A stretch of DNA of 64,000 nt from Brevibacillus brevis (lineage in GTDB: Bacteria; Bacillota; Bacilli; Brevibacillales; Brevibacillaceae). Each line of letters opens with the position of its first letter. Position 1 is the first letter of the stretch. Below are positions 1 through 64,000 of this stretch, piece by piece. The stretch covers positions 3,857,501 to 3,921,500 of the forward strand of contig NZ_CP134050.1 of NCBI RefSeq assembly GCF_031583145.1. Reading direction: 5' to 3'. The translations under genes were made by a program, and so were the position numbers. The notes below the pieces were generated by a model. It did not search any database. It saw nothing but the letters and a program-made list of their open reading frames with translations, and was not told the origin of the DNA.

Positions 1-1085
1 TGCAGGGCGAACGTCATGTCCATGATTTCCGCCGGGTGTCCGTCTCCGGCAGCCAGGTTCACCAGTCTGCCTTCTGCGAGGAGGTACACTTTTCGACCGT
101 CCGCCATGACAAATTCTTCGATGTCTTTGCGAACGATGCGACGGGAAGTCGACAGGGCAGCGAGCTCCACTTTGTTCACTTCGACATCAAAGTGGCCGGC
201 ATTGGACAGGATCGCGCCGTCTTTCATCACTTCGAAGTGCTCTTTGCGGATGACGTCGCGGTTTCCGGTAACGGTGACGAAGTAGTCGCCGTGTTTCGCC
301 GCTTCGCTCATCGGCATGACTTCAAAGCCATCCATGTACGCTTCCACCGCTTTGATCGCGTCGATCTCCGTCACGATGACTTTCGCACCAAGACCTTTGG
401 CACGCATCGCAACGCCCTTGCCGCACCAGCCGTAGCCGACGACCACGACGGTCTTCCCTGCCACTACCAGGTTCGTCGTACGGTTGATGCCATCCCATAC
501 GGATTGGCCGGTACCGTAGCGATTGTCGAACAAGTATTTGCAGAACGCGTCGTTTACCGCGACCATCGGGAATTCCAGCTTGCCTTCCTTCTCGAGCGCT
601 TTGAGGCGCAGGATCCCTGTCGTGGTTTCCTCAGCGCCGCCGCGCACTTGGGACAAAAGGTCGCGACGCTCGCTGTGCAGGATCGTCACCAGATCTCCGC
701 CGTCGTCGATGATCAGGTCAGGGCGAGTTTCCAAGGTCTTGATCAGATGCTCCTTGTACTCGGCTGGATCCGGATTGTATTTGGCAAAGACGCGAATGCC
801 GTCTTCCACGAGAGCTGCGCAGACATCATCCTGCGTAGACAGCGGATTGGAGCCTGTGATGGTCACTTCTGCGCCGCCGGCTTGCACGACTTTCGCCAGA
901 TAAGCTGTCTTCGCTTCCAGGTGAAGGGAGATCGCTACTTTCAGGCCCGCAAACGGCTTTTCTTTTTCAAAGCGCTCGCGGATGCGGTTCAGTACGGGCA
1001 TGTGCTCTTTTACCCAGTCAATTTTCAGATGGCCGTTGTGTGCCAACGCCATGTCTTTTACGATGCTTTCAGAAACCATGTTCAT
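1..1085 (-). CDS. ahcY: Adenosylhomocysteinase (3' end outside window)
   Basis: S-adenosylhomocysteine hydrolase, a cytoplasmic NAD-dependent enzyme that splits S-adenosylhomocysteine into homocysteine and adenosine. It removes the product of SAM-dependent methylation. About 361 codons are visible; the C-terminus lies left of the window. The reverse-strand translation has the substrate-binding N-terminal half, then the Rossmann segment VVVGYGWCGKGVAMRAKGLG and the acidic residue of TEID that contacts NAD. It ends near the conserved LVNLAAGDGHP block. The ATG at 1085 has an AAGGAGG site about 10 bases upstream; a second ATG at 1079 is less likely. Many Firmicutes use MtnN plus LuxS instead, so this gene is a notable choice. 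Family assignment is near certain. Confidence 0.96.
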   Translation of the reverse strand, partial: MNMVSESIVKDMALAHNGHLKIDWVKEHMPVLNRIRERFEKEKPFAGLKVAISLHLEAKTAYLAKVVQAGGAEVTITGSNPLSTQDDVCAALVEDGIRVFAKYNPDPAEYKEHLIKTLETRPDLIIDDGGDLVTILHSERRDLLSQVRGGAEETTTGILRLKALEKEGKLEFPMVAVNDAFCKYLFDNRYGTGQSVWDGINRTTNLVVAGKTVVVVGYGWCGKGVAMRAKGLGAKVIVTEIDAIKAVEAYMDGFEVMPMSEAAKHGDYFVTVTGNRDVIRKEHFEVMKDGAILSNAGHFDVEVNKVELAALSTSRRIVRKDIEEFVMADGRKVYLLAEGRLVNLAAGDGHPAEIMDMTFAL

Positions 1086-1135
1086 GAATGGTTGGACCTC
1101 CTTCATCTCATAAAAACACCTTACCCACTATCATA

Positions 1136-2100
1136 TCATACGCAGGTACAGCCATCATCAGTTTTTCCTATCTCATCCATATTGTCTGACCTTTCTGGTA
1201 AATTTTTGCCCGTAGCGGCGACGCTTTCGTTTTCGAGCAGCTCCAGGAAATAACGCAAGGCTTGCGACATCCACTTCTTTTTATGGTAGATCAGCTGGCG
1301 GTATACCCGGACATCGGGATGGGAAAACGGCAAAATGGCGAGCGTCCCGTTTTTCACTTCCTCGGCCACGGCGATATACGGAACCAGAGCAATCCCCAGA
1401 TCGTAGGCGACGCACTGCTTGATGGCCTCCAGACTGCCAAACTCCAGCGACATGTCGATCGTCGCTTCCGCTTCGCGCAGAACGGCCTCCATGATCGAAC
1501 GGTAGCTGCACCCGCTTCCGTGAAGATCCAGCTCGACCCTGAAAAATCCTTGGCTTCCACCTGCTCTTTTCGGGTCAGCGGATGCCCTGGCGCCGCGACC
1601 ACCACCAGTTTTTCCTCGCCGAGATTGACACTGACGAGCTCCGGATTGTCCTGCACCCAATCGAGCACGAAAGCGAAGTCGTATTTGCCCTCCTTGACGC
1701 CAAGTCGAAGGTCCTGACAGATACCCGGCTGCAGAAGAACGCGCATCCGCGGCTGCTCGAGGCGAAATTTCTGCAGAAACGGCGGCAAGTAGAACGCCGC
1801 CAGCGACTCCACGGTCCCGATGCTGAGCGTTCCGGCAAGCTCCGCCTGCTCCGACAGACTCCCTTTGGCTTCGTCGAGAATGGCCAGCACCTGCTCGCTG
1901 TATCCGAGAAGAGCCTCCCCGGCGTGTGTGAGCCTGATTTTCCGGCCCCATCGCTCGAACAAGGTGACGCCAAACTCCATTTCGAGGTTCTGGATTTGCG
2001 TCGTTACGCTGGATTGTGCATAGCCAAGCGCTTCGGCCGCACGCGTAAAGCTCTGGTACTTGGCCACTTCCCGAAAGGTTTGCAAGTAACGGGTATCCAT
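1136..2100 (-). pseudogene. LysR-family transcriptional regulator, frameshifted
   Basis: LysR-type DNA-binding regulator broken by a single frameshift. The first frame starts at 2100 (MDTRYLQTFREVAKYQ) and gives the winged helix with the typical AAEALGYAQSSVTTQIQNLE segment, then the start of the effector domain up to WIFTEAG. Near 1509-1514 the homologous reading moves to a second frame (CSYRSIMEAVLREAE) that runs to 1136. One missing base in a GGG-like run would restore a protein of about 321 residues, close to the family norm. It is divergent from the permease gene at 2231, so the permease is its likely target. This could be a real mutation or a homopolymer sequencing error; the sequence alone cannot decide. 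Confidence 0.85.
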
Positions 2101-2230
2101 TTTCTCTCCCCTCTCATTAATCGAAAAAACCGAATTGGATTATCTGTTATTATAGATAACTCCGATGATAAAGTCTATGGTACACTACCCTTGCGCAATC
2201 ATCATGGAAAGAAAGTGAGGAGTTTTTCAG

Positions 2231-3508
2231 ATGGGGAAAACAACGGTAGAAGCCCCCGGTTTTGCCAAAACCTTAGGACTTCCGCAAATTGTGGCACTGT
2301 ATGTCGGCAGCGTGATCGGCTCCGGTGTCCTGCTGATTCCCGGGCTGGCTGCTGAAAAGGCAGGGCCCGCTTCGATACTGGCCTGGCTCGTCATGTCGAT
2401 CCTCGTGGTTCCGATGGCGATAACGATGGGCCTTTTGTCCGCACGCTATCCGAGCGCAGGGGGAGTGTCCACCTTCGTGCGAAATGCGTACGGCGACCGT
2501 TTCGGAAACATGACAGGCTGGTTTTTCCTGCTGTCCGTGCCGATGGGCGCTCCGATCTTGAGCGTCACAGGAGCGAATTATTTGGGCGTGCTGCTCCATT
2601 GGGGAGACACCCAGGTCTACGCAGCGGCTGCGCTCATGCTCATCGCCGTTCTGTCGATGAACGTCCTGGGCATGCACGTCGCTGCACGAGTGCAAACCAT
2701 TGTCGTTTCCTTAATTATATCGATCCTCATCCTCGCCGTGGTCGCCGCCCTTCCGCACGCATCCGCGAACAACTTCGTCCCGTTCGCTCCCAACGGTTGG
2801 CTCAGTGTCATTCAAGCTGCCGGCTTGCTGTTTTGGTGTTTCATTGGATGGGAAGCGGTGACCCATCTGTCCGAGGAGTTCGTCGATCCTGCCAAAAACG
2901 CGATCCGGGGCGTGCTTTGGAGCGCCGGCATCGTCGCACTCCTGTACTTTTCCGTCGCAATGCTGACCGTTGCTACGCACAGCTACGGTATCGGCATTTC
3001 CGCCGCGTCGCTGAGCGTCATGATCCAGCTTTCTCTCGGCCCCGTTGGCGGCTGGATCGTTGCCGTCACGGCTCTCTTCATTTGTATTGCAGCGGCGAAT
3101 GCGTACATCGGCGCCGCATCCCGCATCGCCTACTCCTTGGCCCAGGAAAAGGTCGCACCGCGCTGGTTCGGCGCCTTGCACCCCAAATACCGGACGCCGA
3201 TCGGAGGACTGCTCTTTTTGGCACTGTGCTTTGCAGTGGTACTCGGCGTCCTGTACGTGAGGTGGATCGACCTCTCGCGGTTGATCGAGCTGCCCAATGC
3301 ATCCTTCATCGCCACCTACATCGGAGGCTGCCTGGCGGGGACCCGTCTCTTGAAAGACAGCCGAGCCGGACGAATCGCTTCCTGGACATCGCTTCTCTTC
3401 ACCGTCGGCCTTTATCCGTTTCTCGGGTGGTCCGCCCTGTATCCGGTAGCGATTGCCCTCCTCTCTCTCCTGTGGGAACGGCGCAAGAAAACAGAAGAAA
3501 CGGTTTGA
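2231..3508 (+). CDS. APC-superfamily amino acid permease (YjeH-like)
   Basis: Integral membrane amino-acid transporter of 425 residues with about 12 hydrophobic segments. The N-terminal segment VGSVIGSGVLLIPG is the substrate-contacting glycine-rich helix 1 of the APC superfamily. The overall pattern resembles E. coli YjeH, an exporter of methionine and branched-chain amino acids, but direction and substrate cannot be read from sequence. The ATG is preceded by a GTGAGGA-type site. It is divergent from a LysR gene 130 bases away, the classic regulator-exporter layout. With that regulator frameshifted, the permease may be unregulated here. Confidence 0.85.
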   Translation: MGKTTVEAPGFAKTLGLPQIVALYVGSVIGSGVLLIPGLAAEKAGPASILAWLVMSILVVPMAITMGLLSARYPSAGGVSTFVRNAYGDRFGNMTGWFFLLSVPMGAPILSVTGANYLGVLLHWGDTQVYAAAALMLIAVLSMNVLGMHVAARVQTIVVSLIISILILAVVAALPHASANNFVPFAPNGWLSVIQAAGLLFWCFIGWEAVTHLSEEFVDPAKNAIRGVLWSAGIVALLYFSVAMLTVATHSYGIGISAASLSVMIQLSLGPVGGWIVAVTALFICIAAANAYIGAASRIAYSLAQEKVAPRWFGALHPKYRTPIGGLLFLALCFAVVLGVLYVRWIDLSRLIELPNASFIATYIGGCLAGTRLLKDSRAGRIASWTSLLFTVGLYPFLGWSALYPVAIALLSLLWERRKKTEETV

Positions 3509-3667
3509 TGCAAAAATGGCAGGCCAGCTTCCTTACACAGGAGCAGCCTGCCTTTTATATTGAAAATCTGCGGACAATGCCCACTCTGCATTTCCCGGCT
3601 TGATACACCTTGGGACATCTGCTACAATGGCCACAGTACCAATCATCGGATGTTTGGAGGTTTGTCT

Positions 3668-4369
3668 ATGTCCTTGCAAAAACCCGTTCGCTCCTCCCTG
3701 GCGAAGCAAGTCTACGAGCAGCTGACACAGCGCATTGAGGCGGGGGACTGGAAGGTAGGCGAGCGGATCCCGGCGGAGCCCGAGCTCGTCGAGCAGCTGG
3801 GCGTCAGCCGCAATACACTGCGGGAAGCCGTACAGGCTCTGATCCATAATGGAATGCTGGAAGCGCGTCAAGGCGACGGCACATACGTCCGGTCTTCGAG
3901 CGAATTCGGAGCCGCCATCGCCCGCAGGCTCAAGCGCTCCGACCTGATGGAAATACTCGAGGCGCGCTCCGCTCTGGAGCGAGAAATCGCCCGCCTGGCC
4001 GCCCTTCGCCGAACCGAGCAGGACCTGAACGTACTGCGCGAGAAACTGGCCTACACTTCCAGCGTGATGGACGATCCGGAAGCCTACACGCTGGCTGATG
4101 TATCCTTTCATACGGCGATTGCGGAGGCGACCAAAAACAGCGTATTGATCGATTTGTATCAGCATATGACCCAGTCGCTTCACCTTTCCGTAAACAGCAC
4201 GCTGGACCTGACCGGGGTACAGGAGCAGATACTGCAGTACCATGCCCGTCTCGTGGATGCGATCGCGACCCAAGATCCGGATGCGGCAGAGGCTGCCGTA
4301 CTCAGCTCGATCGAAGCGAATGTGTCCGCGCTGTCCCAGCTGCTCCAAGAAGGAGGCGCATCTTTATGA
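3668..4369 (+). CDS. GntR-family regulator, FadR subfamily
   Basis: Transcription factor of 233 residues. The N-terminal winged helix (about residues 10-75) carries the GntR signature around PAEPELVEQLGVSRNTLREA. An all-helical FadR/FCD ligand domain follows (DLMEILEARSALEREIARLAA, then a helix with His in ADVSFHTAIAEAT), which usually binds a metal and a small acid. I chose the ATG at 3668 because TTTGGAGG lies 6 bases upstream; a longer reading from 3560 has no such site. The stop overlaps the next start by 4 bases (ATGA), so this regulator and the MFS exporter are translationally coupled and it probably autoregulates the pair. Confidence 0.9.
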   Translation: MSLQKPVRSSLAKQVYEQLTQRIEAGDWKVGERIPAEPELVEQLGVSRNTLREAVQALIHNGMLEARQGDGTYVRSSSEFGAAIARRLKRSDLMEILEARSALEREIARLAALRRTEQDLNVLREKLAYTSSVMDDPEAYTLADVSFHTAIAEATKNSVLIDLYQHMTQSLHLSVNSTLDLTGVQEQILQYHARLVDAIATQDPDAAEAAVLSSIEANVSALSQLLQEGGASL

Positions 4370-5580
4370 ACAACCAGGCTCTATCCCATGTCGCCGAACC
4401 AAAAGCCAAACCGGCTACACCGAGTCCTGTACTGATGGTGGTCGGCATCATCCTGATTGCATTTGCGATGCGTTCCCCGCTGACATCTGTCGGGCCTCTC
4501 GTCGGTTCCATCCGCTCTGATCTGGGCCTGTCAAACGGGATGTCCGGGATGCTGACGACCGTTCCGCTCCTTGCATTTGCCCTCTTCTCTCCTCTGGTGC
4601 CTACGGTCGGCCACCGCTTCGGCGCAGAACGGACCTTATTCGCTGGCCTGCTGATCTTATTGATCGGAATCCCGCTGCGTTCGATCGGGTCTATTCTGGC
4701 CCTGTTTGCCGGCACGGCGTTGATCGGCGCGGGCATCGCGATCTTCAACGTCCTTTTGCCCGGACTCGCCAAGCAGCGCTTTCCGCAAAAAGCCGGGTTG
4801 ATGACGAGCGTCTACACGACCGCCATGTCCACTTGCGCAGCACTTGCTTCCGGCGTGAGCATCCCGCTCGCACAAAAGGGACACCTGGGCTGGCAAGGCT
4901 CTCTCGCCTTTTGGGCGATCATGGTCGTCATCGCGCTTCTGGTCTGGCTGCCGCAAATCCGCTCCAGAGGCGATATCCCGTCTGCCCAGGCAAAGGGCGC
5001 TTCCTTGGGCAAGCTGTGGAGCTCGCGGCTCGCCTGGCAGGTCACCCTGTTCATGGGACTGCAATCGTTCATCTTTTACTGCACGATCTCCTGGCTTCCT
5101 GCGATTTTGGAACATCAGGGCGTCGGCTCCGGGACTGCGGGTTGGCTGCTGTCCCTCGTACAGCTGATCAGCCTGCCCGCGAGCTTTCTCGCTCCCGTCC
5201 TGGCTGGCCGTCTTGCCGATCAACGGCTCATGACTGTCATCATCGGAGCGATGTCTTTGTCCGGATTTGCCGGGCTTCTTATCGAAGGAAACCTGGCGCT
5301 GCTGATCATCTCATTGGTGCTGCTGGGGCTGGCACAGGGTGCAAGCATCAGCCTCGCTCTCACGTTTATCGTGATCCGCTCCTCCGATGTCCGGGAAGCC
5401 GCCAAATTGTCAGGGATGGCACAGTCTGTCGGATACCTGCTGTCTGCCGTAGGCCCGATGTTCATCGGATTTCTGTACGACATGACGCACGCGTGGGCAT
5501 ACCCGATCTGGACCTTGATCATCGTAAGCGTCCTGTTGATCTGGTCCGGCATCGGTGCGGGACGGAACCAAACCATCTGA
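4366..5580 (+). CDS. MFS transporter, CynX/NimT family
   Basis: Membrane transporter of 404 residues with 12 predicted transmembrane segments. The N-terminal part (IILIAFAMRSPLTSVGPLV) is typical of the CynX/NimT branch of the major facilitator superfamily, which includes E. coli CynX and the 2-nitroimidazole exporter NimT (YeaN). Substrates in this branch are poorly known, so none is assigned. It is the second gene of a two-gene unit with the FadR-type regulator, starting on its ATGA overlap, and is followed by a hairpin shared with the convergent SLH gene. Confidence 0.88.
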   Translation: MNNQALSHVAEPKAKPATPSPVLMVVGIILIAFAMRSPLTSVGPLVGSIRSDLGLSNGMSGMLTTVPLLAFALFSPLVPTVGHRFGAERTLFAGLLILLIGIPLRSIGSILALFAGTALIGAGIAIFNVLLPGLAKQRFPQKAGLMTSVYTTAMSTCAALASGVSIPLAQKGHLGWQGSLAFWAIMVVIALLVWLPQIRSRGDIPSAQAKGASLGKLWSSRLAWQVTLFMGLQSFIFYCTISWLPAILEHQGVGSGTAGWLLSLVQLISLPASFLAPVLAGRLADQRLMTVIIGAMSLSGFAGLLIEGNLALLIISLVLLGLAQGASISLALTFIVIRSSDVREAAKLSGMAQSVGYLLSAVGPMFIGFLYDMTHAWAYPIWTLIIVSVLLIWSGIGAGRNQTI

Positions 5581-5606
5581 GTCCCCTGCCGATTTATTTT
5601 CATAGC

Positions 5607-5633
5607 AAAAGGCGAGCCGCTCATGGCCCGCCT
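5607..5633. terminator. Bidirectional intrinsic terminator
   Basis: The hairpin AAAGGCGAGCC / GGCCCGCCTTTTTT lies between the convergent MFS and SLH genes, with T runs usable in both directions. Confidence 0.8.
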
Positions 5634-5642
5634 TTTTTGCGT

Positions 5643-6695
5643 TTATTCATCTTTTCCGATCAGCCGGAACGTTTTGCCGTCGGCAGAGGACAGATAGAAG
5701 GTCTTGTCGACGCTCCCTCCCAGCTCGCCCGAGTAGTATTGAACGGTCATACGGTACTTGCTTGTCCCGATTTTCGCGTAGTAGATCAATTCGTTGAAGC
5801 GCGGGAAGCGGATGTAATCGTACACGTCGTACTGCATGAACGAGAAATGCTCCCGCAAAAACGACTCCGACACCGGCAGTTTGTTGGATTTGACATAGGC
5901 GACCAAATCGTCGTAGCGCCGGATCTTTTCCTGATCCATCACCTTACCGACAAACGACGATACCGCCTGGGTCATCGCTTTTTTCTCATCTTCAGAAACC
6001 GTGCCAGGGTACAGCTCCTCGATTTGACGGGCCAGACGGTTCAACAAGACGACGGCCTGCGCTCTGCTGATTTTTTCTTCTGCCCGAAATGTGCCGTCCG
6101 GATAACCCGCCATGATCCCCATTTTATACGCCGGATAAACCGTCATCACTTTGGATTCGTCATCCGTAGAGAGATCGGTGAAAAAGCGGGACTTCGTGCC
6201 ACGGTACTTCTCCCCTTCCGACTGATGGCCCAGAGCGGCTAAAAGAACACGTGCCGCCTCAAGCCGATTCAAGGAATCTGTAGGCGTCCCGGTAGGCATG
6301 ATGCCGGCTGAGGCCAGATGCGTGTACGTTTTTTCGGACCAGCGCCCCGCCGCATGGGTCAGATACGTATTCCTCACATAAGCGTCCGGTTCATGGCCTG
6401 CGAATGCCGGAAGGATCCGCTCAACCAAAGCGAGAAACTCCTCTTGGGTCACCGATTGTTCCGGTCTGAAGGTCCCGTCCGGGAATCCCTTGATCAGTCC
6501 GCTTTTGGCTGCTGCGGCGATGTCTTTCGCCGCCCAGTGCCCCGCGGTATCCGTGAACGAAACGGCCTTCGTGACTGACTCCTCGCGCGCCTTCGCTGGC
6601 AGAGGCCCTCCGCCGGCAATGCCTGACAGGACGAAGGACAGCGCGAGCGCTATGACTGCGGATTTTTTCCCAATCGTTCGGGTGTTGCCCTGCAT
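5643..6695 (-). CDS. SLH-domain surface protein
   Basis: Exported protein of 350 residues. It has an N-terminal signal peptide (basic start, then a hydrophobic stretch ending near PLPAKA) and three S-layer-homology repeats in residues ~40-220; two carry the clear signatures GFPDGTFRPE and GYPDGTFRAE. SLH repeats bind pyruvylated secondary cell-wall polymer, so the protein is likely anchored to the wall beneath or within the S-layer. The C-terminal ~130 residues match nothing I recognise and could be the functional part. The ATG at 6695 has AAAGGTGG upstream; an upstream extension to 6782 lacks a site. Monocistronic between terminators. Confidence 0.85.
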   Translation of the reverse strand: MQGNTRTIGKKSAVIALALSFVLSGIAGGGPLPAKAREESVTKAVSFTDTAGHWAAKDIAAAAKSGLIKGFPDGTFRPEQSVTQEEFLALVERILPAFAGHEPDAYVRNTYLTHAAGRWSEKTYTHLASAGIMPTGTPTDSLNRLEAARVLLAALGHQSEGEKYRGTKSRFFTDLSTDDESKVMTVYPAYKMGIMAGYPDGTFRAEEKISRAQAVVLLNRLARQIEELYPGTVSEDEKKAMTQAVSSFVGKVMDQEKIRRYDDLVAYVKSNKLPVSESFLREHFSFMQYDVYDYIRFPRFNELIYYAKIGTSKYRMTVQYYSGELGGSVDKTFYLSSADGKTFRLIGKDE

Positions 6696-6901
6696 TCGAA
6701 GTGACCACCTTTCTGAAAAAGCACATGCCTTACTCGTATGACGAACCCATTGTCGAAAATGTTTCGACAGGGAAGCCAGCAATGTTTACCAGGGATGTCG
6801 CATGCCTGAGCCCGGCCAAACCGCACCTGGAAAGGCAAAAAGCCAAACGATCGTCCATAATGGCGATCCTTTGGCTTTCGACAACGATTCCGCATTTCCT
6901 G

Positions 6902-8524
6902 TCAGATGGTAAAGATTTGATGAGTACCGTCATGTACGAAAGGCGCCTCGACGAGTCGATCCACGAGGTCCAAACCGTACTTGTTGGCAAACGGAAAGAA
7001 ACACAGCTTCCGCTCTTGCAAACCGCCCTCCGGCAGCAACGCGGCTTCAATGCGTTTGATCCGCATGTGTGCCACGTCTTCCTGCTGCTGCAAGGAACGT
7101 ACCAGCCGCTCCTCCAAAAAGTTCACCTGGGTCGACAACAGCTCCGCATTTTTTTCTGCGAGATTGCGCAAGCCCCCATCGAGCCGGATCACTTCTTCCA
7201 CCAACGGACGATAGATTTCGGCAATGGCCTTCCGCACTTCCGAGAATTGCCCTTGCAGGGGGTGGGGCTCCTCTTGCGCAAGCCATTCTTCTTTCCACTT
7301 CCCGAAGCGGGTAAGGACATCCTCTACCGTAAGGCCAAACCCTTCCAGCAGTCTTTTCTGCGCCCCTTCCAGCAAGGTGATGGACATGCGAGGCAGAACT
7401 ACCGGCATCTGCATGCCAAGCAGCTCGAACACTTCCCGATAATATGCCCAGTACGCCACCTCACCCGGTCCCCCGATAAAGGCCAGCGTAGGAAAGAGGT
7501 GTTCCTGCATCAGCCCGCGCGTAACCACATTGGCGCTGAACCGCTCCGGATTCTCCATCGCCAGCTCGCGCAATTCCTCCCGGCTGTAGGACGCCCTCCT
7601 GTTCATGAAGCGGTCTCCATGCCTCTCCAGGAGAAGTCTGTCCTGCCCTTCGTACAAGAACAGGTTTGCTTGATGCTCCTCGACCTGCAGCTGCAGCGGG
7701 TAGCCATTCGTCGCGATCCGGTCTGCGGCCTTTAAGAGCAGTCCGGAAATCTGTTCGTTGTTGTCGATCACCTTTTGGAAAACCGGTCCCTCCAGCTCCC
7801 GTACGAAAGGCTCGGAGGATTCGACCAAAATGAGTCCATGCTTGCCAAACAAGCGGGCCATCAAACGGGCAAACCATTCAGCGACATTCTCCGAGGAAGA
7901 AGCGGTCGACGTCAGCAGCTCGCGAATGGCAGCCGTCTCGTCTGTTTCTACTTGGGCATGGAAAAACTGGGAGAGAAAACGCTCCACCGCTTCGCTTTCC
8001 AGCTTCAAGCTGCTTGCAGAGAGTCTGCCTTTTTTGCCCGTCTCCATTCTCTGCTTGTGCAGGCGTGTCTCTCTGTCGGCCAGCCAGTAGACGTGGTCGA
8101 TCTCGTCGATGTCGTGATCTTCGCCAGCGATCCAAAAGACAGGAACGACTGTCACGCCGAGCTCTTCTGAAAGTCTCTTGGCCGTCTGGATCAAATGCAC
8201 GGCTTTGTGAATCGTATACAGCGGTCCCGTCAACACGCCTGCCTGCTGACCGCCGATAACGACATACGTTTCCGGAAGTGAGAGCTGTTCGATTTTGCTC
8301 AGCGCCTCCGGGTGATTTCCGATCTTCTGATTATAGGTATATAAGCCTTCCGCAAGCTGCTGCCGGTGGGCACAGGAGCGCCCGCGAAGCCATTCCAACC
8401 GTCTCCGGTACGACTCTGCCTGATAAGGATGGTAGGCAAAAAACTGCAGCGCGGAAGCATACCCTTGCTGGTACTCCTGTGCCAGCCGATTTGCAAGCGG
8501 AAGCGCTATACATTCAACATTCAT
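6902..8524 (-). CDS. bshC: Bacillithiol synthase (putative cysteine ligase)
   Basis: BshC is assigned to the last step of bacillithiol synthesis, adding cysteine to glucosaminyl-malate; bacillithiol is the main low-molecular-weight thiol of Bacillales. At 540 residues the length fits the family. The N-terminal half has the conserved VIGGQQAGVLTGPLYTIHKA and VPVFWIAGEDHDIDEIDH blocks (Rossmann-like core), and a long helical region closes the protein. RBS AAAGGTGAG precedes the ATG. In B. subtilis bshC also lies next to panE (ylbQ); here an XRE regulator and a DUF3397 gene lie between them. A glutathione-peroxidase-type enzyme elsewhere in the window may share its thiol economy. Confidence 0.95.
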   Translation of the reverse strand: MNVECIALPLANRLAQEYQQGYASALQFFAYHPYQAESYRRRLEWLRGRSCAHRQQLAEGLYTYNQKIGNHPEALSKIEQLSLPETYVVIGGQQAGVLTGPLYTIHKAVHLIQTAKRLSEELGVTVVPVFWIAGEDHDIDEIDHVYWLADRETRLHKQRMETGKKGRLSASSLKLESEAVERFLSQFFHAQVETDETAAIRELLTSTASSSENVAEWFARLMARLFGKHGLILVESSEPFVRELEGPVFQKVIDNNEQISGLLLKAADRIATNGYPLQLQVEEHQANLFLYEGQDRLLLERHGDRFMNRRASYSREELRELAMENPERFSANVVTRGLMQEHLFPTLAFIGGPGEVAYWAYYREVFELLGMQMPVVLPRMSITLLEGAQKRLLEGFGLTVEDVLTRFGKWKEEWLAQEEPHPLQGQFSEVRKAIAEIYRPLVEEVIRLDGGLRNLAEKNAELLSTQVNFLEERLVRSLQQQEDVAHMRIKRIEAALLPEGGLQERKLCFFPFANKYGLDLVDRLVEAPFVHDGTHQIFTI

Positions 8525-8560
8525 ACAAGCTCACCTTTCTTAGGGCCTTGGTCACTGAAA

Positions 8561-8590
8561 ATTATACCATGGTCCTCAGCCACAAAAAAC
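8561..8590 (-). promoter_or_regulatory. Probable bshC promoter
   Basis: A perfect TATAAT on the reverse strand at 8561-8566 lies about 37 bases before the bshC start and after the terminator of the upstream XRE gene. A T-rich -35 region (TTTTTT/TTGTTT) is weak. Confidence 0.5.
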
Positions 8591-8592
8591 AA

Positions 8593-8616
8593 GACAACCC
8601 GCTCAAATGGGTTGTC
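8593..8616 (-). terminator. Intrinsic terminator of the XRE-cupin gene
   Basis: Reverse-strand hairpin GACAACCC / GGGTTGTC followed by TTGTTTTTT. It separates the regulator gene from bshC. Confidence 0.85.
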
Positions 8617-8639
8617 AAAGTGTAGAAACGAGCTTTTCG

Positions 8640-9197
8640 TTAGAATTGCGGGGGAGTTACGGTCCAAATCAGTACCGCTTCGGTCTCCCCAGTATTTTCC
8701 ACCGAATGATTTTTGCTGCTGTCGAACGAAATACTGTCCCCGGTTTCCAGTACATGCTCCTCATCGTTGAAACGTGCCGTCACCGTTCCTGCAACGACAG
8801 TAAAGCACTCTTCCCCTTCGGTCTGAACGAACTTGTCCACGACGATTTCTCCAGGCATGAGGCGCACTTCCAGCATGCCCAGCTTTGCGCTTCCTCCCAT
8901 CGAGAGCAGCGAATACGTGCCGGTCGATTCCGGAAAAACCAGTTGCCGACGTTTTTGCAAGCGGGTCACATGAACTTGTTTTTGGTCGATGTCTTCAAAA
9001 AAGTGAATGATGGGTGACTCAAGCGCCTTGGTGATTTTCCACAGAGAATCCAGAGACGGCTGTGAAATCCCCCGCTCCACTTGGCTGAGCAGACCTTTGC
9101 TAAGACCAGTCTTGCTCGCCATGATCTCCAGAGTAAAGCCACGCTCTTTTCGAATCATTCGAATCTTGTGCCCGATGGTCTCGATGGGAAGTCGCAT
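8640..9197 (-). CDS. XRE-family regulator with cupin domain
   Basis: Transcription factor of 185 residues. An N-terminal helix-turn-helix of the XRE/Cro type (about residues 8-62, TLEIMASKTGLSKGLLSQVERG) is followed by a C-terminal cupin barrel (residues ~105-180, with the metal-site-like EGEECFTVVAGTV and the closing LETGDSISFDSSKNHSVENTG). The architecture resembles PuuR, where the cupin senses a small metabolite. The ATG at 9197 was chosen for its GAAGG site; upstream codons lack one. It stands alone between its terminator and the DUF3397 gene, so its target is not evident; bshC is the nearest downstream gene. Confidence 0.88.
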   Translation of the reverse strand: MRLPIETIGHKIRMIRKERGFTLEIMASKTGLSKGLLSQVERGISQPSLDSLWKITKALESPIIHFFEDIDQKQVHVTRLQKRRQLVFPESTGTYSLLSMGGSAKLGMLEVRLMPGEIVVDKFVQTEGEECFTVVAGTVTARFNDEEHVLETGDSISFDSSKNHSVENTGETEAVLIWTVTPPQF

Positions 9198-9249
9198 AGT
9201 TCCAACCTTCTTTCTTATCGGAATAAATACGATATGTATCAACAGCGCT

Positions 9250-9648
9250 CTATACGACACCCATCGTCTTGACTATACCGGTCGTAAACAGCACTATGTA
9301 GACAATTCCAAACCAGAGAAACGACAATCGCCATGCGGAAAATCCTACTTTTTTCAGGGAGAGCCTTCCTCTGAACTTCACTTGTACCCATCCCAGCAGA
9401 GCAATCGTGATGAGGAAAAAGAGAAGCACCCACCACCAGGCGGACAATGCCTGGGGCCAGATGACGCCATACGCGGAAACGACGGAACGAATCAACAAAA
9501 AATTCGTGATATTCACCGCCCAGCGAACGGCGAGCCGCTTGTCCCGCTTCCATCCGTACACCAGCAGGTAGACGAGCGGAAACCCGAGAAATGGCACAAC
9601 CGTCAGCGTACCCCAAAAATAAGCCCAGACATTCGCGAGCACGGTCAT
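9250..9648 (-). CDS. DUF3397-family membrane protein
   Basis: Small integral membrane protein of 132 residues with four hydrophobic segments and short basic loops (YGWKRDKR, KFRGRLSLKK). The size, topology and position next to panE and near bshC match the DUF3397 family of Bacillales, which has no established function. Its start overlaps the panE stop by 4 bases, so the two are translationally coupled. No catalytic motif is visible. Confidence 0.75.
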   Translation of the reverse strand: MTVLANVWAYFWGTLTVVPFLGFPLVYLLVYGWKRDKRLAVRWAVNITNFLLIRSVVSAYGVIWPQALSAWWWVLLFFLITIALLGWVQVKFRGRLSLKKVGFSAWRLSFLWFGIVYIVLFTTGIVKTMGVV

Positions 9649-10613
9649 TTACTGTCGCCCCCCTCCTCTCCTGTACCCATGTCTGTTTTCAGCAGGATCA
9701 AGCGGAGCAACACTTCGTGCAAAGGAGTGGAAATCCCGGCTTCTTTTCCTTTCAAGGCGAGATAGCCGTTGATCGATTGCACTTCCGTCCGCTTCTGCCT
9801 TTTGACGTCCTGCAACATGGAGGAAAGATTTCGGGAAGTATTTCGGCAAATGGTGACAATTTCCTGCCACTGCTCCTCGCCCATTTTTTGTCCGTTTGCT
9901 TCCGCTACAGCCGATGCTTCCGCAAAGAGCTCTCGCATGAGTCCAAGAGTATGCCGGTTTTCAAGGAGGTCGCCATTGGAAATGTCAAACAGCGCCGTGA
10001 GCGGGTTGATCAAAGCATTGGCCACGAGCTTTCGCCAAGCGAAAGGCTTGATCGCATCCTCGAGATGTGCGTGTATGCCGCAGGAGGCGGCCGCGGCGAC
10101 AAACGACGATACGAGCGCGTCATTTTCTGTATGGTTCTTCTCCCAGGGGCCGATGCGGACGACACCGCTTCCGGTATGCCTGACTTCAGTGCCAGACAGT
10201 CGTTTGGCGCCTTCCGTATTGATCGCAAAATAACATTGATGTTCAGACAGGCTTTTCGCCAGAAGTTCTTGATGACCCATGCCGTTTTGAAGCGCGATCA
10301 CTCGCGCACTGTCATGGAGTCTCCGCAGTTCGGGCAACAAGCCTGGCAAATCCGTCTGCTTCACAGTGAGCAAGTACAGATCGGCGAAGGGAAGCCCATT
10401 TTCAATCGGCTGGGAGCGGATCTTGACAACGTCTCTCGCTCCGTCCAATGAATGAAAAGTCAATCCCTCTCGGCTTAGCTGATTTGATTGGAGTGAACTG
10501 CGCGTCACGACAGCAACGTCTTGTCCGCCTCGCGCAAGTCTCGCCGCAAACAGCAACCCGACAGAGCCGCCGCCGACCACAACGATTTGCATTACGCCTG
10601 TTTCTGACTGCAT
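9645..10613 (-). CDS. panE: 2-dehydropantoate 2-reductase
   Basis: Ketopantoate reductase, which makes pantoate with NADPH for pantothenate and coenzyme A. It is 322 residues long from the ATG at 10613, chosen for the TAGGTGA site 5-6 bases upstream. The N-terminal Rossmann motif GGGSVGLLFAARLARGG, the LLTVKQTDLPG block, ALQNGMGHQE and the C-terminal helical domain with KLVANALINPLTALF (catalytic Lys and substrate Asn) match ApbA/PanE. In B. subtilis the orthologous position is ylbQ. Coupled to the DUF3397 gene by an ATGA overlap. Confidence 0.93.
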   Translation of the reverse strand: MQSETGVMQIVVVGGGSVGLLFAARLARGGQDVAVVTRSSLQSNQLSREGLTFHSLDGARDVVKIRSQPIENGLPFADLYLLTVKQTDLPGLLPELRRLHDSARVIALQNGMGHQELLAKSLSEHQCYFAINTEGAKRLSGTEVRHTGSGVVRIGPWEKNHTENDALVSSFVAAAASCGIHAHLEDAIKPFAWRKLVANALINPLTALFDISNGDLLENRHTLGLMRELFAEASAVAEANGQKMGEEQWQEIVTICRNTSRNLSSMLQDVKRQKRTEVQSINGYLALKGKEAGISTPLHEVLLRLILLKTDMGTGEEGGDSK

Positions 10614-10741
10614 TTGTTCACCTACATTAATCAATACTTATTTAAAGAATAACAGAGTTTAGGAGATTGTTCAATTGATTGCATCAAAAAAGATCGGAAT
10701 TGTCGAAAAATTTTTTGTCAAAAATGATTGCAAAATGAAAA

Positions 10742-10774
10742 ACAAGCTGTTTCCCCTGCGGGTAGACAGCTTGT
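10742..10774 (-). terminator. Terminator of the acyl-CoA carboxylase operon
   Basis: Reverse-strand hairpin ACAAGCTGT / ACAGCTTGT followed by TTTTTC just after the carboxyltransferase stop. Confidence 0.8.
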
Positions 10775-10789
10775 TTCGGGATGCTTGGT

Positions 10790-12328
10790 TTACACGGGGT
10801 AAACCGGGTGCTTTCTGTCGGAAAACTGCTGCTTCTTTCCTTTATAGGCGTCGAAGCGGCGAATCAGCTCGCTGCGCATATCGCTTGGCGGAATGATCGC
10901 GTCGACGATCAGATTGGAAGCCAGCAGGTACAGGTCGATATCCTCCTGGTACTCTTTGCGCTTCTCCATGATGAACGCCTGCCGCTCCTGCGGGTCTTCA
11001 ATCGCCTGGATCTTGTTGGAGTATACCGCATTGACGGCAGCCTCCGGACCCATCACGGCGATTTGCGCGCCGGGCAGGGCCAGGCAGGCATCCGGCTCAA
11101 ATGCCGAGCTTGCCATCGCATACAGACCGGCGCCATAGGCTTTGCGGACGATCACCGAAATTTTGGGGACCGTCGCTTCCGCCATGGCGGAGATCATTTT
11201 TGCTCCGTGGCGGATAATTCCCGCTCTCTCCACCGCGGTCCCGATCATGAAGCCGGGTACGTCTGCGAGGAACAGCAACGGAATTTGGAAGGCATCGCAC
11301 AAAGTAATGAAGCGAGCCGCCTTGTCGGCCGAATCGACGAACAGCACGCCGCCTTTGACGCGGGGCTGGTTGGCGATGATCCCGACAGGTTTGCCGTCCA
11401 GGCGGGCCAAGCCGGTCACCAGCTCCTGTGCAAACAGCTTTTTGATTTCGAAAAAGGAGCCTTCATCGACCAGTGCGGTAATCAGATCGTGCATGTTAAA
11501 AGCGGCATTCTGGTTTTCCGGTACGATGGTCGTGATGTCTTTGGCTGTATCCACCGGTGCCTGGGCCTGCGCCACAGGCGGCTGCTCCGTGTAATTGGCC
11601 GGAAAAAAGCTGAGGTAACGACGTGCCGACTGGATCGCTTCTTCTTCATTGGCCGCGAGTACGTCGCCGCAGCCGCTCACGGAGCAGTGCATGCGCGCCC
11701 CACCCAGCTCCTCCAGGGACACCTTTTCCCCGATCACCATTTCCGCCATGCGCGGCGAGCCGAGGTACATGCTGGCGTTTTTGTCCACCATGATGACGAT
11801 GTCGCAAAAGGCCGGAATGTAGGCGCCACCAGCCGCCGACGGGCCGAAGAGGATGCAGACCTGCGGAATTTTCCCGGAGAGTTTGACTTGGTTGTAAAAA
11901 ATGCGTCCGGCTCCCCGGCGTCCCGGGAACATCTCCAATTGGTCGGTGATCCGAGCCCCTGCGGAATCCACGAGATACACCAACGGGACTCGCATTTTTT
12001 CGGCAGTCTCCTGGATCCGGATGATTTTTTCCACCGTCCGCGAGCCCCAGGAGCCTGCCTTGACCGTCGAGTCGTTGGCCATCACGCACACGGTCTGGCC
12101 GTGTATCTTGCCGATCGCCGTCACGACGCCATCAGCCGGCAGGTCGCCCGCCATCACGTTGGCAAACAGGCCGTCCTCGACCATAAACTCGTCGTCGAAC
12201 AAGAGCCGCAGCCGATCACGAACGAACAGTTTGTTTTGTTCTTTCAGCTTTTCATGGTATTTGGCATCTCCGCCCTTTTCGACCTGGGCGATTTTTTCCC
12301 GCAGCATCTCTTCCATATGCTTGCTCAT
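10790..12328 (-). CDS. yngE: Acyl-CoA carboxylase, carboxyltransferase subunit
   Basis: Biotin-dependent carboxyltransferase of 512 residues, the beta subunit that moves CO2 from carboxybiotin to an acyl-CoA. It contains the two crotonase-like halves of the family: an N-terminal half with DSAGARITDQLEMFPGR and a C-terminal half with PLLFLADVPGFMIGTAVERAG and RKAYGAGLYAM. The five-gene order (biotin carboxylase, biotinyl protein, HMG-CoA lyase, enoyl-CoA hydratase, this subunit) equals B. subtilis yngH-yngHB-yngG-yngF-yngE. That order points to 3-methylcrotonyl-CoA carboxylation in leucine catabolism, although propionyl-CoA or acetyl-CoA as substrate cannot be excluded from sequence. Confidence 0.92.
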   Translation of the reverse strand: MSKHMEEMLREKIAQVEKGGDAKYHEKLKEQNKLFVRDRLRLLFDDEFMVEDGLFANVMAGDLPADGVVTAIGKIHGQTVCVMANDSTVKAGSWGSRTVEKIIRIQETAEKMRVPLVYLVDSAGARITDQLEMFPGRRGAGRIFYNQVKLSGKIPQVCILFGPSAAGGAYIPAFCDIVIMVDKNASMYLGSPRMAEMVIGEKVSLEELGGARMHCSVSGCGDVLAANEEEAIQSARRYLSFFPANYTEQPPVAQAQAPVDTAKDITTIVPENQNAAFNMHDLITALVDEGSFFEIKKLFAQELVTGLARLDGKPVGIIANQPRVKGGVLFVDSADKAARFITLCDAFQIPLLFLADVPGFMIGTAVERAGIIRHGAKMISAMAEATVPKISVIVRKAYGAGLYAMASSAFEPDACLALPGAQIAVMGPEAAVNAVYSNKIQAIEDPQERQAFIMEKRKEYQEDIDLYLLASNLIVDAIIPPSDMRSELIRRFDAYKGKKQQFSDRKHPVYPV

Positions 12329-12337
12329 AGTCGTCCC

Positions 12338-13111
12338 TCACTCTCCGCGATAAACCGGTTTTCGTTTTTGACTAAATGCCTCCAGCCCTTCCAGGCGGTC
12401 CTTGGTAGACACGAGCAGCTGATACGCGTTGCTCTCCAGCATCAACCCGGAAGCCAAATCCACCTCCAGCCCCAAATCAATCGCGAACTTGGCCTGTGCC
12501 AGCGCAATCGGCGCATTATCCGCGATTTGACCTGCGAGAGCAAAGGCAGTCGGCATCAGCTCTTCCGGAGGTACCACCCGATTCACGAGTCCGATCGCGA
12601 GCGCCTCTTCCGGATGGACGCGCCGGGCGGTAAAGATGAGCTCCTTGGCAATCCCCTTTCCCACCAAGCGCGGGAGTCTCTGTGTCCCACCCGCGCCGGG
12701 GATAATCCCTAGCGACGTCTCGGTGAGACCCATTTGTGCCGTATCGCTCATGATCCGCAGATCGCAGCTCAGCGCCAGCTCCGTTCCCCCGCCCAGCGCC
12801 AGACCGTTGATCGCTGCAATGACCGGCTTCGGCAGCTTTTCCAACTCCGTGAAGGTGTCCCGTATGGTCTGGATGTAGATCTGCACCTGCTGCTGCGGCA
12901 TCGCACGCCGCTCTTTGAGGTCAGCCCCCGAGCAAAACGCTTTGTCACCTGCCCCCGTCACGATCAGGGCACGGATGTCTCGATCGCGGCCAACCTCTGC
13001 GATCAGCCCGCGCATGGCGACGAGCGTCTCCAGATTGAGGCAGTTGAAAACTTCCGGCCGATCCAGGGTCAGAACCCCGATAGCGCCTTCTCTTCGCAGT
13101 GTAACCGTCAT
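12338..13111 (-). CDS. yngF: Enoyl-CoA hydratase (3-methylglutaconyl-CoA hydratase candidate)
   Basis: Crotonase-fold hydratase of 257 residues. The oxyanion-hole segment AFCSGADLKER and both catalytic glutamates are present (in GGGTELALSCD and in GLTETSLGIIPGAGGTQRL). Between the carboxylase and HMG-CoA lyase genes, its expected job is hydration of 3-methylglutaconyl-CoA to HMG-CoA, the step between MCC and HMG-CoA lyase in leucine breakdown. AGGAGG precedes the ATG. The next gene follows 9 bases after its stop. Confidence 0.92.
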   Translation of the reverse strand: MTVTLRREGAIGVLTLDRPEVFNCLNLETLVAMRGLIAEVGRDRDIRALIVTGAGDKAFCSGADLKERRAMPQQQVQIYIQTIRDTFTELEKLPKPVIAAINGLALGGGTELALSCDLRIMSDTAQMGLTETSLGIIPGAGGTQRLPRLVGKGIAKELIFTARRVHPEEALAIGLVNRVVPPEELMPTAFALAGQIADNAPIALAQAKFAIDLGLEVDLASGLMLESNAYQLLVSTKDRLEGLEAFSQKRKPVYRGE

Positions 13112-13136
13112 GCTCCATCCTCCTGCATTCGCTTGT

Positions 13137-14036
13137 TCATCCGGCCCGTTTGGACGCCAGCTCCGCCTTCAGCACCTTCGAGCTGAGCTCCCGTCCCAGC
13201 TGCTCCTGGATGTAGGCGCCCGCCTCTACCAGCCGATTCAGATCCACTCCGGTCTCGTAGCCTATGCCCTGCAGCAGGTACACCAGATCCTCCGTGGAAA
13301 TGTTGCCGGCTGCGCCCGGAGCGTACGGGCAGCCTCCGAGGCCGCCAATCGAGCTGTCGAATGTCCTCAGCCCCATATCCAAGGCGGCCGCGACGTTTGC
13401 CATGCCGGTCCCCCGCGTGTCGTGAAAGTGACCGGCCAAGCGCTCAGTCGGTACGTCCCGAAGCATTGCCGCAAGCACTTCGCGCACCTGTTTGGGCGTC
13501 GCCACTCCGATCGTATCGCCGAGCGATATTTCAAATGCGCCCATCTCGAGCAATTCATCCGTCACCCGACGGCTGTTGTCAATGGGAACCGCTCCTTCGT
13601 ACGGGCAGCCAAACACCGTGGATACGTACCCCCGCACCCGCATTCCCAGCGCAAGCGCTTCGCGGGCCACCTCCCGCAAGACGGGGAACGTTTCTTCCAT
13701 CGATTTGTTGATATTTTTTACATTGTGCGTCTCCGAAGCGGACATGAACAGCGCAATCTCCGTCAATCCGCTCGCCCGCGCCCGCTCCATCCCTCGCACA
13801 TTTGGTACCAATGCGCTGAAGCGGACATCTTCCGGACGGTTTATGCCTTGCAAGACTTCTTCCGCGTCCGCCAGCTGCGGAATCCACCGCGGATTAACAA
13901 AGGAAGTGGCCTCTACCCGCTTCAGACCTGCCGCAACCAGCTTGTCGATCAGCTGGATTTTGACTTGGGCAGGGAGCAGTTCTTTTTCATTTTGCAGGCC
14001 ATCTCGCGGGCCCACTTCCACGATCTGTACGTTCAT
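13137..14036 (-). CDS. yngG: Hydroxymethylglutaryl-CoA lyase
   Basis: DRE-TIM-family lyase of 299 residues that splits HMG-CoA into acetyl-CoA and acetoacetate. Recognised by VGPRDGLQNE at the N-terminus (catalytic Asp and metal site), HFHDTRGTGMANV (metal histidines) and the mobile loop GGLGGCPYAPGA with its conserved cysteine. I prefer the ATG at 14036, ten bases from a GGGGG site; a GTG at 14045 would sit on top of that site. Third step of the presumed leucine pathway in this operon. Confidence 0.95.
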   Translation of the reverse strand: MNVQIVEVGPRDGLQNEKELLPAQVKIQLIDKLVAAGLKRVEATSFVNPRWIPQLADAEEVLQGINRPEDVRFSALVPNVRGMERARASGLTEIALFMSASETHNVKNINKSMEETFPVLREVAREALALGMRVRGYVSTVFGCPYEGAVPIDNSRRVTDELLEMGAFEISLGDTIGVATPKQVREVLAAMLRDVPTERLAGHFHDTRGTGMANVAAALDMGLRTFDSSIGGLGGCPYAPGAAGNISTEDLVYLLQGIGYETGVDLNRLVEAGAYIQEQLGRELSSKVLKAELASKRAG

Positions 14037-14091
14037 GCTATGCACGCCCCCTTTTTTCCTAGCGCCCGCTCAGAATGGATCCAAGAAAAAA

Positions 14092-14304
14092 TTACTCCAC
14101 AATGACGAGGATGTCGCCGTCATTGACAAAATCGCCAATGTTGGCGCGAACTTCGGACACTTTGCCCGCCACTTCGGATTGGATCGGCACTTCCATCTTC
14201 ATCGACTCCAAGACGACGACATCCTGCCCCGCGCTCACTTCGTCTCCCGGTTGCACCAGGATGTTCAGTACAGTTCCTGCCATGTTTGCAGCTACGTGTT
14301 TCAT
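14092..14304 (-). CDS. yngHB: Biotinyl carrier protein of the acyl-CoA carboxylase
   Basis: Single biotinyl domain of 70 residues. The lysine in ESMKMEVP is the biotin attachment site, flanked by the usual Gly-Asp turns (QPGDEVSAGQ and IGDFVNDGD). It is a separate polypeptide rather than the C-terminus of the carboxylase, as in B. subtilis yngHB. The ATG at 14304 has AAGGGAG upstream. It lies 16 bases after the biotin carboxylase gene and must serve as the swinging arm between YngH-like and YngE-like subunits. Confidence 0.95.
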   Translation of the reverse strand: MKHVAANMAGTVLNILVQPGDEVSAGQDVVVLESMKMEVPIQSEVAGKVSEVRANIGDFVNDGDILVIVE

Positions 14305-14320
14305 GTTTGCATCGCTCCCT

Positions 14321-15667
14321 TTAGTTGTTGGATTGTGCGGCCCGCTCCTGGATGAACCAGGTCGTGTATTGGCCTTGGCGGAATCGTCCATCGCTCAGCA
14401 CTTCCAATAAAAACGGAATGTTCGTTTTTATTCCGGCAATCTGAAAATTCTGCATCGCGGCGATCCCGCGCTCCACCGCTTCGTCCCTCGTCGCGCCCGA
14501 AACGATCACCTTGGCAATCATCGGGTCGTAAAACGGTGTCACCTGGGTTCCGCTTTGCACGCCGTCGTCAATCCTGACGTGCTCCATCGCCGGCGGCTGG
14601 TAGAGCGAAATCGTGCCGGGTGACGGCAGGAAGGAGACCGGATCTTCCGCGTAGACGCGCAGCTCGATCGCGTGCCGCTGTGCTTTTATCTCTTCTTGCT
14701 TGACCCCCAGCCGCTCGCCCCTGGCAATGGACAGCTGCATGGAAACGAGATCCAGACCCGTCATTTCTTCGGTCACCGGATGTTCGACCTGGAGGCGGGT
14801 GTTCATCTCCAGAAAGTAAAACTGCTTGGACTCATCGACGATGAATTCGACAGTCCCCACACCCGTATAGCTGACTGCCTTTGCCGCCAGAACGGCTGAC
14901 TGGCAGAGCTGTTCGCGGGTCTCCGGATCCAGAAACGGCGAAGGGCTTTCTTCCAGCACTTTTTGGTGGCGGCGCTGAATGGAACACTCGCGCTCCAGCA
15001 AGTGGAGAACGGTCCCATGCTGGTCCCCCGCGATTTGCACTTCGATGTGGCGCGGCCGTTCCACGTATTTTTCTACGTACATGGCATCATTGCCGAAGTA
15101 GGCTTTCGCACGGCCCCTCAGCGACTGGTAGGCTTGACGCAGACTTGCTTCATCCCGGCAGATCTGCATGCCGATCCCGCCACCGCCCGCGCTTGCCTTG
15201 AGCATGACCGGATAGCCGATGGACGCCGCTACGTCTGCCGCTTCGTCTACGGTCTCCACGGAGTCCTCGCCCCCAGGCACAACCGGGACCCCTGCCTGCT
15301 GCATGATCCGGCGGGCTGTCAGCTTGTCGCCCATTTGTCCGATCACTTCGGGAGCAGGTCCGATGAAGACGATGCCTTCCTCCTGTACGCGGCGGGCGAA
15401 GGCTTCGTTTTCCGAAAGCAGCCCGTAGCCGGGGTGAATCGCATCCGCACCTGTGTCCTTCGCTGCACGGATGATGGCTTCGACATTCAGATAGCTGTGC
15501 GGGACAGGAGGCGGTCCGATATGCACCGCTTCATCCGCTTCCTTGACAAAGGGCAGCTCGCTATCCGCATCCGAATAGACGGCGACGGTGGCTACTCCCT
15601 CGGCCCTGCACGTGCGAATAATACGCCGGGCGATCTCGCCGCGGTTCGCAATCAGTACCTTGCGCAT
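14321..15667 (-). CDS. yngH: Biotin carboxylase subunit
   Basis: ATP-dependent biotin carboxylase of 448 residues, first gene of the operon. Motifs in order: IANRGEIARRI at the start, the HPGYGLLSENEAFA segment, the ATP-grasp glycine loop KASAGGGGIGMQ, HIEVQIAGDQHG, ECSIQRRHQKVLEE and the catalytic FLEMNTRLQVEHPVTE. The ATG at 15667 follows AAAGGAGCG; the in-frame extension to 15739 lacks a site. No acyl-CoA synthetase (yngI) or dehydrogenase (yngJ) accompanies it here, unlike B. subtilis. Confidence 0.95.
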   Translation of the reverse strand: MRKVLIANRGEIARRIIRTCRAEGVATVAVYSDADSELPFVKEADEAVHIGPPPVPHSYLNVEAIIRAAKDTGADAIHPGYGLLSENEAFARRVQEEGIVFIGPAPEVIGQMGDKLTARRIMQQAGVPVVPGGEDSVETVDEAADVAASIGYPVMLKASAGGGGIGMQICRDEASLRQAYQSLRGRAKAYFGNDAMYVEKYVERPRHIEVQIAGDQHGTVLHLLERECSIQRRHQKVLEESPSPFLDPETREQLCQSAVLAAKAVSYTGVGTVEFIVDESKQFYFLEMNTRLQVEHPVTEEMTGLDLVSMQLSIARGERLGVKQEEIKAQRHAIELRVYAEDPVSFLPSPGTISLYQPPAMEHVRIDDGVQSGTQVTPFYDPMIAKVIVSGATRDEAVERGIAAMQNFQIAGIKTNIPFLLEVLSDGRFRQGQYTTWFIQERAAQSNN

Positions 15668-15941
15668 GGCAACGCTCCTTTCTTTTGCGAATCCGGAGCC
15701 TTTTGTAAGCGTTTCCAATCGGCGTTCCGGATTGTTCACGACTTGCTACCTTCTATTTTGCCATGAGTGCGGATATAGTTCTAGGTTGAATTTAATAAAA
15801 TTCCATGAAAGCGAAATCATTTCCTGCACCTCCCTGCTCTCTTGCAAAGAAAAGTTCCACTAACCGCGATATTTTGGTGTATAATAGAAAGAAAGTCCAA
15901 GGTGCCAATAGGCTATGAGCTGTGAGAGGAGTGGCTGACCA

Positions 15942-16409
15942 ATGTTTGAAGTAAAACGTTTACAAATCAACTATAAGACACTCGAGGAATTCCAGAAGTT
16001 TCGCGAATTTGGCCTGGAGGAGCTTTCGATGAAGGAAGACCTGGAGGCGAACATCGTGGAAAACGATTCGGAGTCTCCTTTTTATGGCATTTACGACAAC
16101 GATCTTTTGGTAGCACGCATGAGCCTCTACAAAATCGACGGGAAATACGACCGCTATTTCCAACCGGCTCAGGATTACTACGAGCTGTGGAAGCTCGAGG
16201 TCCTTCCTGATTACCGAAACAAAGATTACGGCACAGCTCTCGTGAACCATGCCAAAAGCTTCGGTGCCCCTATAAAAACAAACTCCCGCTGTCGTGCCGA
16301 TGAATTCTGGCTGAAAATGGGCTTCACACCTGTGAAGTACAACCCGATGCGTGACCGCGGCGAGAATCCGTATGTATGGCTGCCTGAAAACGTCGAGCTG
16401 CAAGACTAA
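15942..16409 (+). CDS. ylbP: GNAT N-acetyltransferase, YlbP-like
   Basis: Acetyltransferase of 155 residues with the GNAT core: an acidic strand ending in YYELWKLEVLPDYRNKDYGTALV, where the V-x-P-x-[YF]-R-[NG]-x-[DG]-[YI]-G segment binds acetyl-CoA, and a C-terminal PVKYNPMRDRGENPYVWLPE. Sequence and position beside the RsfA-like gene match B. subtilis ylbP; its substrate is unknown. A TATAAT lies at ~15880. The 274 bases upstream, back to the yngH start, hold only this promoter region. A strong terminator follows. Confidence 0.88.
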   Translation: MFEVKRLQINYKTLEEFQKFREFGLEELSMKEDLEANIVENDSESPFYGIYDNDLLVARMSLYKIDGKYDRYFQPAQDYYELWKLEVLPDYRNKDYGTALVNHAKSFGAPIKTNSRCRADEFWLKMGFTPVKYNPMRDRGENPYVWLPENVELQD

Positions 16410-16431
16410 GCTCCTCGAGCATGACGAAACG

Positions 16432-16463
16432 AAAAAAGAAGCGGTTCACGCCGCTTCTTTTTT
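16432..16463 (+). terminator. Terminator after ylbP
   Basis: Hairpin AAAAAAGAAGCGG / CCGCTTCTTTTTT, usable in both directions. Confidence 0.9.
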
Positions 16464-16480
16464 ATACCATTCTTATCCAG

Positions 16481-16527
16481 TATAAGGGCAACCGCTGCTC
16501 CCCCAAAAAGCATGGCGTAGCCAGGTT
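16481..16527 (-). repeat. Dispersed ~45-bp repeat, copy 1
   Basis: Reverse-strand match to the four-copy element described under findings: CTGGCTACGCCATGC, TTTTTGG, a GC-rich block, then GGTTGCCCTTATA. It lies between the convergent ylbP and ylbO genes, just beyond the ylbP terminator. The potential stem is weaker in this copy than in the other three. Confidence 0.85.
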
Positions 16528-16546
16528 TTCTAATGGGGCAGAAGGC

Positions 16547-17185
16547 TCACTTCTCTACCCGCTCCAAATTTCCGTTCTCATCCATTTTGAAAATGGCTTT
16601 CGTCTGCTCCTCCTCTTGCAAAAAGGCAAGCTTGCGCGCACGCTCCATGATCTGCACGAGCGCCCGATAATCCTCATTCACGCCTTGCACCTGATCGAGC
16701 TCTTTTCTCGCCCGTTCGTTGGCCTCGGTCAATTCTTTTATTTCCAATTCTTTTCCTTCCAATTCTCGTTCAAGCTGCTTGACACGCTTCGCCAAGTCTT
16801 TCTGCTTCATCAGCAAGCGAATTACAGCTTCGATCTGCTGCTCCTCGTCGCCATCCTGTATGCCAAGCTCGATCGGGCTGGACGGCTGCCGCTTGAGAGG
16901 AGCGTCCGCTGCTTCCGCTTCCGATGCCACGGCTGGCGCAGTGATTCTTCCCATTTTCTTCAATTGCTGCCGCTGGCTCTTGGCAATCGATATCGCAGCG
17001 TCGTAGCGCTTGCGAACGCAACTATTCCATCGGAAGCCGCATGCCGCAGCTGTCCTGCCTAACCTTTGACCCACTTCTTCAAATGCGGCCAGCTGGGTGC
17101 CGCCTTCGCGAATGTGGCGCAAGGTGACTTCCGCCAACACCAGATCGTCATCTTCGGTCCATGCGTCTTGTCTGGAAGCTACCAT
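16547..17185 (-). CDS. ylbO: RsfA/YlbO-family Myb-like prespore regulator
   Basis: DNA-binding protein of 212 residues. The N-terminal Myb/SANT-like domain (about residues 5-60: RQDAWTEDDDLVLAEVTLRH, then GRTAAACGFRWNSCVRKRY) is characteristic of RsfA and YlbO of Bacillus; RsfA modulates sigma-F-dependent transcription in the forespore. A Glu/Lys-rich coiled coil occupies residues ~115-200. The ATG at 17185 follows GGGAGGG. Synteny with ylbP and panE supports ylbO rather than rsfA itself. Confidence 0.85.
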   Translation of the reverse strand: MVASRQDAWTEDDDLVLAEVTLRHIREGGTQLAAFEEVGQRLGRTAAACGFRWNSCVRKRYDAAISIAKSQRQQLKKMGRITAPAVASEAEAADAPLKRQPSSPIELGIQDGDEEQQIEAVIRLLMKQKDLAKRVKQLERELEGKELEIKELTEANERARKELDQVQGVNEDYRALVQIMERARKLAFLQEEEQTKAIFKMDENGNLERVEK

Positions 17186-17325
17186 ATAAGTCCCTCCCGT
17201 TACCTTTAAAAGGATGATGTAGTTCATCCTATGCTTTTCCCTACTCTTGTAGAATCGCTTTCTACTAGAAAAAGTATGTCCAAGCAAATAAATGTTTAAA
17301 CGGAAGAAACCTATCCTCGCCGCTC

Positions 17326-18084
17326 TCAGCCCTTCTGCAAAAATTTCCGTACCACGGCAACGTGATCCTCACTGCCCCACATTTCTGCACATTGCTCGAC
17401 TTCCCGGCGAATTCGCTCAGCCTGGCTGACGCCTGACCGCTTCCACTGGAGGACGCGCATATATGCCTCGATTCCTCGGAGCGGCTGAGCTGCGATCTTG
17501 CGGGCAAAGCGCATCACTTCTTCATACAGCTGCCCGGCCGGGTATACTTCGTCCACGAAACCGTATCCCTTCGCCTCCTGTGCGCTGATCCGCTCGCCGG
17601 TCAGCAGCAGCTCCAGCGCACGCGATTCCGGCAGCTTGTCCAGCAATCGGCTTCCTCCGCCCCAGCCCGTCGTGATGTGCATCCCGATTTGCACGAATCC
17701 AAACACAGCCCCTTCGCTCGCAAAGCGAAAATGGCACGCCCCGGCGAACTCGCATCCCCCTCCTACCGCCGCTCCGTTGATCATCGCGATCACCGGCTTG
17801 GGAAACTGGTCGATGGATGAGAGCAATTGCGTCACTTTATTCAGCAGAGGAAAAGCCTGATCCCGGCCACGCGCGGAAATAAACTGGTTCAAATCGCCGC
17901 CGGATACGAAGCTTTTGCCGCTCCCCGTCACAATCACTACTTTTACCGTTTCATCGCTTTGACAGTCTTGCAGGGCAAAGGTGAGCTCGTCCACGACCTC
18001 CATGCTGATCGCGTTATGTACCTCGGGCCGATTCAGCACGATCGTCGCCACGTTTGCATCCTTTTCTACCCGTATCGTTTCCAT
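17326..18084 (-). CDS. Enoyl-CoA hydratase/isomerase family protein
   Basis: Crotonase-fold protein of 252 residues with the oxyanion segment SFVSGGDLNQF and the first catalytic-type glutamate in GGGCEFAGACHF. The second position, glutamate in true hydratases, reads Gln in FGFVQIGMHITTGWGGG. That points to a different reaction, such as decarboxylation or isomerisation, or to weak hydratase activity. The His-Ile-Thr-Thr segment also differs from the usual PGAGG loop. It is monocistronic and separate from the yngF operon; substrate unknown. Confidence 0.82.
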   Translation of the reverse strand: METIRVEKDANVATIVLNRPEVHNAISMEVVDELTFALQDCQSDETVKVVIVTGSGKSFVSGGDLNQFISARGRDQAFPLLNKVTQLLSSIDQFPKPVIAMINGAAVGGGCEFAGACHFRFASEGAVFGFVQIGMHITTGWGGGSRLLDKLPESRALELLLTGERISAQEAKGYGFVDEVYPAGQLYEEVMRFARKIAAQPLRGIEAYMRVLQWKRSGVSQAERIRREVEQCAEMWGSEDHVAVVRKFLQKG

Positions 18085-18189
18085 TGCCGTTCCCCATCCT
18101 TTGCAGAAGCTCTTTTTGTCTTATTTCTTATTTTACCGCCTGCATGGGCAAAAGCCTACGAAAGCATGAAGGAGAAATTTCCAAAACAA

Positions 18190-18219
18190 AAAAGAGGGGG
18201 CGCCAGCCTCCCTCTCTTT
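18190..18219 (-). terminator. Terminator after mgsR
   Basis: Reverse-strand hairpin AAAGAGAGGGAGGC / CGCCCCCTC followed by TTTTTT. Confidence 0.7.
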
Positions 18220-18261
18220 GCCATTATCGCTCCTGCAACAGGCAGGCAGCTCATACTCTTT

Positions 18262-18639
18262 TTACGACAGCAGGTTTTTCATCGCGGAAGAATTGAAACC
18301 GACGATCAGATTTTCGCCATCGGTCAGGATCGGCCGCTTCAGGAGCTGCGGCTCTTCGCTCAGCATCTCCAGCAGCTCTTTGACGGACATGTCATTGATG
18401 TCGACGTCCAGGTTTTTGAAACGCTGGCTTCTGGTGGACAAAATTTCGTCCAATCCGTTCGTCGTCATTTTGATGATGTCCAGCAGCTCTTCCGCTGTCG
18501 GCGGGTTTTTAAACAGGTGACGCTCTTCGTAATTGACTCCGTTCTCTGCCAGCCACGCTTTGGCTTTGCGACAGGATGTGCAGCTCGGATACGTGAAAAA
18601 CGTTAATTTGTTTGTTCTGGTACGTTCAGCAACTGCCAT
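18262..18639 (-). CDS. mgsR: Spx/MgsR-family regulator
   Basis: ArsC-fold regulator of 125 residues. The redox-switch motif is CTSC near residue 20 (FFTYPSCTSCRKAKAWL), followed by RHLFKNPPT and the RPILTDGE block that Spx-type proteins use at the C-terminal end of the fold. The sequence and the neighbouring yqgY and yqgX homologues point to MgsR (YqgZ), which binds RNA polymerase and steers part of the general stress response in B. subtilis, rather than to Spx. Enzymatic arsenate reductase activity is not expected. Confidence 0.85.
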   Translation of the reverse strand: MAVAERTRTNKLTFFTYPSCTSCRKAKAWLAENGVNYEERHLFKNPPTAEELLDIIKMTTNGLDEILSTRSQRFKNLDVDINDMSVKELLEMLSEEPQLLKRPILTDGENLIVGFNSSAMKNLLS

Positions 18640-18819
18640 CGGTTACCCCTCCATCTCATCTATACGGTTCGTTCACTTACTGCCAGGCATTGCGTTCGAT
18701 GTCCCAAATGATGGAAATCGACACTTGCAAAAAGTTAGCTAATAAAAAATCCTTCTTTACTACGGATTATATATGTGCGATTAACACTATGTCAATAGTA
18801 GTTAATCTAAAAACTAGAT

Positions 18820-18838
18820 GCAAATCAGGGCGATTTGC
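18820..18838. other. Palindrome in the 334-bp divergent intergenic region
   Basis: The 334 bases between mgsR and the regulator at 18974 contain no gene. They hold the perfect inverted repeat GCAAATC-AGGGC-GATTTGC here, about 75 bases before the promoter at 18913. It could be an operator, but no factor can be named. Confidence 0.4.
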
Positions 18839-18912
18839 ACGGCAGCACACGTGCCTGGCGTTGCCAACACCACAAAAATGGTCGTGCTTGGCCTCGTAAA
18901 CACACTACAACC

Positions 18913-18941
18913 TTAACAATCCGCTCAAAATCGGATACACT
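18913..18941 (+). promoter_or_regulatory. Probable sigma-A promoter
   Basis: TTAACA, 17 bases, TACACT, placed about 33 bases before the ATG at 18974. Confidence 0.55.
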
Positions 18942-18973
18942 TATGTTGATTTGCTGATGAAAGGGGTAACAGC

Positions 18974-19672
18974 ATGGAATGTGATGCTCAAAAGTTAACC
19001 AGCGCTTTAGCTGACCCCACCCGTTTTTCCATCTACCAATATGTCGCTAACAGCAAAGACCCGATTACAGTTCAGGACGTAGCCGACCATTTTTCCATTC
19101 ACCCGAACGTGGCCCGGCTGCACTTAACGAAATTGGAGGACGTCCATTTGCTTACATCCGTGTCGGACAAAAGCGGAAAGGGAGGGCGTCCAAGCCGGTT
19201 GTACTCGCTGTCTGACCAAGTGGTAAGCCTGCAGTTCCCCCCTCGCGACTATCAGCTTTTGGCTGACATTGCGATCGAAACCCTGCTCTCGCTCGGAGAA
19301 GCAGGCGAAACAGCCCTGGTCAATATGGGGCATCGCATGGGAACCGAAATGGCAAAACGGGCGGTCGCCAAAAGCGGCTTGAACCTTGCAAGCGCTACTA
19401 TGGATGAAAAGTTGAGCCACATCGAACGTCTGGTCGTGGCCCAGGGGTTGAAGCCGGAGATCGAACCGGTATCGGATGGCGTCCTTCGCTTCCGCGTGAA
19501 CAACTGCACGTTTTCAGACACGGCAAAAAAATTCCCCCGTTCTGTCTGCCACATGCACAACGCGCTGCTGATGGGAATATTCGAAACGTACTTAGGGAAC
19601 ATTGTATTACGTGAAGACGACTCCATGATCGGCGGCTGCAGCTCGTGTAATTATACAGTGATACAATATTGA
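18974..19672 (+). CDS. ArsR/SufR-like regulator with C-terminal cysteine cluster
   Basis: Regulator of 232 residues. The N-terminal winged helix (ALADPTRFSIYQYVANS, then VADHFSIHPNVARLHLTKLE) is of the ArsR/COG2345 type. The C-terminal domain carries Cys178, Cys192, Cys222 and Cys225 with His193 and His195 nearby, ending in GGCSSCNY. SufR uses a similar late four-Cys pattern to hold an Fe-S cluster, so redox or iron-sulfur sensing is plausible, but here the middle spacing is about 29 residues, longer than in SufR. RBS AAAGGGG. It is followed by yqgY after a 130-base gap, and no suf genes are in the window. Confidence 0.75.
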   Translation: MECDAQKLTSALADPTRFSIYQYVANSKDPITVQDVADHFSIHPNVARLHLTKLEDVHLLTSVSDKSGKGGRPSRLYSLSDQVVSLQFPPRDYQLLADIAIETLLSLGEAGETALVNMGHRMGTEMAKRAVAKSGLNLASATMDEKLSHIERLVVAQGLKPEIEPVSDGVLRFRVNNCTFSDTAKKFPRSVCHMHNALLMGIFETYLGNIVLREDDSMIGGCSSCNYTVIQY

Positions 19673-19806
19673 AAACGGGATATCCTGTATTTTCCTATCT
19701 GCCAAAAAACCGTCATACCTTCCCGTTTACACACATCCGCCCGTCCTATATAATGGGGAAGGAATCTTGTAAATCTTACCGTTCTATGCAAAAAGGGGGG
19801 ACACAG

Positions 19807-20073
19807 ATGGATCGTATGTATCGCGTTCTCGGTTTTTGGACCATCGCCATTGCGCTCATGTCTTTCTGGGGCGGCTTGTATCCTATGGCGCTGATCTTCT
19901 TCGGTCTGACCGCCTTCTTCGTAGCGCTTAGCTACATGAGCCTGACGGAGAGAGTGTACCTGAACATCTTCTTCGGCTTTATGTTCCTGTCTTTCGTTGG
20001 CTTCACTTACTACACGTTCTTCATCATGCCGGTCGGCGGCGGAGAACACGCTATGCTGCAAATGATGCTGTAA
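19807..20073 (+). CDS. yqgY: YqgY-like small membrane protein (DUF2626)
   Basis: Membrane protein of 88 residues with three hydrophobic segments and almost no soluble part (WTIAIALMSFWGGLYPM, then ALIFFGLTAFFVALSYM, then IFFGFMFLSFVGFTYY). This matches B. subtilis YqgY/DUF2626 in size and in its place near mgsR and yqgX. No function is established. The start follows AAAGGGGGG; an upstream extension to 19669 has no site. A terminator follows directly. Confidence 0.85.
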   Translation: MDRMYRVLGFWTIAIALMSFWGGLYPMALIFFGLTAFFVALSYMSLTERVYLNIFFGFMFLSFVGFTYYTFFIMPVGGGEHAMLQMML

Positions 20074-20080
20074 TGAAAAA

Positions 20081-20107
20081 AGATGCTCGCTTATGAGCAT
20101 CTTTTTT
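20081..20107. terminator. Bidirectional terminator after yqgY
   Basis: Hairpin AGATGCTC / GAGCATCT flanked by A and T runs. Confidence 0.88.
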
Positions 20108-20126
20108 GTTTCGTGCCTGTCCGCAC

Positions 20127-21266
20127 CTACGAGGGAAACCCGTTTTCCAAAAAGCGCAAACCTGCCTTGGCATCGACTTCCTTGGCCTGAACCATGACCC
20201 GGAAACGCCCTCCCAGCCCAGCCGGATCGATCAGCTGCAAAATCGCCCGATTTCGCTTCATGGCGATACTGGTGAACGGATCCCGATCGTTGTGGGCGAC
20301 GGCTTTTTGCAAAAGGCCGCAGTTCATCAAAAACTTGTCCTGCCGCATGTAGGCGACCTCCCTCAGCCCCTGCCTCTCCCCGTATCTTTTCCATGCTGAA
20401 AAGTTGACGTGTGCCGTGATGTCTTCCTCCCCCGGGTGCGCGAATGGATCTTCGTGCGCCTGATGCCGGTAATAGCACATCAGCGTCCCGTTTTTTCGGC
20501 TGGGATGATAGAGTTCTTCCTCCGTATCCCCGTAGTCAATCGTCACGACGTAGCCTCTGTTCAAGAGCCGCGAGACGTCCGTGGCAGCCTGCTCCAGCTC
20601 CAGGTTGACCTCCAGCCGCATCCCGTTTGGAACATCCCTTTTCAAAGCTTGGAGATATTCCGCCAAACGGGGCGTCACTTCTCCCCTCTGCTCTGCGAAT
20701 CCGTCTCCCTTTTCCGTTACCCAGATTTCCCGCCACCCTGCCCCTGATCGTTCCACCACATGCACAGGAAACGCATCCAGCCACTCATTGGAAAGGATGA
20801 CGCCGTCGATACGCTGGTGCTCTGCCGCTTCCGCCAGCGAGGCAAACCAAAGCTTTGGGACGTCGTGAGCCTGTAAAGCTTCTTCCTGCAGCCGGCGATG
20901 ATACGGACTCGCCTCGATCAGCATGACGGTAAGCGAACGGTATAGATCCGGTTCCGCCATTTGCAGCCGATCGAGTATGTGACGGCAAAGGGCGCCCGTC
21001 CCTCCGCCGATCTCGACCAGCACCGGTGCAGGCAGCAGCCCGCCAGCCCGCCACATTTCTGCGGCGGCATCGGCCAGCGTTTCCCCAAATACAGGGTGTA
21101 CCGAGGCACTTGTGTAAAAATCTCCGGATTTGCCTACTTTCGGTTTGTCAGACATGTAGTAGCCGTAGACAGGGTGGTACAGTGCCAGCTCCATGTAACG
21201 GGAAAAGGGGATGGCCCGCTCCGGACGGCTTGCTATTTCTTCGCGTATGACAGTATAGAGATTCAT
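20127..21266 (-). CDS. Class I SAM-dependent methyltransferase (COG1565/NDUFAF7 family)
   Basis: Methyltransferase of 379 residues. Family marks are the N-terminal IPFSRYMELALYHPVYGYY block, the GDFYTSASVHPVFGETLA segment and the SAM-binding VEIGGGTGALCRHIL. These are the signatures of the family that includes mitochondrial NDUFAF7, a protein arginine methyltransferase; the bacterial targets are unknown. RBS AGGAGAA. It stands alone between the yqgY terminator and a divergent exported protein. Confidence 0.85.
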   Translation of the reverse strand: MNLYTVIREEIASRPERAIPFSRYMELALYHPVYGYYMSDKPKVGKSGDFYTSASVHPVFGETLADAAAEMWRAGGLLPAPVLVEIGGGTGALCRHILDRLQMAEPDLYRSLTVMLIEASPYHRRLQEEALQAHDVPKLWFASLAEAAEHQRIDGVILSNEWLDAFPVHVVERSGAGWREIWVTEKGDGFAEQRGEVTPRLAEYLQALKRDVPNGMRLEVNLELEQAATDVSRLLNRGYVVTIDYGDTEEELYHPSRKNGTLMCYYRHQAHEDPFAHPGEEDITAHVNFSAWKRYGERQGLREVAYMRQDKFLMNCGLLQKAVAHNDRDPFTSIAMKRNRAILQLIDPAGLGGRFRVMVQAKEVDAKAGLRFLENGFPS

Positions 21267-21394
21267 TGGGCTCTTCTCCTGCTATCCAAATTCATCCTGA
21301 TAAGGCTATAATACGAAAAGAAGTCATACAATGTGGAGAGAATAGGTGCGACATCCGGCACACCGCTTCCCATCACGATACAAAAGGTGAAATC

Positions 21395-22468
21395 ATGCGT
21401 AAATTTCTGCTCATCCTGTTCCTATTGGCATGTCCGCTCACGGTTTTTGCCCAGGAGGAGAAGCCTGTTTCTTTGGAGCAACTAATCTTGCAACAGCATT
21501 TTACTCAAAAAGAATTGGAGCGTACACTTACCCTGCTCAAGCAGGAAGAAAAGCGGACCCAAGGTGATATCGCCCAGATCGAACTGGACTTGCAGCGGCA
21601 AAAGCTGGTGATCGAAGCCATGCAGCGCCATGCGGGAGAAGTGGCGAGAGCCTACTATACCGGTGAGCGCGCCAATCTTCTGACTCTCCTCTTCAATGCG
21701 GAAAATTTCAACGAGTTTTTATCGATGTTCGACTTTATCCAAATCGTATACGACCGCGACATGCAGCGGCTGGAGTCGTTCCAGGCCGAACGGGCCAAGC
21801 TCTTCACCCTGCAGCAGGACGAGCGGGAACGGCTCGCCAAATTGGGGGAGCTGCGTAAGAAATACGAGGCGCAGTTGTCCGAAATGCTTGCGGTGCAGGC
21901 GGAAAAAGAGAAGAACGTACAAAAGCTGGACGACCCCACTGCCGTCGAAGCACTGATGGACCATCTTGTCGCAGACTGGCAGAAGCGCGGATTGCCCGCC
22001 TTTCAGACGTTTTTCGGGCTGCTCGCCGACGTGATGGTGCAAGTGCCCGAGCTCGCCACACCGGACCGGATTCAGTCCAATGGCCTTTTTTCGCATACAC
22101 TGACCATCAGGCAGGACGAGTTCAACCAGTTTCTCATGAGCAAAGACGCATTGTTCAAGCAATCGCACTTTACGTTTGAAGATAACCAGCTAACCGTCGA
22201 AGGCTCCTACGACCATATGCAGCTTCGCCTGGTCGGGGCGTATGAGCTGGTCTCCCCGGTTCAGCTCAAGTTTCACATCAAGGAGCTATATTTTGACGGG
22301 TTCGCCCTGCCGCAGTCGACGGTAGCAGATATGGAAAAGATGTACGATCTCGGCTTTTATCCCGAATTGATCTCGCCGAACATTCAGGTGGAAGGAATCT
22401 CAATGATGAACGAGGAACTCAAGCTGCAGCTAAAGCTGAACCTCCCGTTCGGATTTGGAAAGAAATAA
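21395..22468 (+). CDS. Exported coiled-coil protein
   Basis: Secreted or surface protein of 357 residues. It has a cleavable signal peptide (MRKFLLILFLLACPLTVFAQ), then a long coiled coil over about residues 30-195 rich in Lys/Glu/Gln. That part resembles the N-terminal domain of CwlO-type hydrolases and FtsE/FtsX partners, including RAYYTGERANLLTLLFNAENF. Instead of an NlpC/P60 domain, a ~150-residue mostly beta C-terminal region follows, which I do not recognise. The start has AAAGGTGA. A role in cell-wall regulation is a guess from the coil. Confidence 0.7.
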   Translation: MRKFLLILFLLACPLTVFAQEEKPVSLEQLILQQHFTQKELERTLTLLKQEEKRTQGDIAQIELDLQRQKLVIEAMQRHAGEVARAYYTGERANLLTLLFNAENFNEFLSMFDFIQIVYDRDMQRLESFQAERAKLFTLQQDERERLAKLGELRKKYEAQLSEMLAVQAEKEKNVQKLDDPTAVEALMDHLVADWQKRGLPAFQTFFGLLADVMVQVPELATPDRIQSNGLFSHTLTIRQDEFNQFLMSKDALFKQSHFTFEDNQLTVEGSYDHMQLRLVGAYELVSPVQLKFHIKELYFDGFALPQSTVADMEKMYDLGFYPELISPNIQVEGISMMNEELKLQLKLNLPFGFGKK

Positions 22469-22469
22469 G

Positions 22470-22493
22470 GCCAGCTCTTCAGCTGGCTTTTTT
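22470..22493 (+). terminator. Terminator after the coiled-coil gene
   Basis: Hairpin GCCAGCT / AGCTGGC followed by TTTTTT. It overlaps the 3' end of the convergent capA-like gene. Confidence 0.85.
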
Positions 22494-23771
22494 CTTGGAT
22501 ACGACCGTGCTGACATGTACGGCCATCTCCCCTTCCAGACGCTTCATATACGCGATCGCATCCTTGGTGAGGGTCGGGTATTTTTCGCCCTTTTGCAAGT
22601 TTGCCAATGTTTGCGGAACGGGATAAATGACATAATGGCGCTTTCCGGACTTCCGGTAGAAATGCACGTAGGTCGGAATCATCTCTGCGCTTTCGATGCT
22701 CGCACTCCCCTGCCCATCTTTATGCAGCGTCAGCTTGAGAATCGCTCCGACGTCCTTGTAATCCCAGCGTTGTGCCGAAATGAAATTGCCTAGCGAGTAA
22801 GCGATCAAACCTTTATGCTCCCGGCCGTCTTCCAACGTCACCGTCTTCCATTCGTACGGCTGTACGACGTGCGGGTGGGCTCCCAGTATCAGATCGGCCC
22901 CGTACTGGAGGCAGAGCTCGGCCGTTTTCTTTTGCGCTTCGTTGGGCATCCGCTGGTACTCGACGCCGAAGTGCAGGGCGACTGCGACGAGGTCGGCCCC
23001 TTGTTCCCGCGCCCGGGCAATGTCTTTTTTGATCAGCTCGGGATTGATCAAATTGATCAAATACGGCTTGCCTGGCGGGATGGAAATGCCGTTCGTGCCG
23101 TACGTATACGACAGCAGCGCAAGTGTGAAGCCGTCCTTTTTCAGTAGCAGCGGTTCATCCCGCTCTTCCGGACTGGCGAAGGTCCCCGTGTGCAGGATCC
23201 CTGCCTCGTCGAGATGTTTGATCGTCTGCAGCACACCCGCCTCCCTGCGGTCCAGCGAGTGATTGTTCGCCGTCGAAACCGCGGTGAAGCCCACATCTTT
23301 GAGCGTATGTCCGAGTGATGCCGGCGTATTGAACATCGGATAACCGGAATAGCCGGTGGCGCTGCCGCTCATCGTCGTCTCCAGATTGCCGATGACCAGG
23401 TCCGCTTTCCGAAACAATGGGACGACATTGGTAAAAAACGGATGAAAGTCATACGTTTTGGTCTTTGGGTCCCATGCTGCATCCAGCTGCTCCTGATGAA
23501 CCATAATATCCCCGACAGCCATGAGCGTCAGGCGCTGTTCAGGAAAACGCGAGGGCGCCTCGTTTGGCGAAGAGGCGGGCTGCATAGAAGTAGCATCCTG
23601 TGTCTGGTCTGGCTTCTCCTCCGAAGGCGTAGCGGGAAGGGGCGGGGGCGCCGTTTCGGCAGGAGCGGTGGAGGGCTTCTCCTGCTTCGCTGCCTGCGGC
23701 GGGACACAGCCCGCGACGCTCGCCGTGCAAAAAGCGAGGATGACGGCCCAACGGCACCAATTTTCCTTCAT
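22479..23771 (-). CDS. CapA-family lipoprotein (PGA_cap domain)
   Basis: Exported lipoprotein of 430 residues. A lipobox (SVAGC, Cys at about residue 22) is followed by a Pro/Glu/Thr-rich linker to residue ~75. A calcineurin-like CapA domain comes next: LMAVGDIMVHQEQL, DLVIGNLETTMSG, STANNHSLDR and LGAHPHVVQPYEW are the metal-ligand blocks of the poly-gamma-glutamate synthesis protein family. No capB, capC or capE neighbours are present, so it is a stand-alone CapA/YwtB relative, possibly a surface phosphoesterase. Family call is firm, role is not. Confidence 0.88.
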   Translation of the reverse strand: MKENWCRWAVILAFCTASVAGCVPPQAAKQEKPSTAPAETAPPPLPATPSEEKPDQTQDATSMQPASSPNEAPSRFPEQRLTLMAVGDIMVHQEQLDAAWDPKTKTYDFHPFFTNVVPLFRKADLVIGNLETTMSGSATGYSGYPMFNTPASLGHTLKDVGFTAVSTANNHSLDRREAGVLQTIKHLDEAGILHTGTFASPEERDEPLLLKKDGFTLALLSYTYGTNGISIPPGKPYLINLINPELIKKDIARAREQGADLVAVALHFGVEYQRMPNEAQKKTAELCLQYGADLILGAHPHVVQPYEWKTVTLEDGREHKGLIAYSLGNFISAQRWDYKDVGAILKLTLHKDGQGSASIESAEMIPTYVHFYRKSGKRHYVIYPVPQTLANLQKGEKYPTLTKDAIAYMKRLEGEMAVHVSTVVSKKKAS

Positions 23772-23866
23772 AGAAATCTGTCTCCTTTTTCCTATTGACC
23801 CTTCCCATTTCGCCGCTTGGCCGAAAAATCCTCTCTACTGCCTGAAAACGGCCTTTTGCCTTTGCC

Positions 23867-24511
23867 TTAACGGAGACCGTTCACAAACGGATTGTACGTT
23901 TTTTCCGTATCGATCGTGGTTTTGGGACCATGCCCCGGATACACGATCGTATCGTCATCCAGCTCGAACAGTTTGTCCTGAATGCTGGTCATCAATGTCT
24001 CAAAGTCTCCGCCCGGCAGATCCGTACGCCCGATGCTCTGCGCGAAAAGCACATCCCCGCCGAAGCAATGCTTGCCGATGACGAACGAGCAGCTCCCCGG
24101 CGAATGTCCAGGTGTATGGAGAACCTGAATGGCAAGTCCGGCGATCTCAAGTGTTTGTCCGTCAGCCAGCTCAAATTCAGCCCGCTCGCATACGATCGGA
24201 ACTGGCAGGTTCCAACGGCTCGAGCCGTTCAAATCCGGGTTGGTCAGCCACTCCTGTTCCAGCGGATGGATATAGACAGGGGCTTTTGTCAAGGCGCGCA
24301 CATCATTCAGGCCGCCGATGTGGTCCAGATGGGCATGCGTCAGCAGCACCGCCACGACCTTCTTCCCCTGAATGGCCCCCAGCAGCGGGCCGGGATTCAT
24401 GCCAGGGTCGATGACGATGGTCTCCCCCGTACCCGAATGGGTCAACACGTACGCATTGGTCTGGAAATCTCCAAGCGCAAAGGATTGGATCGAAAATTGT
24501 GGTTCGCTCAT
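23867..24511 (-). CDS. yqgX: Metallo-beta-lactamase-fold hydrolase (YqgX-like)
   Basis: Glyoxalase II-like hydrolase of 214 residues. The metal motif is THAHLDHIGG; further ligands are in HTPGHSPGSCSF (His), FGGDVLF (Asp) and VYPGHGPKTT (His). It matches B. subtilis YqgX, a proposed bacillithiol-dependent or general thioesterase, and lies in the same neighbourhood as mgsR and yqgY. RBS AGGAGG. Substrate unproven. Confidence 0.88.
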   Translation of the reverse strand: MSEPQFSIQSFALGDFQTNAYVLTHSGTGETIVIDPGMNPGPLLGAIQGKKVVAVLLTHAHLDHIGGLNDVRALTKAPVYIHPLEQEWLTNPDLNGSSRWNLPVPIVCERAEFELADGQTLEIAGLAIQVLHTPGHSPGSCSFVIGKHCFGGDVLFAQSIGRTDLPGGDFETLMTSIQDKLFELDDDTIVYPGHGPKTTIDTEKTYNPFVNGLR

Positions 24512-24572
24512 AGGAACCTCCTCCTTTTTTTGTTACGATAAAGAAACAACGGATGATGCGAGGTGAGGAAAA

Positions 24573-25064
24573 ATGCGCCCGATGTACGGCGTAGAAATGC
24601 AAGTGCCGACAGGCAAACTGCCGGGCTTCTATGCTCAAGTCATACATAAAATCGGAGACCATGTCAATGTCTTTGACCGCGACAAGCTGCTTTTTATCGT
24701 CGAAGGTGAGGAGGAGCGCGACAAACTGGAGGCTGTGCTGACCAAGTCCCACATGCTCGGAGAGGTGTTCCCTCTGCTGCTGCTGCCGCCGCAAGCACAG
24801 GTCGTTTCTCTTGACGACACGGGTTTTATCAGCGAGAGCGGCAATCATTATTTGTATGCGGACCGCGTTGCGTTATTTGCCCTGGCATTGGGCGAGGGAA
24901 ATGACAGGGATCGCTGGGCTGCCGAAGAGCAGCTCAAGGAGCACGCAGTCGGCTTCATTCCAGGCGATGTGCAGGACACCTCCGTCTGGATCGTGGATCA
25001 CTCGCTAGCCGAATTGGTGGAGGGAATCGCACGGGCTTATCGGCTCTCTGTAAACTGGCTGTGA
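24573..25064 (+). CDS. Conserved-looking unknown protein
   Basis: Soluble protein of 163 residues that I do not recognise. No signal peptide or membrane segment. It begins MRPMYGVEMQVPTGKLPGFY and has an acidic middle and a Trp-rich end (DTSVWIVDHSLAELVE). A GAGGTGAGG site precedes the ATG, and codon use looks like that of neighbouring genes. It is divergent from yqgX by about 60 bases and ends at a shared terminator. Confidence 0.7.
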   Translation: MRPMYGVEMQVPTGKLPGFYAQVIHKIGDHVNVFDRDKLLFIVEGEEERDKLEAVLTKSHMLGEVFPLLLLPPQAQVVSLDDTGFISESGNHYLYADRVALFALALGEGNDRDRWAAEEQLKEHAVGFIPGDVQDTSVWIVDHSLAELVEGIARAYRLSVNWL

Positions 25065-25070
25065 CGGAAA

Positions 25071-25108
25071 AGGGAAGTGATGCCTGGCTCAGGCTCACTT
25101 CCCTTTTT
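25071..25108. terminator. Bidirectional terminator
   Basis: Stem AAGGGAAGTGA / TCACTTCCCTT with a T run on either side, between convergent genes. Confidence 0.88.
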
Positions 25109-25114
25109 GCGTCA

Positions 25115-25636
25115 TCACCGCATATCGAAGCGCATCCAGGCCACCTTTTGATCCGCAAGGCCAAAGCTCGCCTGGTACTTGCTTCCCTGGTACACGACTT
25201 CTTTCTCTCCCGTTCCTTTTCCGTACAGCTTTTGCAACTGGTCAGCGCTGTCGTACATCCCGAGGCCTCGAATGGTTTTGAACTTCTGGGCGTCTTCCTG
25301 CGCCACTGCGCCAAGCATGATCGACTGAATCAGCCCGTTTTTTACTTTTACGATCAGCTGGCTGTGGTCGACGAGCAGCATGCCCATGACTGCCTCACCT
25401 TCTCCGGCAGCCATTTGATCGATTGTATACGTCTGCCGCGAAACCATATCCATGAAATCGGCTTTGGCCGGTTTGAGCACGCCGATGGCTTCTTTGATGT
25501 TTTGCCCCAAATAAACGCCTCCCGCGCCGTATTCCTGTTGATTTTCGGGATCAAAGTCTGTGGAAGAACAAGCCGCCAGCATGAGTGCCGCCAGCAAAAA
25601 AACAGCCAACATTCGGAAATATCTGATGCGATCCAT
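25115..25636 (-). CDS. Lipoprotein of unknown function
   Basis: Exported lipoprotein of 173 residues: a hydrophobic signal (FLLAALMLAAC) with a clear lipobox, then a soluble domain with no family I can name (GVYLGQNIKEAIGVLKP, and LYGKGTGEKEVVYQGSKYQ). The pattern of a small domain with G-x-x-x-G-x-S turns resembles SmpA/OmlA-like folds, but that is weak. I chose the ATG at 25636, seven bases after AAAAGGTG; a GTG at 25645 overlaps the site. Confidence 0.75.
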   Translation of the reverse strand: MDRIRYFRMLAVFLLAALMLAACSSTDFDPENQQEYGAGGVYLGQNIKEAIGVLKPAKADFMDMVSRQTYTIDQMAAGEGEAVMGMLLVDHSQLIVKVKNGLIQSIMLGAVAQEDAQKFKTIRGLGMYDSADQLQKLYGKGTGEKEVVYQGSKYQASFGLADQKVAWMRFDMR

Positions 25637-25707
25637 GACGCCCACCTTTTCTGCCGGTTTTGTACACCGCTATCTTACCTTACCTGCCGGCACGCGGGCA
25701 AGAACCG

Positions 25708-26154
25708 CTATTCCCGCGGTCCCGTCACCTTGCGACGAGGCCGGTTTGGCGGCTGGTTGTGGCTCGCGTTTTGCTTGAAGCTTTCCATAATCTTCAGCAC
25801 AGAAGCGAAAAACGGCGATCCAAACACGGCGACGATGCCCCACAGCCACGTCCCCACCTCCCAGGAATCATCCACGTAAACCACTTCTGCCCCGGTGAGG
25901 ATCAAAGCGGGGTCCAGCCCTATCAATCCGAAAATGACGCCGGCGGAAACGACGGATATGAGCAGGTTGAAAAAGCGTTTGTAGTGAGTCAGCCGAGCGG
26001 CGTGGTTCACATCCTCCCAGCAGTCTTCCTTGGGCTCGTAATCTGTCGCGAGGAACGGAATGACCGACTTGCACGCTTCCGTAACGCCCGCCGCCGCGCT
26101 GGATACGGCGGTGACATAAATGAGAAACGCGATGGACGAATCGACACTGACCAT
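25708..26154 (-). CDS. Small membrane protein of unknown function
   Basis: Protein of 148 residues with an N-terminal hydrophobic segment (IAFLIYVTAVSSAAAGV), a charged middle, two more hydrophobic stretches (FFNLLISVVSAGVIFGLIGL and WLWGIVAVFGSPFFASVL) and a basic tail rich in Pro and Arg. No domain recognised. GGGAGGGGG precedes the ATG. It probably forms a short unit with the lipoprotein gene downstream on the same strand. Confidence 0.65.
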   Translation of the reverse strand: MVSVDSSIAFLIYVTAVSSAAAGVTEACKSVIPFLATDYEPKEDCWEDVNHAARLTHYKRFFNLLISVVSAGVIFGLIGLDPALILTGAEVVYVDDSWEVGTWLWGIVAVFGSPFFASVLKIMESFKQNASHNQPPNRPRRKVTGPRE

Positions 26155-26293
26155 GTGACCCCCTCCCCTGTACTATATGTATGGGGAAAAGCGGACAACT
26201 TGCAAAAAATCGTCGTAGAAAGCGTTTCCCTCCGCCGCTTTTTGGTGGTAACATGATACTCGTACCGCCAAAATAAGGAAAGGGGTTTTTTGC

Positions 26294-26773
26294 ATGTCCA
26301 ACAGCTCTTATATCTGGGATTCCTACGACTTCATACGCAACCTCACACTGGGAGCCCTGAAAAACACGTCAGAAGAAGAGGCAGATATCATCCCGGACGG
26401 ACTCCGCAACAACATCCGCTGGAACCTGGGGCATATCCTCGTCGTTCAGGACTTCTTTATGTACGGGCCGAGCTGTCCGCACTTGCCTGCATCTTACCCT
26501 GCCCTCTTTTCGCCAGGGACCAATCCGTCGGGCTGGGAAGGCGACGTTCCCTCTTTGGAAACTCTCGCCGCGCAGCTGGAAGAACAAAGAACGCGCATCA
26601 AGGAAACGTTTGCCGACCGTTTGGACCAAAAGCTCCCTGAGCCATTCAAGCTCGGAAACAAAGGAACAATGAGTACAGTGGGGGAAATGTTCACTTTCAC
26701 CTTGTTCCATGAAGGCATGCACGCCAACGCTTACTCGGCCTTGAAAAAAGCCATCGCTGCTGCAAAGCAGTAG
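26294..26773 (+). CDS. DinB-family protein
   Basis: Four-helix-bundle protein of 159 residues. The metal-binding histidines of the DinB/YfiT fold fit NLGHILVVQDF and, near the C-terminus, LFHEGMHANAYSALKK. DinB-like proteins of Bacillales are metal-dependent, some of them thiol (bacillithiol) transferases; no specific activity can be assigned. RBS AAGGAAAGG region. Ends at a strong terminator. Confidence 0.82.
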   Translation: MSNSSYIWDSYDFIRNLTLGALKNTSEEEADIIPDGLRNNIRWNLGHILVVQDFFMYGPSCPHLPASYPALFSPGTNPSGWEGDVPSLETLAAQLEEQRTRIKETFADRLDQKLPEPFKLGNKGTMSTVGEMFTFTLFHEGMHANAYSALKKAIAAAKQ

Positions 26774-26809
26774 AACTCTCCACAGCTTTTTTTGCGACAG
26801 CTTTTAGCA

Positions 26810-26835
26810 GCCCGGCCCTCATCCGGGCTTTTTTT
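26810..26835 (+). terminator. Terminator after the dinB-like gene
   Basis: Hairpin GCCCGG / CCGGGC followed by TTTTTTT. Confidence 0.88.
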
Positions 26836-26867
26836 CATGCGGCAAACCAGTGGCCAGGACATTGGAT

Positions 26868-26914
26868 AACCTGGCTATGCCATGCCTTTTGGAGTAGCCG
26901 CGGTTGCCCTTATA
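26868..26914 (+). repeat. Dispersed ~45-bp repeat, copy 2
   Basis: Same element as at 16481, here on the plus strand: CTGGCTATGCCATGC, CTTTTGG, AGTAGCCGCGG, TTGCCCTTATA. The arms GGCTATGCC and GGAGTAGCC can pair. It lies in the 407-bp gap between the convergent dinB and phoH genes. Confidence 0.85.
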
Positions 26915-26915
26915 G

Positions 26916-26943
26916 CGAAAACCGCTCCCAAAAAGGGAGCGGT
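26916..26943 (-). terminator. Intrinsic terminator of the candidate RNA
   Basis: Perfect 9-bp stem ACCGCTCCC / GGGAGCGGT around a five-base loop. On the reverse strand it is followed by TTTTCGC, and it directly follows the structured region at 26949-27142. Confidence 0.75.
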
Positions 26944-27142
26944 CCTTTGTCGAGCCCGATGCTTATGGGGTTTTACCGATTATTCTCTTTGGCACTTCAA
27001 CCTCCAAGTAGAGTCTGAAAGTTACCTAAAGAATCGTGGTTCCACCTGTCCGACTTTCGTCGACTGCTTGATCATGATTATCCACTGCTCTTCGCCTCCT
27101 GAAAGGCTATGCGCCGGTTAAACATGAATCTTCGGGCTCGAC
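26918..27142 (-). ncRNA. Candidate structured small RNA (or short peptide-coding transcript)
   Basis: A ~194-nt segment (26949-27142) is closed by a perfect 11-bp stem, GTCGAGCCCGA / TCGGGCTCGAC, and is followed by an intrinsic terminator on the reverse strand. Inside, TTTAACCG can pair with CGGTAAA, GAAGAG..GTGG with CCAC..TTCTTT, and there is a CGAC-GAAA-GTCG tetraloop hairpin. The upstream box CATACT with a weak -35 (GTGAAT) overlaps the end of phoH. Two short reading frames carry good Shine-Dalgarno sites: a GTG at 27085 (AGGAGG 9 bases before, 19 codons, ending 27026) and a later GTG after GGAGG (10 codons). No known RNA family recognised. Confidence 0.5.
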
Positions 27143-27180
27143 AATCCTAGTATGAGCCGTTTGCAGCGAATTATTCACGC

Positions 27181-28515
27181 CTACAGCAAATCGGCAGCCA
27201 GCTGAGCCAGAATGCTGCGCTCCCCTTTTTCCAGCTTGATGTGGCCGGCCAGCTTTTGATCCTTGAACAGCTCTACGACATAAGTGAGCCCGTTGTTGCT
27301 TTCGTCCAGGTACGGATGGTCGATCTGCTCGGGATCTCCCATCAGCACGATTTTGGAGCCGTCCCCCACGCGGGTCAGTATGGTCTTGACCTCATGCTTG
27401 GTCAGATTTTGGGCTTCATCAATGATGATGAACTGGCCCGGAATCGATCTCCCGCGAATGTAAGTCAACGCCTCTACCTGCAGACTTCCCATTCCCGCCA
27501 AAATTTTATCCAGATCCCCAGGACGTTTCGTGTTGAACAAATACTCCAAATTATCGTAAATCGGCTGCATCCACGGCCTCAGTTTTTCTTCCTTTTCGCC
27601 GGGCAAATAGCCGATGTCTTTTCCAAGTGGGACAATGGGTCTTGCTACCAGCAGCTTTTTGTATTTTTGCTGATCCTCAATCTGCAATAGTCCTGCGGCC
27701 AACGCCAGCAAGGTTTTTCCCGTTCCGGCCTTGCCGGTCATGGTGACCAGCGGAATGTCGTCACGAAGCAGCAGTTCTGTCGCCATTCGCTGCTGCACAT
27801 TGCGGGCGCGAATCCCCCAGATCGGATCCTCGTCTGACACGAGCATTTCCAGCGTCTTTCCTTCTTGATCGACTTTTCCGATCGCCGATATGGACGGATT
27901 GATCTCGTCCTTCAAAACGAGAAATTGATGGGGATAAAATCGGTATTTGGGAAAACAGGAGGCCAAATGCAGCTTTCTTGCCGCGTAGTACGTCTTGATC
28001 ACGTCTGACGCGACCATCATCTTCTGATACCCTGCGTAGATGCTGGAGTATTCCCCCACCACTCGATCGGAGAGAAAATCCTCCGCGGTCAGGTTGAGCG
28101 CATCTGCTTTTACCCTCATCAAGGCATCCTTGCTGACCAAAATCACCGGGCGAGGATGCTCCGACAAGTTTTCTTCTTCCTGCAAATTAAGCGCGACCGC
28201 CAAAATGCGGTTGTCATTAGTCATTTCCGTAAACTGCTTTTGCAATTGATGAAGCGAGGAATGATTCAGCTCCACCCGGAACAGCCCGCCAGTCTCGAGC
28301 GTGATTCCTGTGTGCAGGTGTCCCAGCTCCCGGAAGCTGTCCAACAGTCGCGACACGTACCTTGCGTTGCGACCAATTTCATCCATGTACCGCTTTTTGG
28401 AATCAATTTCTTCCAACACCACTGCGGGTATGACGATTTCATTATCGGCGAAAGAAAACATCGCCCGTGGATCTTGCAGGAGTACGTTGGTGTCCAGTAC
28501 GTAGATTTTCTTCAA
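27181..28515 (-). CDS. ylaK: PhoH-family ATPase with PIN domain (YlaK-like)
   Basis: Protein of 444 residues with two domains. The N-terminal PIN ribonuclease-like domain (residues ~1-150) has its first acidic residue in YVLDTNVLLQDP. The C-terminal PhoH P-loop ATPase has Walker A GKAGTGKT, RPIVPLGKDIGYLPG and Walker B IIIDEAQN. PIN-PhoH proteins are thought to be RNA-processing ATPases. It is divergent from a YlaJ-like lipoprotein gene; in B. subtilis ylaJ and ylaK are also neighbours. Confidence 0.92.
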   Translation of the reverse strand: MKKIYVLDTNVLLQDPRAMFSFADNEIVIPAVVLEEIDSKKRYMDEIGRNARYVSRLLDSFRELGHLHTGITLETGGLFRVELNHSSLHQLQKQFTEMTNDNRILAVALNLQEEENLSEHPRPVILVSKDALMRVKADALNLTAEDFLSDRVVGEYSSIYAGYQKMMVASDVIKTYYAARKLHLASCFPKYRFYPHQFLVLKDEINPSISAIGKVDQEGKTLEMLVSDEDPIWGIRARNVQQRMATELLLRDDIPLVTMTGKAGTGKTLLALAAGLLQIEDQQKYKKLLVARPIVPLGKDIGYLPGEKEEKLRPWMQPIYDNLEYLFNTKRPGDLDKILAGMGSLQVEALTYIRGRSIPGQFIIIDEAQNLTKHEVKTILTRVGDGSKIVLMGDPEQIDHPYLDESNNGLTYVVELFKDQKLAGHIKLEKGERSILAQLAADLL

Positions 28516-28715
28516 AATCTCGCCTCCTATTACCCATCTTATATACCCTATGCAATTTTTGGAGGGATGCTCTGCTCTGGCAACTTGATGTACTAAAGTT
28601 TATGTCGGGCGGGACACAGATAGACGGACAATGGTCAGAATGAAAACAGGCAAGCAGGAACAAAATACTCGTAACCTGCCCTCACTTAAAGGCAATACTG
28701 AAAGGGAGAATGCCT

Positions 28716-29327
28716 GTGAAACGGACCGTCATCGGATGCCTCGGCATTAGCTTGTTGCTGACTGCCTGCATGTCAGGAAACAGACAGCAGGCCAATCAGG
28801 CGCCTCAGCCGAATACGCAAGCTCATCAAACGCAACGTGTCCAGCAAACCGCTCCTCAGCCAACCTACAACCAATCTTCGCAGGCGACCGCTGACCGTCT
28901 GGTACAGCTGGCCACCCGCGTCAAAAAGGTCAGAAGCGCAACTGCCGTGGTGATCGGCAAATACGCCGTCGTCGGTATCGCTGTCGATCCCGCATTGGAC
29001 CGACCTGAAGTAGGCGTCATCAAATATTCCGTGGCGGAAGCGTTGAAGGAGGATCCACAAGGCGCCACTGCCGTCGTCACAGCAGATCCTGCTATCGTAC
29101 AGCGATTGCGGGAAATGGCCGACGACATCCGCAGAGGCCGTCCCGTCTCCGGATTCGCCGAAGAGCTCGCCGATATCGTGGGACGAATCATGCCGCAGCT
29201 GCCTCGCGACGTACGGCAACGGCAAGAGGCCCCTGCTCGCACAAATGAGCAGCGTATCAACAGAACCGGCAATCCTCGCCAGCATCCAAACGACACCACC
29301 AACTACAATCGAAACACTGCGCCGTAA
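28716..29327 (+). CDS. ylaJ: YhcN/YlaJ-family sporulation lipoprotein
   Basis: Lipoprotein of 203 residues: signal and lipobox in SLLLTACMSG, a Gln/Pro/Asn-rich linker, then the YhcN/YlaJ domain (ATRVKKVRSATAVVIGKYAVVGI) and a polar tail. Members are forespore or spore-membrane lipoproteins in Bacillus. I prefer the GTG at 28716: AAAGGGAG lies 7-8 bases upstream, whereas the ATG at 28710 would overlap it. A second member of the family lies at 41508. Confidence 0.88.
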   Translation: MKRTVIGCLGISLLLTACMSGNRQQANQAPQPNTQAHQTQRVQQTAPQPTYNQSSQATADRLVQLATRVKKVRSATAVVIGKYAVVGIAVDPALDRPEVGVIKYSVAEALKEDPQGATAVVTADPAIVQRLREMADDIRRGRPVSGFAEELADIVGRIMPQLPRDVRQRQEAPARTNEQRINRTGNPRQHPNDTTNYNRNTAP

Positions 29328-29340
29328 TCGATATCAAAAG

Positions 29341-29388
29341 AAAGAGGCATCCGCCCAGGCGTCCTTAAGCCCGGGTGAATGCCTCTTT
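29341..29388. terminator. Terminator between ylaJ and metC
   Basis: Stem AAAGAGGCAT / ATGCCTCTTT. The metC stop codon lies inside the loop arm, so both convergent genes use it. Confidence 0.8.
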
Positions 29389-30561
29389 TGTCGTAGGGAT
29401 CGCATGCTCATGCTCCAGAGGAGGAAGCTGATCCAAGGCTTGCTGGAGGTCGGCAATCAAATCATCCGCCTCCTCCAGACCGGCCGAGAGTCGAACCAAG
29501 CCGTCGGTGATACCGCGCGCTTGCCGTTCCGCTGCCGGCATGGCGGCATGGGACATCGCGGCAGGGTAGGAAAGGATGGTTTCCACCGCTCCGAGGCTGA
29601 CCGCCACGATTGGGAGCTTTACACGGTCAAACAGCGCTTTGGCCCGCTCCCTGCTGCCGACATCAAAGGACAGGACGGCCCCGTGTCCGCTCGCCTGCAC
29701 TTCTTGAATGTGTCGGCCCGGGTGACCCGCTAGCCCGGTGTAATAGACGCGGGTCACGGCGGGATGGGCAGACAGCCAATGGGCGATTTTGCCAGCGGTC
29801 TGCGTGCTGACATCGAGCCGTGCTTTCAAAGTCTTGAGACCGCGCATCACCAGCCAGCAGTCCTGAACCCCCAGAATGGCTCCCATTCCGTTTTGGATAA
29901 AGTAGAGCTGCTCTCCCAATGCGGCATCGCGAGTAACTGCCAGGCCTGCCACGACATCGCTGTGGCCGCCGATGAACTTCGTCGCGCTATGGATGACGAT
30001 ATCTGCTCCCAGCTCCAAAGGCCGCTGGTAATACGGCGTCAAAAACGTGTTGTCCACGATGACGAGGAGGCCATGCTCCTTCGCGATCCGGCTCACAGCC
30101 GCCAGATCCGTGACTTTCAAGGTAGGGTTGGACGGCGTCTCCAGGTAAATTCCTTTGGTCGCCGGCGTGATTGCAGCCCGGACCTCCTCCGTTCGAGAAG
30201 CGTCGACAAATGTAACGGTGATCCCCATCCGCGAGAGCACCCTCGTCAGGAAGCGAAACGTTCCTCCGTACACATCTTCGGCCACAACCACGTGGTCGCC
30301 CGCCGAAAACAGCATGAATACGCTGGATATAGCCGCCATGCCCGAGGCGAAGGCGAAGCCGCGCTCGCCGCCTTCCAAGCAAGCGATCGCTTCCTCCAGC
30401 GCCTGTCGGGTAGGATTGCCGGAACGGGCGTAATCGAATGTGCCCGGACGATCCAAATCAGCCTGATGGAAGGTAGAGGCTTGATAAATGGGAACCGACG
30501 ACGCTCCTGTGACCGGATCGAAACACGAGGTGCCATGCAGCACTTTGGTGGCGAAATTCAT
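29365..30561 (-). CDS. metC: Cystathionine beta-lyase (trans-sulfuration PLP enzyme)
   Basis: PLP-dependent Cys/Met-metabolism enzyme of 398 residues. Conserved blocks: YARSGNPTRQALEEAIACLEGG, FASGMAAISS, ETPSNPTLKVTD, VDNTFLTPYYQRPLELGAD and the cofactor lysine in HSATKFIGGHSD. Paired with the next gene it corresponds to B. subtilis metI-metC, where MetC converts cystathionine to homocysteine. The ATG at 30561 follows GGGAGGG and overlaps the metI stop by 4 bases. Gamma-synthase and beta-lyase are hard to tell apart by eye; the order in the operon guided the choice. Confidence 0.88.
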   Translation of the reverse strand: MNFATKVLHGTSCFDPVTGASSVPIYQASTFHQADLDRPGTFDYARSGNPTRQALEEAIACLEGGERGFAFASGMAAISSVFMLFSAGDHVVVAEDVYGGTFRFLTRVLSRMGITVTFVDASRTEEVRAAITPATKGIYLETPSNPTLKVTDLAAVSRIAKEHGLLVIVDNTFLTPYYQRPLELGADIVIHSATKFIGGHSDVVAGLAVTRDAALGEQLYFIQNGMGAILGVQDCWLVMRGLKTLKARLDVSTQTAGKIAHWLSAHPAVTRVYYTGLAGHPGRHIQEVQASGHGAVLSFDVGSRERAKALFDRVKLPIVAVSLGAVETILSYPAAMSHAAMPAAERQARGITDGLVRLSAGLEEADDLIADLQQALDQLPPLEHEHAIPTTKEAFTRA

Positions 30562-31721
30562 CGTACGCTCCCTCCCACTGCCAGGCTGGCATCCAACGCC
30601 TCGCACAAATCTGCGATCAGATCGGCCGGATGCTCGATTCCAACTGACAGCCGCAGCAGTCGGTCGCAAACCCCCACGTACTCCCGGATCTCTAGCGGGA
30701 TGTCCGCATGAGTCTGCGTCGCCGGGTATGTACACAACGACTCCACTCCGCCCAAGCTCTCCGCGAATGAAACGATCTGCAGGCTTTTCAAAAACGGCTT
30801 GACCTGGTCCGCCGACTTGACGCGGAAGGACACCATGCCGCTGAATCCGCTTGCCTGCTTTTTTTGCACGCCGTGTCCCGGATGGTCTGCGAGTCCCGGG
30901 TAAAACACTTCCGCTACGGCCGGATGCTCGCTCAGCTTCGCTGCTACGGCAAATGCGTTTGCTTCATGGCGTTCCATGCGCAGCGCCAAGGTCTTCAAGC
31001 CGCGAAGCAAAAGCCAACAGTCCTGCGGCCCCAAAACAGCTCCGATGGAATTGTGCAAAAACCGGATTTTTTCCGTCAATTCCTGCCCCTTTGTCACAAT
31101 GAAACCGGCCAGGACGTCGTTGTGACCTCCCAAATATTTTGTAGCGCTGTGCAGGACGATATCGGCTCCAAGCTCCAGCGGGCGTTGACAGTAAGGAGTC
31201 AAGAACGTGTTGTCTACGATAGTGAGCAGCCCGTGATCTTTCGCCAGCTTCGCTACTTCCCCGATGTCGGTTATTTGCATCAGCGGATTGGTCGGCGTCT
31301 CCACGAATACCGCCTTTGTCTCCGGACGTACCGCGTGGCGCAGCGCATCCAGGTCGCGCAAATCCACATAGGAGAATGTCAGTCCGTAGCGGGACAGGAT
31401 CTGTTCGAACAGGCGGTACGTCCCTCCGTACAAATCGAGAGACACAATGAGGTGATCCCCCTGGGAAAACAGCCCCATCACCGTATGGATGGCTGCCATG
31501 CCGGAAGCGCAGGCAAAGCCCCCGTCGCCGGACTCCGCACTTGCCATCGTCTCCTCCAGAACCGCGCGGGTCGGATTCGCAGTCCGCGTGTAATCGAATC
31601 CCGTACTCTCCCCAAGCGTAGGATGACGATAAGCCGTCGAGTAATAGACGGGAAAATTGACTGCCCCTGTCTTTTCATCTTTCCCTACGCCTGCCTGAAC
31701 CAATTTCGTCTCCAAATACAT
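30558..31721 (-). CDS. metI: Cystathionine gamma-synthase / O-acetylhomoserine sulfhydrylase
   Basis: PLP enzyme of 387 residues, first gene after the SAM riboswitch. It has YTRTANPTRAVLEETMASAESG, ETPTNPLMQITD, VDNTFLTPYCQRPLELGAD and the Schiff-base lysine in HSATKYLGGHND. MetI of B. subtilis condenses O-acetylhomoserine with cysteine or sulfide. The ATG at 31721 follows TGGAGGGAG. Transcription is controlled by the S-box leader and terminator immediately upstream. Confidence 0.9.
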   Translation of the reverse strand: MYLETKLVQAGVGKDEKTGAVNFPVYYSTAYRHPTLGESTGFDYTRTANPTRAVLEETMASAESGDGGFACASGMAAIHTVMGLFSQGDHLIVSLDLYGGTYRLFEQILSRYGLTFSYVDLRDLDALRHAVRPETKAVFVETPTNPLMQITDIGEVAKLAKDHGLLTIVDNTFLTPYCQRPLELGADIVLHSATKYLGGHNDVLAGFIVTKGQELTEKIRFLHNSIGAVLGPQDCWLLLRGLKTLALRMERHEANAFAVAAKLSEHPAVAEVFYPGLADHPGHGVQKKQASGFSGMVSFRVKSADQVKPFLKSLQIVSFAESLGGVESLCTYPATQTHADIPLEIREYVGVCDRLLRLSVGIEHPADLIADLCEALDASLAVGGSVR

Positions 31722-31758
31722 CTCGTTCTCTCCCTCCAATAATGTTGCGAGGGGCATG

Positions 31759-31789
31759 AAAAAAAGCCCCCTTTCCTCTGAAAGAAGGC
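31759..31789 (-). terminator. Riboswitch-controlled terminator before metI
   Basis: Reverse-strand hairpin GCCTTCTTTC / GAAAGGGGGC followed by seven T. It lies between the SAM aptamer and the metI start, as expected for transcription attenuation. Confidence 0.9.
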
Positions 31790-31814
31790 CTTTGTTTACG
31801 TCGCCGTAAGCAAG

Positions 31815-31943
31815 TCCTTCTCATCTTTCAGAGTTTGATAACTCTGCAGGAATTAGCACCATTATCTCCCTGTACCTTTCGTACAGGTGATCGGTTGCCG
31901 GGCATCATCGGGCCAGTCCCTCCGCCTCTCTGGATAAGAAGAT
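31815..31943 (-). promoter_or_regulatory. SAM-I (S-box) riboswitch
   Basis: On the reverse strand the aptamer reads CTTATCCAGAGAGGCGGAGG, then ACTGGCCC, GATGATGCCCGGCAACC, GGTGCTAATTCC and the closing GATGAGAAGG. These are the conserved S-box elements, including the kink-turn and the GGCAACC pseudoknot region. High SAM should favour the terminator at 31759-31789 and shut off metI-metC. It fills most of the 305-bp gap upstream of metI. Confidence 0.97.
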
Positions 31944-32026
31944 TGCTATTCATTTGATTGACATTAATACTACCGGATGGATCGGATTTTTGTCAATAGG
32001 ATATTTTCACACTGCCCTGGCATTCC

Positions 32027-32482
32027 TTACGCGTTTTTCAACGCTTCCATGACTTGGGCGTCCAACTTCGCCGCCGCGTTTTTGTCGTACGTTTTTTCAT
32101 ACTGCGGCTCAACGGAAATGCGGGAGCCGTAAAACATGATGTCTCGTACCGCGTCGATCGCGATTTCTACCATGGCCAGCTTGAGAGGGACTCCCTCCAA
32201 CCGTTCGGTTTTTACTTCCGCACGACCGTTGATGGCGAAAGAGGATCCAGCGCCGATCAAATGCAGAACGACCTGTGGCTCTTTTGCGATATTCGCCAGA
32301 ATGCGTGAGCGGTTATCCACCGCAAATCGAATGGACTGGACGGTATTCGCCAGTGTCCATGACAATGAACTGAGTGAAGGGGCCCCCGTCTCGTGATCAA
32401 TCGTACCCAGCGTAACGAAACGCTCCTTTTGCAAGAGCCCAAACAATTCTTCCGACAGTGATCGGGAAACGGTTTCAGCCAT
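32027..32482 (-). CDS. Pyridoxamine 5'-phosphate oxidase-fold protein
   Basis: Split-barrel flavin-fold protein of 151 residues. The pattern GLLQKERFVTLGTIDHETGAPSLSSLSW followed by RFAVDNRSRILANIAKEPQVVLHLIG is that of the PNPOx-like superfamily; the substrate and even flavin use cannot be read. It may correspond to B. subtilis YlaL, given the ylaJ-ylaK neighbourhood. RBS AAGGAGG. Monocistronic. Confidence 0.8.
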   Translation of the reverse strand: MAETVSRSLSEELFGLLQKERFVTLGTIDHETGAPSLSSLSWTLANTVQSIRFAVDNRSRILANIAKEPQVVLHLIGAGSSFAINGRAEVKTERLEGVPLKLAMVEIAIDAVRDIMFYGSRISVEPQYEKTYDKNAAAKLDAQVMEALKNA

Positions 32483-32626
32483 TACGATGCCTCCTTGTTA
32501 CGGATGTACGTCTATTGTACCCGCCTGCCAAATGATAGGCAAACGTTTCCTGCCCGCCTTGCTTCTCCCATTCTTTTTCCCTAAACTGGAGGGAGGAATT
32601 CGCGACCGGAAAAAGGAGGTTCGCCA

Positions 32627-32953
32627 ATGTCGCCTACAGACCGTGTACTGGCAAAAATAGATGAGCTCTTGCAGGAGCTGCAGGAAGTGCGCAAACTCAA
32701 TGAGCGCATGGACAAAATCGCCCTGTTTCTCGAAGACATCCGCTTGGCGGATGTCATCCAAAACTATACAGCCCCGCGCAAGCTGCTTTGGATCAATTTC
32801 CTTGCAGGGCTTGCCCGGGGTCTGGGGCTGACGATCGGAACCGCCATCGTTCTGGCAATTTTAGGCTCCATTTTGAAGGAATTTATCTCGATTCCCATCA
32901 TCGGAGATTATATTCGCGAACTCATTCAGTACGTACAGTCCTACCGACCGTAA
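32627..32953 (+). CDS. DUF5665-type small membrane protein
   Basis: Protein of 108 residues: an N-terminal amphipathic or coiled region (residues 1-40, KIDELLQELQEVRKLNERMDK), a basic patch, then one long hydrophobic hairpin (LGLTIGTAIVLAILGSIL) and a C-terminal IPIIGDYIRELIQYVQSY. Matches the DUF5665 pattern. Function unknown. AAAGGAGG precedes the ATG. Its stop is 6 bases from the stop of the convergent Ig-like gene. Confidence 0.75.
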   Translation: MSPTDRVLAKIDELLQELQEVRKLNERMDKIALFLEDIRLADVIQNYTAPRKLLWINFLAGLARGLGLTIGTAIVLAILGSILKEFISIPIIGDYIRELIQYVQSYRP

Positions 32954-32958
32954 AAAGA

Positions 32959-34305
32959 TTAGTCTCGATCGTCGTCTTCATTATCGTCGTCATCATCGTC
33001 ATCATCGTCTTGATCATTGGACTGACCGTGCTTTGCCCAATAGCCGTAAGCCTTGCCTTTCGGATGCTTTTCCTCTTTTTCTTTCTTCCCGGTCTCTACG
33101 ACCGTTTTTTCGACGTGAGTGATGTCGGCCTGTTTTACCAGCTTGCCGGATACGTATAGCTCAAGGTGAACCGAGCCTTCGCTCCAGGATTTGTTTTTCA
33201 GAGGCAGGTTGGCCGTATACTCCCCTTTATCGTTCGGTTTCACTTCATGCTTTTTCCCGTCTGGCCCGAAGATGTACAATTTCACATCCGCCTTTTTCTC
33301 CCAGCCGACTACATTTCCTTTTACCTTCACGTTTTTGCCTTTGGCATCGAGGACAGCCGTATCTGAAATGCTGTACGTTTTGACTGGCTGCTGCGCCGGA
33401 GCGTTCACTACTTCCACCTCGGCGGATTCGGAGTCGCGCTTTTGACCATCGGTGTACACTTCGATAAGGACTTTGCCGGACGTGGCTTTGACGTTCTTCA
33501 GGGTAATGCTGAAGCTGCCTACGCCGTCCCACAGCTTCTTCACTTTGGCATCGCTTTTGACGCCATCGTAGGAGACGGTCACTTTGTCCGCATCCAGCTT
33601 GACGATGCCCTTGACTTGCAGCTCTCCTTTTTTCGCGTCGAGCACAGCCATTTGGTGGATGATCAGGTCAGCAGCTTCCTCCGCTTGCGGCACGATCTTG
33701 ACTTTCTCGCTATCCACCAGAGTGCTGCCTGCGAATGCCTGCACCTCGGCGTACTGCTCCACAGCAGGATTCGCAGCTGCAAATGTCACGGTAAAGGAAT
33801 GCTCGCTCGTCGGAACGACTTCGATGTCATCTCCGTTCGGCTTCTTCACGACGACTTTGGTCACGTCCTTGGCCACAATCCCTTTGACGTACACTTTTCC
33901 GTTTTGGGTCTGGGCGCTGACGCTGACGATTTCGTCCTGGCTTTGGTCTTTTGCATAACGGACCTCCAGCCAAATATCGCTGTAATAGTCGTTGTAAACC
34001 CGTTCCCACTCTTCTTTGTTTTCTTCCATGTATGTCTGCAGTTTGGTATTCAGCTTCAATTCATCCACGATGATGTACAGGTGCTCGGCTTGCGTCTTGA
34101 GCAGCATGTTCAGCGTCTGCGGATCGTTTTTCGCCAATTCTTTCAGGTTGTAGCGGGTGACTTCTTTGCCTTCCTCGTTCATGACTACTTTGGTCGCGCT
34201 CGGCGATCCGAACGAACTGGCGTTTGCCAGGATCGGCGTGATGCCCCCGATGATTCCGGCTGCCGCTACTACCGCCAAAACTGGCTTTTTCATGATTTTC
34301 TTCAA
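32959..34305 (-). CDS. Secreted protein with three Ig-like repeats and poly-Asp tail
   Basis: Exported protein of 448 residues. A signal peptide (MKKPVLAVVAAAGIIGGI, cleaved near ILANA) leads to an alpha-helical region, then three related beta-sandwich repeats. Their openings can be aligned: VSAQTQNGKVYVKGIV, MAVLDAKKGELQVKGIV and TAVLDAKGKNVKVKGNV. A Lys/Glu-rich linker ends in a run of nine Asp within a 16-residue acidic tail. I chose the TTG at 34305, since GGGGG lies 9 bases upstream; the ATG at 34293 has only a remote site. The acidic tail could bind calcium or basic wall components. No enzyme motif is visible. Confidence 0.75.
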   Translation of the reverse strand: MKKIMKKPVLAVVAAAGIIGGITPILANASSFGSPSATKVVMNEEGKEVTRYNLKELAKNDPQTLNMLLKTQAEHLYIIVDELKLNTKLQTYMEENKEEWERVYNDYYSDIWLEVRYAKDQSQDEIVSVSAQTQNGKVYVKGIVAKDVTKVVVKKPNGDDIEVVPTSEHSFTVTFAAANPAVEQYAEVQAFAGSTLVDSEKVKIVPQAEEAADLIIHQMAVLDAKKGELQVKGIVKLDADKVTVSYDGVKSDAKVKKLWDGVGSFSITLKNVKATSGKVLIEVYTDGQKRDSESAEVEVVNAPAQQPVKTYSISDTAVLDAKGKNVKVKGNVVGWEKKADVKLYIFGPDGKKHEVKPNDKGEYTANLPLKNKSWSEGSVHLELYVSGKLVKQADITHVEKTVVETGKKEKEEKHPKGKAYGYWAKHGQSNDQDDDDDDDDDNEDDDRD

Positions 34306-34458
34306 GTTGTGTTCCCCCTCTGCGATTGCCAATGATCCCCTGCTTGTCAGGAGCACAGTTACAGACGTACTTCCTGTCTGTGAGGTTGCAGAGCGGGCAA
34401 AACCGCATCTTTCGGCCCAGAAAAAAAAGCCCCTTTCGAACCACTTTCCGGATTGAAG

Positions 34459-34522
34459 TGCACCCCTTAGAATGGACATTGGATTAAACCCCTGGTAAAT
34501 CCGATGAAATTTAAGGGGTGCA
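34459..34522 (+). other. Inverted repeat upstream of the transposase
   Basis: TGCACCCCTTA at 34459-34469 pairs with TAAGGGGTGCA at 34512-34522, followed by TTTTTT just before the orfA start. It can act as a terminator that blocks read-through from outside and may also hide the orfA initiation region. Confidence 0.65.
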
Positions 34523-34528
34523 TTTTTT

Positions 34529-34855
34529 ATGGTGAAAAAGGGGCAAACGTTTAGAAGTTATTCTCACGAATTAAAGGTGGAAGCCATACGACTGCATATC
34601 GAAGAAGGATGGACATACCGTCGAATCATGGAGCATCTGGGGATTCCGGACCGCCACCGGCTTAAAGTATGGATGAAAAAATATAAACAGTTAGGCGAAT
34701 TTGGGTTGATGGATCAACGAGGTAGACGTGAAGAATATGTTGACCAAGATCGATATGTTAAAAAGCTAAAACGAGAGAACTCGATGCTAAAAAAGTGTTT
34801 GAAAATCTGGATGCGGGAGGTGCAGCCCATAAGTATGAGGCGATCAAGCAAGTAG
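34529..34855 (+). CDS. IS3-family transposase OrfA
   Basis: Protein of 108 residues with an N-terminal helix-turn-helix (SYSHELKVEAIRLHIEEGWT, then YRRIMEHLGIPDRHRLKVW) and a leucine-rich coil (KLKRENSMLKK) used for multimerisation. It binds the IS ends. The stop lies inside orfB; about residue 89 is the point where ribosomes can shift into orfB. Confidence 0.92.
   Translation: MVKKGQTFRSYSHELKVEAIRLHIEEGWTYRRIMEHLGIPDRHRLKVWMKKYKQLGEFGLMDQRGRREEYVDQDRYVKKLKRENSMLKKCLKIWMREVQPISMRRSSK
34789..34795 (+). promoter_or_regulatory. Programmed -1 frameshift site
   Basis: Heptamer AAAAAAG in the exact A-AAA-AAG phase of the orfA frame. A -1 slip joins RENSMLKK of OrfA to VFENLDAGG of OrfB, giving the OrfAB transposase of the IS150 group. 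Confidence 0.85.
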
Positions 34856-35679
34856 CTGGTGAGTATACGACTAGTGAACTTTGCAACCTGTTTGGAGTCT
34901 CAAGAAGTGGATACTATGCATACTTGAAACGGCAACAAGCGGACCGGGACAAGCCCGTGAAAGACCTCATCAAAGTAGTTTATAAGAAGTATGATGGTAA
35001 ATATGGGTATCGACAAACCCAGCTGTTTCTCTTACGAGATCACGGGGTATGGGTCAACCATAAGAAGGTACTACGTCTGATGCAAGAAATGAAGCTCCGT
35101 TCTCGAATACGCCGCAAATATCGAGGTCACTATGCTTCAACCGAAGGTGGACGAGTCGCTGAGAATGTGATGCAGCGGAATTTCAAAGCGGATGCACCTA
35201 ATCGAAAATGGGTAACCGATGTCACACAGTATCGTGTCGCGGATACGTGGCTCTACCTGTCTGCTATTAAGGATTTGTTTAATAATGAGATTGTGGCTTA
35301 CCACATTGGAGTTCGCAACGACAATCAGTTGGTCCTACGGACCTTTGAGAAAGCCTTTAAAAAGACGAAAGACGTGACTGGACTGATCGTTCACAGCGAT
35401 CAGGGATTCCAGTACACGTCCTACGCTTACCACGACATGTTGCCGAAGGTTGGCGCCCAAATCAGCATGTCTCGGAGAGGCAACTGTTATGATAATGCCT
35501 CGATGGAGAGCTTCTTCTCGCATCTCAAAACGGAAGGGCTCTACCCTTATGATATCCGAAGTGTGGATGAGGCACAAAGGCGAATTGAGGAATATATTCA
35601 ATTCTACAACCAAAGTCGACCACAACGAAAATTAAAAAGGCTGACGCCTGTTGAATTCAGACGTCAGCTGTCGGTCTAA
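34795..35679 (+). CDS. IS3-family transposase OrfB (DDE integrase domain)
   Basis: Catalytic part of the transposase, 294 residues, expressed mainly as the OrfAB frameshift fusion. It has an HTH_21-like region (YGYRQTQLFLLRDHGVWVNHKK) and the rve core with the DDE residues in NRKWVTDVTQY (Asp), IVHSDQGFQYT (Asp) and YDNASMESFFSHLKTE (Glu). The C-terminus RPQRKLKRLTPVEFR is the normal family end, so the gene is complete. Confidence 0.95.
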   Translation: MFENLDAGGAAHKYEAIKQVAGEYTTSELCNLFGVSRSGYYAYLKRQQADRDKPVKDLIKVVYKKYDGKYGYRQTQLFLLRDHGVWVNHKKVLRLMQEMKLRSRIRRKYRGHYASTEGGRVAENVMQRNFKADAPNRKWVTDVTQYRVADTWLYLSAIKDLFNNEIVAYHIGVRNDNQLVLRTFEKAFKKTKDVTGLIVHSDQGFQYTSYAYHDMLPKVGAQISMSRRGNCYDNASMESFFSHLKTEGLYPYDIRSVDEAQRRIEEYIQFYNQSRPQRKLKRLTPVEFRRQLSV

Positions 35680-35756
35680 CGGTCGGGTTTTTTCTTACTG
35701 TCCACTAAATGGGGTCTTGACCAGATTCCGGTGGCACAAAAGGAGCTATTTCTCTG

Positions 35757-36029
35757 TTAACAATTGTACTTGGGCTCACTCTCGATGGCATGCAGAAGAG
35801 ATTCTACGGCTTCCGCCGGATAACGGCCTTCCCACGAAGCTTCTTCTACCCGGCCTTCCACCACATACCAAGGACCTTCCAAGCGGTAGGTGAGTCCGGT
35901 CACTTGGTGGTCTTCCCGAAGCAGCTCGGTAAAGAAGGCGGCTGTGTCCCATGCGGAACGGTCGTCCGGCCGCGCATCCGCCACCACCTGAATCTGCAGC
36001 CAGTTGAAGAGGGCGTCTTCTCGTTTCAT
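35757..36029 (-). CDS. Small protein of unknown function
   Basis: Soluble acidic protein of 90 residues (MKREDALFNWLQIQVVADAR, ends ESEPKYNC). No domain recognised. GTGAGGG precedes the ATG and overlaps the end of ylaH, so the two are one transcription unit. It occupies the place of ylaI in B. subtilis but lacks the zinc-ribbon cysteines of YlaI. Its terminator is interrupted by the IS3 element 33 bases downstream. Confidence 0.7.
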   Translation of the reverse strand: MKREDALFNWLQIQVVADARPDDRSAWDTAAFFTELLREDHQVTGLTYRLEGPWYVVEGRVEEASWEGRYPAEAVESLLHAIESEPKYNC

Positions 36030-36039
36030 GCAGGAACCC

Positions 36040-36366
36040 TCACTTTCTTTGGTTTTGCTCCGGCTTCACTCTCAGCTTGACGATGACCAAAATCAGAATG
36101 GCCACCAGCATTGCGCTCTTGACAGGGAGCTGCACATCCAGGATGGCGAATATCAATGCCCCGGCAAACAAAAGAACGTACAATAAGATCGTTTTGAGGA
36201 TGGGCATGCGGATCCGCGTCGCGAAGCCGAGATAGTACACGATGATCAGTTGAACGAATAAGATCCAGGCCCGATTGAGATCGGCCCACATCCGGAAGCT
36301 GTCAAAAGCGGACAGTTGGTCCGGATTGGCGGGAGTATAGGTAGAAGCGAGTTGAATCCAATCCAT
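36040..36366 (-). CDS. ylaH: YlaH-like membrane protein
   Basis: Membrane protein of 108 residues with three hydrophobic segments (WILFVQLIIVYYLGF, ILKTILLYVLLFAGALIFAI, AMLVAILILVIVKL) and a short basic tail. Size and topology match YlaH of Bacillus (about 105 residues), which lies beside typA (ylaG) there; here typA is 3 kb away. The ATG at 36366 follows CAGGAGG; the upstream in-frame extension is unsupported. Function unknown. Confidence 0.8.
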   Translation of the reverse strand: MDWIQLASTYTPANPDQLSAFDSFRMWADLNRAWILFVQLIIVYYLGFATRIRMPILKTILLYVLLFAGALIFAILDVQLPVKSAMLVAILILVIVKLRVKPEQNQRK

Positions 36367-36640
36367 TATGTAAGATTCCTCCTGTTTCGCACGGCTTCCC
36401 GTGCTAGCCGTGGAGCTCTCCCCGGCGCATTCTTTTTTATTTTTCCACAGTTTCTGCGAATGGACGGGTTGTCCACCCTTCTTCCATTCCCTATCCATTT
36501 TACTTTATCAGGTGGCGTAATCCCTGTCAAAAATGGAAATGCGATCTTCTCGGAGCGTCGCAGAGCGCCAATTGCTGGCATGGATCGCAATGGACGTGCT
36601 ATGATAAAGCCAAAGAATGCCAAAAAGGTGGGAATCTCCA

Positions 36641-37120
36641 ATGAGCATTTACGATATCGCTGTGAAAACGATCTCGGGCACGGAACAGACGTTGGCCGAG
36701 TACAAAGGGCATGTGCTCCTGATCGTCAATACTGCCAGCAAATGCGGACTCACACCGCAGTACAAAGGATTGCAGGAGCTGTACGAACGTTACCGGGAAA
36801 AAGGACTGGTCGTCCTGGGCTTCCCGTGCAACCAGTTCGCAGGTCAGGAGCCGGGTAGCGAGGAACAGATTGCCGAGTTCTGCGACCGGAATTATGGCGT
36901 TACCTTCCCGCTGTTCGCCAAAATCGATGTCAACGGTCCCGCTACCCATCCGCTTTACCAGTACTTGAAGGGACATGCGCCTACCGGAAATGGCGAAGAT
37001 ATCGAATGGAATTTCGCCAAATTTTTGGTGGACAAAAACGGCCAGGTCTACAAGCGGATCGATCCGCGAACACAGCCGGAAGAGTTGGCCGCTGACATCG
37101 AAGCCTTGCTGAATACCTGA
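36641..37120 (+). CDS. gpx: Glutathione peroxidase-family peroxidase
   Basis: Thioredoxin-fold peroxidase of 159 residues that reduces hydroperoxides; Cys35 in NTASKCGLT is the peroxidatic residue (cysteine, not selenocysteine). The family marks VLGFPCNQFAGQEPGS and the WNFAKFLVD block supply the active-site Gln and Trp/Asn. In Bacillales the electrons come from thioredoxin, or possibly bacillithiol, not glutathione. The ATG at 36641 follows AAAAGGTGGG. The ~270 bp upstream hold no gene; a TATGAT at about 36599 may be its -10. Confidence 0.93.
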   Translation: MSIYDIAVKTISGTEQTLAEYKGHVLLIVNTASKCGLTPQYKGLQELYERYREKGLVVLGFPCNQFAGQEPGSEEQIAEFCDRNYGVTFPLFAKIDVNGPATHPLYQYLKGHAPTGNGEDIEWNFAKFLVDKNGQVYKRIDPRTQPEELAADIEALLNT

Positions 37121-37130
37121 TCTCCTGATG

Positions 37131-37163
37131 CCACCCCGCAATTGCTGACGGGGTGGTTTTTTT
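37131..37163 (+). terminator. Terminator after gpx
   Basis: Hairpin CCACCCCG / CGGGGTGG followed by TTTTTTT. Confidence 0.92.
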
Positions 37164-37288
37164 ATCCACGCGGAATCCCAAATCCGCGTCATTTGTTGAT
37201 GTGGTACGGCAGGCGACTATACAGGGACAGCGGCTTTTGCGTATGGATAATAGGATATCTGTCGACGAAAAGCAGGGAGGTGTTGACC

Positions 37289-38392
37289 GTGACAGCCAAA
37301 CGACCGGAACTAAACAGACGAAGCAGCTCCCCCTCGTCCCGAAAAACAGGAGGGGCGACCCGACCACATGGCCATATCCGCCCTCTTTTGGATAACGCGG
37401 TAACCGCTGCGAAAGTAGACAGACCCGGAGGGAAGCCAGGCAAATCCATGCGTTCCCCTACAGGGAATCCCAGCATCGGCAATGGCAAAAAAACGCCCAT
37501 CCAGAGCTTGAAAAGAGTAACAGGAGTCCCCTTCAATCGAAATGGCCGCAAGCGCCAAACAGCAATGAGACCACTTTCCACAAAGCCTGCTGCCCCCAAA
37601 CAGACAGATCATGCCCATGTAGCGGGCGGGGAAACCGAAGAGTCGTTCGTTTTGTCTGCGGCCGCGGCTGGCGAATCGCGCCACGAGGGAGAGCGTCAAG
37701 ATCCGACTCCCCCTCTCTTCGACCACAGTCCTCTCATGAACGCAGAAGAATTTCCTCCCCCTGTTCAGAAGCATACTTCCGCTTCACCGGAGTATCTCCT
37801 GCCAACTTCCGAAGCCCCTGCCGCCTATACCAAAAACGACGCGATGATATACCCGCATATCGCTTATGCTTCTAGCCCCAATCGACTGCTGGTGCGAGTG
37901 ACGGTTGTAGAGGAGGTGTGGGAGGTTCAATGGGAGCAGCGGGTTCGAATCAAATGGAGTCGCCCTTGGGCCAGGGTGGACATCGAAGTGCGGATGTCTG
38001 CCACCGAACTTCGCTATGATCAATCAGGATCAACGCTCTGGATAGAAGGCGAGATGATCGTAACGGGGACGGGAACCGCCCTAGGCGATGCTGTCGTGCG
38101 ACATGAGACGGTGCTGCTGCCTTTCTCTGCGACCGTGCTTCGTCCAGCAGCTACCGCTTCCCCTCAAAAAAACGTCCCTCCCCTCTCGCTTCCCCCCTAT
38201 CCAGAAGAAAGATGGGCAGAAGCGGGAGACTGGAAAATGACCTGGCTGTCCAACCCGCTCGCTGCCTGCTCCTCCAACCGGGAGCAAGAAGGGCTCATCC
38301 TTATATGCGGACGTGTGTGGTGGTTTCGCAAACAATTCCTTCCCCTGTCGGGACCCGAGTCCGGGGCACCTCTCTGGACAGCTCGATCCTAA
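37289..38392 (+). CDS. Unknown protein, possible spore-surface component
   Basis: Protein of 367 residues that I do not recognise firmly. Residues ~1-190 are low-complexity and rich in Arg, Ser, Pro, Lys and Thr. A globular beta-rich region follows (RLLVRVTVVEEVWEVQWEQ, then RPWARVDIEVRMSATELRYD) that recalls SPOCS/DUF3794-type strands in spore-coat proteins. I chose the GTG at 37289, eight bases after GGAGG; a TTG at 37283 is too close. No signal peptide. The next gene is a CsxC-like exosporium protein, which fits a sporulation role. Confidence 0.55.
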   Translation: MTAKRPELNRRSSSPSSRKTGGATRPHGHIRPLLDNAVTAAKVDRPGGKPGKSMRSPTGNPSIGNGKKTPIQSLKRVTGVPFNRNGRKRQTAMRPLSTKPAAPKQTDHAHVAGGETEESFVLSAAAAGESRHEGERQDPTPPLFDHSPLMNAEEFPPPVQKHTSASPEYLLPTSEAPAAYTKNDAMIYPHIAYASSPNRLLVRVTVVEEVWEVQWEQRVRIKWSRPWARVDIEVRMSATELRYDQSGSTLWIEGEMIVTGTGTALGDAVVRHETVLLPFSATVLRPAATASPQKNVPPLSLPPYPEERWAEAGDWKMTWLSNPLAACSSNREQEGLILICGRVWWFRKQFLPLSGPESGAPLWTARS

Positions 38393-38493
38393 TTCGATCA
38401 TGCTCTGCTCATCGCCTGATCTCTTGCCCTTTCTCTTCGTGAAAAAGGGCTGTTTACGCTTGTCAATCGCCGCTTCCGCTGAATCGGGCAAGC

Positions 38494-38502
38494 CATATCC
38501 TA
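38494..38502 (+). promoter_or_regulatory. Possible sigma-K -10 box
   Basis: CATATCCTA fits the sigma-K -10 consensus CATAnnnTA and lies 38 bases before the start of the CsxC-like gene. No clear -35 is visible. Confidence 0.4.
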
Positions 38503-38539
38503 TCATGTCAGGATGTAAAGGGAAACAGGAGGAGAATGT

Positions 38540-39394
38540 ATGGGAAACAAAGACCATAGGGAAAACAAAGAAAAAGAGTAGGACAAAGACAGTCGTAAAC
38601 ATAAACACAGGTCTCACAATGACGATGATGACGACGACGACAACCACAAACATGGTTCTCATCACGAGCACGAGCATCAGCAGAAGCCGCCGCAAGAACC
38701 GTCCTGCTTCGTGGAAAATGTCCGCTCGTTCGGAACAGCCAGCAGCGAAGTCCTTTCCCCCAAAACGATCAAAGTGCCGGTGACCTTGGCAGAGCCATCC
38801 GTTATTATCTGCGTGGAAGCGGACGTTCATCTGGAGAAGCCTGCTGTGGAAATCAAGCGGACGTGGAAATCGGTGATTTTGGAACAGTGCGAGCTGGTGC
38901 CCACGTTCAACCCGAAGATGGCGAAATTGTTCGTCAGTGGCCTCATTCGCAAAACCATCGAGTACGCCACAGTCGATCATTATTCCGCTACTGCTGTCTG
39001 CGGCGATATCCGCCATACGACTGCATTGATTCCGTTTGATTTTTGCACCGATCTGACCTTTCCCACAGGGGGACCGTCGCTTCAGCTTGCGCCCGATTTC
39101 ACGTCGTCCGGACAGCTACTCGATCATTCCGGACATGGCCCGCTGCTGACTGCCGCTCTCCACGGGAATCGGCAAGTCTATAATGAGCGGCCGTATTGCC
39201 AACTGCTCTTTTCCGAGTTCACCGAGCTAGATCTGGGCCAAAACGTAAGAAGCGTCAATGGATTTGAACATTCCTTCACGGTCGTGCGTGAGAAAATCGT
39301 ACTTCGCTTGGGGTTGAAAGTGCTGCAAGACCAGCAACTGCCGATCCCGACGCCTCCTCCGCCGCCGCACAAGCCTCCTCACAGCTGCAAATAG
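38540..39394 (+). pseudogene. CsxC-like exosporium protein with in-frame amber codon
   Basis: An ATG at 38540 with a strong AGGAGGAGA site opens a frame whose codon 14 is TAG (38579-38581). The same frame then continues without interruption to 39394, coding a His/Asp-rich stretch (eight Asp in a row, then HKHGSHHEHEH) and a globular domain (TIKVPVTLAEPSVIICVEAD, VEIKRTWKSVILEQCELVP, GDIRHTTALIPFDF). It ends in a Pro-rich CK tail. The globular part resembles CsxC-type spore-surface proteins. Without readthrough only a 13-residue peptide is made; a GTG at 38711 could restart a shorter product but lacks a site. Nonsense mutation, readthrough or sequencing error are all possible. Confidence 0.7.
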
Positions 39395-39431
39395 CCGTTG
39401 GGCGCGGAAACTTGGCAGGCTGCCATGAGAA

Positions 39432-39475
39432 AGCCCGGCTACGCCATGCTTGTTGGCGGAGCCGCGGTTGCCCTA
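39432..39475 (+). repeat. Dispersed ~45-bp repeat, copy 3
   Basis: Plus-strand copy: CCGGCTACGCCATGC, TTGTTGGCGGAGCCGCGG, TTGCCCTA. The arms GGCTACGCC and GGCGGAGCC pair with one mismatch. It lies between the convergent csxC-like gene and typA. Confidence 0.85.
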
Positions 39476-39482
39476 CAAAAAA

Positions 39483-39511
39483 AGCCGTCTCACCTCATCG
39501 GTGAAACGGCT
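39483..39511 (-). terminator. Terminator after typA
   Basis: Reverse-strand stem AGCCGTTTCACC / GGTGAGACGGCT followed by seven T. Confidence 0.9.
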
Positions 39512-39527
39512 TGCTTTGTTTCTTTCC

Positions 39528-41369
39528 TTACGCTTGGGGCTGGGCTTCCCAGCGTTTTTGTTTTTCATAGCGCTCGCGGTCCGATTTGTTCAGATGCTTT
39601 TTGCGCAGTCGTACGGACTGAGGAGTGACTTCGCAAAGCTCGTCGTCGTTCAAATACTCCAAAGCCTCTTCCAGGGTCAACGTACGCGGCGTTTTCATTT
39701 TGACTGTCTCGTCCTTTGTCGCCGAACGAACGTTGGTCGCATGCTTCTCTTTACATACGTTTACCGTCAAGTCGTTGTCGCGGTTGTGCTCGCCAACGAT
39801 CATGCCTTCGTACACTTCTGTACCCGGCGTGATGAACATGATGCCGCGGTCTTCGACGGACATCAGGCCGTACGTCGTAGCCGTACCGGTCTCGTGGGAG
39901 ATGAGCACGCCGGCGTGGCGTCCTCCAACCGCTCCCACTACGAGCGGACGGTAGCTGTCGAAGGAATGGTTCAGGATGCCGTAGCCGCGCGTAATGGTCA
40001 AAAACTCGGTGCGGTAGCCGATCAATCCGCGGGAAGGAATGATGAATTCCAGGCGCACTTGCCCAAACCCGTTGTTGACCATGTTGACCATTTCCGCTTT
40101 GCGCTGCCCCAACGTTTCCATGACCGCGCCCGTATATTCTTCCGGCACATCAATGACCAACAGCTCGGCCGGCTCCATTTTTTGCCCGTCGATCATACGG
40201 ACGATCACTTCCGGCTTGGACACCGCCAGCTCGAAGCCTTCCCGGCGCATATTTTCCACCAGAATCGACAAGTGCAGCTCGCCGCGTCCGGAAACGATGA
40301 ACGCATCGGGCGAATCGGTTTCTTCTACGCGCAGGGACACGTCCGTTTCCAGCTCTGCCATCAACCTGTCGCGCAGCTTGCGGGACGTCACGTGCTTACC
40401 TTCGCGGCCTGCAAACGGGCTGTTGTTCACGAGGAACGTCATTTGCAGGGTCGGCTCGTCGATTTTCAGGAATGGCAACGGATCCGGATGATCCACATCG
40501 CAGACGGTCTCCCCTACGTTGATGTCATCCAGACCTGCGATCGCGACGATATCTCCCGCTTTCGCCGATTTTTGCTCGACGCGCTGCAAGCCGGAGAAGC
40601 CGAACAGCTTCTGGATGCGCATTTTTTTCACGACGCCTTCCCGTGTCGTTACGGATACCATGTCGTTTACGTTCATGGTGCCGCGGTAAATGCGTCCGAT
40701 CCCGATACGGCCGAGGAAGTCGTTGTAGTCAAGCATGGTCACCTGCATTTGCAGCGGGGCGTTTTCATCGGCATCAGGAGCAGGCATATGCTCGATGATC
40801 GCGTCAAACAGCGGGCGCAGATCGCCTTCGAGCTTGTCTGGCTCCAGACCCGCAATCCCTTGCAAACCGGATGCGTACACAATCGGGAAGTCCAGCTGAT
40901 CCTCTGTTGCGTCCAGATCGATGAAGAGATCGTACACCTCGTTGATCACTTCTTGCGGACGGGCATTTTCACGATCGACCTTGTTGACGACGACGATCGG
41001 GGTCACTTTTGCTTCCAATGCTTTCTTGAGGACAAAGCGCGTCTGCGGCATGCATCCCTCAAAGGCGTCGACGATCAACAGCACGCCATCCACCATGCTC
41101 ATGATCCGCTCCACCTCACCGCCAAAGTCGGCGTGGCCAGGCGTATCCAAAATGTTGATGGTGTATTCGTTGTATTTGACCGATGTGGTTTTTGCCAGAA
41201 TGGTGATTCCGCGCTCCCGCTCCAGGTCGTTGGAGTCCATCATTCTCTCCTCTACCTGCTGATTGCTGCGGAATGTGCCCGATTGAATGAGCAGTTTGTC
41301 AACCAGCGTCGTTTTTCCGTGGTCAACGTGGGCAATAATGGCGATGTTGCGTATATCAAGACGCTTCAT
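39528..41369 (-). CDS. typA: Ribosome-associated GTPase TypA/BipA
   Basis: Translational GTPase of 613 residues, involved in 50S subunit assembly and stress or cold adaptation. G-domain motifs: IAHVDHGKTTLVDKLL (P loop), the switch region with RERGITILAKT, DTPGHADFGGEV and NKVDRENARP. EF-G-like domains follow, then the BipA-specific C-terminal domain. The length is standard. B. subtilis calls this ylaG; ylaH and ylaJ homologues are nearby. The ATG follows GGAGG. Confidence 0.97.
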   Translation of the reverse strand: MKRLDIRNIAIIAHVDHGKTTLVDKLLIQSGTFRSNQQVEERMMDSNDLERERGITILAKTTSVKYNEYTINILDTPGHADFGGEVERIMSMVDGVLLIVDAFEGCMPQTRFVLKKALEAKVTPIVVVNKVDRENARPQEVINEVYDLFIDLDATEDQLDFPIVYASGLQGIAGLEPDKLEGDLRPLFDAIIEHMPAPDADENAPLQMQVTMLDYNDFLGRIGIGRIYRGTMNVNDMVSVTTREGVVKKMRIQKLFGFSGLQRVEQKSAKAGDIVAIAGLDDINVGETVCDVDHPDPLPFLKIDEPTLQMTFLVNNSPFAGREGKHVTSRKLRDRLMAELETDVSLRVEETDSPDAFIVSGRGELHLSILVENMRREGFELAVSKPEVIVRMIDGQKMEPAELLVIDVPEEYTGAVMETLGQRKAEMVNMVNNGFGQVRLEFIIPSRGLIGYRTEFLTITRGYGILNHSFDSYRPLVVGAVGGRHAGVLISHETGTATTYGLMSVEDRGIMFITPGTEVYEGMIVGEHNRDNDLTVNVCKEKHATNVRSATKDETVKMKTPRTLTLEEALEYLNDDELCEVTPQSVRLRKKHLNKSDRERYEKQKRWEAQPQA

Positions 41370-41507
41370 GTGAACCTCCTCTGTTATGCGTATCTTCCAT
41401 ATTAACAGTTCGTGAAACGCGGCACAATGGGGAGTTTTTTACGGGAATCCCTTCCTGATTACGTGACGCCAGGAACGTCATACTAACAAAAAGGAGGTGT
41501 GTTCCCC

Positions 41508-42164
41508 ATGAAATCAAAATGGCCGATTGCCCTCGCAGGCGTAATGGCGCTGTCATCGCTGGCTGGTTGCGCCAGCTCCAGTGCAGGGCCGCAAAACACT
41601 CCACACACGCAAAATGCTGCTGTGCCAAATGCGACGTCCGATATGCGAAACAGTATGGCTCATGACCCCAACGCGTATACGCGGGGAACCTATGCGCATA
41701 CGCAAGGTACCAATGCCTTTTCGCCAGGGACGCACGCCTATCATTACCGAAACGGATTTACGGCGACAGGTTTCAACCAAAACCTCGCGGAGCGGCTTAC
41801 GCGCGTAGCCGATGACGTCCCAGGAGTAGATCGGGCGACAGTGGTCGTACACGGTAACGATGCCGTGATTGGCATTCGCATCCGGGACAATCTTGCGCCA
41901 GCTCAAAAATCCATCGTGGAACAGCAAGTTCATTCGGCAGCCAGGGCCGTTTCTCCCGCCATGAACATTCGGGTCACGGGCGATCCCGCCATGTTTGCGC
42001 GGATCCGCCAGTTAAACTCCTCCATCTATAACGAAGCATCGTATCGGACACGCGACGGCCACCATTCGGGAACCACCATCGCCCAAGATACTGCCAATGC
42101 CGTGACAGACTTTGGCATTTTGCTCAAAGACATGGGCCGCACCGTCACAGCCCCGTTTCGATAA
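41508..42164 (+). CDS. YhcN/YlaJ-family sporulation lipoprotein (second copy)
   Basis: Lipoprotein of 218 residues: lipobox in LSSLAGCASS, a linker with three related ARTRGTYAHTQ-like segments rich in Tyr, Thr and His (including THAYHYRNG), then the YhcN/YlaJ domain (RLTRVADDVPGVDRATVVVHG and NDAVIGIRI). The ATG at 41508 follows AAAGGAGGTG; a GTG at 41499 overlaps the site. It is a paralogue of the protein at 28716. Divergent from typA. Confidence 0.87.
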   Translation: MKSKWPIALAGVMALSSLAGCASSSAGPQNTPHTQNAAVPNATSDMRNSMAHDPNAYTRGTYAHTQGTNAFSPGTHAYHYRNGFTATGFNQNLAERLTRVADDVPGVDRATVVVHGNDAVIGIRIRDNLAPAQKSIVEQQVHSAARAVSPAMNIRVTGDPAMFARIRQLNSSIYNEASYRTRDGHHSGTTIAQDTANAVTDFGILLKDMGRTVTAPFR

Positions 42165-42176
42165 TCTCTCACGTAA

Positions 42177-42205
42177 AAGAGGTGCGGAACCACTCCGCAC
42201 CTCTT
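42177..42205. terminator. Bidirectional terminator between the YhcN/YlaJ gene and speH
   Basis: Long stem AAGAGGTGCGGA / CTCCGCACCTCTT with a short loop between convergent genes. Confidence 0.85.
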
Positions 42206-42221
42206 GAATACTTCCTCGTTA

Positions 42222-42626
42222 TTACTTGTTAACCAGTTGCGCTGCCTTGATTTCAGGCTCAACTACTTGCAGTTCACCAGTACCGCGAACGAGTTTCTTC
42301 GCGTAGGTTTTTTCCGGCTTCAGCACGGATACCAAGTAATCGATAGCGACTTGCGGATCAACCGTCTCACCGCACGTGTAGCAATCCAGAGCAGCGAATC
42401 CACGCTCAGGATACGTATGAATGGACAGGTGGCTTTCCGAGAGAAGAACCAGAACGGTAGCACCTTGAGGAGAAAATTGCTTTGCTTGCACGCTCAGTAC
42501 CGTAGCACCGCAAGCCTCAGCAGCTTCAATCATTTCTTTTTTCAAAAATTCTGCGTCGTTCAACAAGTCAAACTGAACTCCCCATGTGTCAACAGCAACG
42601 TGTCTTCCGAAAGTCGAGTATTCCAT
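42222..42626 (-). CDS. speH: S-adenosylmethionine decarboxylase proenzyme
   Basis: Pyruvoyl enzyme of 134 residues that decarboxylates SAM to supply aminopropyl groups for spermidine. Autocleavage is expected before Ser65 in SESHLSIH, with His70 and Cys85 (in DCYTCG) in the places of the catalytic His68 and Cys83 of the Thermotoga enzyme. The ATG at 42626 follows AAGGGGGAA. A structured leader precedes it. No spermidine synthase gene is adjacent; speA lies 5 kb away. Confidence 0.95.
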   Translation of the reverse strand: MEYSTFGRHVAVDTWGVQFDLLNDAEFLKKEMIEAAEACGATVLSVQAKQFSPQGATVLVLLSESHLSIHTYPERGFAALDCYTCGETVDPQVAIDYLVSVLKPEKTYAKKLVRGTGELQVVEPEIKAAQLVNK

Positions 42627-42669
42627 CTTTCGGTTCCCCCTTCCTAGCAAGTGTAATGTTAAACATCGC

Positions 42670-42744
42670 TAGGACCTGCGTCATTCACTAACGGGGGCGG
42701 TTTCCCTCTTGTTATCCACCCTTTAAAGTGAATCCTGGTTCCTA
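42670..42744 (-). promoter_or_regulatory. Structured leader of speH, candidate cis-regulatory RNA
   Basis: On the transcribed strand three nested stems form: TAGGA(A)CC with GGTCCTA, ATTCACT with AGTGAAT, and GGGTGG with CCGCCC. The U-G pair of the third stem exists only on this strand. The fold lies between the speH promoter and its ribosome binding site. No known riboswitch class was recognised. Confidence 0.55.
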
Positions 42745-42765
42745 ATCCTGTTTCCAACGAAAACA

Positions 42766-42795
42766 ACAATACCATGCTTCTGCCTACTTTGACAA
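42766..42795 (-). promoter_or_regulatory. Probable speH promoter
   Basis: Reverse-strand TTGTCA, 18 bases, TATTGT, placed ~140 bases before the speH start, leaving room for the structured leader. Confidence 0.55.
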
Positions 42796-42873
42796 TACCC
42801 TTTTCGTAAAAAATATAGGAAATTAGAAAACCGGGCTCTGCCAAGCTTTTGCGCGTTTTCTGGTTCCCGCAAA

Positions 42874-42898
42874 TAAAAAAACGGGCGCCTGGGCACCC
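42874..42898 (-). terminator. Terminator of the gene at 42907
   Basis: Reverse-strand hairpin GGGTGC / GCGCCC followed by GTTTTTTT. Confidence 0.8.
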
Positions 42899-42906
42899 AT
42901 TTACTT

Positions 42907-43503
42907 TTACACTTCCAGTTCAAACAGACGTTTCGATAAAGCGGCTAATCGGCTATCAATTGCAGAGAGTTTTCCAGGGGCATTGCTTCTTGCCCAATTT
43001 CGCAGATCCAGCCATCGGTCCGTCTCTTGATATAGGGACTCAATCTCCCGCTCGCCGCCGTCTTGCTGGAACAAGGACTCCAGTTCGCCGGCCACGTTCG
43101 CTGAGTTGTTTTCAAAGATGGACGTTTCCTCGTCGCCGGACATTTCGTGAATGCTCACGACCGATCCCTGATCATAATGGTATACGACCGTGAAGCCATC
43201 GTAAATCCGGTGGACAATTCCGTAGCCTCGGAACGTTTTCATCGCTTTTCGCATGGCATTCGCCAATTGTCGATCCTGGATGAGATACGAACTGTCGCAC
43301 GAATAGCGATTTCCAGACCGCAGAAAACTCAGTTGAATTTCGCCGCTTTTGTCTGTCAGAATCACGTCACGATCACCATTGTCACAAACTTTGACATCGA
43401 CTGAAATGTGTTCATTGGTGAAGAGCGAGACGAATTGGTTCAGCTCTTCTTCACTCACGGTAAAATAGGCCTTGGCGTAGTTAGTCGCTAAACGCTGTGC
43501 CAT
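42907..43503 (-). CDS. Conserved-looking unknown protein
   Basis: Soluble protein of 198 residues (MAQRLATNYAKAYFTVSEEE). It has an alternating beta-rich middle (VKVCDNGDRDVILTDKSGEIQ, VVYHYDQGSVVSIHEM) and a helical C-terminus. No motif I can tie to a family. GAGGAG precedes the ATG. It has its own ~200-nt leader with a TATAAT box and ends at its own terminator, upstream of speH on the same strand. Confidence 0.7.
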   Translation of the reverse strand: MAQRLATNYAKAYFTVSEEELNQFVSLFTNEHISVDVKVCDNGDRDVILTDKSGEIQLSFLRSGNRYSCDSSYLIQDRQLANAMRKAMKTFRGYGIVHRIYDGFTVVYHYDQGSVVSIHEMSGDEETSIFENNSANVAGELESLFQQDGGEREIESLYQETDRWLDLRNWARSNAPGKLSAIDSRLAALSKRLFELEV

Positions 43504-43707
43504 AATATCTCCTCAATTCTTTTGGTTTGCATGGGCCAATTTCGACCTAACAATCATCCGAATAGAAGGAGTTACGCTAAGTGTCAACGAAGGAACGCTG
43601 TAGAACCTGGCCTTGCCCCGCGAATCGAAAATCGATTTGGGTAATGAAGGCGGATCACCTACTTTTTGTATTTACGAAAAAAACCAACCTTGACATCTCC
43701 CATTATA
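43504..43707 (-). other. Long leader of the gene at 43503
   Basis: The 346-bp gap to the DUF4446 gene holds a perfect TATAAT at 43702-43707 (weak -35) and then ~190 nt of leader. Small hairpins seen on the transcribed strand are GGTG-ATC-CGCC, AATCGA-TTT-TCGATT and GGTC-GAAATT-GGCC; the first and third use U-G pairs that exist only on this strand. No known element recognised. Confidence 0.4.
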
Positions 43708-43849
43708 CAACAGGCGACCTGAAAAGTCTTGAGTGAAAAGGTGATGAATTTTCGCAAAAAAGCTGAATTTGTGCGTTCAGCCGCCGAAAAACGAAAAGAA
43801 CTCTCTGATTCATCCATATGCTTACCATTTCTGTGAAATGCGAAATGGT

Positions 43850-44356
43850 TTATGCGCCTACCGGAGGGTTCATGGCCTTCTTGATGGCGGCCTGCTCTTC
43901 TTCGGACAAGTGGTACGGGGATTGGCCGGCTTCCAACGGTTTTGCGTACACGCGGGATTCTTCACGCCCGAAGATGCTCGTGATGACGACGCCATTCTGG
44001 GCTTCATCTACAATCGCCAGTGAAAAGCTGAGATCAGATCCGACGTCCCCAAACGCGTTGTAGCGGATGATAGCCACATTCCCACACTGGGAAGCTATAC
44101 GCTGGGATAGACGATTGATCATGAACTGCTGGTCGCTGTGCATCTTTTTGACTTCATCCACCTGATCCAGCAATCGATGCATCCCTTCTTCCAGATTCGC
44201 TCCACCTGCTCCGGTCATTAACCTGTTGATTGATTTGCGCATCCGGCTGACTCTGAGCGATTGCATGATGCAGATGAAAAGCAACACGACATTCAATACG
44301 AGGACAGCCAGGAGCAGGATTCCCGCATTCGGGAGTTGTGATAGGAATGGTTCCAT
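43850..44356 (-). CDS. DUF4446-family protein
   Basis: Protein of 168 residues with one N-terminal membrane anchor (AGILLLAVLVLNVVLLFICI), a coiled region (residues ~45-90) and a C-terminal beta domain with GNVAIIRYNAFGDVGSDLSFSLAIVD, the hallmark of DUF4446. Function unknown. I chose the ATG at 44356. In other Bacillales this family often lies near chromosome-partition genes; none are seen here. Confidence 0.8.
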   Translation of the reverse strand: MEPFLSQLPNAGILLLAVLVLNVVLLFICIMQSLRVSRMRKSINRLMTGAGGANLEEGMHRLLDQVDEVKKMHSDQQFMINRLSQRIASQCGNVAIIRYNAFGDVGSDLSFSLAIVDEAQNGVVITSIFGREESRVYAKPLEAGQSPYHLSEEEQAAIKKAMNPPVGA

Positions 44357-44539
44357 GAAACGTTTTCTTCCTTTCTGGTGCATAGGGTGCCAAAATCCTT
44401 TTCTATTGTAACTCCGCTTCGCCCGTCATTCAAACATAGTCTGCCGAAATTCGCGATTTGTAAGCGCGTTTCTCCCTCGATCTGCCATGGAACAGACAGG
44501 AGATGCCATGCAAGCTCTTTTTAGAGCAGGACGAAACCA

Positions 44540-44580
44540 AAAAAAGCGACACCCTCGTTTTTGCGAGATGCCGCTTTTTT
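44540..44580. terminator. Terminator after the gene at 44637
   Basis: Imperfect stem AAAGCG..CCTCG / CGAG..CGCTTTTTT, usable in either direction. Confidence 0.7.
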
Positions 44581-44636
44581 CATTCCCTATGCCTATGTGT
44601 CAAACTCATCGTCCTTTGGGGTACCTCCAGTCTACC

Positions 44637-45236
44637 TTACGCTTCCAAGAGCAGCATTTCCCTGCGGAGCTGTTTCAAGCGTTCCTTGGACTCCTTCATT
44701 TGTCCCTTGTCTTCCGCCTTCATGGCGTCGTACAAAGTCGCGAGTTCGTAGTCCAGCTCCAGGCGCAATACGGGAATGCGTTCTTCGGAATCACGTCGTT
44801 TCAACGCGGCAATGACCTGATCCATCGTCACATTGCAAGATTTTTCGTAGATCACTTTTTTCTCAGCTCCTTTTATTTCCACTGTTCTGACGGTTTCGCC
44901 GTACCGGATGTACGTCATTTGGACACTATCTGCAAGACGCGTCCGGATGATGGCGTGCCCCTTCGCTTCCTCGACAAAGTGGTACAAAACCTGTGCCACC
45001 CGCGAGTCGGATATGGGTACGCCCGTGAGCTGCAGCTTGTAAGAGCTGCTGACCCGCTGCAACTTCCAGTCGGCTTTTCCGCCTGTGGTGTTCACGAGGA
45101 GGTGAAACTGCTCGGGAGACTCTTTCCACGTGACGCTCACCCCTGTTTCCACCAGGGCCTGCACCATCGCGTGCAACGTTTTGCGATTAAACCAGACAGC
45201 CAGATTGAAATACTCCAACTCGATGCCGAGATTCAT
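44637..45236 (-). CDS. Unknown protein
   Basis: Soluble protein of 199 residues (MNLGIELEYFNLAVWFNRKT). Two regions have predicted mixed alpha/beta content, and a highly charged helical C-terminus is rich in Lys/Glu/Arg (KAEDKGQMKESKERLKQLRR). No known domain recognised. The ATG at 45236 follows GGGAGGGG. Monocistronic; a 225-bp gap separates it from the divergent yktB gene. Confidence 0.68.
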   Translation of the reverse strand: MNLGIELEYFNLAVWFNRKTLHAMVQALVETGVSVTWKESPEQFHLLVNTTGGKADWKLQRVSSSYKLQLTGVPISDSRVAQVLYHFVEEAKGHAIIRTRLADSVQMTYIRYGETVRTVEIKGAEKKVIYEKSCNVTMDQVIAALKRRDSEERIPVLRLELDYELATLYDAMKAEDKGQMKESKERLKQLRREMLLLEA

Positions 45237-45362
45237 CAAGGCCCCTCCCATTAACAGAATACTCAGATAAAAACTGCGCTGTAAGGGAGTGAGTGGTATA
45301 TCATATTATTCAGGCAGCGGTTTTGCTATTCGTATCCCGGCATGTATTTTTTTCCTACGTGG

Positions 45363-45374
45363 TATGATATCATA
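45363..45374. promoter_or_regulatory. Palindrome upstream of yktB
   Basis: Perfect 12-bp palindrome TATGATATCATA about 90 bases before yktB. It overlaps a possible -10 (TATGAT), so it could be an operator or only an AT-rich promoter core. Confidence 0.35.
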
Positions 45375-45460
45375 TGGAGGATTCCAAGCTCCCTTGACAG
45401 GGACGTTCGCCCTTTTCTTGTGGTTTGCAGGGTGAAGAGTACGAATGAGGTGTTCGCAAA

Positions 45461-46096
45461 GTGGATACATTTACTGGATTTCAGCAAGAAGATTTTGATG
45501 TTTTCCGCATAGAAGGTCTCGATCAGCGAATGGAAGCGATCAAGACGATCGTCCGGCCCAAGCTGGAGTCGCTCGGCCAGCATTTTGCCCCCGCCATCTC
45601 CGTGGCGACCGGCTCCGAAATGTTTTTTCATGTGGCAAAACACGCGAGGCGAACGGTGAACCCTCCGGCTGATACCTGGGTTGCCTGGGCGGCAGACAAG
45701 CGCGGCTATAAAAAGCATCCGCACTTTCAAGTCGGCTTGTGGGGCACTCATCTGTTCGTCTGGTATGCCGTTATATACGAAGCACCGGCAAAAGGTGAAA
45801 TCAGCCGTGCACTGGGTGAGCATCTGGATGACATCCTTGCAATCGTCCCGGATGATTTCCGCTGGTCTCCCGATCATACTGAGCCAGACAGCACTCCACA
45901 GGCGCTGCTCGGCAAAGAAGGCGTCAAAAAACTGGTGGACAGGCTCGCCCAAGTAAAAAAGGCAGAGCTGCTGTGCGGCATTACCATCGATCGCAACGAT
46001 CCCGTGCTGGCTGACAAAGATGCGCTGCTCGGCCGGCTGGACAAGACGTTCGGGGTCCTGACCAAGCTGTACAATCTGGGTCATTCTGGCTCATAA
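45461..46096 (+). CDS. yktB: DUF1054-family protein YktB
   Basis: Protein of 211 residues of the DUF1054 family, recognised by FTGFQQEDFDVFRIEGLDQRM, the conserved HVAKHARRTVNPPADTWVAW block and KHPHFQVGLWGTHLFVW. Biochemical role unknown. The GTG start follows GAGGTG. In B. subtilis yktB lies next to yktA and speA; speA is also close here (1.3 kb downstream). Confidence 0.9.
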   Translation: MDTFTGFQQEDFDVFRIEGLDQRMEAIKTIVRPKLESLGQHFAPAISVATGSEMFFHVAKHARRTVNPPADTWVAWAADKRGYKKHPHFQVGLWGTHLFVWYAVIYEAPAKGEISRALGEHLDDILAIVPDDFRWSPDHTEPDSTPQALLGKEGVKKLVDRLAQVKKAELLCGITIDRNDPVLADKDALLGRLDKTFGVLTKLYNLGHSGS

Positions 46097-46131
46097 ACCG
46101 CCTCCCGATATGTTTGTATAGTTATATATGC

Positions 46132-46183
46132 AAAAGAACAGGTCCGCTTTCTCGTCTAAAGCGTGTGCCTGTTCTTTTGTTTT
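46132..46183. terminator. Terminator between yktB and the nitronate monooxygenase gene
   Basis: Stem AAAAGAACAGG / CCTGTTCTTTT with a 25-base loop, followed by GTTTTTT. Confidence 0.8.
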
Positions 46184-46213
46184 TTGCGACTGCCCGGGAA
46201 CACTAGGATGAGA

Positions 46214-47185
46214 TCAGCCCTTTCGTGTCTGGTACCCTTGCAGTTTTGCCAGCGAGCTGCCGAGATCGCCGAACATCCGGTCAAACAAATCCTGGACAGT
46301 CGGCACGTCGTGGATCAGGCCAATGACTTGCCCGGCCCAGCCGAAGCCTTGCTGTTCATTCCCGTCATAAATAAAGGTGCGGTTATTTTGGCCGCTGATC
46401 AACGGTTTCAACTGCTCGTATCCAGCGCCTTCCTTTTCCATCTCCAGGATGCGATCGGATCCGGGCGTACGGACGACACGGGCCGGAGCCCCCAACGTTC
46501 GTTTGATGACGGCAGTATCGTGTTCCGTTCCTTTGAGCAGGGCTTCCTTGTAAGCCGCATGTGCATGGACACATTCTTGTGTGGCGATAAACCGGGTGCC
46601 CATCTCCACTCCATCGGCTCCTAGAGCAAGTGCGGCAAGAATCCCCCGGCCGTCGCCGATTCCTCCGCTCGCCAGCACCGGAATCGACACCGAATCCACT
46701 ACGCGGGGAATCAGGACAAACGTCCCGATATCATCGCGCCCCAGATGGCCTCCGCCTTCCTGACCGACCGCCATGACGGCGTCGGCGCCGATGGATTCAG
46801 CCTTTTGGGCCTGCCGCACCGATGCGACGAGCACGAGCTTTTTCACATCGTGGCCATCCAGCCTGCGGATGAGCGGCTCCGGATTGCCTCCCGTGACCGA
46901 AATGACTTTGACGCCTTCTTCAACGGCCACATCCACAAATGGCTCGTACGAGTGGTTGTACTGGCCGATGGCGAAGTTTACGCCAAAGGGGCGCTCTGTC
47001 ATCGTCCGGACCTTGCGGATTTCCTCGCGCAGAGCCTCAGGGGACGGCAGCGACATCGCCGTAATTTGGCCCAATCCGCCCGCATTTGACACCGCTGCCG
47101 CCAGATTTGCGTATGCTAAATAGGCCAATCCGCCTTGAATGACCGGATAGTCAATCTGAAGCAATTCGGTTACTCTCGTTTTCAT
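46214..47185 (-). CDS. Nitronate monooxygenase-family flavoenzyme
   Basis: FMN-dependent TIM-barrel enzyme of 323 residues. Segments DYPVIQGGLAYLAYANLAAA, AGGLGQITAM, AVGQEGGGHLGRDD and LASGGIGDGRGILAALALGAD are shared by nitronate monooxygenases and FabK-type enoyl-ACP reductases. The absence of fatty-acid synthesis neighbours favours nitronate monooxygenase, which oxidises alkyl nitronates such as 3-nitropropionate. The ATG at 47185 follows GGGGTGATG. Confidence 0.85.
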   Translation of the reverse strand: MKTRVTELLQIDYPVIQGGLAYLAYANLAAAVSNAGGLGQITAMSLPSPEALREEIRKVRTMTERPFGVNFAIGQYNHSYEPFVDVAVEEGVKVISVTGGNPEPLIRRLDGHDVKKLVLVASVRQAQKAESIGADAVMAVGQEGGGHLGRDDIGTFVLIPRVVDSVSIPVLASGGIGDGRGILAALALGADGVEMGTRFIATQECVHAHAAYKEALLKGTEHDTAVIKRTLGAPARVVRTPGSDRILEMEKEGAGYEQLKPLISGQNNRTFIYDGNEQQGFGWAGQVIGLIHDVPTVQDLFDRMFGDLGSSLAKLQGYQTRKG

Positions 47186-47350
47186 CTCATCACCCCGTTT
47201 TCGTAAGACTTCTGGAAAACACAAGGAAACTCCTGCTTTGGGCCAGGAATATGAATAAAAATTCGCTTGCTTTCCCCCCCTTTTTTGCTATACTCAATTT
47301 GTTTGTTTTTACCCCTACAGATTCTTGATTCGTAAAGTGAGGCGATCGTA

Positions 47351-48823
47351 GTGAGACAAATGAAAACTCCTTTGTTCAGCGGGTTGTTGGAGCACGCCAA
47401 CCGGAACCCGATTCAATTTCACATTCCGGGCCATAAAAAGGGTATGGGCATGCATCCGGCATTTCGCGAGTTTATCGGGGAGAACGCTCTCTCGATTGAC
47501 CTCATCAACATCGCGCCCCTGGATGATTTGCATCACCCGAAGGCGATGATCAAGGAAGCGCAGGATCTTGCCGCCGAAGCGTTCGGGGCTGACCATACCT
47601 TCTTTTCCGTGCAAGGGACGAGCGGTGCCATCATGGCCATGATTATGGCTACGTGCAAGCCTGGCGACAAAATCATCGTCCCGCGGAACGTGCATAAATC
47701 CGTCATGTCCGCCATCATTTTCGCAGGCGCTGTTCCTATTTTTATTCACCCTGCGATGGACGAGCGCTTGGGCATTTCTCACGGAATCACCGTGAAAGCC
47801 GTGCAAAAAGCGCTGGAAACCCATCCGGATGCAGCCGCCCTGCTCGTCATCAACCCAACTTACTTCGGGATTGCCGGTGATTTGCGGGAAATCGTACGGA
47901 CCGCGCATAATTATGAGATCCCGGTACTCGTAGACGAAGCACATGGCGTGCACATCCATTTCCATGAAGACTTGCCGATCTCTGCGATGCAGGCAGGTGC
48001 GGACATGGCTGCCACTAGCGTGCACAAGCTTGGCGGCTCGTTGACGCAAACCTCGATTTTGAATGTAAGAGAAGGACTCGTCGATGTCGACCGCGTCAAA
48101 ACCGTGATGAGCATGCTGACGACGACATCCACCTCCTATATTTTCCTGGCATCGCTTGATATGGCGCGCCAGCACCTGGCGTTGAACGGGCACCTTTTGG
48201 CAGAGCAAGCGATGCAGCTCGCCGAAAAAGCCCGGAACCTGATTAACGAGATCCCCCGCATCTACTGCGTCGGCAAGGAGATTCTCGGCAAACCGGCCAC
48301 CTTCGCCATGGATCCGACCAAGCTGCTCATCCACGTCCGCGATCTGGGGATCACCGGCTGGGAAGTGGAGAACTGGCTGCGCAACAAGTACAACATCGAA
48401 GTCGAAATGAGCGACTTGTACAACATCTTGTGCTTCGTGACAGCCGGCGATACGGAAGAATCCATCCAGACGCTGGTGAACGCGCTGCGCGACTTGTCCG
48501 TCGAGTTCGCCCATGTGCAAGCAGAGGAAAAGCCGACGATCTCGCTGCCGAATATTCCGCTGCTGTCCACTACACCGCGCGACGCGTTTTATGCGGAGAC
48601 GGAAATTGTTCCGCTGGCAGAAGCGGCAGGGCGAGTCACCACCGAATTCATCATGGTCTACCCGCCTGGGATTCCGATTTTCCTTCCGGGAGAAGTGATT
48701 ACCGAAGAGAATATCGCCTACATCTTGGAAAACATTCGGGTCGGCTTGCCTGTCCAAGGACCTGAGGATGAAACACTCAAGACGATTAAAGTCGTGAAGC
48801 GTCAGACGGCAATCTCCGGTTAA
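47351..48823 (+). CDS. speA: Arginine/lysine/ornithine decarboxylase
   Basis: PLP-dependent decarboxylase of 490 residues, the length of B. subtilis SpeA, which makes agmatine from arginine in polyamine synthesis. Motifs: FHIPGHKKGMG at the start, the PLP-stacking FFSVQGTSGA, PVLVDEAHGVHIHF and the Schiff-base lysine in TSVHKLGGSLTQTSIL. Arginine is inferred from the speA-type length and the yktB neighbour; lysine cannot be excluded. The GTG start has GAGG 8 bases upstream. Confidence 0.9.
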   Translation: MRQMKTPLFSGLLEHANRNPIQFHIPGHKKGMGMHPAFREFIGENALSIDLINIAPLDDLHHPKAMIKEAQDLAAEAFGADHTFFSVQGTSGAIMAMIMATCKPGDKIIVPRNVHKSVMSAIIFAGAVPIFIHPAMDERLGISHGITVKAVQKALETHPDAAALLVINPTYFGIAGDLREIVRTAHNYEIPVLVDEAHGVHIHFHEDLPISAMQAGADMAATSVHKLGGSLTQTSILNVREGLVDVDRVKTVMSMLTTTSTSYIFLASLDMARQHLALNGHLLAEQAMQLAEKARNLINEIPRIYCVGKEILGKPATFAMDPTKLLIHVRDLGITGWEVENWLRNKYNIEVEMSDLYNILCFVTAGDTEESIQTLVNALRDLSVEFAHVQAEEKPTISLPNIPLLSTTPRDAFYAETEIVPLAEAAGRVTTEFIMVYPPGIPIFLPGEVITEENIAYILENIRVGLPVQGPEDETLKTIKVVKRQTAISG

Positions 48824-48877
48824 GAAAGGGACCACATTCGGGCTGCTTTTCGGGAGAATCGCCAGGCTTTTGATTGG

Positions 48878-48913
48878 AAAGCTGTTGCTCATAGCGGGCA
48901 ACAGCTTTTTTCT
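48878..48913 (+). terminator. Terminator after speA
   Basis: Hairpin AAAGCTGTTGC / GCAACAGCTTT followed by TTTTCTTTT. Confidence 0.88.
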
Positions 48914-48985
48914 TTTCAGCGAGCCGGAAGATGGCTGAACTTTTTGATAAAATGGTCGTGAGTACACGCAGAGGAGTGAACCGTC

Positions 48986-50953
48986 GTGCCAGACTGGTCC
49001 TACCATCCAATCTTTCGTCCCCTCCTCTTTCTTCTCTCCCCGGAGAGGGCGCGCGACCTTACCTTGCGGGCAATCGGTACGTTGGCAAAATGCCCAGGCG
49101 GACCCTCGCTCATTGAGCTGATGGGCCATATGAAGCCTCCCCAGGAACTATCAAGAACATGGGCCGGCATCTCGTTTTCCTCTCCGGTAGGAATAGGGGC
49201 TGGTCTGGATCCGTACGGCACCGGCCTTCAGGCGCTTAGCCGCTTTGGAGTCGGATATATCGAGTTTGGCCCGATTACCGCAGAGCCCTTTTCCTCCCAT
49301 CACGAGCTCCTACGTCAGGCAGACAGCCGATCTATCCTTTACCCTGGAGAGAAAAGCTTGGAGAATCCGGGCGTGCATGTTTACCGCGAACGATTGCGAT
49401 CAGCGCCGACGCTCGGCGTTCCTGTCGGGGCGAGGCTGGCAAGCAAACCCGGCGCAACGATTTCGGAGGCGACAGCGGAAGTGCTTTTCCTTGCAAAGCA
49501 ACTCGGCGAGAGCTGCTCCTTTTTTTCTGTGGATACACGCTGGTTTCCGGTGGAACTTACTCGCAGCCATACACAATGGCGAGCTTTTGTGCGCGAGCTG
49601 CGGAAAGTGACGGATCTGCCGCTCTTCCTCCTTCTGCCCCCTGACAGCAATAAGCCTTACGCCGCAGAGCTATTCCAGCCTGCGTGGGAGGAAGGCTTTG
49701 CGGGCGTGCTGGTAGCGGGCGGCATCCAAGTCGAGTCCCTCATTGTTGGCTGCACCGATGCGCGGCTGACCGGTCCATCCGTTTTCGCGTCAAGCCGGGC
49801 GTTCGTACAATGGCTCCGGCAGAGCTGGCCGGAATCGATCATCATTGGCTCCGGGGGCATTCACGAGCCAGCTGACGCGCTGCACATGCTTTCGGCGGGC
49901 GCCGATCTCATTTCGCTGCATAGCGGTCTCGTCTACTCAGGGCCTGGACTTCCCAAGCGGATCAACGAAGCGATCTGGCAAACTCGGTCACAGCCAGAGG
50001 CGAATCCGATCGCGTCGACCGAAACACTGCCTTCTTCCGGCAAGTCCTTCGTCCCGCCATGGGTATGGGGCATGCTCTTGGGAATCGGGATGATCGTAGG
50101 CGGCGCGTTGGCCTGGTTCATCGCCGCCACAAGCGTCGTGCTCCCCTACGACGAGAGCTTCCTCGGAATGGGGGCAGCTGAGCTGGTGCTCCTGAACAGC
50201 CGACTGCTTCCCTTTATGTCGCACGACCGCATCAGCCTCGCAGGGACGATGATTTCCATCGGTGTCATCTATTGCGGGCTGGCTCGGCATGGCCTTCGGC
50301 ACGGCCATCACGCAGCCAGGCAAATCCTTCTTGTTTCCGGAGCTGTCGGTTTTTCCAGCTTTTTTCTGTTTATTGGATACGGCTATTTTGATGCCTTGCA
50401 CGCCATCCTGGCCATCATCCTGTTTCCCGCCTTTCTCCTTGCCTTGCGTGCCCCTGCCGGCATTCATCTCCCCACTCTCCCGGTGCAGCTGTCCAATGAC
50501 ACTCAATGGAGGCGTGCCCTCTGGGGACAACTGTCGTTTGTCGTGATTGGATTCGGGCTGACCGCTGCAGGCGTGATCATTTCACTTATCGGTGTGACCG
50601 GTGTGTTCGTTCCCTCTGATCTGTTGTTTCTGTGCGCTTCACCGGAAATGCTGCAAGCCTACAATGAACGGTTGATCCCGCTCATCGCCCACGATCGGGC
50701 AGGGTTTGGCGGGGCGCTCGTCTCCGACGGTATGGCCGTCCTTCTGCTTAGCCTTTGGGGGTTCCGAAGGGGAGAGCGTTGGATCTGGCGGACTCTCTGC
50801 CTCTCCGGGCTGCCAGGCTTTGCGGCAGGCATCGGCGTTCATTTTTCCGTCGGCTACACGGACTTTCTTCACCTGTTCCCCGCATTCGTGGCCTTTGCGC
50901 TTTTTCTGCTTGGGCTGTGGCTGTCGCGGCCGCATTTGCTGGCGCGATCCTAG
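48986..50953 (+). CDS. DHODH-like TIM barrel fused to a duplicated membrane domain
   Basis: Protein of 655 residues with two parts. Residues ~1-335 follow dihydroorotate dehydrogenase class 2: SPVGIGAGLDPYGTGLQAL, FGVGYIEFGPITAEPFSS, IIGSGGIHEPADALHMLSAGAD and HSGLVYSGPGLPKRI keep the FMN-phosphate side. The catalytic segment, normally N-x-S-x-PNT, reads SVDTRWFPVE, so activity on dihydroorotate is doubtful. Residues ~350-650 have about eight membrane segments in two tandem repeats, each opening with a Pro-x-Asp block and then LLPFMSHDRISLAGTMISIG or LIPLIAHDRAGFGGALVSDG. The role is unknown; a membrane-bound flavoprotein reductase or sensor is possible. Confidence 0.75.
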   Translation: MPDWSYHPIFRPLLFLLSPERARDLTLRAIGTLAKCPGGPSLIELMGHMKPPQELSRTWAGISFSSPVGIGAGLDPYGTGLQALSRFGVGYIEFGPITAEPFSSHHELLRQADSRSILYPGEKSLENPGVHVYRERLRSAPTLGVPVGARLASKPGATISEATAEVLFLAKQLGESCSFFSVDTRWFPVELTRSHTQWRAFVRELRKVTDLPLFLLLPPDSNKPYAAELFQPAWEEGFAGVLVAGGIQVESLIVGCTDARLTGPSVFASSRAFVQWLRQSWPESIIIGSGGIHEPADALHMLSAGADLISLHSGLVYSGPGLPKRINEAIWQTRSQPEANPIASTETLPSSGKSFVPPWVWGMLLGIGMIVGGALAWFIAATSVVLPYDESFLGMGAAELVLLNSRLLPFMSHDRISLAGTMISIGVIYCGLARHGLRHGHHAARQILLVSGAVGFSSFFLFIGYGYFDALHAILAIILFPAFLLALRAPAGIHLPTLPVQLSNDTQWRRALWGQLSFVVIGFGLTAAGVIISLIGVTGVFVPSDLLFLCASPEMLQAYNERLIPLIAHDRAGFGGALVSDGMAVLLLSLWGFRRGERWIWRTLCLSGLPGFAAGIGVHFSVGYTDFLHLFPAFVAFALFLLGLWLSRPHLLARS

Positions 50954-50978
50954 CCGGGAGCATAGCCATTTACACGAA

Positions 50979-51021
50979 AAACCCAGACAGCAAGTGGGGC
51001 TCACGAGCTGCCTGGGTTTTT
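50979..51021. terminator. Terminator between convergent genes
   Basis: Stem AAACCCAG..CAGC / GCTG..CTGGGTTTTT. Confidence 0.85.
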
Positions 51022-51039
51022 GAAATGGTTGTGAGGTTG

Positions 51040-52971
51040 TTAGTTGTCCGTTTCTTCATCCTCATCAGAATCAGACTCGTCGTCGTCATCATCCTGTGGC
51101 CGAGCAAACGAAAGCGTATAGACGTATGGGTCTCCATCACGCGTGTCAATCCAAACGAGGCGATTCCCTCCAATGCGGGCTTCTTCTACCTCTGCTTTGC
51201 TGCTCCAGGAATAGTCGCTGTAAGAACCTTCCTCGGCATCGTACAACTCAAAGTAAAAATCTTTCTGTTTTGGCGAAAGTCGGTTGTCCTCATACAATAC
51301 CATGTTGCGGGATACTTGCGGGTTAATTTGGTCACGGTCTGCATAACGCAGCAGAGAAGTCGTCTTTTCTCGGTCGAGGTCGTAGTAGTACAAATCCCAG
51401 CTCGGCTTTTTAGAATCGGTATATTCGCTCCATACGACGAAATCTTCTCCGAGTTTGGCAGTTTTCACTTGCACGTTTTTGCGAATCTCGGTTTCGTCAT
51501 CGTCGTCGATATCGTACAGGACGATGCTTGCTTTATTGGAGCTTTGCTCAAGCACCCACGTCGCATAATTCCCGTAAATGTCTACACTGAGCGGATCTTT
51601 CCGCAGCGTGCTGACTTCCTTGCTCTTGTTTGTAGAAAGATCAGTCAGCATGATGTCAGGTCTGCTTTGCATGTTTACCCACAGAAGCATGTCACCGTCG
51701 ATCTCGTACAGTTTTTTATCCGGCTCTTGGTCGTCATCTTCGTCCGTGACTTGATTCGTGACACCTTTTTTAATGTCGTAGGAAAAGAGTGCATCCTCGG
51801 ACTCATCATACCAGACGACGTAGCGATTGCTGACAAGAGGACGAATCGGGTCTGCATCCACAGTCGTTATAGCTTTGGTTGTACCCTTTTCCACGTCATA
51901 CAGAATAACGGAGGAGTTTTTGCGATTCTCCGAAATATAGACGACATATCGGTCGCTTCCATCCGGTTGGCTCGGTTCTCCTCCTACGTCGCCAATCTGC
52001 AGCGCTTCTTTTTCATCGAGATCGTACAAATTCAGGCGGAGCTTCTTGTTGTTATCCGCCTTTGCATACAGGACGTAGTCTCCGTAAACCCGCGGAGGCA
52101 GTTTGTCGTAAATAAAGCTCGCAATGTCTTTCGTCGTCGTCTTCGACGTGGTTCCGTAGGTTGCATGACCATCGTCCACGAACAAGTAGGTATTCTTGTA
52201 AAGATGCGGAGAGGTTTTGTCACCGGAGTAGTCTGTCAGCTTCTTGATTTTGCTGTTGCCGATCGTGTACAAGGCGATTTGGCTGTAGGTGCCGCTCTGG
52301 TCTTCATATACGATCTGATTCCCGTACACGGACGGATTCACTTGGTCGCCGCGAGAAGTCACCGCTGCTTTTTCCTGACCGGCTTTCATGTCGTAGTAGT
52401 AGATGTCTGCATTGCCGGAGCGCACGTCTTGCCATGCAATGTATGTATCCCCGATAGTAGGATTGCTTGCTTTGCCGCTTGTGGAAATTTGTTCGGATTC
52501 ACCGGAAGTAATGTTGTACATGTAAACGTCCGAACCGCCGTTGCTCTGGTCGTCCCAGACAATATTCTTGCCGGATATCTCCAGGTGCGTCACCTTTGCC
52601 GATCCGCTTGTGAGGCGTGTTTCCTTTTCATCGGAAATATCGTACATGTACACATCGGATCCTCCATCACGGGAGTCGATCCAAACGACGTATTTGCCGT
52701 CAACACGTGGACTTGTCTTTGTAGACTCTTCGCTGCCGATCTTCTTTTCCGAATGGTTATCCAGATCATAAAGCGTGATGGTCTTTTCCCCTTCAACCAT
52801 CCACACAGCGTAGTCCTCAGAAATGTCGAAACCGGTCTTGGCGATTTCAGGTGAGCCCACATCTATCTTCACTTCGTCGCCGATGCCGGACGCAAATGCC
52901 GGTGTCCCGCTCCACAGGGAAGTGACCAACAGCGCTGCGGCCAACCATCCCTGCCTCGGTTTTAGCTTCAT
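51040..52971 (-). CDS. Secreted TolB-like beta-propeller protein with acidic tail
   Basis: Exported protein of 643 residues. A signal peptide (AAALLVTSLWSGTPAFA) precedes many WD/TolB-like strands with repeating YVVWIDSRDGGSDVYMYD-type units (also IVWDDQSNGGSDVYMYN, IAWQDVRSGNADIYYYD and LVWIDTRDGDPYVYTL). Together they form one or two beta-propellers that usually bind proteins or sugars. The end is DDDDDESDSDEDEETDN, a poly-acidic tail like that of the Ig-like protein at 32959. The ATG at 52971 follows AGAGGAGG. Probably wall- or surface-associated; partner unknown. Confidence 0.82.
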   Translation of the reverse strand: MKLKPRQGWLAAALLVTSLWSGTPAFASGIGDEVKIDVGSPEIAKTGFDISEDYAVWMVEGEKTITLYDLDNHSEKKIGSEESTKTSPRVDGKYVVWIDSRDGGSDVYMYDISDEKETRLTSGSAKVTHLEISGKNIVWDDQSNGGSDVYMYNITSGESEQISTSGKASNPTIGDTYIAWQDVRSGNADIYYYDMKAGQEKAAVTSRGDQVNPSVYGNQIVYEDQSGTYSQIALYTIGNSKIKKLTDYSGDKTSPHLYKNTYLFVDDGHATYGTTSKTTTKDIASFIYDKLPPRVYGDYVLYAKADNNKKLRLNLYDLDEKEALQIGDVGGEPSQPDGSDRYVVYISENRKNSSVILYDVEKGTTKAITTVDADPIRPLVSNRYVVWYDESEDALFSYDIKKGVTNQVTDEDDDQEPDKKLYEIDGDMLLWVNMQSRPDIMLTDLSTNKSKEVSTLRKDPLSVDIYGNYATWVLEQSSNKASIVLYDIDDDDETEIRKNVQVKTAKLGEDFVVWSEYTDSKKPSWDLYYYDLDREKTTSLLRYADRDQINPQVSRNMVLYEDNRLSPKQKDFYFELYDAEEGSYSDYSWSSKAEVEEARIGGNRLVWIDTRDGDPYVYTLSFARPQDDDDDESDSDEDEETDN

Positions 52972-53038
52972 GGAACAATTCCTCCTCTTGCCACAATTTT
53001 CACTCTTACCTATTATCCCCCATGTTGAAAAGGTTGTC

Positions 53039-53067
53039 AAAAAAAACAGGCCTCGCAACGCGGCCTG
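53039..53067 (-). terminator. Terminator of the SR1P gene
   Basis: Reverse-strand hairpin CAGGCC / GGCCTG followed by eight T. Confidence 0.88.
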
Positions 53068-53080
53068 ACTAAGGTTTCGA

Positions 53081-53206
53081 TTATTCTTTTTCCTGCTTTT
53101 GACCCGCCTGGCAGTCGCAGCTGCAAACAGCGTAAAGCGTTTTCACCGAATTGGATTCGAAATGTTCAATGATCGTCCCGCAGGTTTGACAGATGATTGT
53201 TCCCAT
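53081..53206 (-). CDS. SR1P-like GapA-binding peptide
   Basis: Peptide of 41 residues starting MGTIICQTCGTIIEHFE, with five cysteines (CQTC and CSCDC). This matches SR1P, the GapA-binding peptide encoded by the dual-function SR1 RNA of B. subtilis. GGAGGGG precedes the ATG. A promoter at 53287-53316 and a terminator at 53039-53067 outline a ~240-nt transcript, close to the size of SR1. Whether the RNA also base-pairs with targets such as ahrC mRNA cannot be judged. Confidence 0.85.
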   Translation of the reverse strand: MGTIICQTCGTIIEHFESNSVKTLYAVCSCDCQAGQKQEKE

Positions 53207-53286
53207 GTATGTTCCCCTCCGCTGTCACATTGCCCGGAAGCAGTGTGAGTGATTGGTCATATCTGCGTAAATATGATGCTGAATCT

Positions 53287-53316
53287 ATCTTAATATGACA
53301 CAACATTAGGAGTCAA
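53287..53316 (-). promoter_or_regulatory. Probable promoter of the SR1P/SR1-like transcript
   Basis: Reverse-strand TTGACT, 18 bases, TAAGAT, about 80 bases before the peptide start. In B. subtilis SR1 transcription is repressed by CcpN; no CcpN box could be confirmed here. Confidence 0.55.
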
Positions 53317-53352
53317 TACGGTAATTACACTCATTTTGTTTTAATTAGTATG

Positions 53353-54153
53353 TCACATTTGCTTTGCGGATCGATCCATCCATGCTGCCATGCGCTCCAG
53401 TATCTGTTCTTTTTCCGGTTCATTCAAAACTTCGTGGCGCAGTCCTTCCCAACGCTGAAACTCGGTGTGTGACGGGATCCCTGCGACGAATCGCTCCACA
53501 GCATCGGCATTGACCAGGGTATCGTCTCCGGCTTGCATGACCAAGACGGGGACGGCGATGCGCTCCCGCTCCTTCCAAGCGAGTCTCATCGCCCGTTGCA
53601 GCTCCTGATACCATCTGACACTTACCTTCGCATAATTGAGTGGGTCACTGCGATACGCGGCCTGTACCGCCGGATCCCTCGACACCTGGTCGGGAGATAT
53701 TCCGTTTGGCATCGCCAGAGTCGGCCAGACGCGGTCCAGCCACTGCGCGAGCTGCGCCTTCCATGCCGGAACGGACAGCTTCAGCTCCAGGCAGGGCGAG
53801 GTCAGGATCAGGCCCGTGATTTCGCCTGGGCGATCGCAGCTTTGGACAAACCTTGTCGCCACCAAGCCTCCAAGACTATGCCCCATTATGTACAGCGGCT
53901 GCTCTTCCTCTGCCGCATCCTGTGCATCCCGCATCCAGACGCCAACCGCTTCGACATACCGCTTGAAGTCATCGATATGCCCCCTCCTTCCAGCGGACCT
54001 TCCCCATCCCGGCAGATCCCCTGTAAATACGCTCCAGCCTCGTTCGTTCAAATAGGCAGCCACATGCTCGTAACGGCCATAATGCTCTCCCGTTCCGTGT
54101 ACGAGCACGACTGTCCCCCTCTGGTCTGGAGCCAGCCAGCAATGTTTGTGCAC
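53353..54153 (-). CDS. Alpha/beta hydrolase (monoacylglycerol lipase-like)
   Basis: Hydrolase of 266 residues. It has HGTGEHYGRYEHVA (oxyanion region with the family-typical HG-x-GEH), the nucleophile elbow GHSLGG, the acid in VMQAGDDTLVN and the catalytic His in EGLRHEVLNEPE. This is the pattern of the lysophospholipase / monoacylglycerol lipase group (Hydrolase_4). The start is a GTG with GGGGGAG 6 bases upstream. No signal peptide; substrate is probably a lipid ester. Confidence 0.88.
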   Translation of the reverse strand: MHKHCWLAPDQRGTVVLVHGTGEHYGRYEHVAAYLNERGWSVFTGDLPGWGRSAGRRGHIDDFKRYVEAVGVWMRDAQDAAEEEQPLYIMGHSLGGLVATRFVQSCDRPGEITGLILTSPCLELKLSVPAWKAQLAQWLDRVWPTLAMPNGISPDQVSRDPAVQAAYRSDPLNYAKVSVRWYQELQRAMRLAWKERERIAVPVLVMQAGDDTLVNADAVERFVAGIPSHTEFQRWEGLRHEVLNEPEKEQILERMAAWMDRSAKQM

Positions 54154-54215
54154 GTCTTCTCCCCCTTATTTGTACGCTTGACCGCTCCGCCAAGTTGTCA
54201 AATCTGATTGCGAAA

Positions 54216-54244
54216 TAAAACGAGCAGAAGGTAAACTTCTGCTC
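54216..54244 (-). terminator. Terminator after the DUF3055 gene
   Basis: Reverse-strand hairpin GAGCAGAAG / CTTCTGCTC followed by GTTTTATTT. Confidence 0.85.
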
Positions 54245-54249
54245 GCCTG

Positions 54250-54549
54250 CTAATACTGATTTTCTTCGTATGGCATCGTTGGCAAGTAGTCTTGTAAAAA
54301 ATGGGCGAGGGCTTCCGCTTCGCTTTCTGAACCCAGCCGGAAGATCTTTTGCAGATATCCGGGGTTCACAGCGTCCTCTGAACTGAGAAGGGTCGATTGC
54401 CCAGTCTGCATACAGATCACCAGAGGCTTCCCGTAAAACTTGTGCGTAAAGACGATCCCAAAATCGTGGCGAGTTCCCTCCGAGACAAATCCGAGAAAAC
54501 GTACATTGGCATTCTCCGACTCCTCGTATAAGTGGTCGTAGTGCTCCAT
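54250..54549 (-). CDS. DUF3055-family small protein
   Basis: Acidic soluble protein of 99 residues (MEHYDHLYEESENANVRF, then FGIVFTHKFYGKPLVICMQTG). Size and the VRFLGFVSEG / RHDFGIVFT strands suggest DUF3055, a small family of Bacillales with no known role. The ATG at 54549 follows GAGGAGGGA. Monocistronic. Confidence 0.7.
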   Translation of the reverse strand: MEHYDHLYEESENANVRFLGFVSEGTRHDFGIVFTHKFYGKPLVICMQTGQSTLLSSEDAVNPGYLQKIFRLGSESEAEALAHFLQDYLPTMPYEENQY

Positions 54550-54654
54550 CAGCAATCCCTCCTCATCGTAAGTTTGTCCCCGAATGTTGTTGCGTAAATA
54601 TTCGGAGTATTTCCTAGTATACGTGAAAACCCGACTTTTTGCTACTCCCGGTAC

Positions 54655-55179
54655 TTAACTGATCAAGTGCCGGGAGTTTGGAACACGATCTTCGCCCTCT
54701 TGAATCCAGCGTACCTTTTCCACCCCGTGCAACGATTGCGCGACAAAGGAAAGGCATTCAAAAAACAGTTCGACTACCGCTGTACTGTATCGTTCCTCCA
54801 TTTTCTCCAACGCATACGTCAAACGAAAAATAGAAGGTACGCTTCGCCGGCTGGCCTCGATGACTTGTCGTCCTTTTTCCGTCGGATAGACATGCACGAC
54901 ACGTCCGTCCAGCTCCGACTTTTCGATGGTCACCATACCTTTTTCCATCAGCTTCTTGATATGAATCACGATCGATGAGGGATGCCAGAAGGTCCAGTCG
55001 GCAATTTGTGTGACCCGCACGCCTTCGTAGCAATAAATGATCCAGAGAATGTTCAGTTGAACGGAGGAATCCAGCTCGGCTTCCTTCGCTGCCCTCTCCC
55101 AGTCCTCCTTGTTCACCACGTCAATGGCGCGCATCGTGTTCAGCGCTTCGAATACGTTTCTAATTGAGACCTCCTGCAT
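54655..55179 (-). CDS. MarR-family transcriptional regulator
   Basis: Winged-helix regulator of 174 residues. The DNA-binding region is LNILWIIYCYEGVRVTQIAD followed by HPSSIVIHIKKLMEKGMVTIE, and the wing is KSELDGRVVHVYPTEKGRQVIE. The helix content and length recall the Hpr/ScoC branch, but no closer assignment is safe. RBS GGAGG. The divergent neighbour is the DUF1885 gene. Confidence 0.85.
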   Translation of the reverse strand: MQEVSIRNVFEALNTMRAIDVVNKEDWERAAKEAELDSSVQLNILWIIYCYEGVRVTQIADWTFWHPSSIVIHIKKLMEKGMVTIEKSELDGRVVHVYPTEKGRQVIEASRRSVPSIFRLTYALEKMEERYSTAVVELFFECLSFVAQSLHGVEKVRWIQEGEDRVPNSRHLIS

Positions 55180-55362
55180 AGGGTCAATTCCTCCATGTGA
55201 TTCTTGTTCTTTCCATCAGCGACTATATGAATAGTAATTATATTTTACACTTTTCAGAAAAGACGCGCAATTATTTTCCGCTCGGAATTGCCGCATTGTC
55301 AAAGAGTGGAAGCAATGCTACACTAAACGCAGACATTCTCGGTGCTAGGAGTGAGTGCAATC

Positions 55363-55791
55363 GTGAAACTTCAATCGGCCTACATTTATTTCGTAGAAGG
55401 TTCCACAGCCACACATGCAGACATCGAAGACGTAAAAGCAAAGTTTGCCCGATATATCGACATGACCGGAAAGACGGGGCAGCAGCTCGGTTGGTCCTAT
55501 GCCGACGCCGCCTTTCCCTATACCTTGGAGGAGCGGGAAGAAGGCAAAGGCTCCTGGTTCCTGCTCAAAGGAAAAGATCCGAATATGTACAAAGCGATTG
55601 TCGTCGGAGTGGGCTCCACCGAAGTCAACGGCCAAGAAAAGCACTACATTCAAATTTCCCTGCCGGAATCCGCCACCCACGGCGATAAAAACAAGGCGAA
55701 CGAGTACTGCCGCTATCTGGCCCGCGACTACAAAGCCGAACTGCACTTGTTCAACAACCGGATTCAGTATTTTCAACCCCGCAAACCGTAA
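55363..55791 (+). CDS. DUF1885-family protein
   Basis: Soluble protein of 142 residues (VKLQSAYIYFVEGSTATHAD, later GWSYADAAFPYTLEERE and KHYIQISLPESATHGDKNKANE) that fits the DUF1885 family of Bacillales, whose function is unknown. I chose the GTG at 55363 for its AGGAGTG site; the ORF opens upstream at 55342 without one. The next gene on the strand, a glucosaminidase, follows after a terminator. Confidence 0.72.
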   Translation: MKLQSAYIYFVEGSTATHADIEDVKAKFARYIDMTGKTGQQLGWSYADAAFPYTLEEREEGKGSWFLLKGKDPNMYKAIVVGVGSTEVNGQEKHYIQISLPESATHGDKNKANEYCRYLARDYKAELHLFNNRIQYFQPRKP

Positions 55792-55814
55792 GAAATGGGA
55801 TTCGATCAATGACA

Positions 55815-55841
55815 CAGCCGTCCATGTGCGGCTGTTTTTTT
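55815..55841 (+). terminator. Terminator after the DUF1885 gene
   Basis: Hairpin CAGCCG / CGGCTG followed by TTTTTTT. Confidence 0.88.
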
Positions 55842-55915
55842 ATGGTTTGCCCATTGCCTTTGCCTGAACTTTTCCATACGTATAAAAAAGCCAAAGCTGC
55901 AAAAGAGGTGACCCG

Positions 55916-56554
55916 ATGGAAACGCAGGCATTTATCGATCTGGTGGCTGGCTCCGCCAGACAGACGTTTTTGACACATCGAATTTTCCCGTCGATCACAA
56001 TTGCCCAGGCGATCCTGGAATCAGGCTGGGGAAACAAAGTCCCGGCCGATCCCGTGACGGGACGCTCCTCGTACAACTTGTTCGGCATCAAGGGAACCGG
56101 ACCGGCCGGCTCGGTCACGATCGCCAGCAAGGAAGTGGAAAATGGGCAAGTCGTGACGCGGAACTCCCAGTTCAAAGCCTATTACAACTACCAGCAGTCC
56201 ATCGATGACCACGCCGACTTTTTGCTCCAGCCGCTCTACAAAAAGGTAGTGACCGCGGCTTCGCCCCAGGAAGCCGCCCAAGCTCTAGAGAAAGCGGGCT
56301 ATGCCACTGACCCGCAATATGCCGAAAAGCTGACCACCCTCATCCAGACTTACAACCTGAGCAAGTACGATCAATTCTCGCCTCAAGACCCTTCTCCCTA
56401 TCCGGAATGGAAAATCGACCTCGTGAAGCGAGCGCTCAAGGAAGGATTGCTGACTTCCCCCGAATGGCTATCCAAGCCAGACGAACCGATGCCGGTCTGG
56501 GCAGTTCTGGCTGTCGCCCTGCGACTGCTCGACAAGCAGCGCCAAATGCCCTGA
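55916..56554 (+). CDS. Glucosaminidase-domain protein (peptidoglycan hydrolase)
   Basis: N-acetylglucosaminidase-type protein of 212 residues. The domain spans about residues 5-150: ITIAQAILESGWG with the catalytic Glu, then NLFGIKGTG, RNSQFKAYYNYQQSIDDHADF and AGYATDPQYAEKLTTLIQTY. That is the FlgJ/LytG-like family which cuts the glycan strand. There is no signal peptide, so export may need a holin or lysis, or it may act in spores. The C-terminal 60 residues (KIDLVKRALKEGLLTSPEWL) look like a small helical module. RBS GAGGTGA. Confidence 0.88.
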   Translation: METQAFIDLVAGSARQTFLTHRIFPSITIAQAILESGWGNKVPADPVTGRSSYNLFGIKGTGPAGSVTIASKEVENGQVVTRNSQFKAYYNYQQSIDDHADFLLQPLYKKVVTAASPQEAAQALEKAGYATDPQYAEKLTTLIQTYNLSKYDQFSPQDPSPYPEWKIDLVKRALKEGLLTSPEWLSKPDEPMPVWAVLAVALRLLDKQRQMP

Positions 56555-56564
56555 CCATTTGAGC

Positions 56565-56610
56565 ACCTGGCTGCGCCATGCTTTTTGGCCGAGCCGCGGC
56601 TGCCCTTATA
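56565..56610 (+). repeat. Dispersed ~45-bp repeat, copy 4
   Basis: Plus-strand copy: ACCTGGCTGCGCCATGC, TTTTTGGCCGAGCCGCGG, CTGCCCTTATA. It lies between the convergent glucosaminidase and DUF4912 genes. Confidence 0.85.
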
Positions 56611-56638
56611 CGAGATAGGACTTTTATCAACAACAAAA

Positions 56639-56659
56639 GACCCTCTGATTCAGAGGGTC
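56639..56659 (-). terminator. Terminator after the DUF4912 gene
   Basis: Reverse-strand hairpin GACCCTCTG / CAGAGGGTC followed by TTTTGTTG. Confidence 0.88.
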
Positions 56660-56682
56660 TCCCTTATTCATGAGCACGTTGA

Positions 56683-57045
56683 TCAAATCATTTGAGATCT
56701 CGATAGCGAATAAAACCTTCCATCCACCATCCGAATGCCGAGATCGACGCAATATTCCAATCCTTGCGTAACCCCGTAAAGTATCCACTCGGAGGAGCGG
56801 TGGTTGATATCAAAATCGGTGTACAGGTCAGTGCCATCATCGCGGATCTCTTTGCGGTCAGTCACATCGAAAAGGCGTAGCACAAACGGCAGCTCGGCGA
56901 ACGGAATCGCAAACTTCTTTTCCACTTCCTGCTCGAACTCCTTTGTCATGCTCCACTCTGCCTGGATCGAATGCTCATCCTTCCAGGCAATGCGTATACT
57001 CGGGCCTTCTACGTCTGTGGATGATCGCGGGGGATTTGTCTCCAT
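56683..57045 (-). CDS. DUF4912-family protein
   Basis: Soluble protein of 120 residues with LPFVLRLFDVTDRKEI in mid-protein and the surrounding strands of the DUF4912 family (often found as SPOCS-like beta domains), followed by ILYGVTQGLEYCVDLGIRMVDGRFYSL. Function unknown. The start has a GGGAGCG site. It lies between its terminator and the gene at 57156. Confidence 0.75.
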   Translation of the reverse strand: METNPPRSSTDVEGPSIRIAWKDEHSIQAEWSMTKEFEQEVEKKFAIPFAELPFVLRLFDVTDRKEIRDDGTDLYTDFDINHRSSEWILYGVTQGLEYCVDLGIRMVDGRFYSLSRSQMI

Positions 57046-57155
57046 TCGCTCCCATCGTTCCTTTCTTTCATGTACTCGCTTTCACCATGTATATCGGCTT
57101 TTCCACCTATTATACCATGCGAACAAGCCACGTGGGAACGCAAACAAGCTATATT

Positions 57156-57752
57156 TTATCGTCCAACTGTAAAGCTGTTCTCCCCGACGGTTACGTACGA
57201 CTTGAATTTCTCCGATTTCATTTGCACCTGAACCTTGTAGGTGCCATAGCTCTCCAGCTTGGTTGATACGAACGGCTCAGAGAAATAGAAGCTGTTGGCG
57301 TTTTGCGTGGAGAACTTCCATTCTTTCCCCTTCTCCACTTCTTTCCCGTCCGGCGCAATCAACACCAGCTGCATGCGAAGGTCTTTGGCGACCGGCGCTT
57401 CGTCCACTTCGACAAAGACATTGAACGTCCGTGGCACGTTTTTGTCGCTGTACCCTTTGATCGGATTGCTAAAGACCACGGTCTTGTTGCGCGTCTGCTG
57501 GATGCCTTCCAAAACCAGGATATTCACATTCGGCTTGACAATTTCCAATTTGCCGGAGTTCTGGTCGTATTCGGTAAAACCGCCCATGCGGTTCACGAGA
57601 TCCTCCACTGAATTGGCATTGGATGATCCCATGCTGCTCACGATCCGTTCACCACCAAGAAAAACCCGCATCGATCCCTCACCCAAAGCCGTGCTCCCTA
57701 CACCGGCAACGACAGTCAATGCCAACAAGGCTGACAACATTGCTTTTTTCAT
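57156..57752 (-). CDS. Exported protein with stalk-like N-terminal domain
   Basis: Secreted protein of 198 residues. A signal peptide (MLSALLALTVVAGVGSTALG) leads to ~60 residues resembling the copper-amine-oxidase N-terminal stalk repeat (RVFLGGERIVSS, then VEDLVNRMGGFTEYDQNSGKLEIV). A beta-sandwich follows (RTFNVFVEVDEAPVAKDLRMQLVLIAPDGKEVEKG). The stalk assignment is tentative. The ATG follows AGGAGG. The gene appears to stand alone. Confidence 0.7.
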   Translation of the reverse strand: MKKAMLSALLALTVVAGVGSTALGEGSMRVFLGGERIVSSMGSSNANSVEDLVNRMGGFTEYDQNSGKLEIVKPNVNILVLEGIQQTRNKTVVFSNPIKGYSDKNVPRTFNVFVEVDEAPVAKDLRMQLVLIAPDGKEVEKGKEWKFSTQNANSFYFSEPFVSTKLESYGTYKVQVQMKSEKFKSYVTVGENSFTVGR

Positions 57753-57867
57753 GTCTTGTTCCTCCTGTATGCTTGCGCGGCAGCGCTTGTTATTCCGAAT
57801 TTGTGCTTACTAGTTTATACGCCCGAACACGCAAATAGTTGTGGTCGAAACCCAACTTTTTTCAACA

Positions 57868-57918
57868 ATATCCACAGTATCCACAGCGCCAGCATTCAGG
57901 AAGAAAGACTTATTCACA
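57868..57918. other. Cluster of three DnaA-box-like 9-mers
   Basis: ATATCCACA and GTATCCACA abut at 57868-57876 and 57877-57885, and TTATTCACA is at 57910-57918, all in the same direction. The last fits the DnaA consensus TTATnCACA exactly; the first two have one mismatch. They lie in the 283-bp gap between 57753 and 58035. Confidence 0.4.
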
Positions 57919-57994
57919 GCCTTGTCTTCTGCGAAAAAAGACTCGAAATGAGACAGCGAATTTCATCCTTGCGACTCTTTTTAAGCAAAACAAA

Positions 57995-58019
57995 GGAGCA
58001 GTCTGCGAAAGACTGCTCC
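57995..58019 (-). terminator. Terminator of the dap operon
   Basis: Reverse-strand hairpin GGAGCAGTC / GACTGCTCC followed by TTTGTTTTG. Confidence 0.9.
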
Positions 58020-58035
58020 GTGAAGCAAGCATCGG

Positions 58036-59166
58036 TTATCGGCTTGAAAGCCACGTGAAATAGCGGGAAACGACCCGAATCGCGACCTCGATCGCGTCCT
58101 CGCTCGGCTCGATCTTGGAATGGTGCAATCCGTACGGCGTGTCGACCCCGAGCCAGAACAGGAAGCCCGGAATTTCCGTTAAAAAGTACCCGAAGTCTTC
58201 TCCGGTCATCGCTTCCTGGCAGCGAATGAGGGTCACGTCCCGGCATTCCTCGCTCATCCAGGCCATGAACTCTTCGGTCAAGGCTTCCTCGTTGTACACT
58301 TGGCAGTACCCGCAGCCGTAGTCAATGGCGGCGGTGCATTCGAAGCCAGCTTCGATCCCTTTCACCAAGGCCTCGATCCGGCTTTTCACGCGCGCCATCG
58401 ATTCCATCGAGAACGTGCGGATCGTGCCTTCGAGCCGCGCTCTCTCCGCGATAATATTTTGCTTCGTGCCGCCCTCGATCTTGCCGACCGTGATCACGGC
58501 GGAATCCAGCGGATCAATATTGCGGGCGACGATCGACTGCAGCTGTGTCACCAGATGGCTCGCTGCGACCACCATGTCGTTGGACTTGTGGGGAAATGCA
58601 GCGTGTCCCCCTTTCCCCACCAGATCCACAAACAGCTCGGAAGTGTTGGCAAACAGGATGCCCGGCTTCGTCGCGATGTGCCCAACCGGATACTCCGGGG
58701 CAATATGGAGCGCGAAGATGCAGTCCGGGCGCCACTCGGCGAATTCCTCGCTGCGCATCATCGGCAAAGCGCCGCCTGGCCCTTCTTCCGCCGGCTGAAA
58801 CAAAAACAGCAGATTGTCTGCGATCGGATGCTCTGCAAAATGCGTCACCAGTCCGAGGGCGATCGCCATGTGCACGTCGTGGCCGCAGGCGTGCATGAAT
58901 CCTTCGTGGAGTGAGCGAAACGGATACGCCGTCTCCTCTGTGATCGGCAGCCCGTCCATGTCCGTTCGCCACCCGATCGTGCGCTTGGGATCGGTGCCTG
59001 GGATCCTCACGAGAATGCCGGTGCGCCACTTCTTGATCTGCAGGCGCTCCTCAGAGAGTCCTTCCAGGTAGCGTAGCAAGTACTGTTGCGTTTTCACTTC
59101 CTGAAAGCCTGGTTCCGGTATTTGATGCAGGTCTCGGCGGATCTGTACAAACGGAGATACGCTCAT
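58036..59166 (-). CDS. dapL: N-acetyldiaminopimelate deacetylase
   Basis: M20-family metallopeptidase of 376 residues (YkuR in B. subtilis) that removes the acetyl group in the acetylase branch of diaminopimelate synthesis. Motifs: [17 protein letters not shown], the metal-binding [25 protein letters not shown] and [17 protein letters not shown]. Last gene of the dapH / aminotransferase / dapL operon; its GGAGG site lies within the end of the preceding gene. Confidence 0.93.
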
Positions 59167-59170
59167 GATT

Positions 59171-60382
59171 TTACGCCTCCTTGGCGGAACTGGCTGCAGT
59201 CAGCCGCTTGGCAAAAACAGCCAGGAAACGGTCTACGTCCGCTTTCGTCAGCGTCAGCGGCGGCAGAAGTCGCACGATGGTCTTTTGCGTCACGTCGACG
59301 AGAATCCCTTCTTCCTGCAGATCGCGCTGCAGACGGCTCGCTTCTTCAGGAGATACGCTCAACGGTATGCCGACCATCATTCCTTTTCCGCGCAGGGCCT
59401 GCAAATGCTGCGGCAACCGCTCGCGCAAGGCCGCAAGTCCATCCCAAAGGTATTGGATCACTTCGTTCACATGAGCTTCGAAGCCGGGGTCCAGGAGCTC
59501 ATCCAACACGGCATTCCCAAGGGCGGCCGAGAGCGGCGAAGGGGCGAAAGTCGTCCCGTGGTCGCCTGGCTTGAACAGATCCATCAGTTTTTCGCCAGCG
59601 ATTACCCCGCCGAGCGGCAAGCCTCCGCCCACGCCTTTGGCAAAGAGGATCAGATCCGGCGTCACGCCTGCATGCTGGTAGGCGAACAGCTTTCCGGTGC
59701 GCCCCATCCCCGTCTGGATTTCATCCATGGCAAACAGCATGCCTTCTTCTCGGCAAATCGCTTCCACGTCGCGGAGAAACGGCTCCGAGAGCGGAACCAC
59801 GCCTCCGGAGCCGAGTACTGGCTCCATCAGGATGGCGGCAGGCTTCGCCGTTCGGCAAATCTCACGCAGCCCTTCCGTATCTTCGGCGTCCAGCTCATAG
59901 ACCGAGAATACCGGCTGCGGAAAGTCCTGATAGACGTGAGCCTGTCTGGTCAGGCGGACCGCTCCGAGCGTGCGGCCGTGGAAGCTGTTGCGCAAGACCA
60001 CGATCCCTTCCCGACCGGCTCCTTCCGCTTTCGTCCATTTGTGAATCAGCTTGATCGCCGCTTCCGTCGCCTCCGCTCCGGAGTTGGTGAAAAAGACTTT
60101 CCCGGCGATTGTCTGTTCTACCAGCCGCTGCGCCAGGCGAATGGCAGGCTGATTGAGAAAGACGTTGGAGATGTGCAAAAACAGGTCGCCCTGCTCATGC
60201 AACGCCTTCAGGATGCGCGGATGCGAGTGCCCCAGCACGTTTACGGCTAGACCCGTAAACAGGTCCAGGTACCCTTTGCCCTCCGTGTCGTACAGGTAGT
60301 TGCCCTCGCCTTTTGCGATAGCAATCGGTAGCCTTTTGTACGTAGAGATAATGTACTGTTCATCGAGCGAACGCCAATCCAT
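59171..60382 (-). CDS. Class III aminotransferase, probable N-acetyl-LL-DAP aminotransferase
   Basis: PLP enzyme of 403 residues related to acetylornithine aminotransferase: [61 protein letters not shown] and the Schiff-base lysine in [16 protein letters not shown]. Between dapH and dapL under a lysine riboswitch, it most probably transaminates N-acetyl-2-amino-6-oxopimelate with glutamate. In B. subtilis that step is ascribed to PatA, a class I enzyme, so this would be a non-homologous solution. The ATG at 60382 follows AAGGGG. Confidence 0.85.
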
Positions 60383-60394
60383 GTCATTCACCCC

Positions 60395-61105
60395 TTACAG
60401 CTGACGCAGCTCCTGCTTGATTTCCGTCTTCGAACGGGTTTTTTCGTCGATTTGCTTGATGACGCGGGCAGGTGTGCCAGCTACTACCGTGTACGGAGGC
60501 ACATCCTCAATCACGATCGCGCCTGCAGCTACAACGGCTCCTTTTCCTACGCGGATGCCTTCCAGAATAACAGCGTTGGCACCGATCAAGACATCGTCTT
60601 CCACGACGACCGGTTGAGCAGATGGCGGTTCGATCACGCCTGCGATGACAGCGCCTGCACCGATGTGGCAGTTTTTCCCTATGGTTCCACGGCCCCCTAC
60701 TACCGCGTTCATGTCGATCATGGTGCCTTCCCCAATGACGGCACCGATGTTGATGCTTGCGCCCATCATGATGACGGCGTTGTTGCCGATGGTCACCTGG
60801 TCACGAATGATGGCACCCGGCTCGATTCGAGCCTGGATCCCTTTGGTGTCCAGCAGCGGAATCGCAGAGTTGCGTCGATCGCTTTCCACGACGTAGTCTT
60901 CAATTTTGTCTGCGTTTTGCGCCAAAACCGGCTCGATTTCTTTCCACTCGCCGAACACGACGCCTGTATTGCCGCTCAGGAAAGCTTTGGAGCCCTCTCC
61001 GAAGTTGATGCCTTCGAGATTCCCTTTGACATACAGTTTTACAGGGGTTTTCTTTTCGCTTTTTTGAATAAACGAGATAATTTCATTTGCATCCATCATG
61101 TTCAT
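60395..61105 (-). CDS. dapH: 2,3,4,5-tetrahydropyridine-2,6-dicarboxylate N-acetyltransferase
   Basis: Acetyltransferase of 236 residues that opens the acetylase branch of diaminopimelate synthesis. An N-terminal DapH domain ([20 protein letters not shown]) is followed by a left-handed parallel beta-helix of hexapeptide repeats ([47 protein letters not shown]). The ATG follows AAAAGGAGGA. First gene of the operon, behind the lysine riboswitch and its terminator. Confidence 0.95.
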
Positions 61106-61143
61106 GGGTACATCCTCCTTTTAATAGAAACTTGCTTGTTTTA

Positions 61144-61238
61144 AGCCGATTCGGCTCGACCGGGTTCACGCGCGGTGGATCACGCTGCAAACACCGACCA
61201 GGAAGTTGAGGTACTTCGCCCTCGCGCACCGGAACCCT
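61144..61238 (-). promoter_or_regulatory. Second structured element in the dapH leader
   Basis: Between the riboswitch terminator and dapH, GGGTTC..GTGCGCG (from 61238) pairs with CGCGCGTGAACCC (to 61162) on the transcribed strand, including G-U pairs that become A-C mismatches on the other strand. A GAAGT/ACTTC hairpin lies inside, and AGCCG/CGGCT forms a small hairpin at 61144-61156. Family not recognised. Confidence 0.45.
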
Positions 61239-61269
61239 TACACCAAAGGCGTACGAATTCCTATACGTG

Positions 61270-61308
61270 AAAAAAAGCAATGAGTGCATTACGCTATCTC
61301 ATTGCTTT
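61270..61308 (-). terminator. Riboswitch-controlled terminator upstream of dapH
   Basis: Perfect 11-bp stem AAAGCAATGAG / CTCATTGCTTT followed by T residues, just downstream of the lysine aptamer. Confidence 0.92.
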
Positions 61309-61333
61309 CGATTCCCTCGCCAGCAAATCGTAA

Positions 61334-61503
61334 ATAGCGCTCCATGAGAGATTCTTCTCATGACAGGATGATCATTGTTCACGAGCACCCCAACCCTTGC
61401 CATCCAGGGGAACGGCAACAGCTTCGGCGCCTTAGCCTTTCTATCTTTTCCTGCCCCCCGGCAGACCGCGAAAAGATGTACTCTTCTGTAGCGCACCTCT
61501 ATT
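61334..61503 (-). promoter_or_regulatory. Lysine riboswitch (L-box)
   Basis: On the transcribed strand the aptamer shows AGAGGTGCGC, AAGAGTA, GAAAGGCTAAGGCGCCGAAG, GGGTTGGGGTGCTCGTGAAC, the TCATGAG/CTCATGGA hairpin and closing GGAGCGCT, the conserved order of the L-box. Lysine binding should favour the terminator at 61270-61308 and turn off the dap operon. Confidence 0.93.
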
Positions 61504-61585
61504 TAGACTTTACTATCTTAAGTTTATTTAACTCTACCAAAATCACCTACGTGTGGCAACAGCTTTGTGAAAAGAAAGTTGATAA

Positions 61586-61639
61586 TTGACAAAGAGAATC
61601 ATTTTCATTATTTTTGTTATGAGAATGATACTCATTATC
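61586..61639 (+). promoter_or_regulatory. Fur-controlled promoter of the flavodoxin gene
   Basis: TTGACA (61586), 17 bases, TATTTT. GAGAATGATACTCATTATC at 61621-61639 matches the 19-bp Fur box in 17 positions, and a weaker GAGAATCATTTTCATTA lies between the -35 and -10. Iron repression is expected. Confidence 0.85.
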
Positions 61640-61655
61640 TTTATGGAGGTTTACT

Positions 61656-62111
61656 ATGCCAACGATTCTGATGGTGTACGCAAGCATGACAGGAAATACG
61701 GAAGAAATAGCCGGGGCGATCGCGGAAGGAATCCGCTCGACGGGGGCTACGCTCGCCATCAAAGAAGTAATGGATGCTTCCGCTAAGGAGCTGACGGCGT
61801 ACGACGGTATCTTACTTGGTGCCTACACATGGGGGGATGGCGAACTGCCTGACGAGTGCATGGACTTTTACGGCGAAATGGATGAAATCAGCCTGGCGGG
61901 CAAGAGGGTGGCGGCTTTTGGCTCATGCGACTCGAACTACGATCATGTAGGCGCCGCTGTCGACATACTGCTGCAAAAGGCACGGGATCGCGGGGCAGTC
62001 ACGCCTCTTCCCGGCTTGAAAATCGAGCTGGCCCCTACCGCACAGGAAAAGGAATCATGCAAGGCGTTTGGCGTTTCTTTCGTGGAGCTGTTCAGCACAG
62101 AAACCGCCTGA
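61656..62111 (+). CDS. Flavodoxin (YkuN/YkuP-like)
   Basis: FMN electron carrier of 151 residues. The FMN-phosphate loop is YASMTGNTEEIA, and the isoalloxazine-stacking regions are GAYTWGDGELPDE and FGSCDSNYDHVGAAVD. It replaces ferredoxin when iron is low, in line with the Fur box. In B. subtilis ykuN and ykuP also neighbour the dapH-dapL genes. GGAGG lies 8 bases before the ATG. Confidence 0.93.
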   Translation: MPTILMVYASMTGNTEEIAGAIAEGIRSTGATLAIKEVMDASAKELTAYDGILLGAYTWGDGELPDECMDFYGEMDEISLAGKRVAAFGSCDSNYDHVGAAVDILLQKARDRGAVTPLPGLKIELAPTAQEKESCKAFGVSFVELFSTETA

Positions 62112-62197
62112 AACCCCTTTCATTCTCATGCTTCTCAAAGAGGGCGCCTTTATGATACACTGTCCATCCAGCACTTTTTTCCTAGGAGGTACTCAAG

Positions 62198-62746
62198 ATG
62201 AAACTGCATACAGACAGCATTTACTTGCGCCCTCTCACATGGGAAGACGCCGCCGAGCTTCTGGAGCTGCGACGGCGAAATCACGAATTTTTCCAACTTT
62301 TTGAACCGATTCGCCCTGCTTCCTACCTTACATTGGAGGGGCAGCAGGAACTGATCGCCCAGGCCATAAGCGATTTTGCCAAGCAAACTGCCTTTGCGTT
62401 CGGTGTTTTCTTGCGGGATAATGACCAGATGATCGGCCGGGTATCCCTGTCCAATGTAGCGCGGGGAGCTTGGCAAAACGCTACCTTGGGATACTTCCTC
62501 GACAAGGAGCTCAACGGCAAAGGGTATACGACTGCTGCTGTCGGACTGGCTCTTCGGTACGCCTTTACCGACGGACAGCTCCATCGGGTACAGGCCGGCG
62601 TGATGCCCCGAAACCTCGGCTCTATCCGCGTCCTCGAAAAAAACGGATTCCGATATGAAGGCCTCTCGCTACGTTACTTGCAAATCAACGGCAAATGGGA
62701 AGACCACAACATGTACGCCATCACGGTCGAGGAGTGGGAGAAATAG
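62198..62746 (+). CDS. GNAT acetyltransferase, RimJ-like
   Basis: Acetyltransferase of 182 residues. The core has IYLRPLTWEDAAELLELRRRN at the start, the strand NATLGYFLDKELNGKGYTTAAVGLAL (acetyl-CoA loop) and RVQAGVMPRNLGSIRVLEKNGFRYEG, typical of the RimJ/RimL and spermidine/alanine acetyltransferase branch. The target is not determinable. RBS AGGAGG. Its last 26 bases overlap the convergent EcsC-like gene. Confidence 0.88.
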   Translation: MKLHTDSIYLRPLTWEDAAELLELRRRNHEFFQLFEPIRPASYLTLEGQQELIAQAISDFAKQTAFAFGVFLRDNDQMIGRVSLSNVARGAWQNATLGYFLDKELNGKGYTTAAVGLALRYAFTDGQLHRVQAGVMPRNLGSIRVLEKNGFRYEGLSLRYLQINGKWEDHNMYAITVEEWEK

Positions 62747-63557
62747 ATTCGACTCCCGCGTTAGTCTCCCGCAGCCGCTCCAGAATGCGCCGTTTTCGGT
62801 ACAGCATCATGCCTGCCTCCGCGACATCCTGCACGGACGAGCGGTTGATGTAGGCGCCAAACAAGATCCCGGCGATGGGAACCATCTGGAACAGTTTTTT
62901 CCACCCGAAGTTTTCCGTATAGGTCAATACGACTTCTCGCCAGCCTTGGAGCTGTGCCATGACATCCTTCTCCGCAGCGGGATTGTCAAACTGAGCCAGC
63001 TCCTCGAGGATGGCTTTTTTTCCGACGATGTCAGAAGAAGCAAATTGCAGGCACTTGATCACGAATAACCGCTCTCTTTTCTCCTCGGGGCGATACCCGT
63101 AGCAGAGCGCCATTTCTTGCAAAACTTTCAGCGAGGTTCCCACCAACAGAGGGATGTCCAGCGCGAGGGTGAAAATGCCGCCAATACCGGTTGTGGCCCC
63201 CTGTACCGTAGCGAACGTAGCTCTGGACTCCTTCAAGTCACTCGCGACCGCATCCATCAGCGCCAGTGGCGTTCTCGCCATCTCATCCGCATCCGGCCCC
63301 TGCGCGAGCCCCATCCGACTGCGGAACTTGGCGTACACCGCTTCGTCTTTCGCCAGGTACTTCCCTCCCGTTTCCAGGAAGGCCGCCATTTCATCAACAG
63401 CCGCCCCGAGCTTCTCCCTCACCACCTTTGGCGTGATCCGATCCAGCAACACAAAGGGCAGCCTGCCCAGCTTTTCCCAAAACCACAAGTCTTTTTGCTG
63501 TGCCTCCCAGGCTTCCACTTCTCTCAACGCCTGATACAAGGACTCTCTCGTTTCCAT
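62721..63557 (-). CDS. EcsC-family protein
   Basis: Protein of 278 residues resembling EcsC: an N-terminal helical region (QALREVEAWEAQQKDLWFWEKLGR), the VQGATTGIGGIFTLALDIPLLVGTSLKVLQEMALCYGY membrane-associated segment shared by the family, and a C-terminal GAYINRSSVQDVAEAGMMLYRKR. EcsC is linked to the ABC transporter EcsAB in B. subtilis, which is not seen here. AAAGGAG precedes the ATG. It ends inside the GNAT gene. Confidence 0.8.
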   Translation of the reverse strand: METRESLYQALREVEAWEAQQKDLWFWEKLGRLPFVLLDRITPKVVREKLGAAVDEMAAFLETGGKYLAKDEAVYAKFRSRMGLAQGPDADEMARTPLALMDAVASDLKESRATFATVQGATTGIGGIFTLALDIPLLVGTSLKVLQEMALCYGYRPEEKRERLFVIKCLQFASSDIVGKKAILEELAQFDNPAAEKDVMAQLQGWREVVLTYTENFGWKKLFQMVPIAGILFGAYINRSSVQDVAEAGMMLYRKRRILERLRETNAGVESISPTPRP

Positions 63558-63570
63558 CCTCTATCTCCTT

Positions 63571-63771
63571 TCAAGAGCGACCGCCGTGTTCCCGCTTCCA
63601 CAGACATTGGTTGCGGAGCAAATGCTTCACGTATTGCTGCAGCTCTTCTGCCGACTTCATCCCGGCAAACTCCTCTATTCCTCTTACGATTCCGAGTTTG
63701 GAATGTTTCACTTCTTGGGCTTCGATCCGAAAACCGAACTTCTCCAGAACAGCTCTCTGTTCTTCTGTCAT
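63571..63771 (-). CDS. Small protein of unknown function
   Basis: Soluble basic protein of 66 residues (MTEEQRAVLEKFGFRIEAQ) with a helical second half (SAEELQQYVKHLLRNQCLWKR). No family recognised. It has a strong AGGAGG site and lies 13 bases before the EcsC-like gene, so the two probably form one unit. Confidence 0.65.
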   Translation of the reverse strand: MTEEQRAVLEKFGFRIEAQEVKHSKLGIVRGIEEFAGMKSAEELQQYVKHLLRNQCLWKREHGGRS

Positions 63772-63790
63772 GCGCTTCTCCTCCTACAGC

Positions 63791-63815
63791 AAAACCCCCT
63801 GCATCGCAGAGGGTT
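63791..63815 (-). terminator. Terminator of the gene at the right edge
   Basis: Reverse-strand hairpin AACCCTCTGC / GCAGGGGGTT followed by TT, just after the stop at 63827. Confidence 0.75.
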
Positions 63816-63826
63816 CGTCCTATTCT

Positions 63827-64000
63827 TTATTGTACGTCAATCGTGAGCGTTAAAGTCTGCTCCTGTTCGATAAAATCCGTGTCTTTCTTGTAGGATTTCA
63901 AATAAGATATGACCTTGCACGACTGATATCCAAGCGTATTTGTCACCTTGATCGTATACACGCCTGGTTTGCGGTCGTGAAAATCGATGATCTGCTTCAG
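63827..64000 (-). CDS. Partial gene, unknown (probably exported beta-domain protein)
   Basis: The reverse strand is open from the window edge to a TAA at 63827, giving the last 57 residues (LKQIIDFHDRKPGVYTIKV, ends TLTLTIDVQ). KPGVYTIKVTNTLGYQ looks like an Ig-like or FN3-like strand pair. The rest lies outside the window; no further call is possible. Confidence 0.6.
   Translation of the reverse strand: MKQIIDFHDRKPGVYTIKVTNTLGYQSCKVISYLKSYKKDTDFIEQEQTLTLTIDVQ

Follow-up and report, generated by a model that had tools for sequence, protein, structure and literature searches.

In class-2 dihydroorotate dehydrogenase (DHODH, PyrD), the N-terminal helices form the quinone tunnel. We take the active site of this enzyme to comprise eight positions, which with the roles assigned to them are K66, N111, N139, N172, S175, N177, K217, and N246 in E. 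coli numbering, and of these N139 and K217 are presumably the contacts to the FMN ring. The window analyzed here, a 64,000-nucleotide stretch of the Brevibacillus brevis genome (NZ_CP134050.1, positions 3,857,501 to 3,921,500), encodes a protein in which residues ~1−340 have the class-2 DHODH fold, including its N-terminal helices, and are joined to a duplicated membrane domain. The features of the locus are as follows.

48986..50953, + strand: the whole gene, an open reading frame of 655 amino acids with a GTG start and AGGAG just 5′ of it
48986..49129, + strand: residues 1−48, the N-terminal helices of the class-2 DHODH fold, starting MPDWSY (alignment, model)
49130..49795, + strand: residues 49−270, the body of the TIM barrel, active site lost (alignment)
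49526..49555, + strand: residues 181−190, SVDTRWFPVE, replacing the NVSSPNTP catalytic loop (alignment with canonical PyrD)
49796..49990, + strand: residues 271−335, the FMN-phosphate-binding end of the barrel with GSGGI, GAD, and LHSGLVYSGPGL (alignment)
49991..50050, + strand: residues 336−355, a variable linker (model confidence below 50 at 339−344)
50051..50500, + strand: residues 356−505, membrane repeat 1, four helices (alignment, BLASTP, models)
50501..50950, + strand: residues 506−655, membrane repeat 2, four helices (alignment, BLASTP, models)
48876..48910, + strand: a terminator-like hairpin separating the fused gene from the decarboxylase gene upstream of it (terminator scan)
50980..51021, + strand: an inverted repeat and T run right after the stop codon, a possible terminator (read by eye)

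The first half of the protein is homologous to class-2 PyrD. Pfam DHO_dh (PF01180) matches residues 55−330 with 52.5 bits against a gathering cutoff of 27, and the same model is matched by 68/68 family sequences at E up to 1. A profile search of the PDB returns class-2 DHODH at E 3e-35, with the first class-1 entry (the class being our own reading) at 5e-6. The full-length AlphaFold2 model, built from 68 sequences, has a pLDDT of 92.4 and a pTM of 0.91; Foldseek relates it to bacterial PyrDs at E 1.2e-17, and VIA, with the predicted model as query, superimposes 324 residues on H. pylori PyrD (6b8s) with a Z of 40.7 at 2.3 Å. The fold is thereby supported by prediction. The FMN-phosphate-binding blocks picked out in the preliminary description are all present in the window protein, GSGGI at residues 288−292, GAD at 305−307, and LHSGLVYSGPGL at 311−322, and the structure prediction and domain search that it proposed for each half returned the class-2 DHODH fold for this one and no Pfam or NCBIfam family for the membrane half.

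The class-2 active site, on the other hand, has been lost. The window protein carries P76, E126, R150, D183, W186, P188, L216, and G245 at the eight positions (0/8 kept), and the alignment with canonical PyrD places SVDTRWFPVE where the N-x-S-x-PNT loop should stand. The loss of that loop and the doubt that this is a PyrD, both voiced earlier, are thus borne out, and no standard class-2 active site emerges on alignment. We extended the count to 81 family sequences, made up of the window protein, 78 of 80 named loci, and the homologues from Mycobacterium branderi and Cytobacillus spongiae; these are the closest relatives and an uneven sample, and L068 and L101, whose PDWSY start is out of frame, were left out. 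With a gap scored as a loss, 62 sequences, including the window's, keep none of the active-site residues, 18 keep one, and one keeps two. By comparison, 21/21 canonical class-2 PyrD controls keep all eight positions. The control set consists of the PyrD of the window's genome and 20 hand-picked stretches (18 from the search of genus genomes and 2 from the genomes of the DHO_dh check), all 20 of which gave a frame when frames were chosen by a P-N/P-H motif, a choice that favors that one loop.

In the family the catalytic loop is mostly shortened, with a gap at N177 in 67/81, and neither of the presumed ring contacts N139 and K217 is kept in any of the 81. The replacements are regular, with N139 changed to Arg in 74/81, N172 to Asp or Glu in 76/81, and K217 to Tyr in 57/81, so that the pocket may have been rebuilt. 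At the FMN-phosphate end, G297 is kept in 75, G268 in 69, and Ser at 319 in 71 of the 81 sequences; G296 is kept in 52, with Ala in 24 more, and Tyr318 has become His in 61. The window protein also misses the NCBIfam PyrD models, scoring 149.9 bits at best against a cutoff of 267 and 96.9 against 200 for TIGR01036, where the canonical class-2 PyrD of the same genome scores 491.1 and 462.2 bits on the same two models. The alignments show the barrel to be a relative of class-2 PyrD without its active site, and the fused protein is almost certainly not a PyrD.

Nor is the fused gene the only pyrD of its genome. Besides the canonical class-2 PyrD (491 bits, cutoff 267), we found a class-1B-type PyrD (377 bits, cutoff 269) and PreA (685 bits, cutoff 335). 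The preliminary description had suggested looking for a separate canonical pyrD in the pyr operon; such a gene exists, but it is located elsewhere in the genome, and carB and pyrF are direct neighbors, without an intervening pyrD. At ~6 kb from this pair is the class-1B PyrD, with the genes listed next.

L173 5977-9179, − strand: class-1B-type PyrD with PyrK-like, allantoinase-like, and allantoate-amidohydrolase-like genes (window's genome)

It is flanked by the PyrK-like gene (172 bits, under the cutoff of 314) and the allantoinase-like gene, after which comes the allantoate-amidohydrolase-like gene. We considered the class-1B PyrD as a member of the pyr operon and rejected this assignment, since the adjoining gene is allantoinase-like, not pyrC, and carB/pyrF are some distance off; its association with allantoinase- and allantoate-amidohydrolase-like genes suggests a catabolic role rather than one in UMP synthesis. 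Another DHO_dh match of at least 173 bits, well above the score of the fused protein, is present in 21/21 further genomes tested, which include the source genomes of L068 and L145, two copies with broken frames, and that of the short form described below; in G787 the other DHO_dh gene was read in three pieces.

The second half of the protein consists, as had been proposed, of two tandem repeats of ~150 residues, each with four long helices and two short ones between helices 1 and 2. The repeats align with each other by BLASTP at 33% identity over 133 columns (E 6e-17, single comparison) and by profile−profile comparison with 99.1% probability. On this evidence from sequence, the duplication in the membrane half is genuine and the repeats are homologous. 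Modeled alone, it has a pLDDT of 93.5 and a pTM of 0.92. The motifs first given for the repeats need a small correction: P-x-D is found in both (PYD and PSD) and P-x-x-x-H-D-R is shared, as LPFMSHDR in repeat 1 and IPLIAHDR in repeat 2, but the leading Leu is not, being Ile in repeat 2. Among the 81 sequences, D389 and H413-D414-R415 of repeat 1 are invariant (81/81), and D469 and H472 are kept in 80/81; in repeat 2, D545, H569-D570-R571, H619, Y624, and H629 are kept in 81/81 and D626 in 73/81. The same set recurs in both repeats, with an Asp following helix 1 and with H-D-R and D-x-x-H opening helices 2 and 4, respectively. The His residues of each repeat, for which a heme role was considered, sit at helix ends, beside acids. 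With inner and outer segments set by hand from the model, the number of Lys and Arg per sequence (n = 81) is 1.9, 3.1, 5.7, 1.4, and 1.2 in the inner segments and 1.3, 0.0, 1.5, and 0.1 in the outer; in the inner linker, acids about equal bases (1.8 vs 1.9 per sequence). This charge distribution favors a predicted topology, again a matter of the model, with the barrel in the cytosol and the D/HDR/DxxH set outside the cell.

The membrane half is uncatalogued in the families that we searched. The window's copy matches no Pfam or NCBIfam family at E up to 1, and 52 sequences run against family models gave scattered weak matches only, to 1−4 members each, with a best E of 0.005. Sequence searches of the PDB returned no credible relative (best E 0.057), the window protein and its M. 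branderi homologue, run against the PADLOC anti-phage models, matched no family at E up to 1, and a structure search in viral proteins gave 0 matches at E 0.001. The one structural match of note is chain O of 8xqw, from the Chlamydomonas Ycf2−FtsHi motor complex, which VIA aligns with a Z of 17.4 at 3.7 Å over 246 residues with 11% identity. The VIA list, which covers listed families only, contains no other entry with a Z of at least 8 (the next has 6.8), and Foldseek also ranks this chain first, at a weak E of 0.06 (prob 0.97). By VIA's own note, helical models reach Z ~14 by common arrangement, so any kinship suggested by this superposition is a lead only. Chain O is not known to be a metal protein. 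The structure papers for the Ycf2−FtsHi motor are reportedly those of Liang et al. from 2024, and passages of PMC7768757 and PMC13399175 give no identity for this chain. As for the fused architecture, which the preliminary description had called unfamiliar for a PyrD, no description of it was found in the family libraries or in literature searches at the level of titles and listings. The membrane domain deserves a family entry of its own.

The two halves have been conserved to different degrees. For the identity comparison the sequence set was reduced by leaving out 11/78 sequences (more than 85% identical). Over 68 sequences, mean pairwise identity is highest for residues 1−48 (0.65) and each of the membrane repeats (0.62), lower at the FMN-phosphate end (0.55), and lowest in the barrel body (0.36) and the linker (0.28), which makes the barrel body the most variable segment apart from the linker. 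The dN/dS ratio, summed within Brevibacillus over 38 non-independent pairs, is 0.18 for the N-terminus, 0.29 for the barrel body, 0.14 for the FMN-phosphate end, and 0.10 for the membrane half. By both measures the membrane half is the better conserved one, and these ratios indicate that purifying selection still acts on the barrel body, although less than on the other segments.

The barrel also varies in length. The part before the membrane domain has 187 residues in M. branderi compared with 284−379 in 29/30 other rows (L151 being mis-cut). Rows from Paenibacillaceae (Brevibacillus, Paenibacillus, and Cohnella) have 327−379 residues there, compared with 284−312 in a well supported seven-row group with Bacillus, Ureibacillus, Robertmurraya, and Cytobacillus; one Cytobacillus row (L077, 329 residues) clusters with Paenibacillus and Cohnella in the tree. 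In the reduced barrel of M. branderi, the PDWTYHP start, the motif of a single barrel strand, and the terminal GPG are still recognizable. A still shorter form in G075 (L029 3958-4893, − strand) is a 311-residue frame in which the first barrel half is followed by the last membrane helices, and it is either a natural deletion or an assembly fault. Separately, L068, L145, and L146 have their parts in different frames and the start of L101 was not found in frame; such frame-broken copies reflect either decay or sequencing error. In this family an enzyme of core metabolism seems to be decaying toward an accessory domain on a membrane protein, with the stages readable in living species.

The fused gene is no local oddity, and the protein is present in many soil Bacilli. 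A near-full-length match (E below 1e-200) occurs in 19/25 other genomes of the genus, with six lacking one, and the membrane-half alignment, searched against public genome contigs, matched 542 stretches encoding a relative, where two patterns were used and a gene may be counted twice. The best 80 of the 542 come from Brevibacillus, Paenibacillus, Cohnella, Cytobacillus, Ureibacillus, Robertmurraya, and Bacillus, the nearest being Brevibacillus species; 78 of these 80 named loci have the same fused frame, and in the other two the start is out of that frame. Of 398 genomes sampled evenly across the class, 34 match, the window's own included (33 without G637, which has stops inside and was counted as chance), and in a sample of the phylum 2/398 match, again with the own genome included. 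Outside Bacillota, M. branderi is the only case among the matches listed; its homologue is annotated as a “hypothetical protein” on an 864 kb record filed as a plasmid. The C. spongiae homologue, on a 690 kb record also filed as a plasmid, is annotated as “dihydroorotate dehydrogenase”, a label that in this sizable family would mislead pathway reconstruction.

The surroundings of the gene say little about its role. Its upstream neighbor is an Orn/Lys/Arg-decarboxylase gene, and the hairpin on the 5′ side together with the inverted repeat and T run after the stop codon indicate that the fused gene is probably transcribed alone; the terminator scan gave 7 such sites in the region against 3.1 expected by chance, and the downstream inverted repeat, whose loop is longer than the limit of the scan, is not in the scan's list. 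In 79 upstream stretches, no promoter or regulator pattern, searched as consensus strings, occurred in more than one stretch; the sigE and sigH patterns were seen once each, where single-base shuffles gave 0.15 and 0.3. Rfam searches beside the gene in 11 of the 80 named loci gave one match, an SR1-type sRNA directly after the homologous gene of Brevibacillus migulae (L041 6938-7149, − strand; 48.4 bits, cutoff 45), and no SR1-type sRNA reaches the gathering score in the window. The window does hold a lysine riboswitch (61327-61509, − strand, 98.8 bits) and a SAM riboswitch (31818-31940, − strand, 92.1 bits).

Among 85 loci, no neighbor family besides the gene itself is found in more than 11, and none is kept across genera; neighbors at fixed places in 8−11 loci are almost all in Brevibacillus. 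These counts are lower bounds, as the longest frames were kept and the window's own decarboxylase and β-propeller neighbors were missed. Two genes upstream in the window lies a nitronate-monooxygenase/FabK-like flavoprotein (46214-47224, − strand; NMO 5.8e-66; FabK model 297 bits, under the cutoff of 453), a family seen in 11/85 loci. Convergent with the fused gene is a large TIGR04275 β-propeller-repeat protein (51043-53058, − strand; 181.5 bits, cutoff 85), and a TIGR04275-like gene is the next neighbor in 8 other loci, the window uncounted. A membrane-protein gene immediately upstream in 9 loci was considered as TspO-like, an assignment that we dropped because Pfam gives it no family. A broad LuxR-type response-regulator family occurs in 7/85 loci at varying distance, in 4 of them three genes downstream in the same orientation, and directly behind the short form in G075, also on its strand, come genes for a histidine kinase and a LuxR-type response regulator. 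Such genes are common, so we give this proximity little weight and it may be chance.

Taken with the topology, these data lead us to regard the protein as probably a membrane protein with an outward-facing polar or metal site and a pseudo-PyrD as its cytosolic accessory domain. The working part would be the duplicated 2 × 4-helix integral membrane domain, and the D/HDR/DxxH set on its outer face a putative metal-binding site or another polar site for catalysis or transport; that such a site exists is a guess from the model, although the most economical one. The cytosolic half would be a former class-2 PyrD that kept its fold, its N-terminal helices, and mostly its FMN-phosphate site and gave up its catalytic machinery, to act perhaps as a scaffold or as a ligand-responsive regulator. 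The main competitor is a repurposed membrane flavoenzyme, close to the membrane flavoprotein with a different substrate that the preliminary description had proposed, since the mostly retained FMN-phosphate site and the regularity of the pocket replacements need explanation. FMN would here be held by its phosphate in a rebuilt pocket (R150 and D183 in the window protein, with Tyr at K217 and Asp or Glu at N246 also in many relatives), and electrons from another substrate would pass to the membrane half or to quinone, as the good conservation of the N-terminal helices would allow. The complete absence of the ring contacts from the family and the existence of one relative without most of the barrel favor a pseudoenzyme accessory domain over a new flavoenzyme; the variability of the barrel body relative to the other folded segments and the G075 frame, in which half a barrel is joined to the last membrane helices, also speak against a flavoenzyme, which we judge unlikely while keeping it in view. 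Against the accessory-domain reading, in turn, stand the dN/dS of 0.29 and the regular replacements, by which the barrel may still bind or do something specific, the balanced charges of the inner linker, the lack of a kept neighbor, RNA family, or promoter motif pointing to a function, and a single structural match of note (8xqw chain O) that is not known as a metal protein.

A sensor or receptor, also raised at the outset, would have the membrane half read an outside cue, or the barrel a cytosolic FMN or phosphate ligand, with the signal crossing the membrane. A domain of enzymatic origin, joined to a membrane domain whose outward polar residues are conserved, would suit such a role, as would the two-component genes after the G075 short form and the response regulators in a few other loci, but the fused protein has no output domain, and the regulators vary in position, are absent from most loci, and belong to a very common type, which leaves this proposal distinctly improbable. 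A more elaborate scheme, to which we would grant a similarly small chance, has a new family of membrane proteins with two outward metal sites, one in each repeat, gated from inside by the PyrD-derived barrel as a receptor for FMN or another phosphate ligand, and the same 8-helix fold recruited independently or ancestrally into the chloroplast import motor. In favor of a normal quinone-dependent PyrD that has additional membrane anchoring, one could cite the Pfam DHO_dh match and the annotation of the C. spongiae homologue; the absent active site, the shortfall against the NCBIfam cutoffs, and the presence of other PyrDs in the cell make it very nearly untenable, and we reject it. We retain the membrane protein with a pseudo-PyrD accessory domain as the preferred reading.

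Other fusions keep an inactive enzyme domain beside a membrane domain, and the protein resembles them in this respect; none of them is known to have a barrel derived from PyrD. To chain O of 8xqw, the resemblance lies in the arrangement of the 8-helix membrane half, with 11% identity and no match by sequence. With class-2 PyrD, it has in common the fold of residues 1−340, the N-terminal helices, the FMN-phosphate end, and the predicted cytosolic side, and it differs from that enzyme in that all eight tested active-site positions are changed, the protein starts with MPDWSY and misses the NCBIfam cutoffs, and an 8-helix membrane domain has been added.
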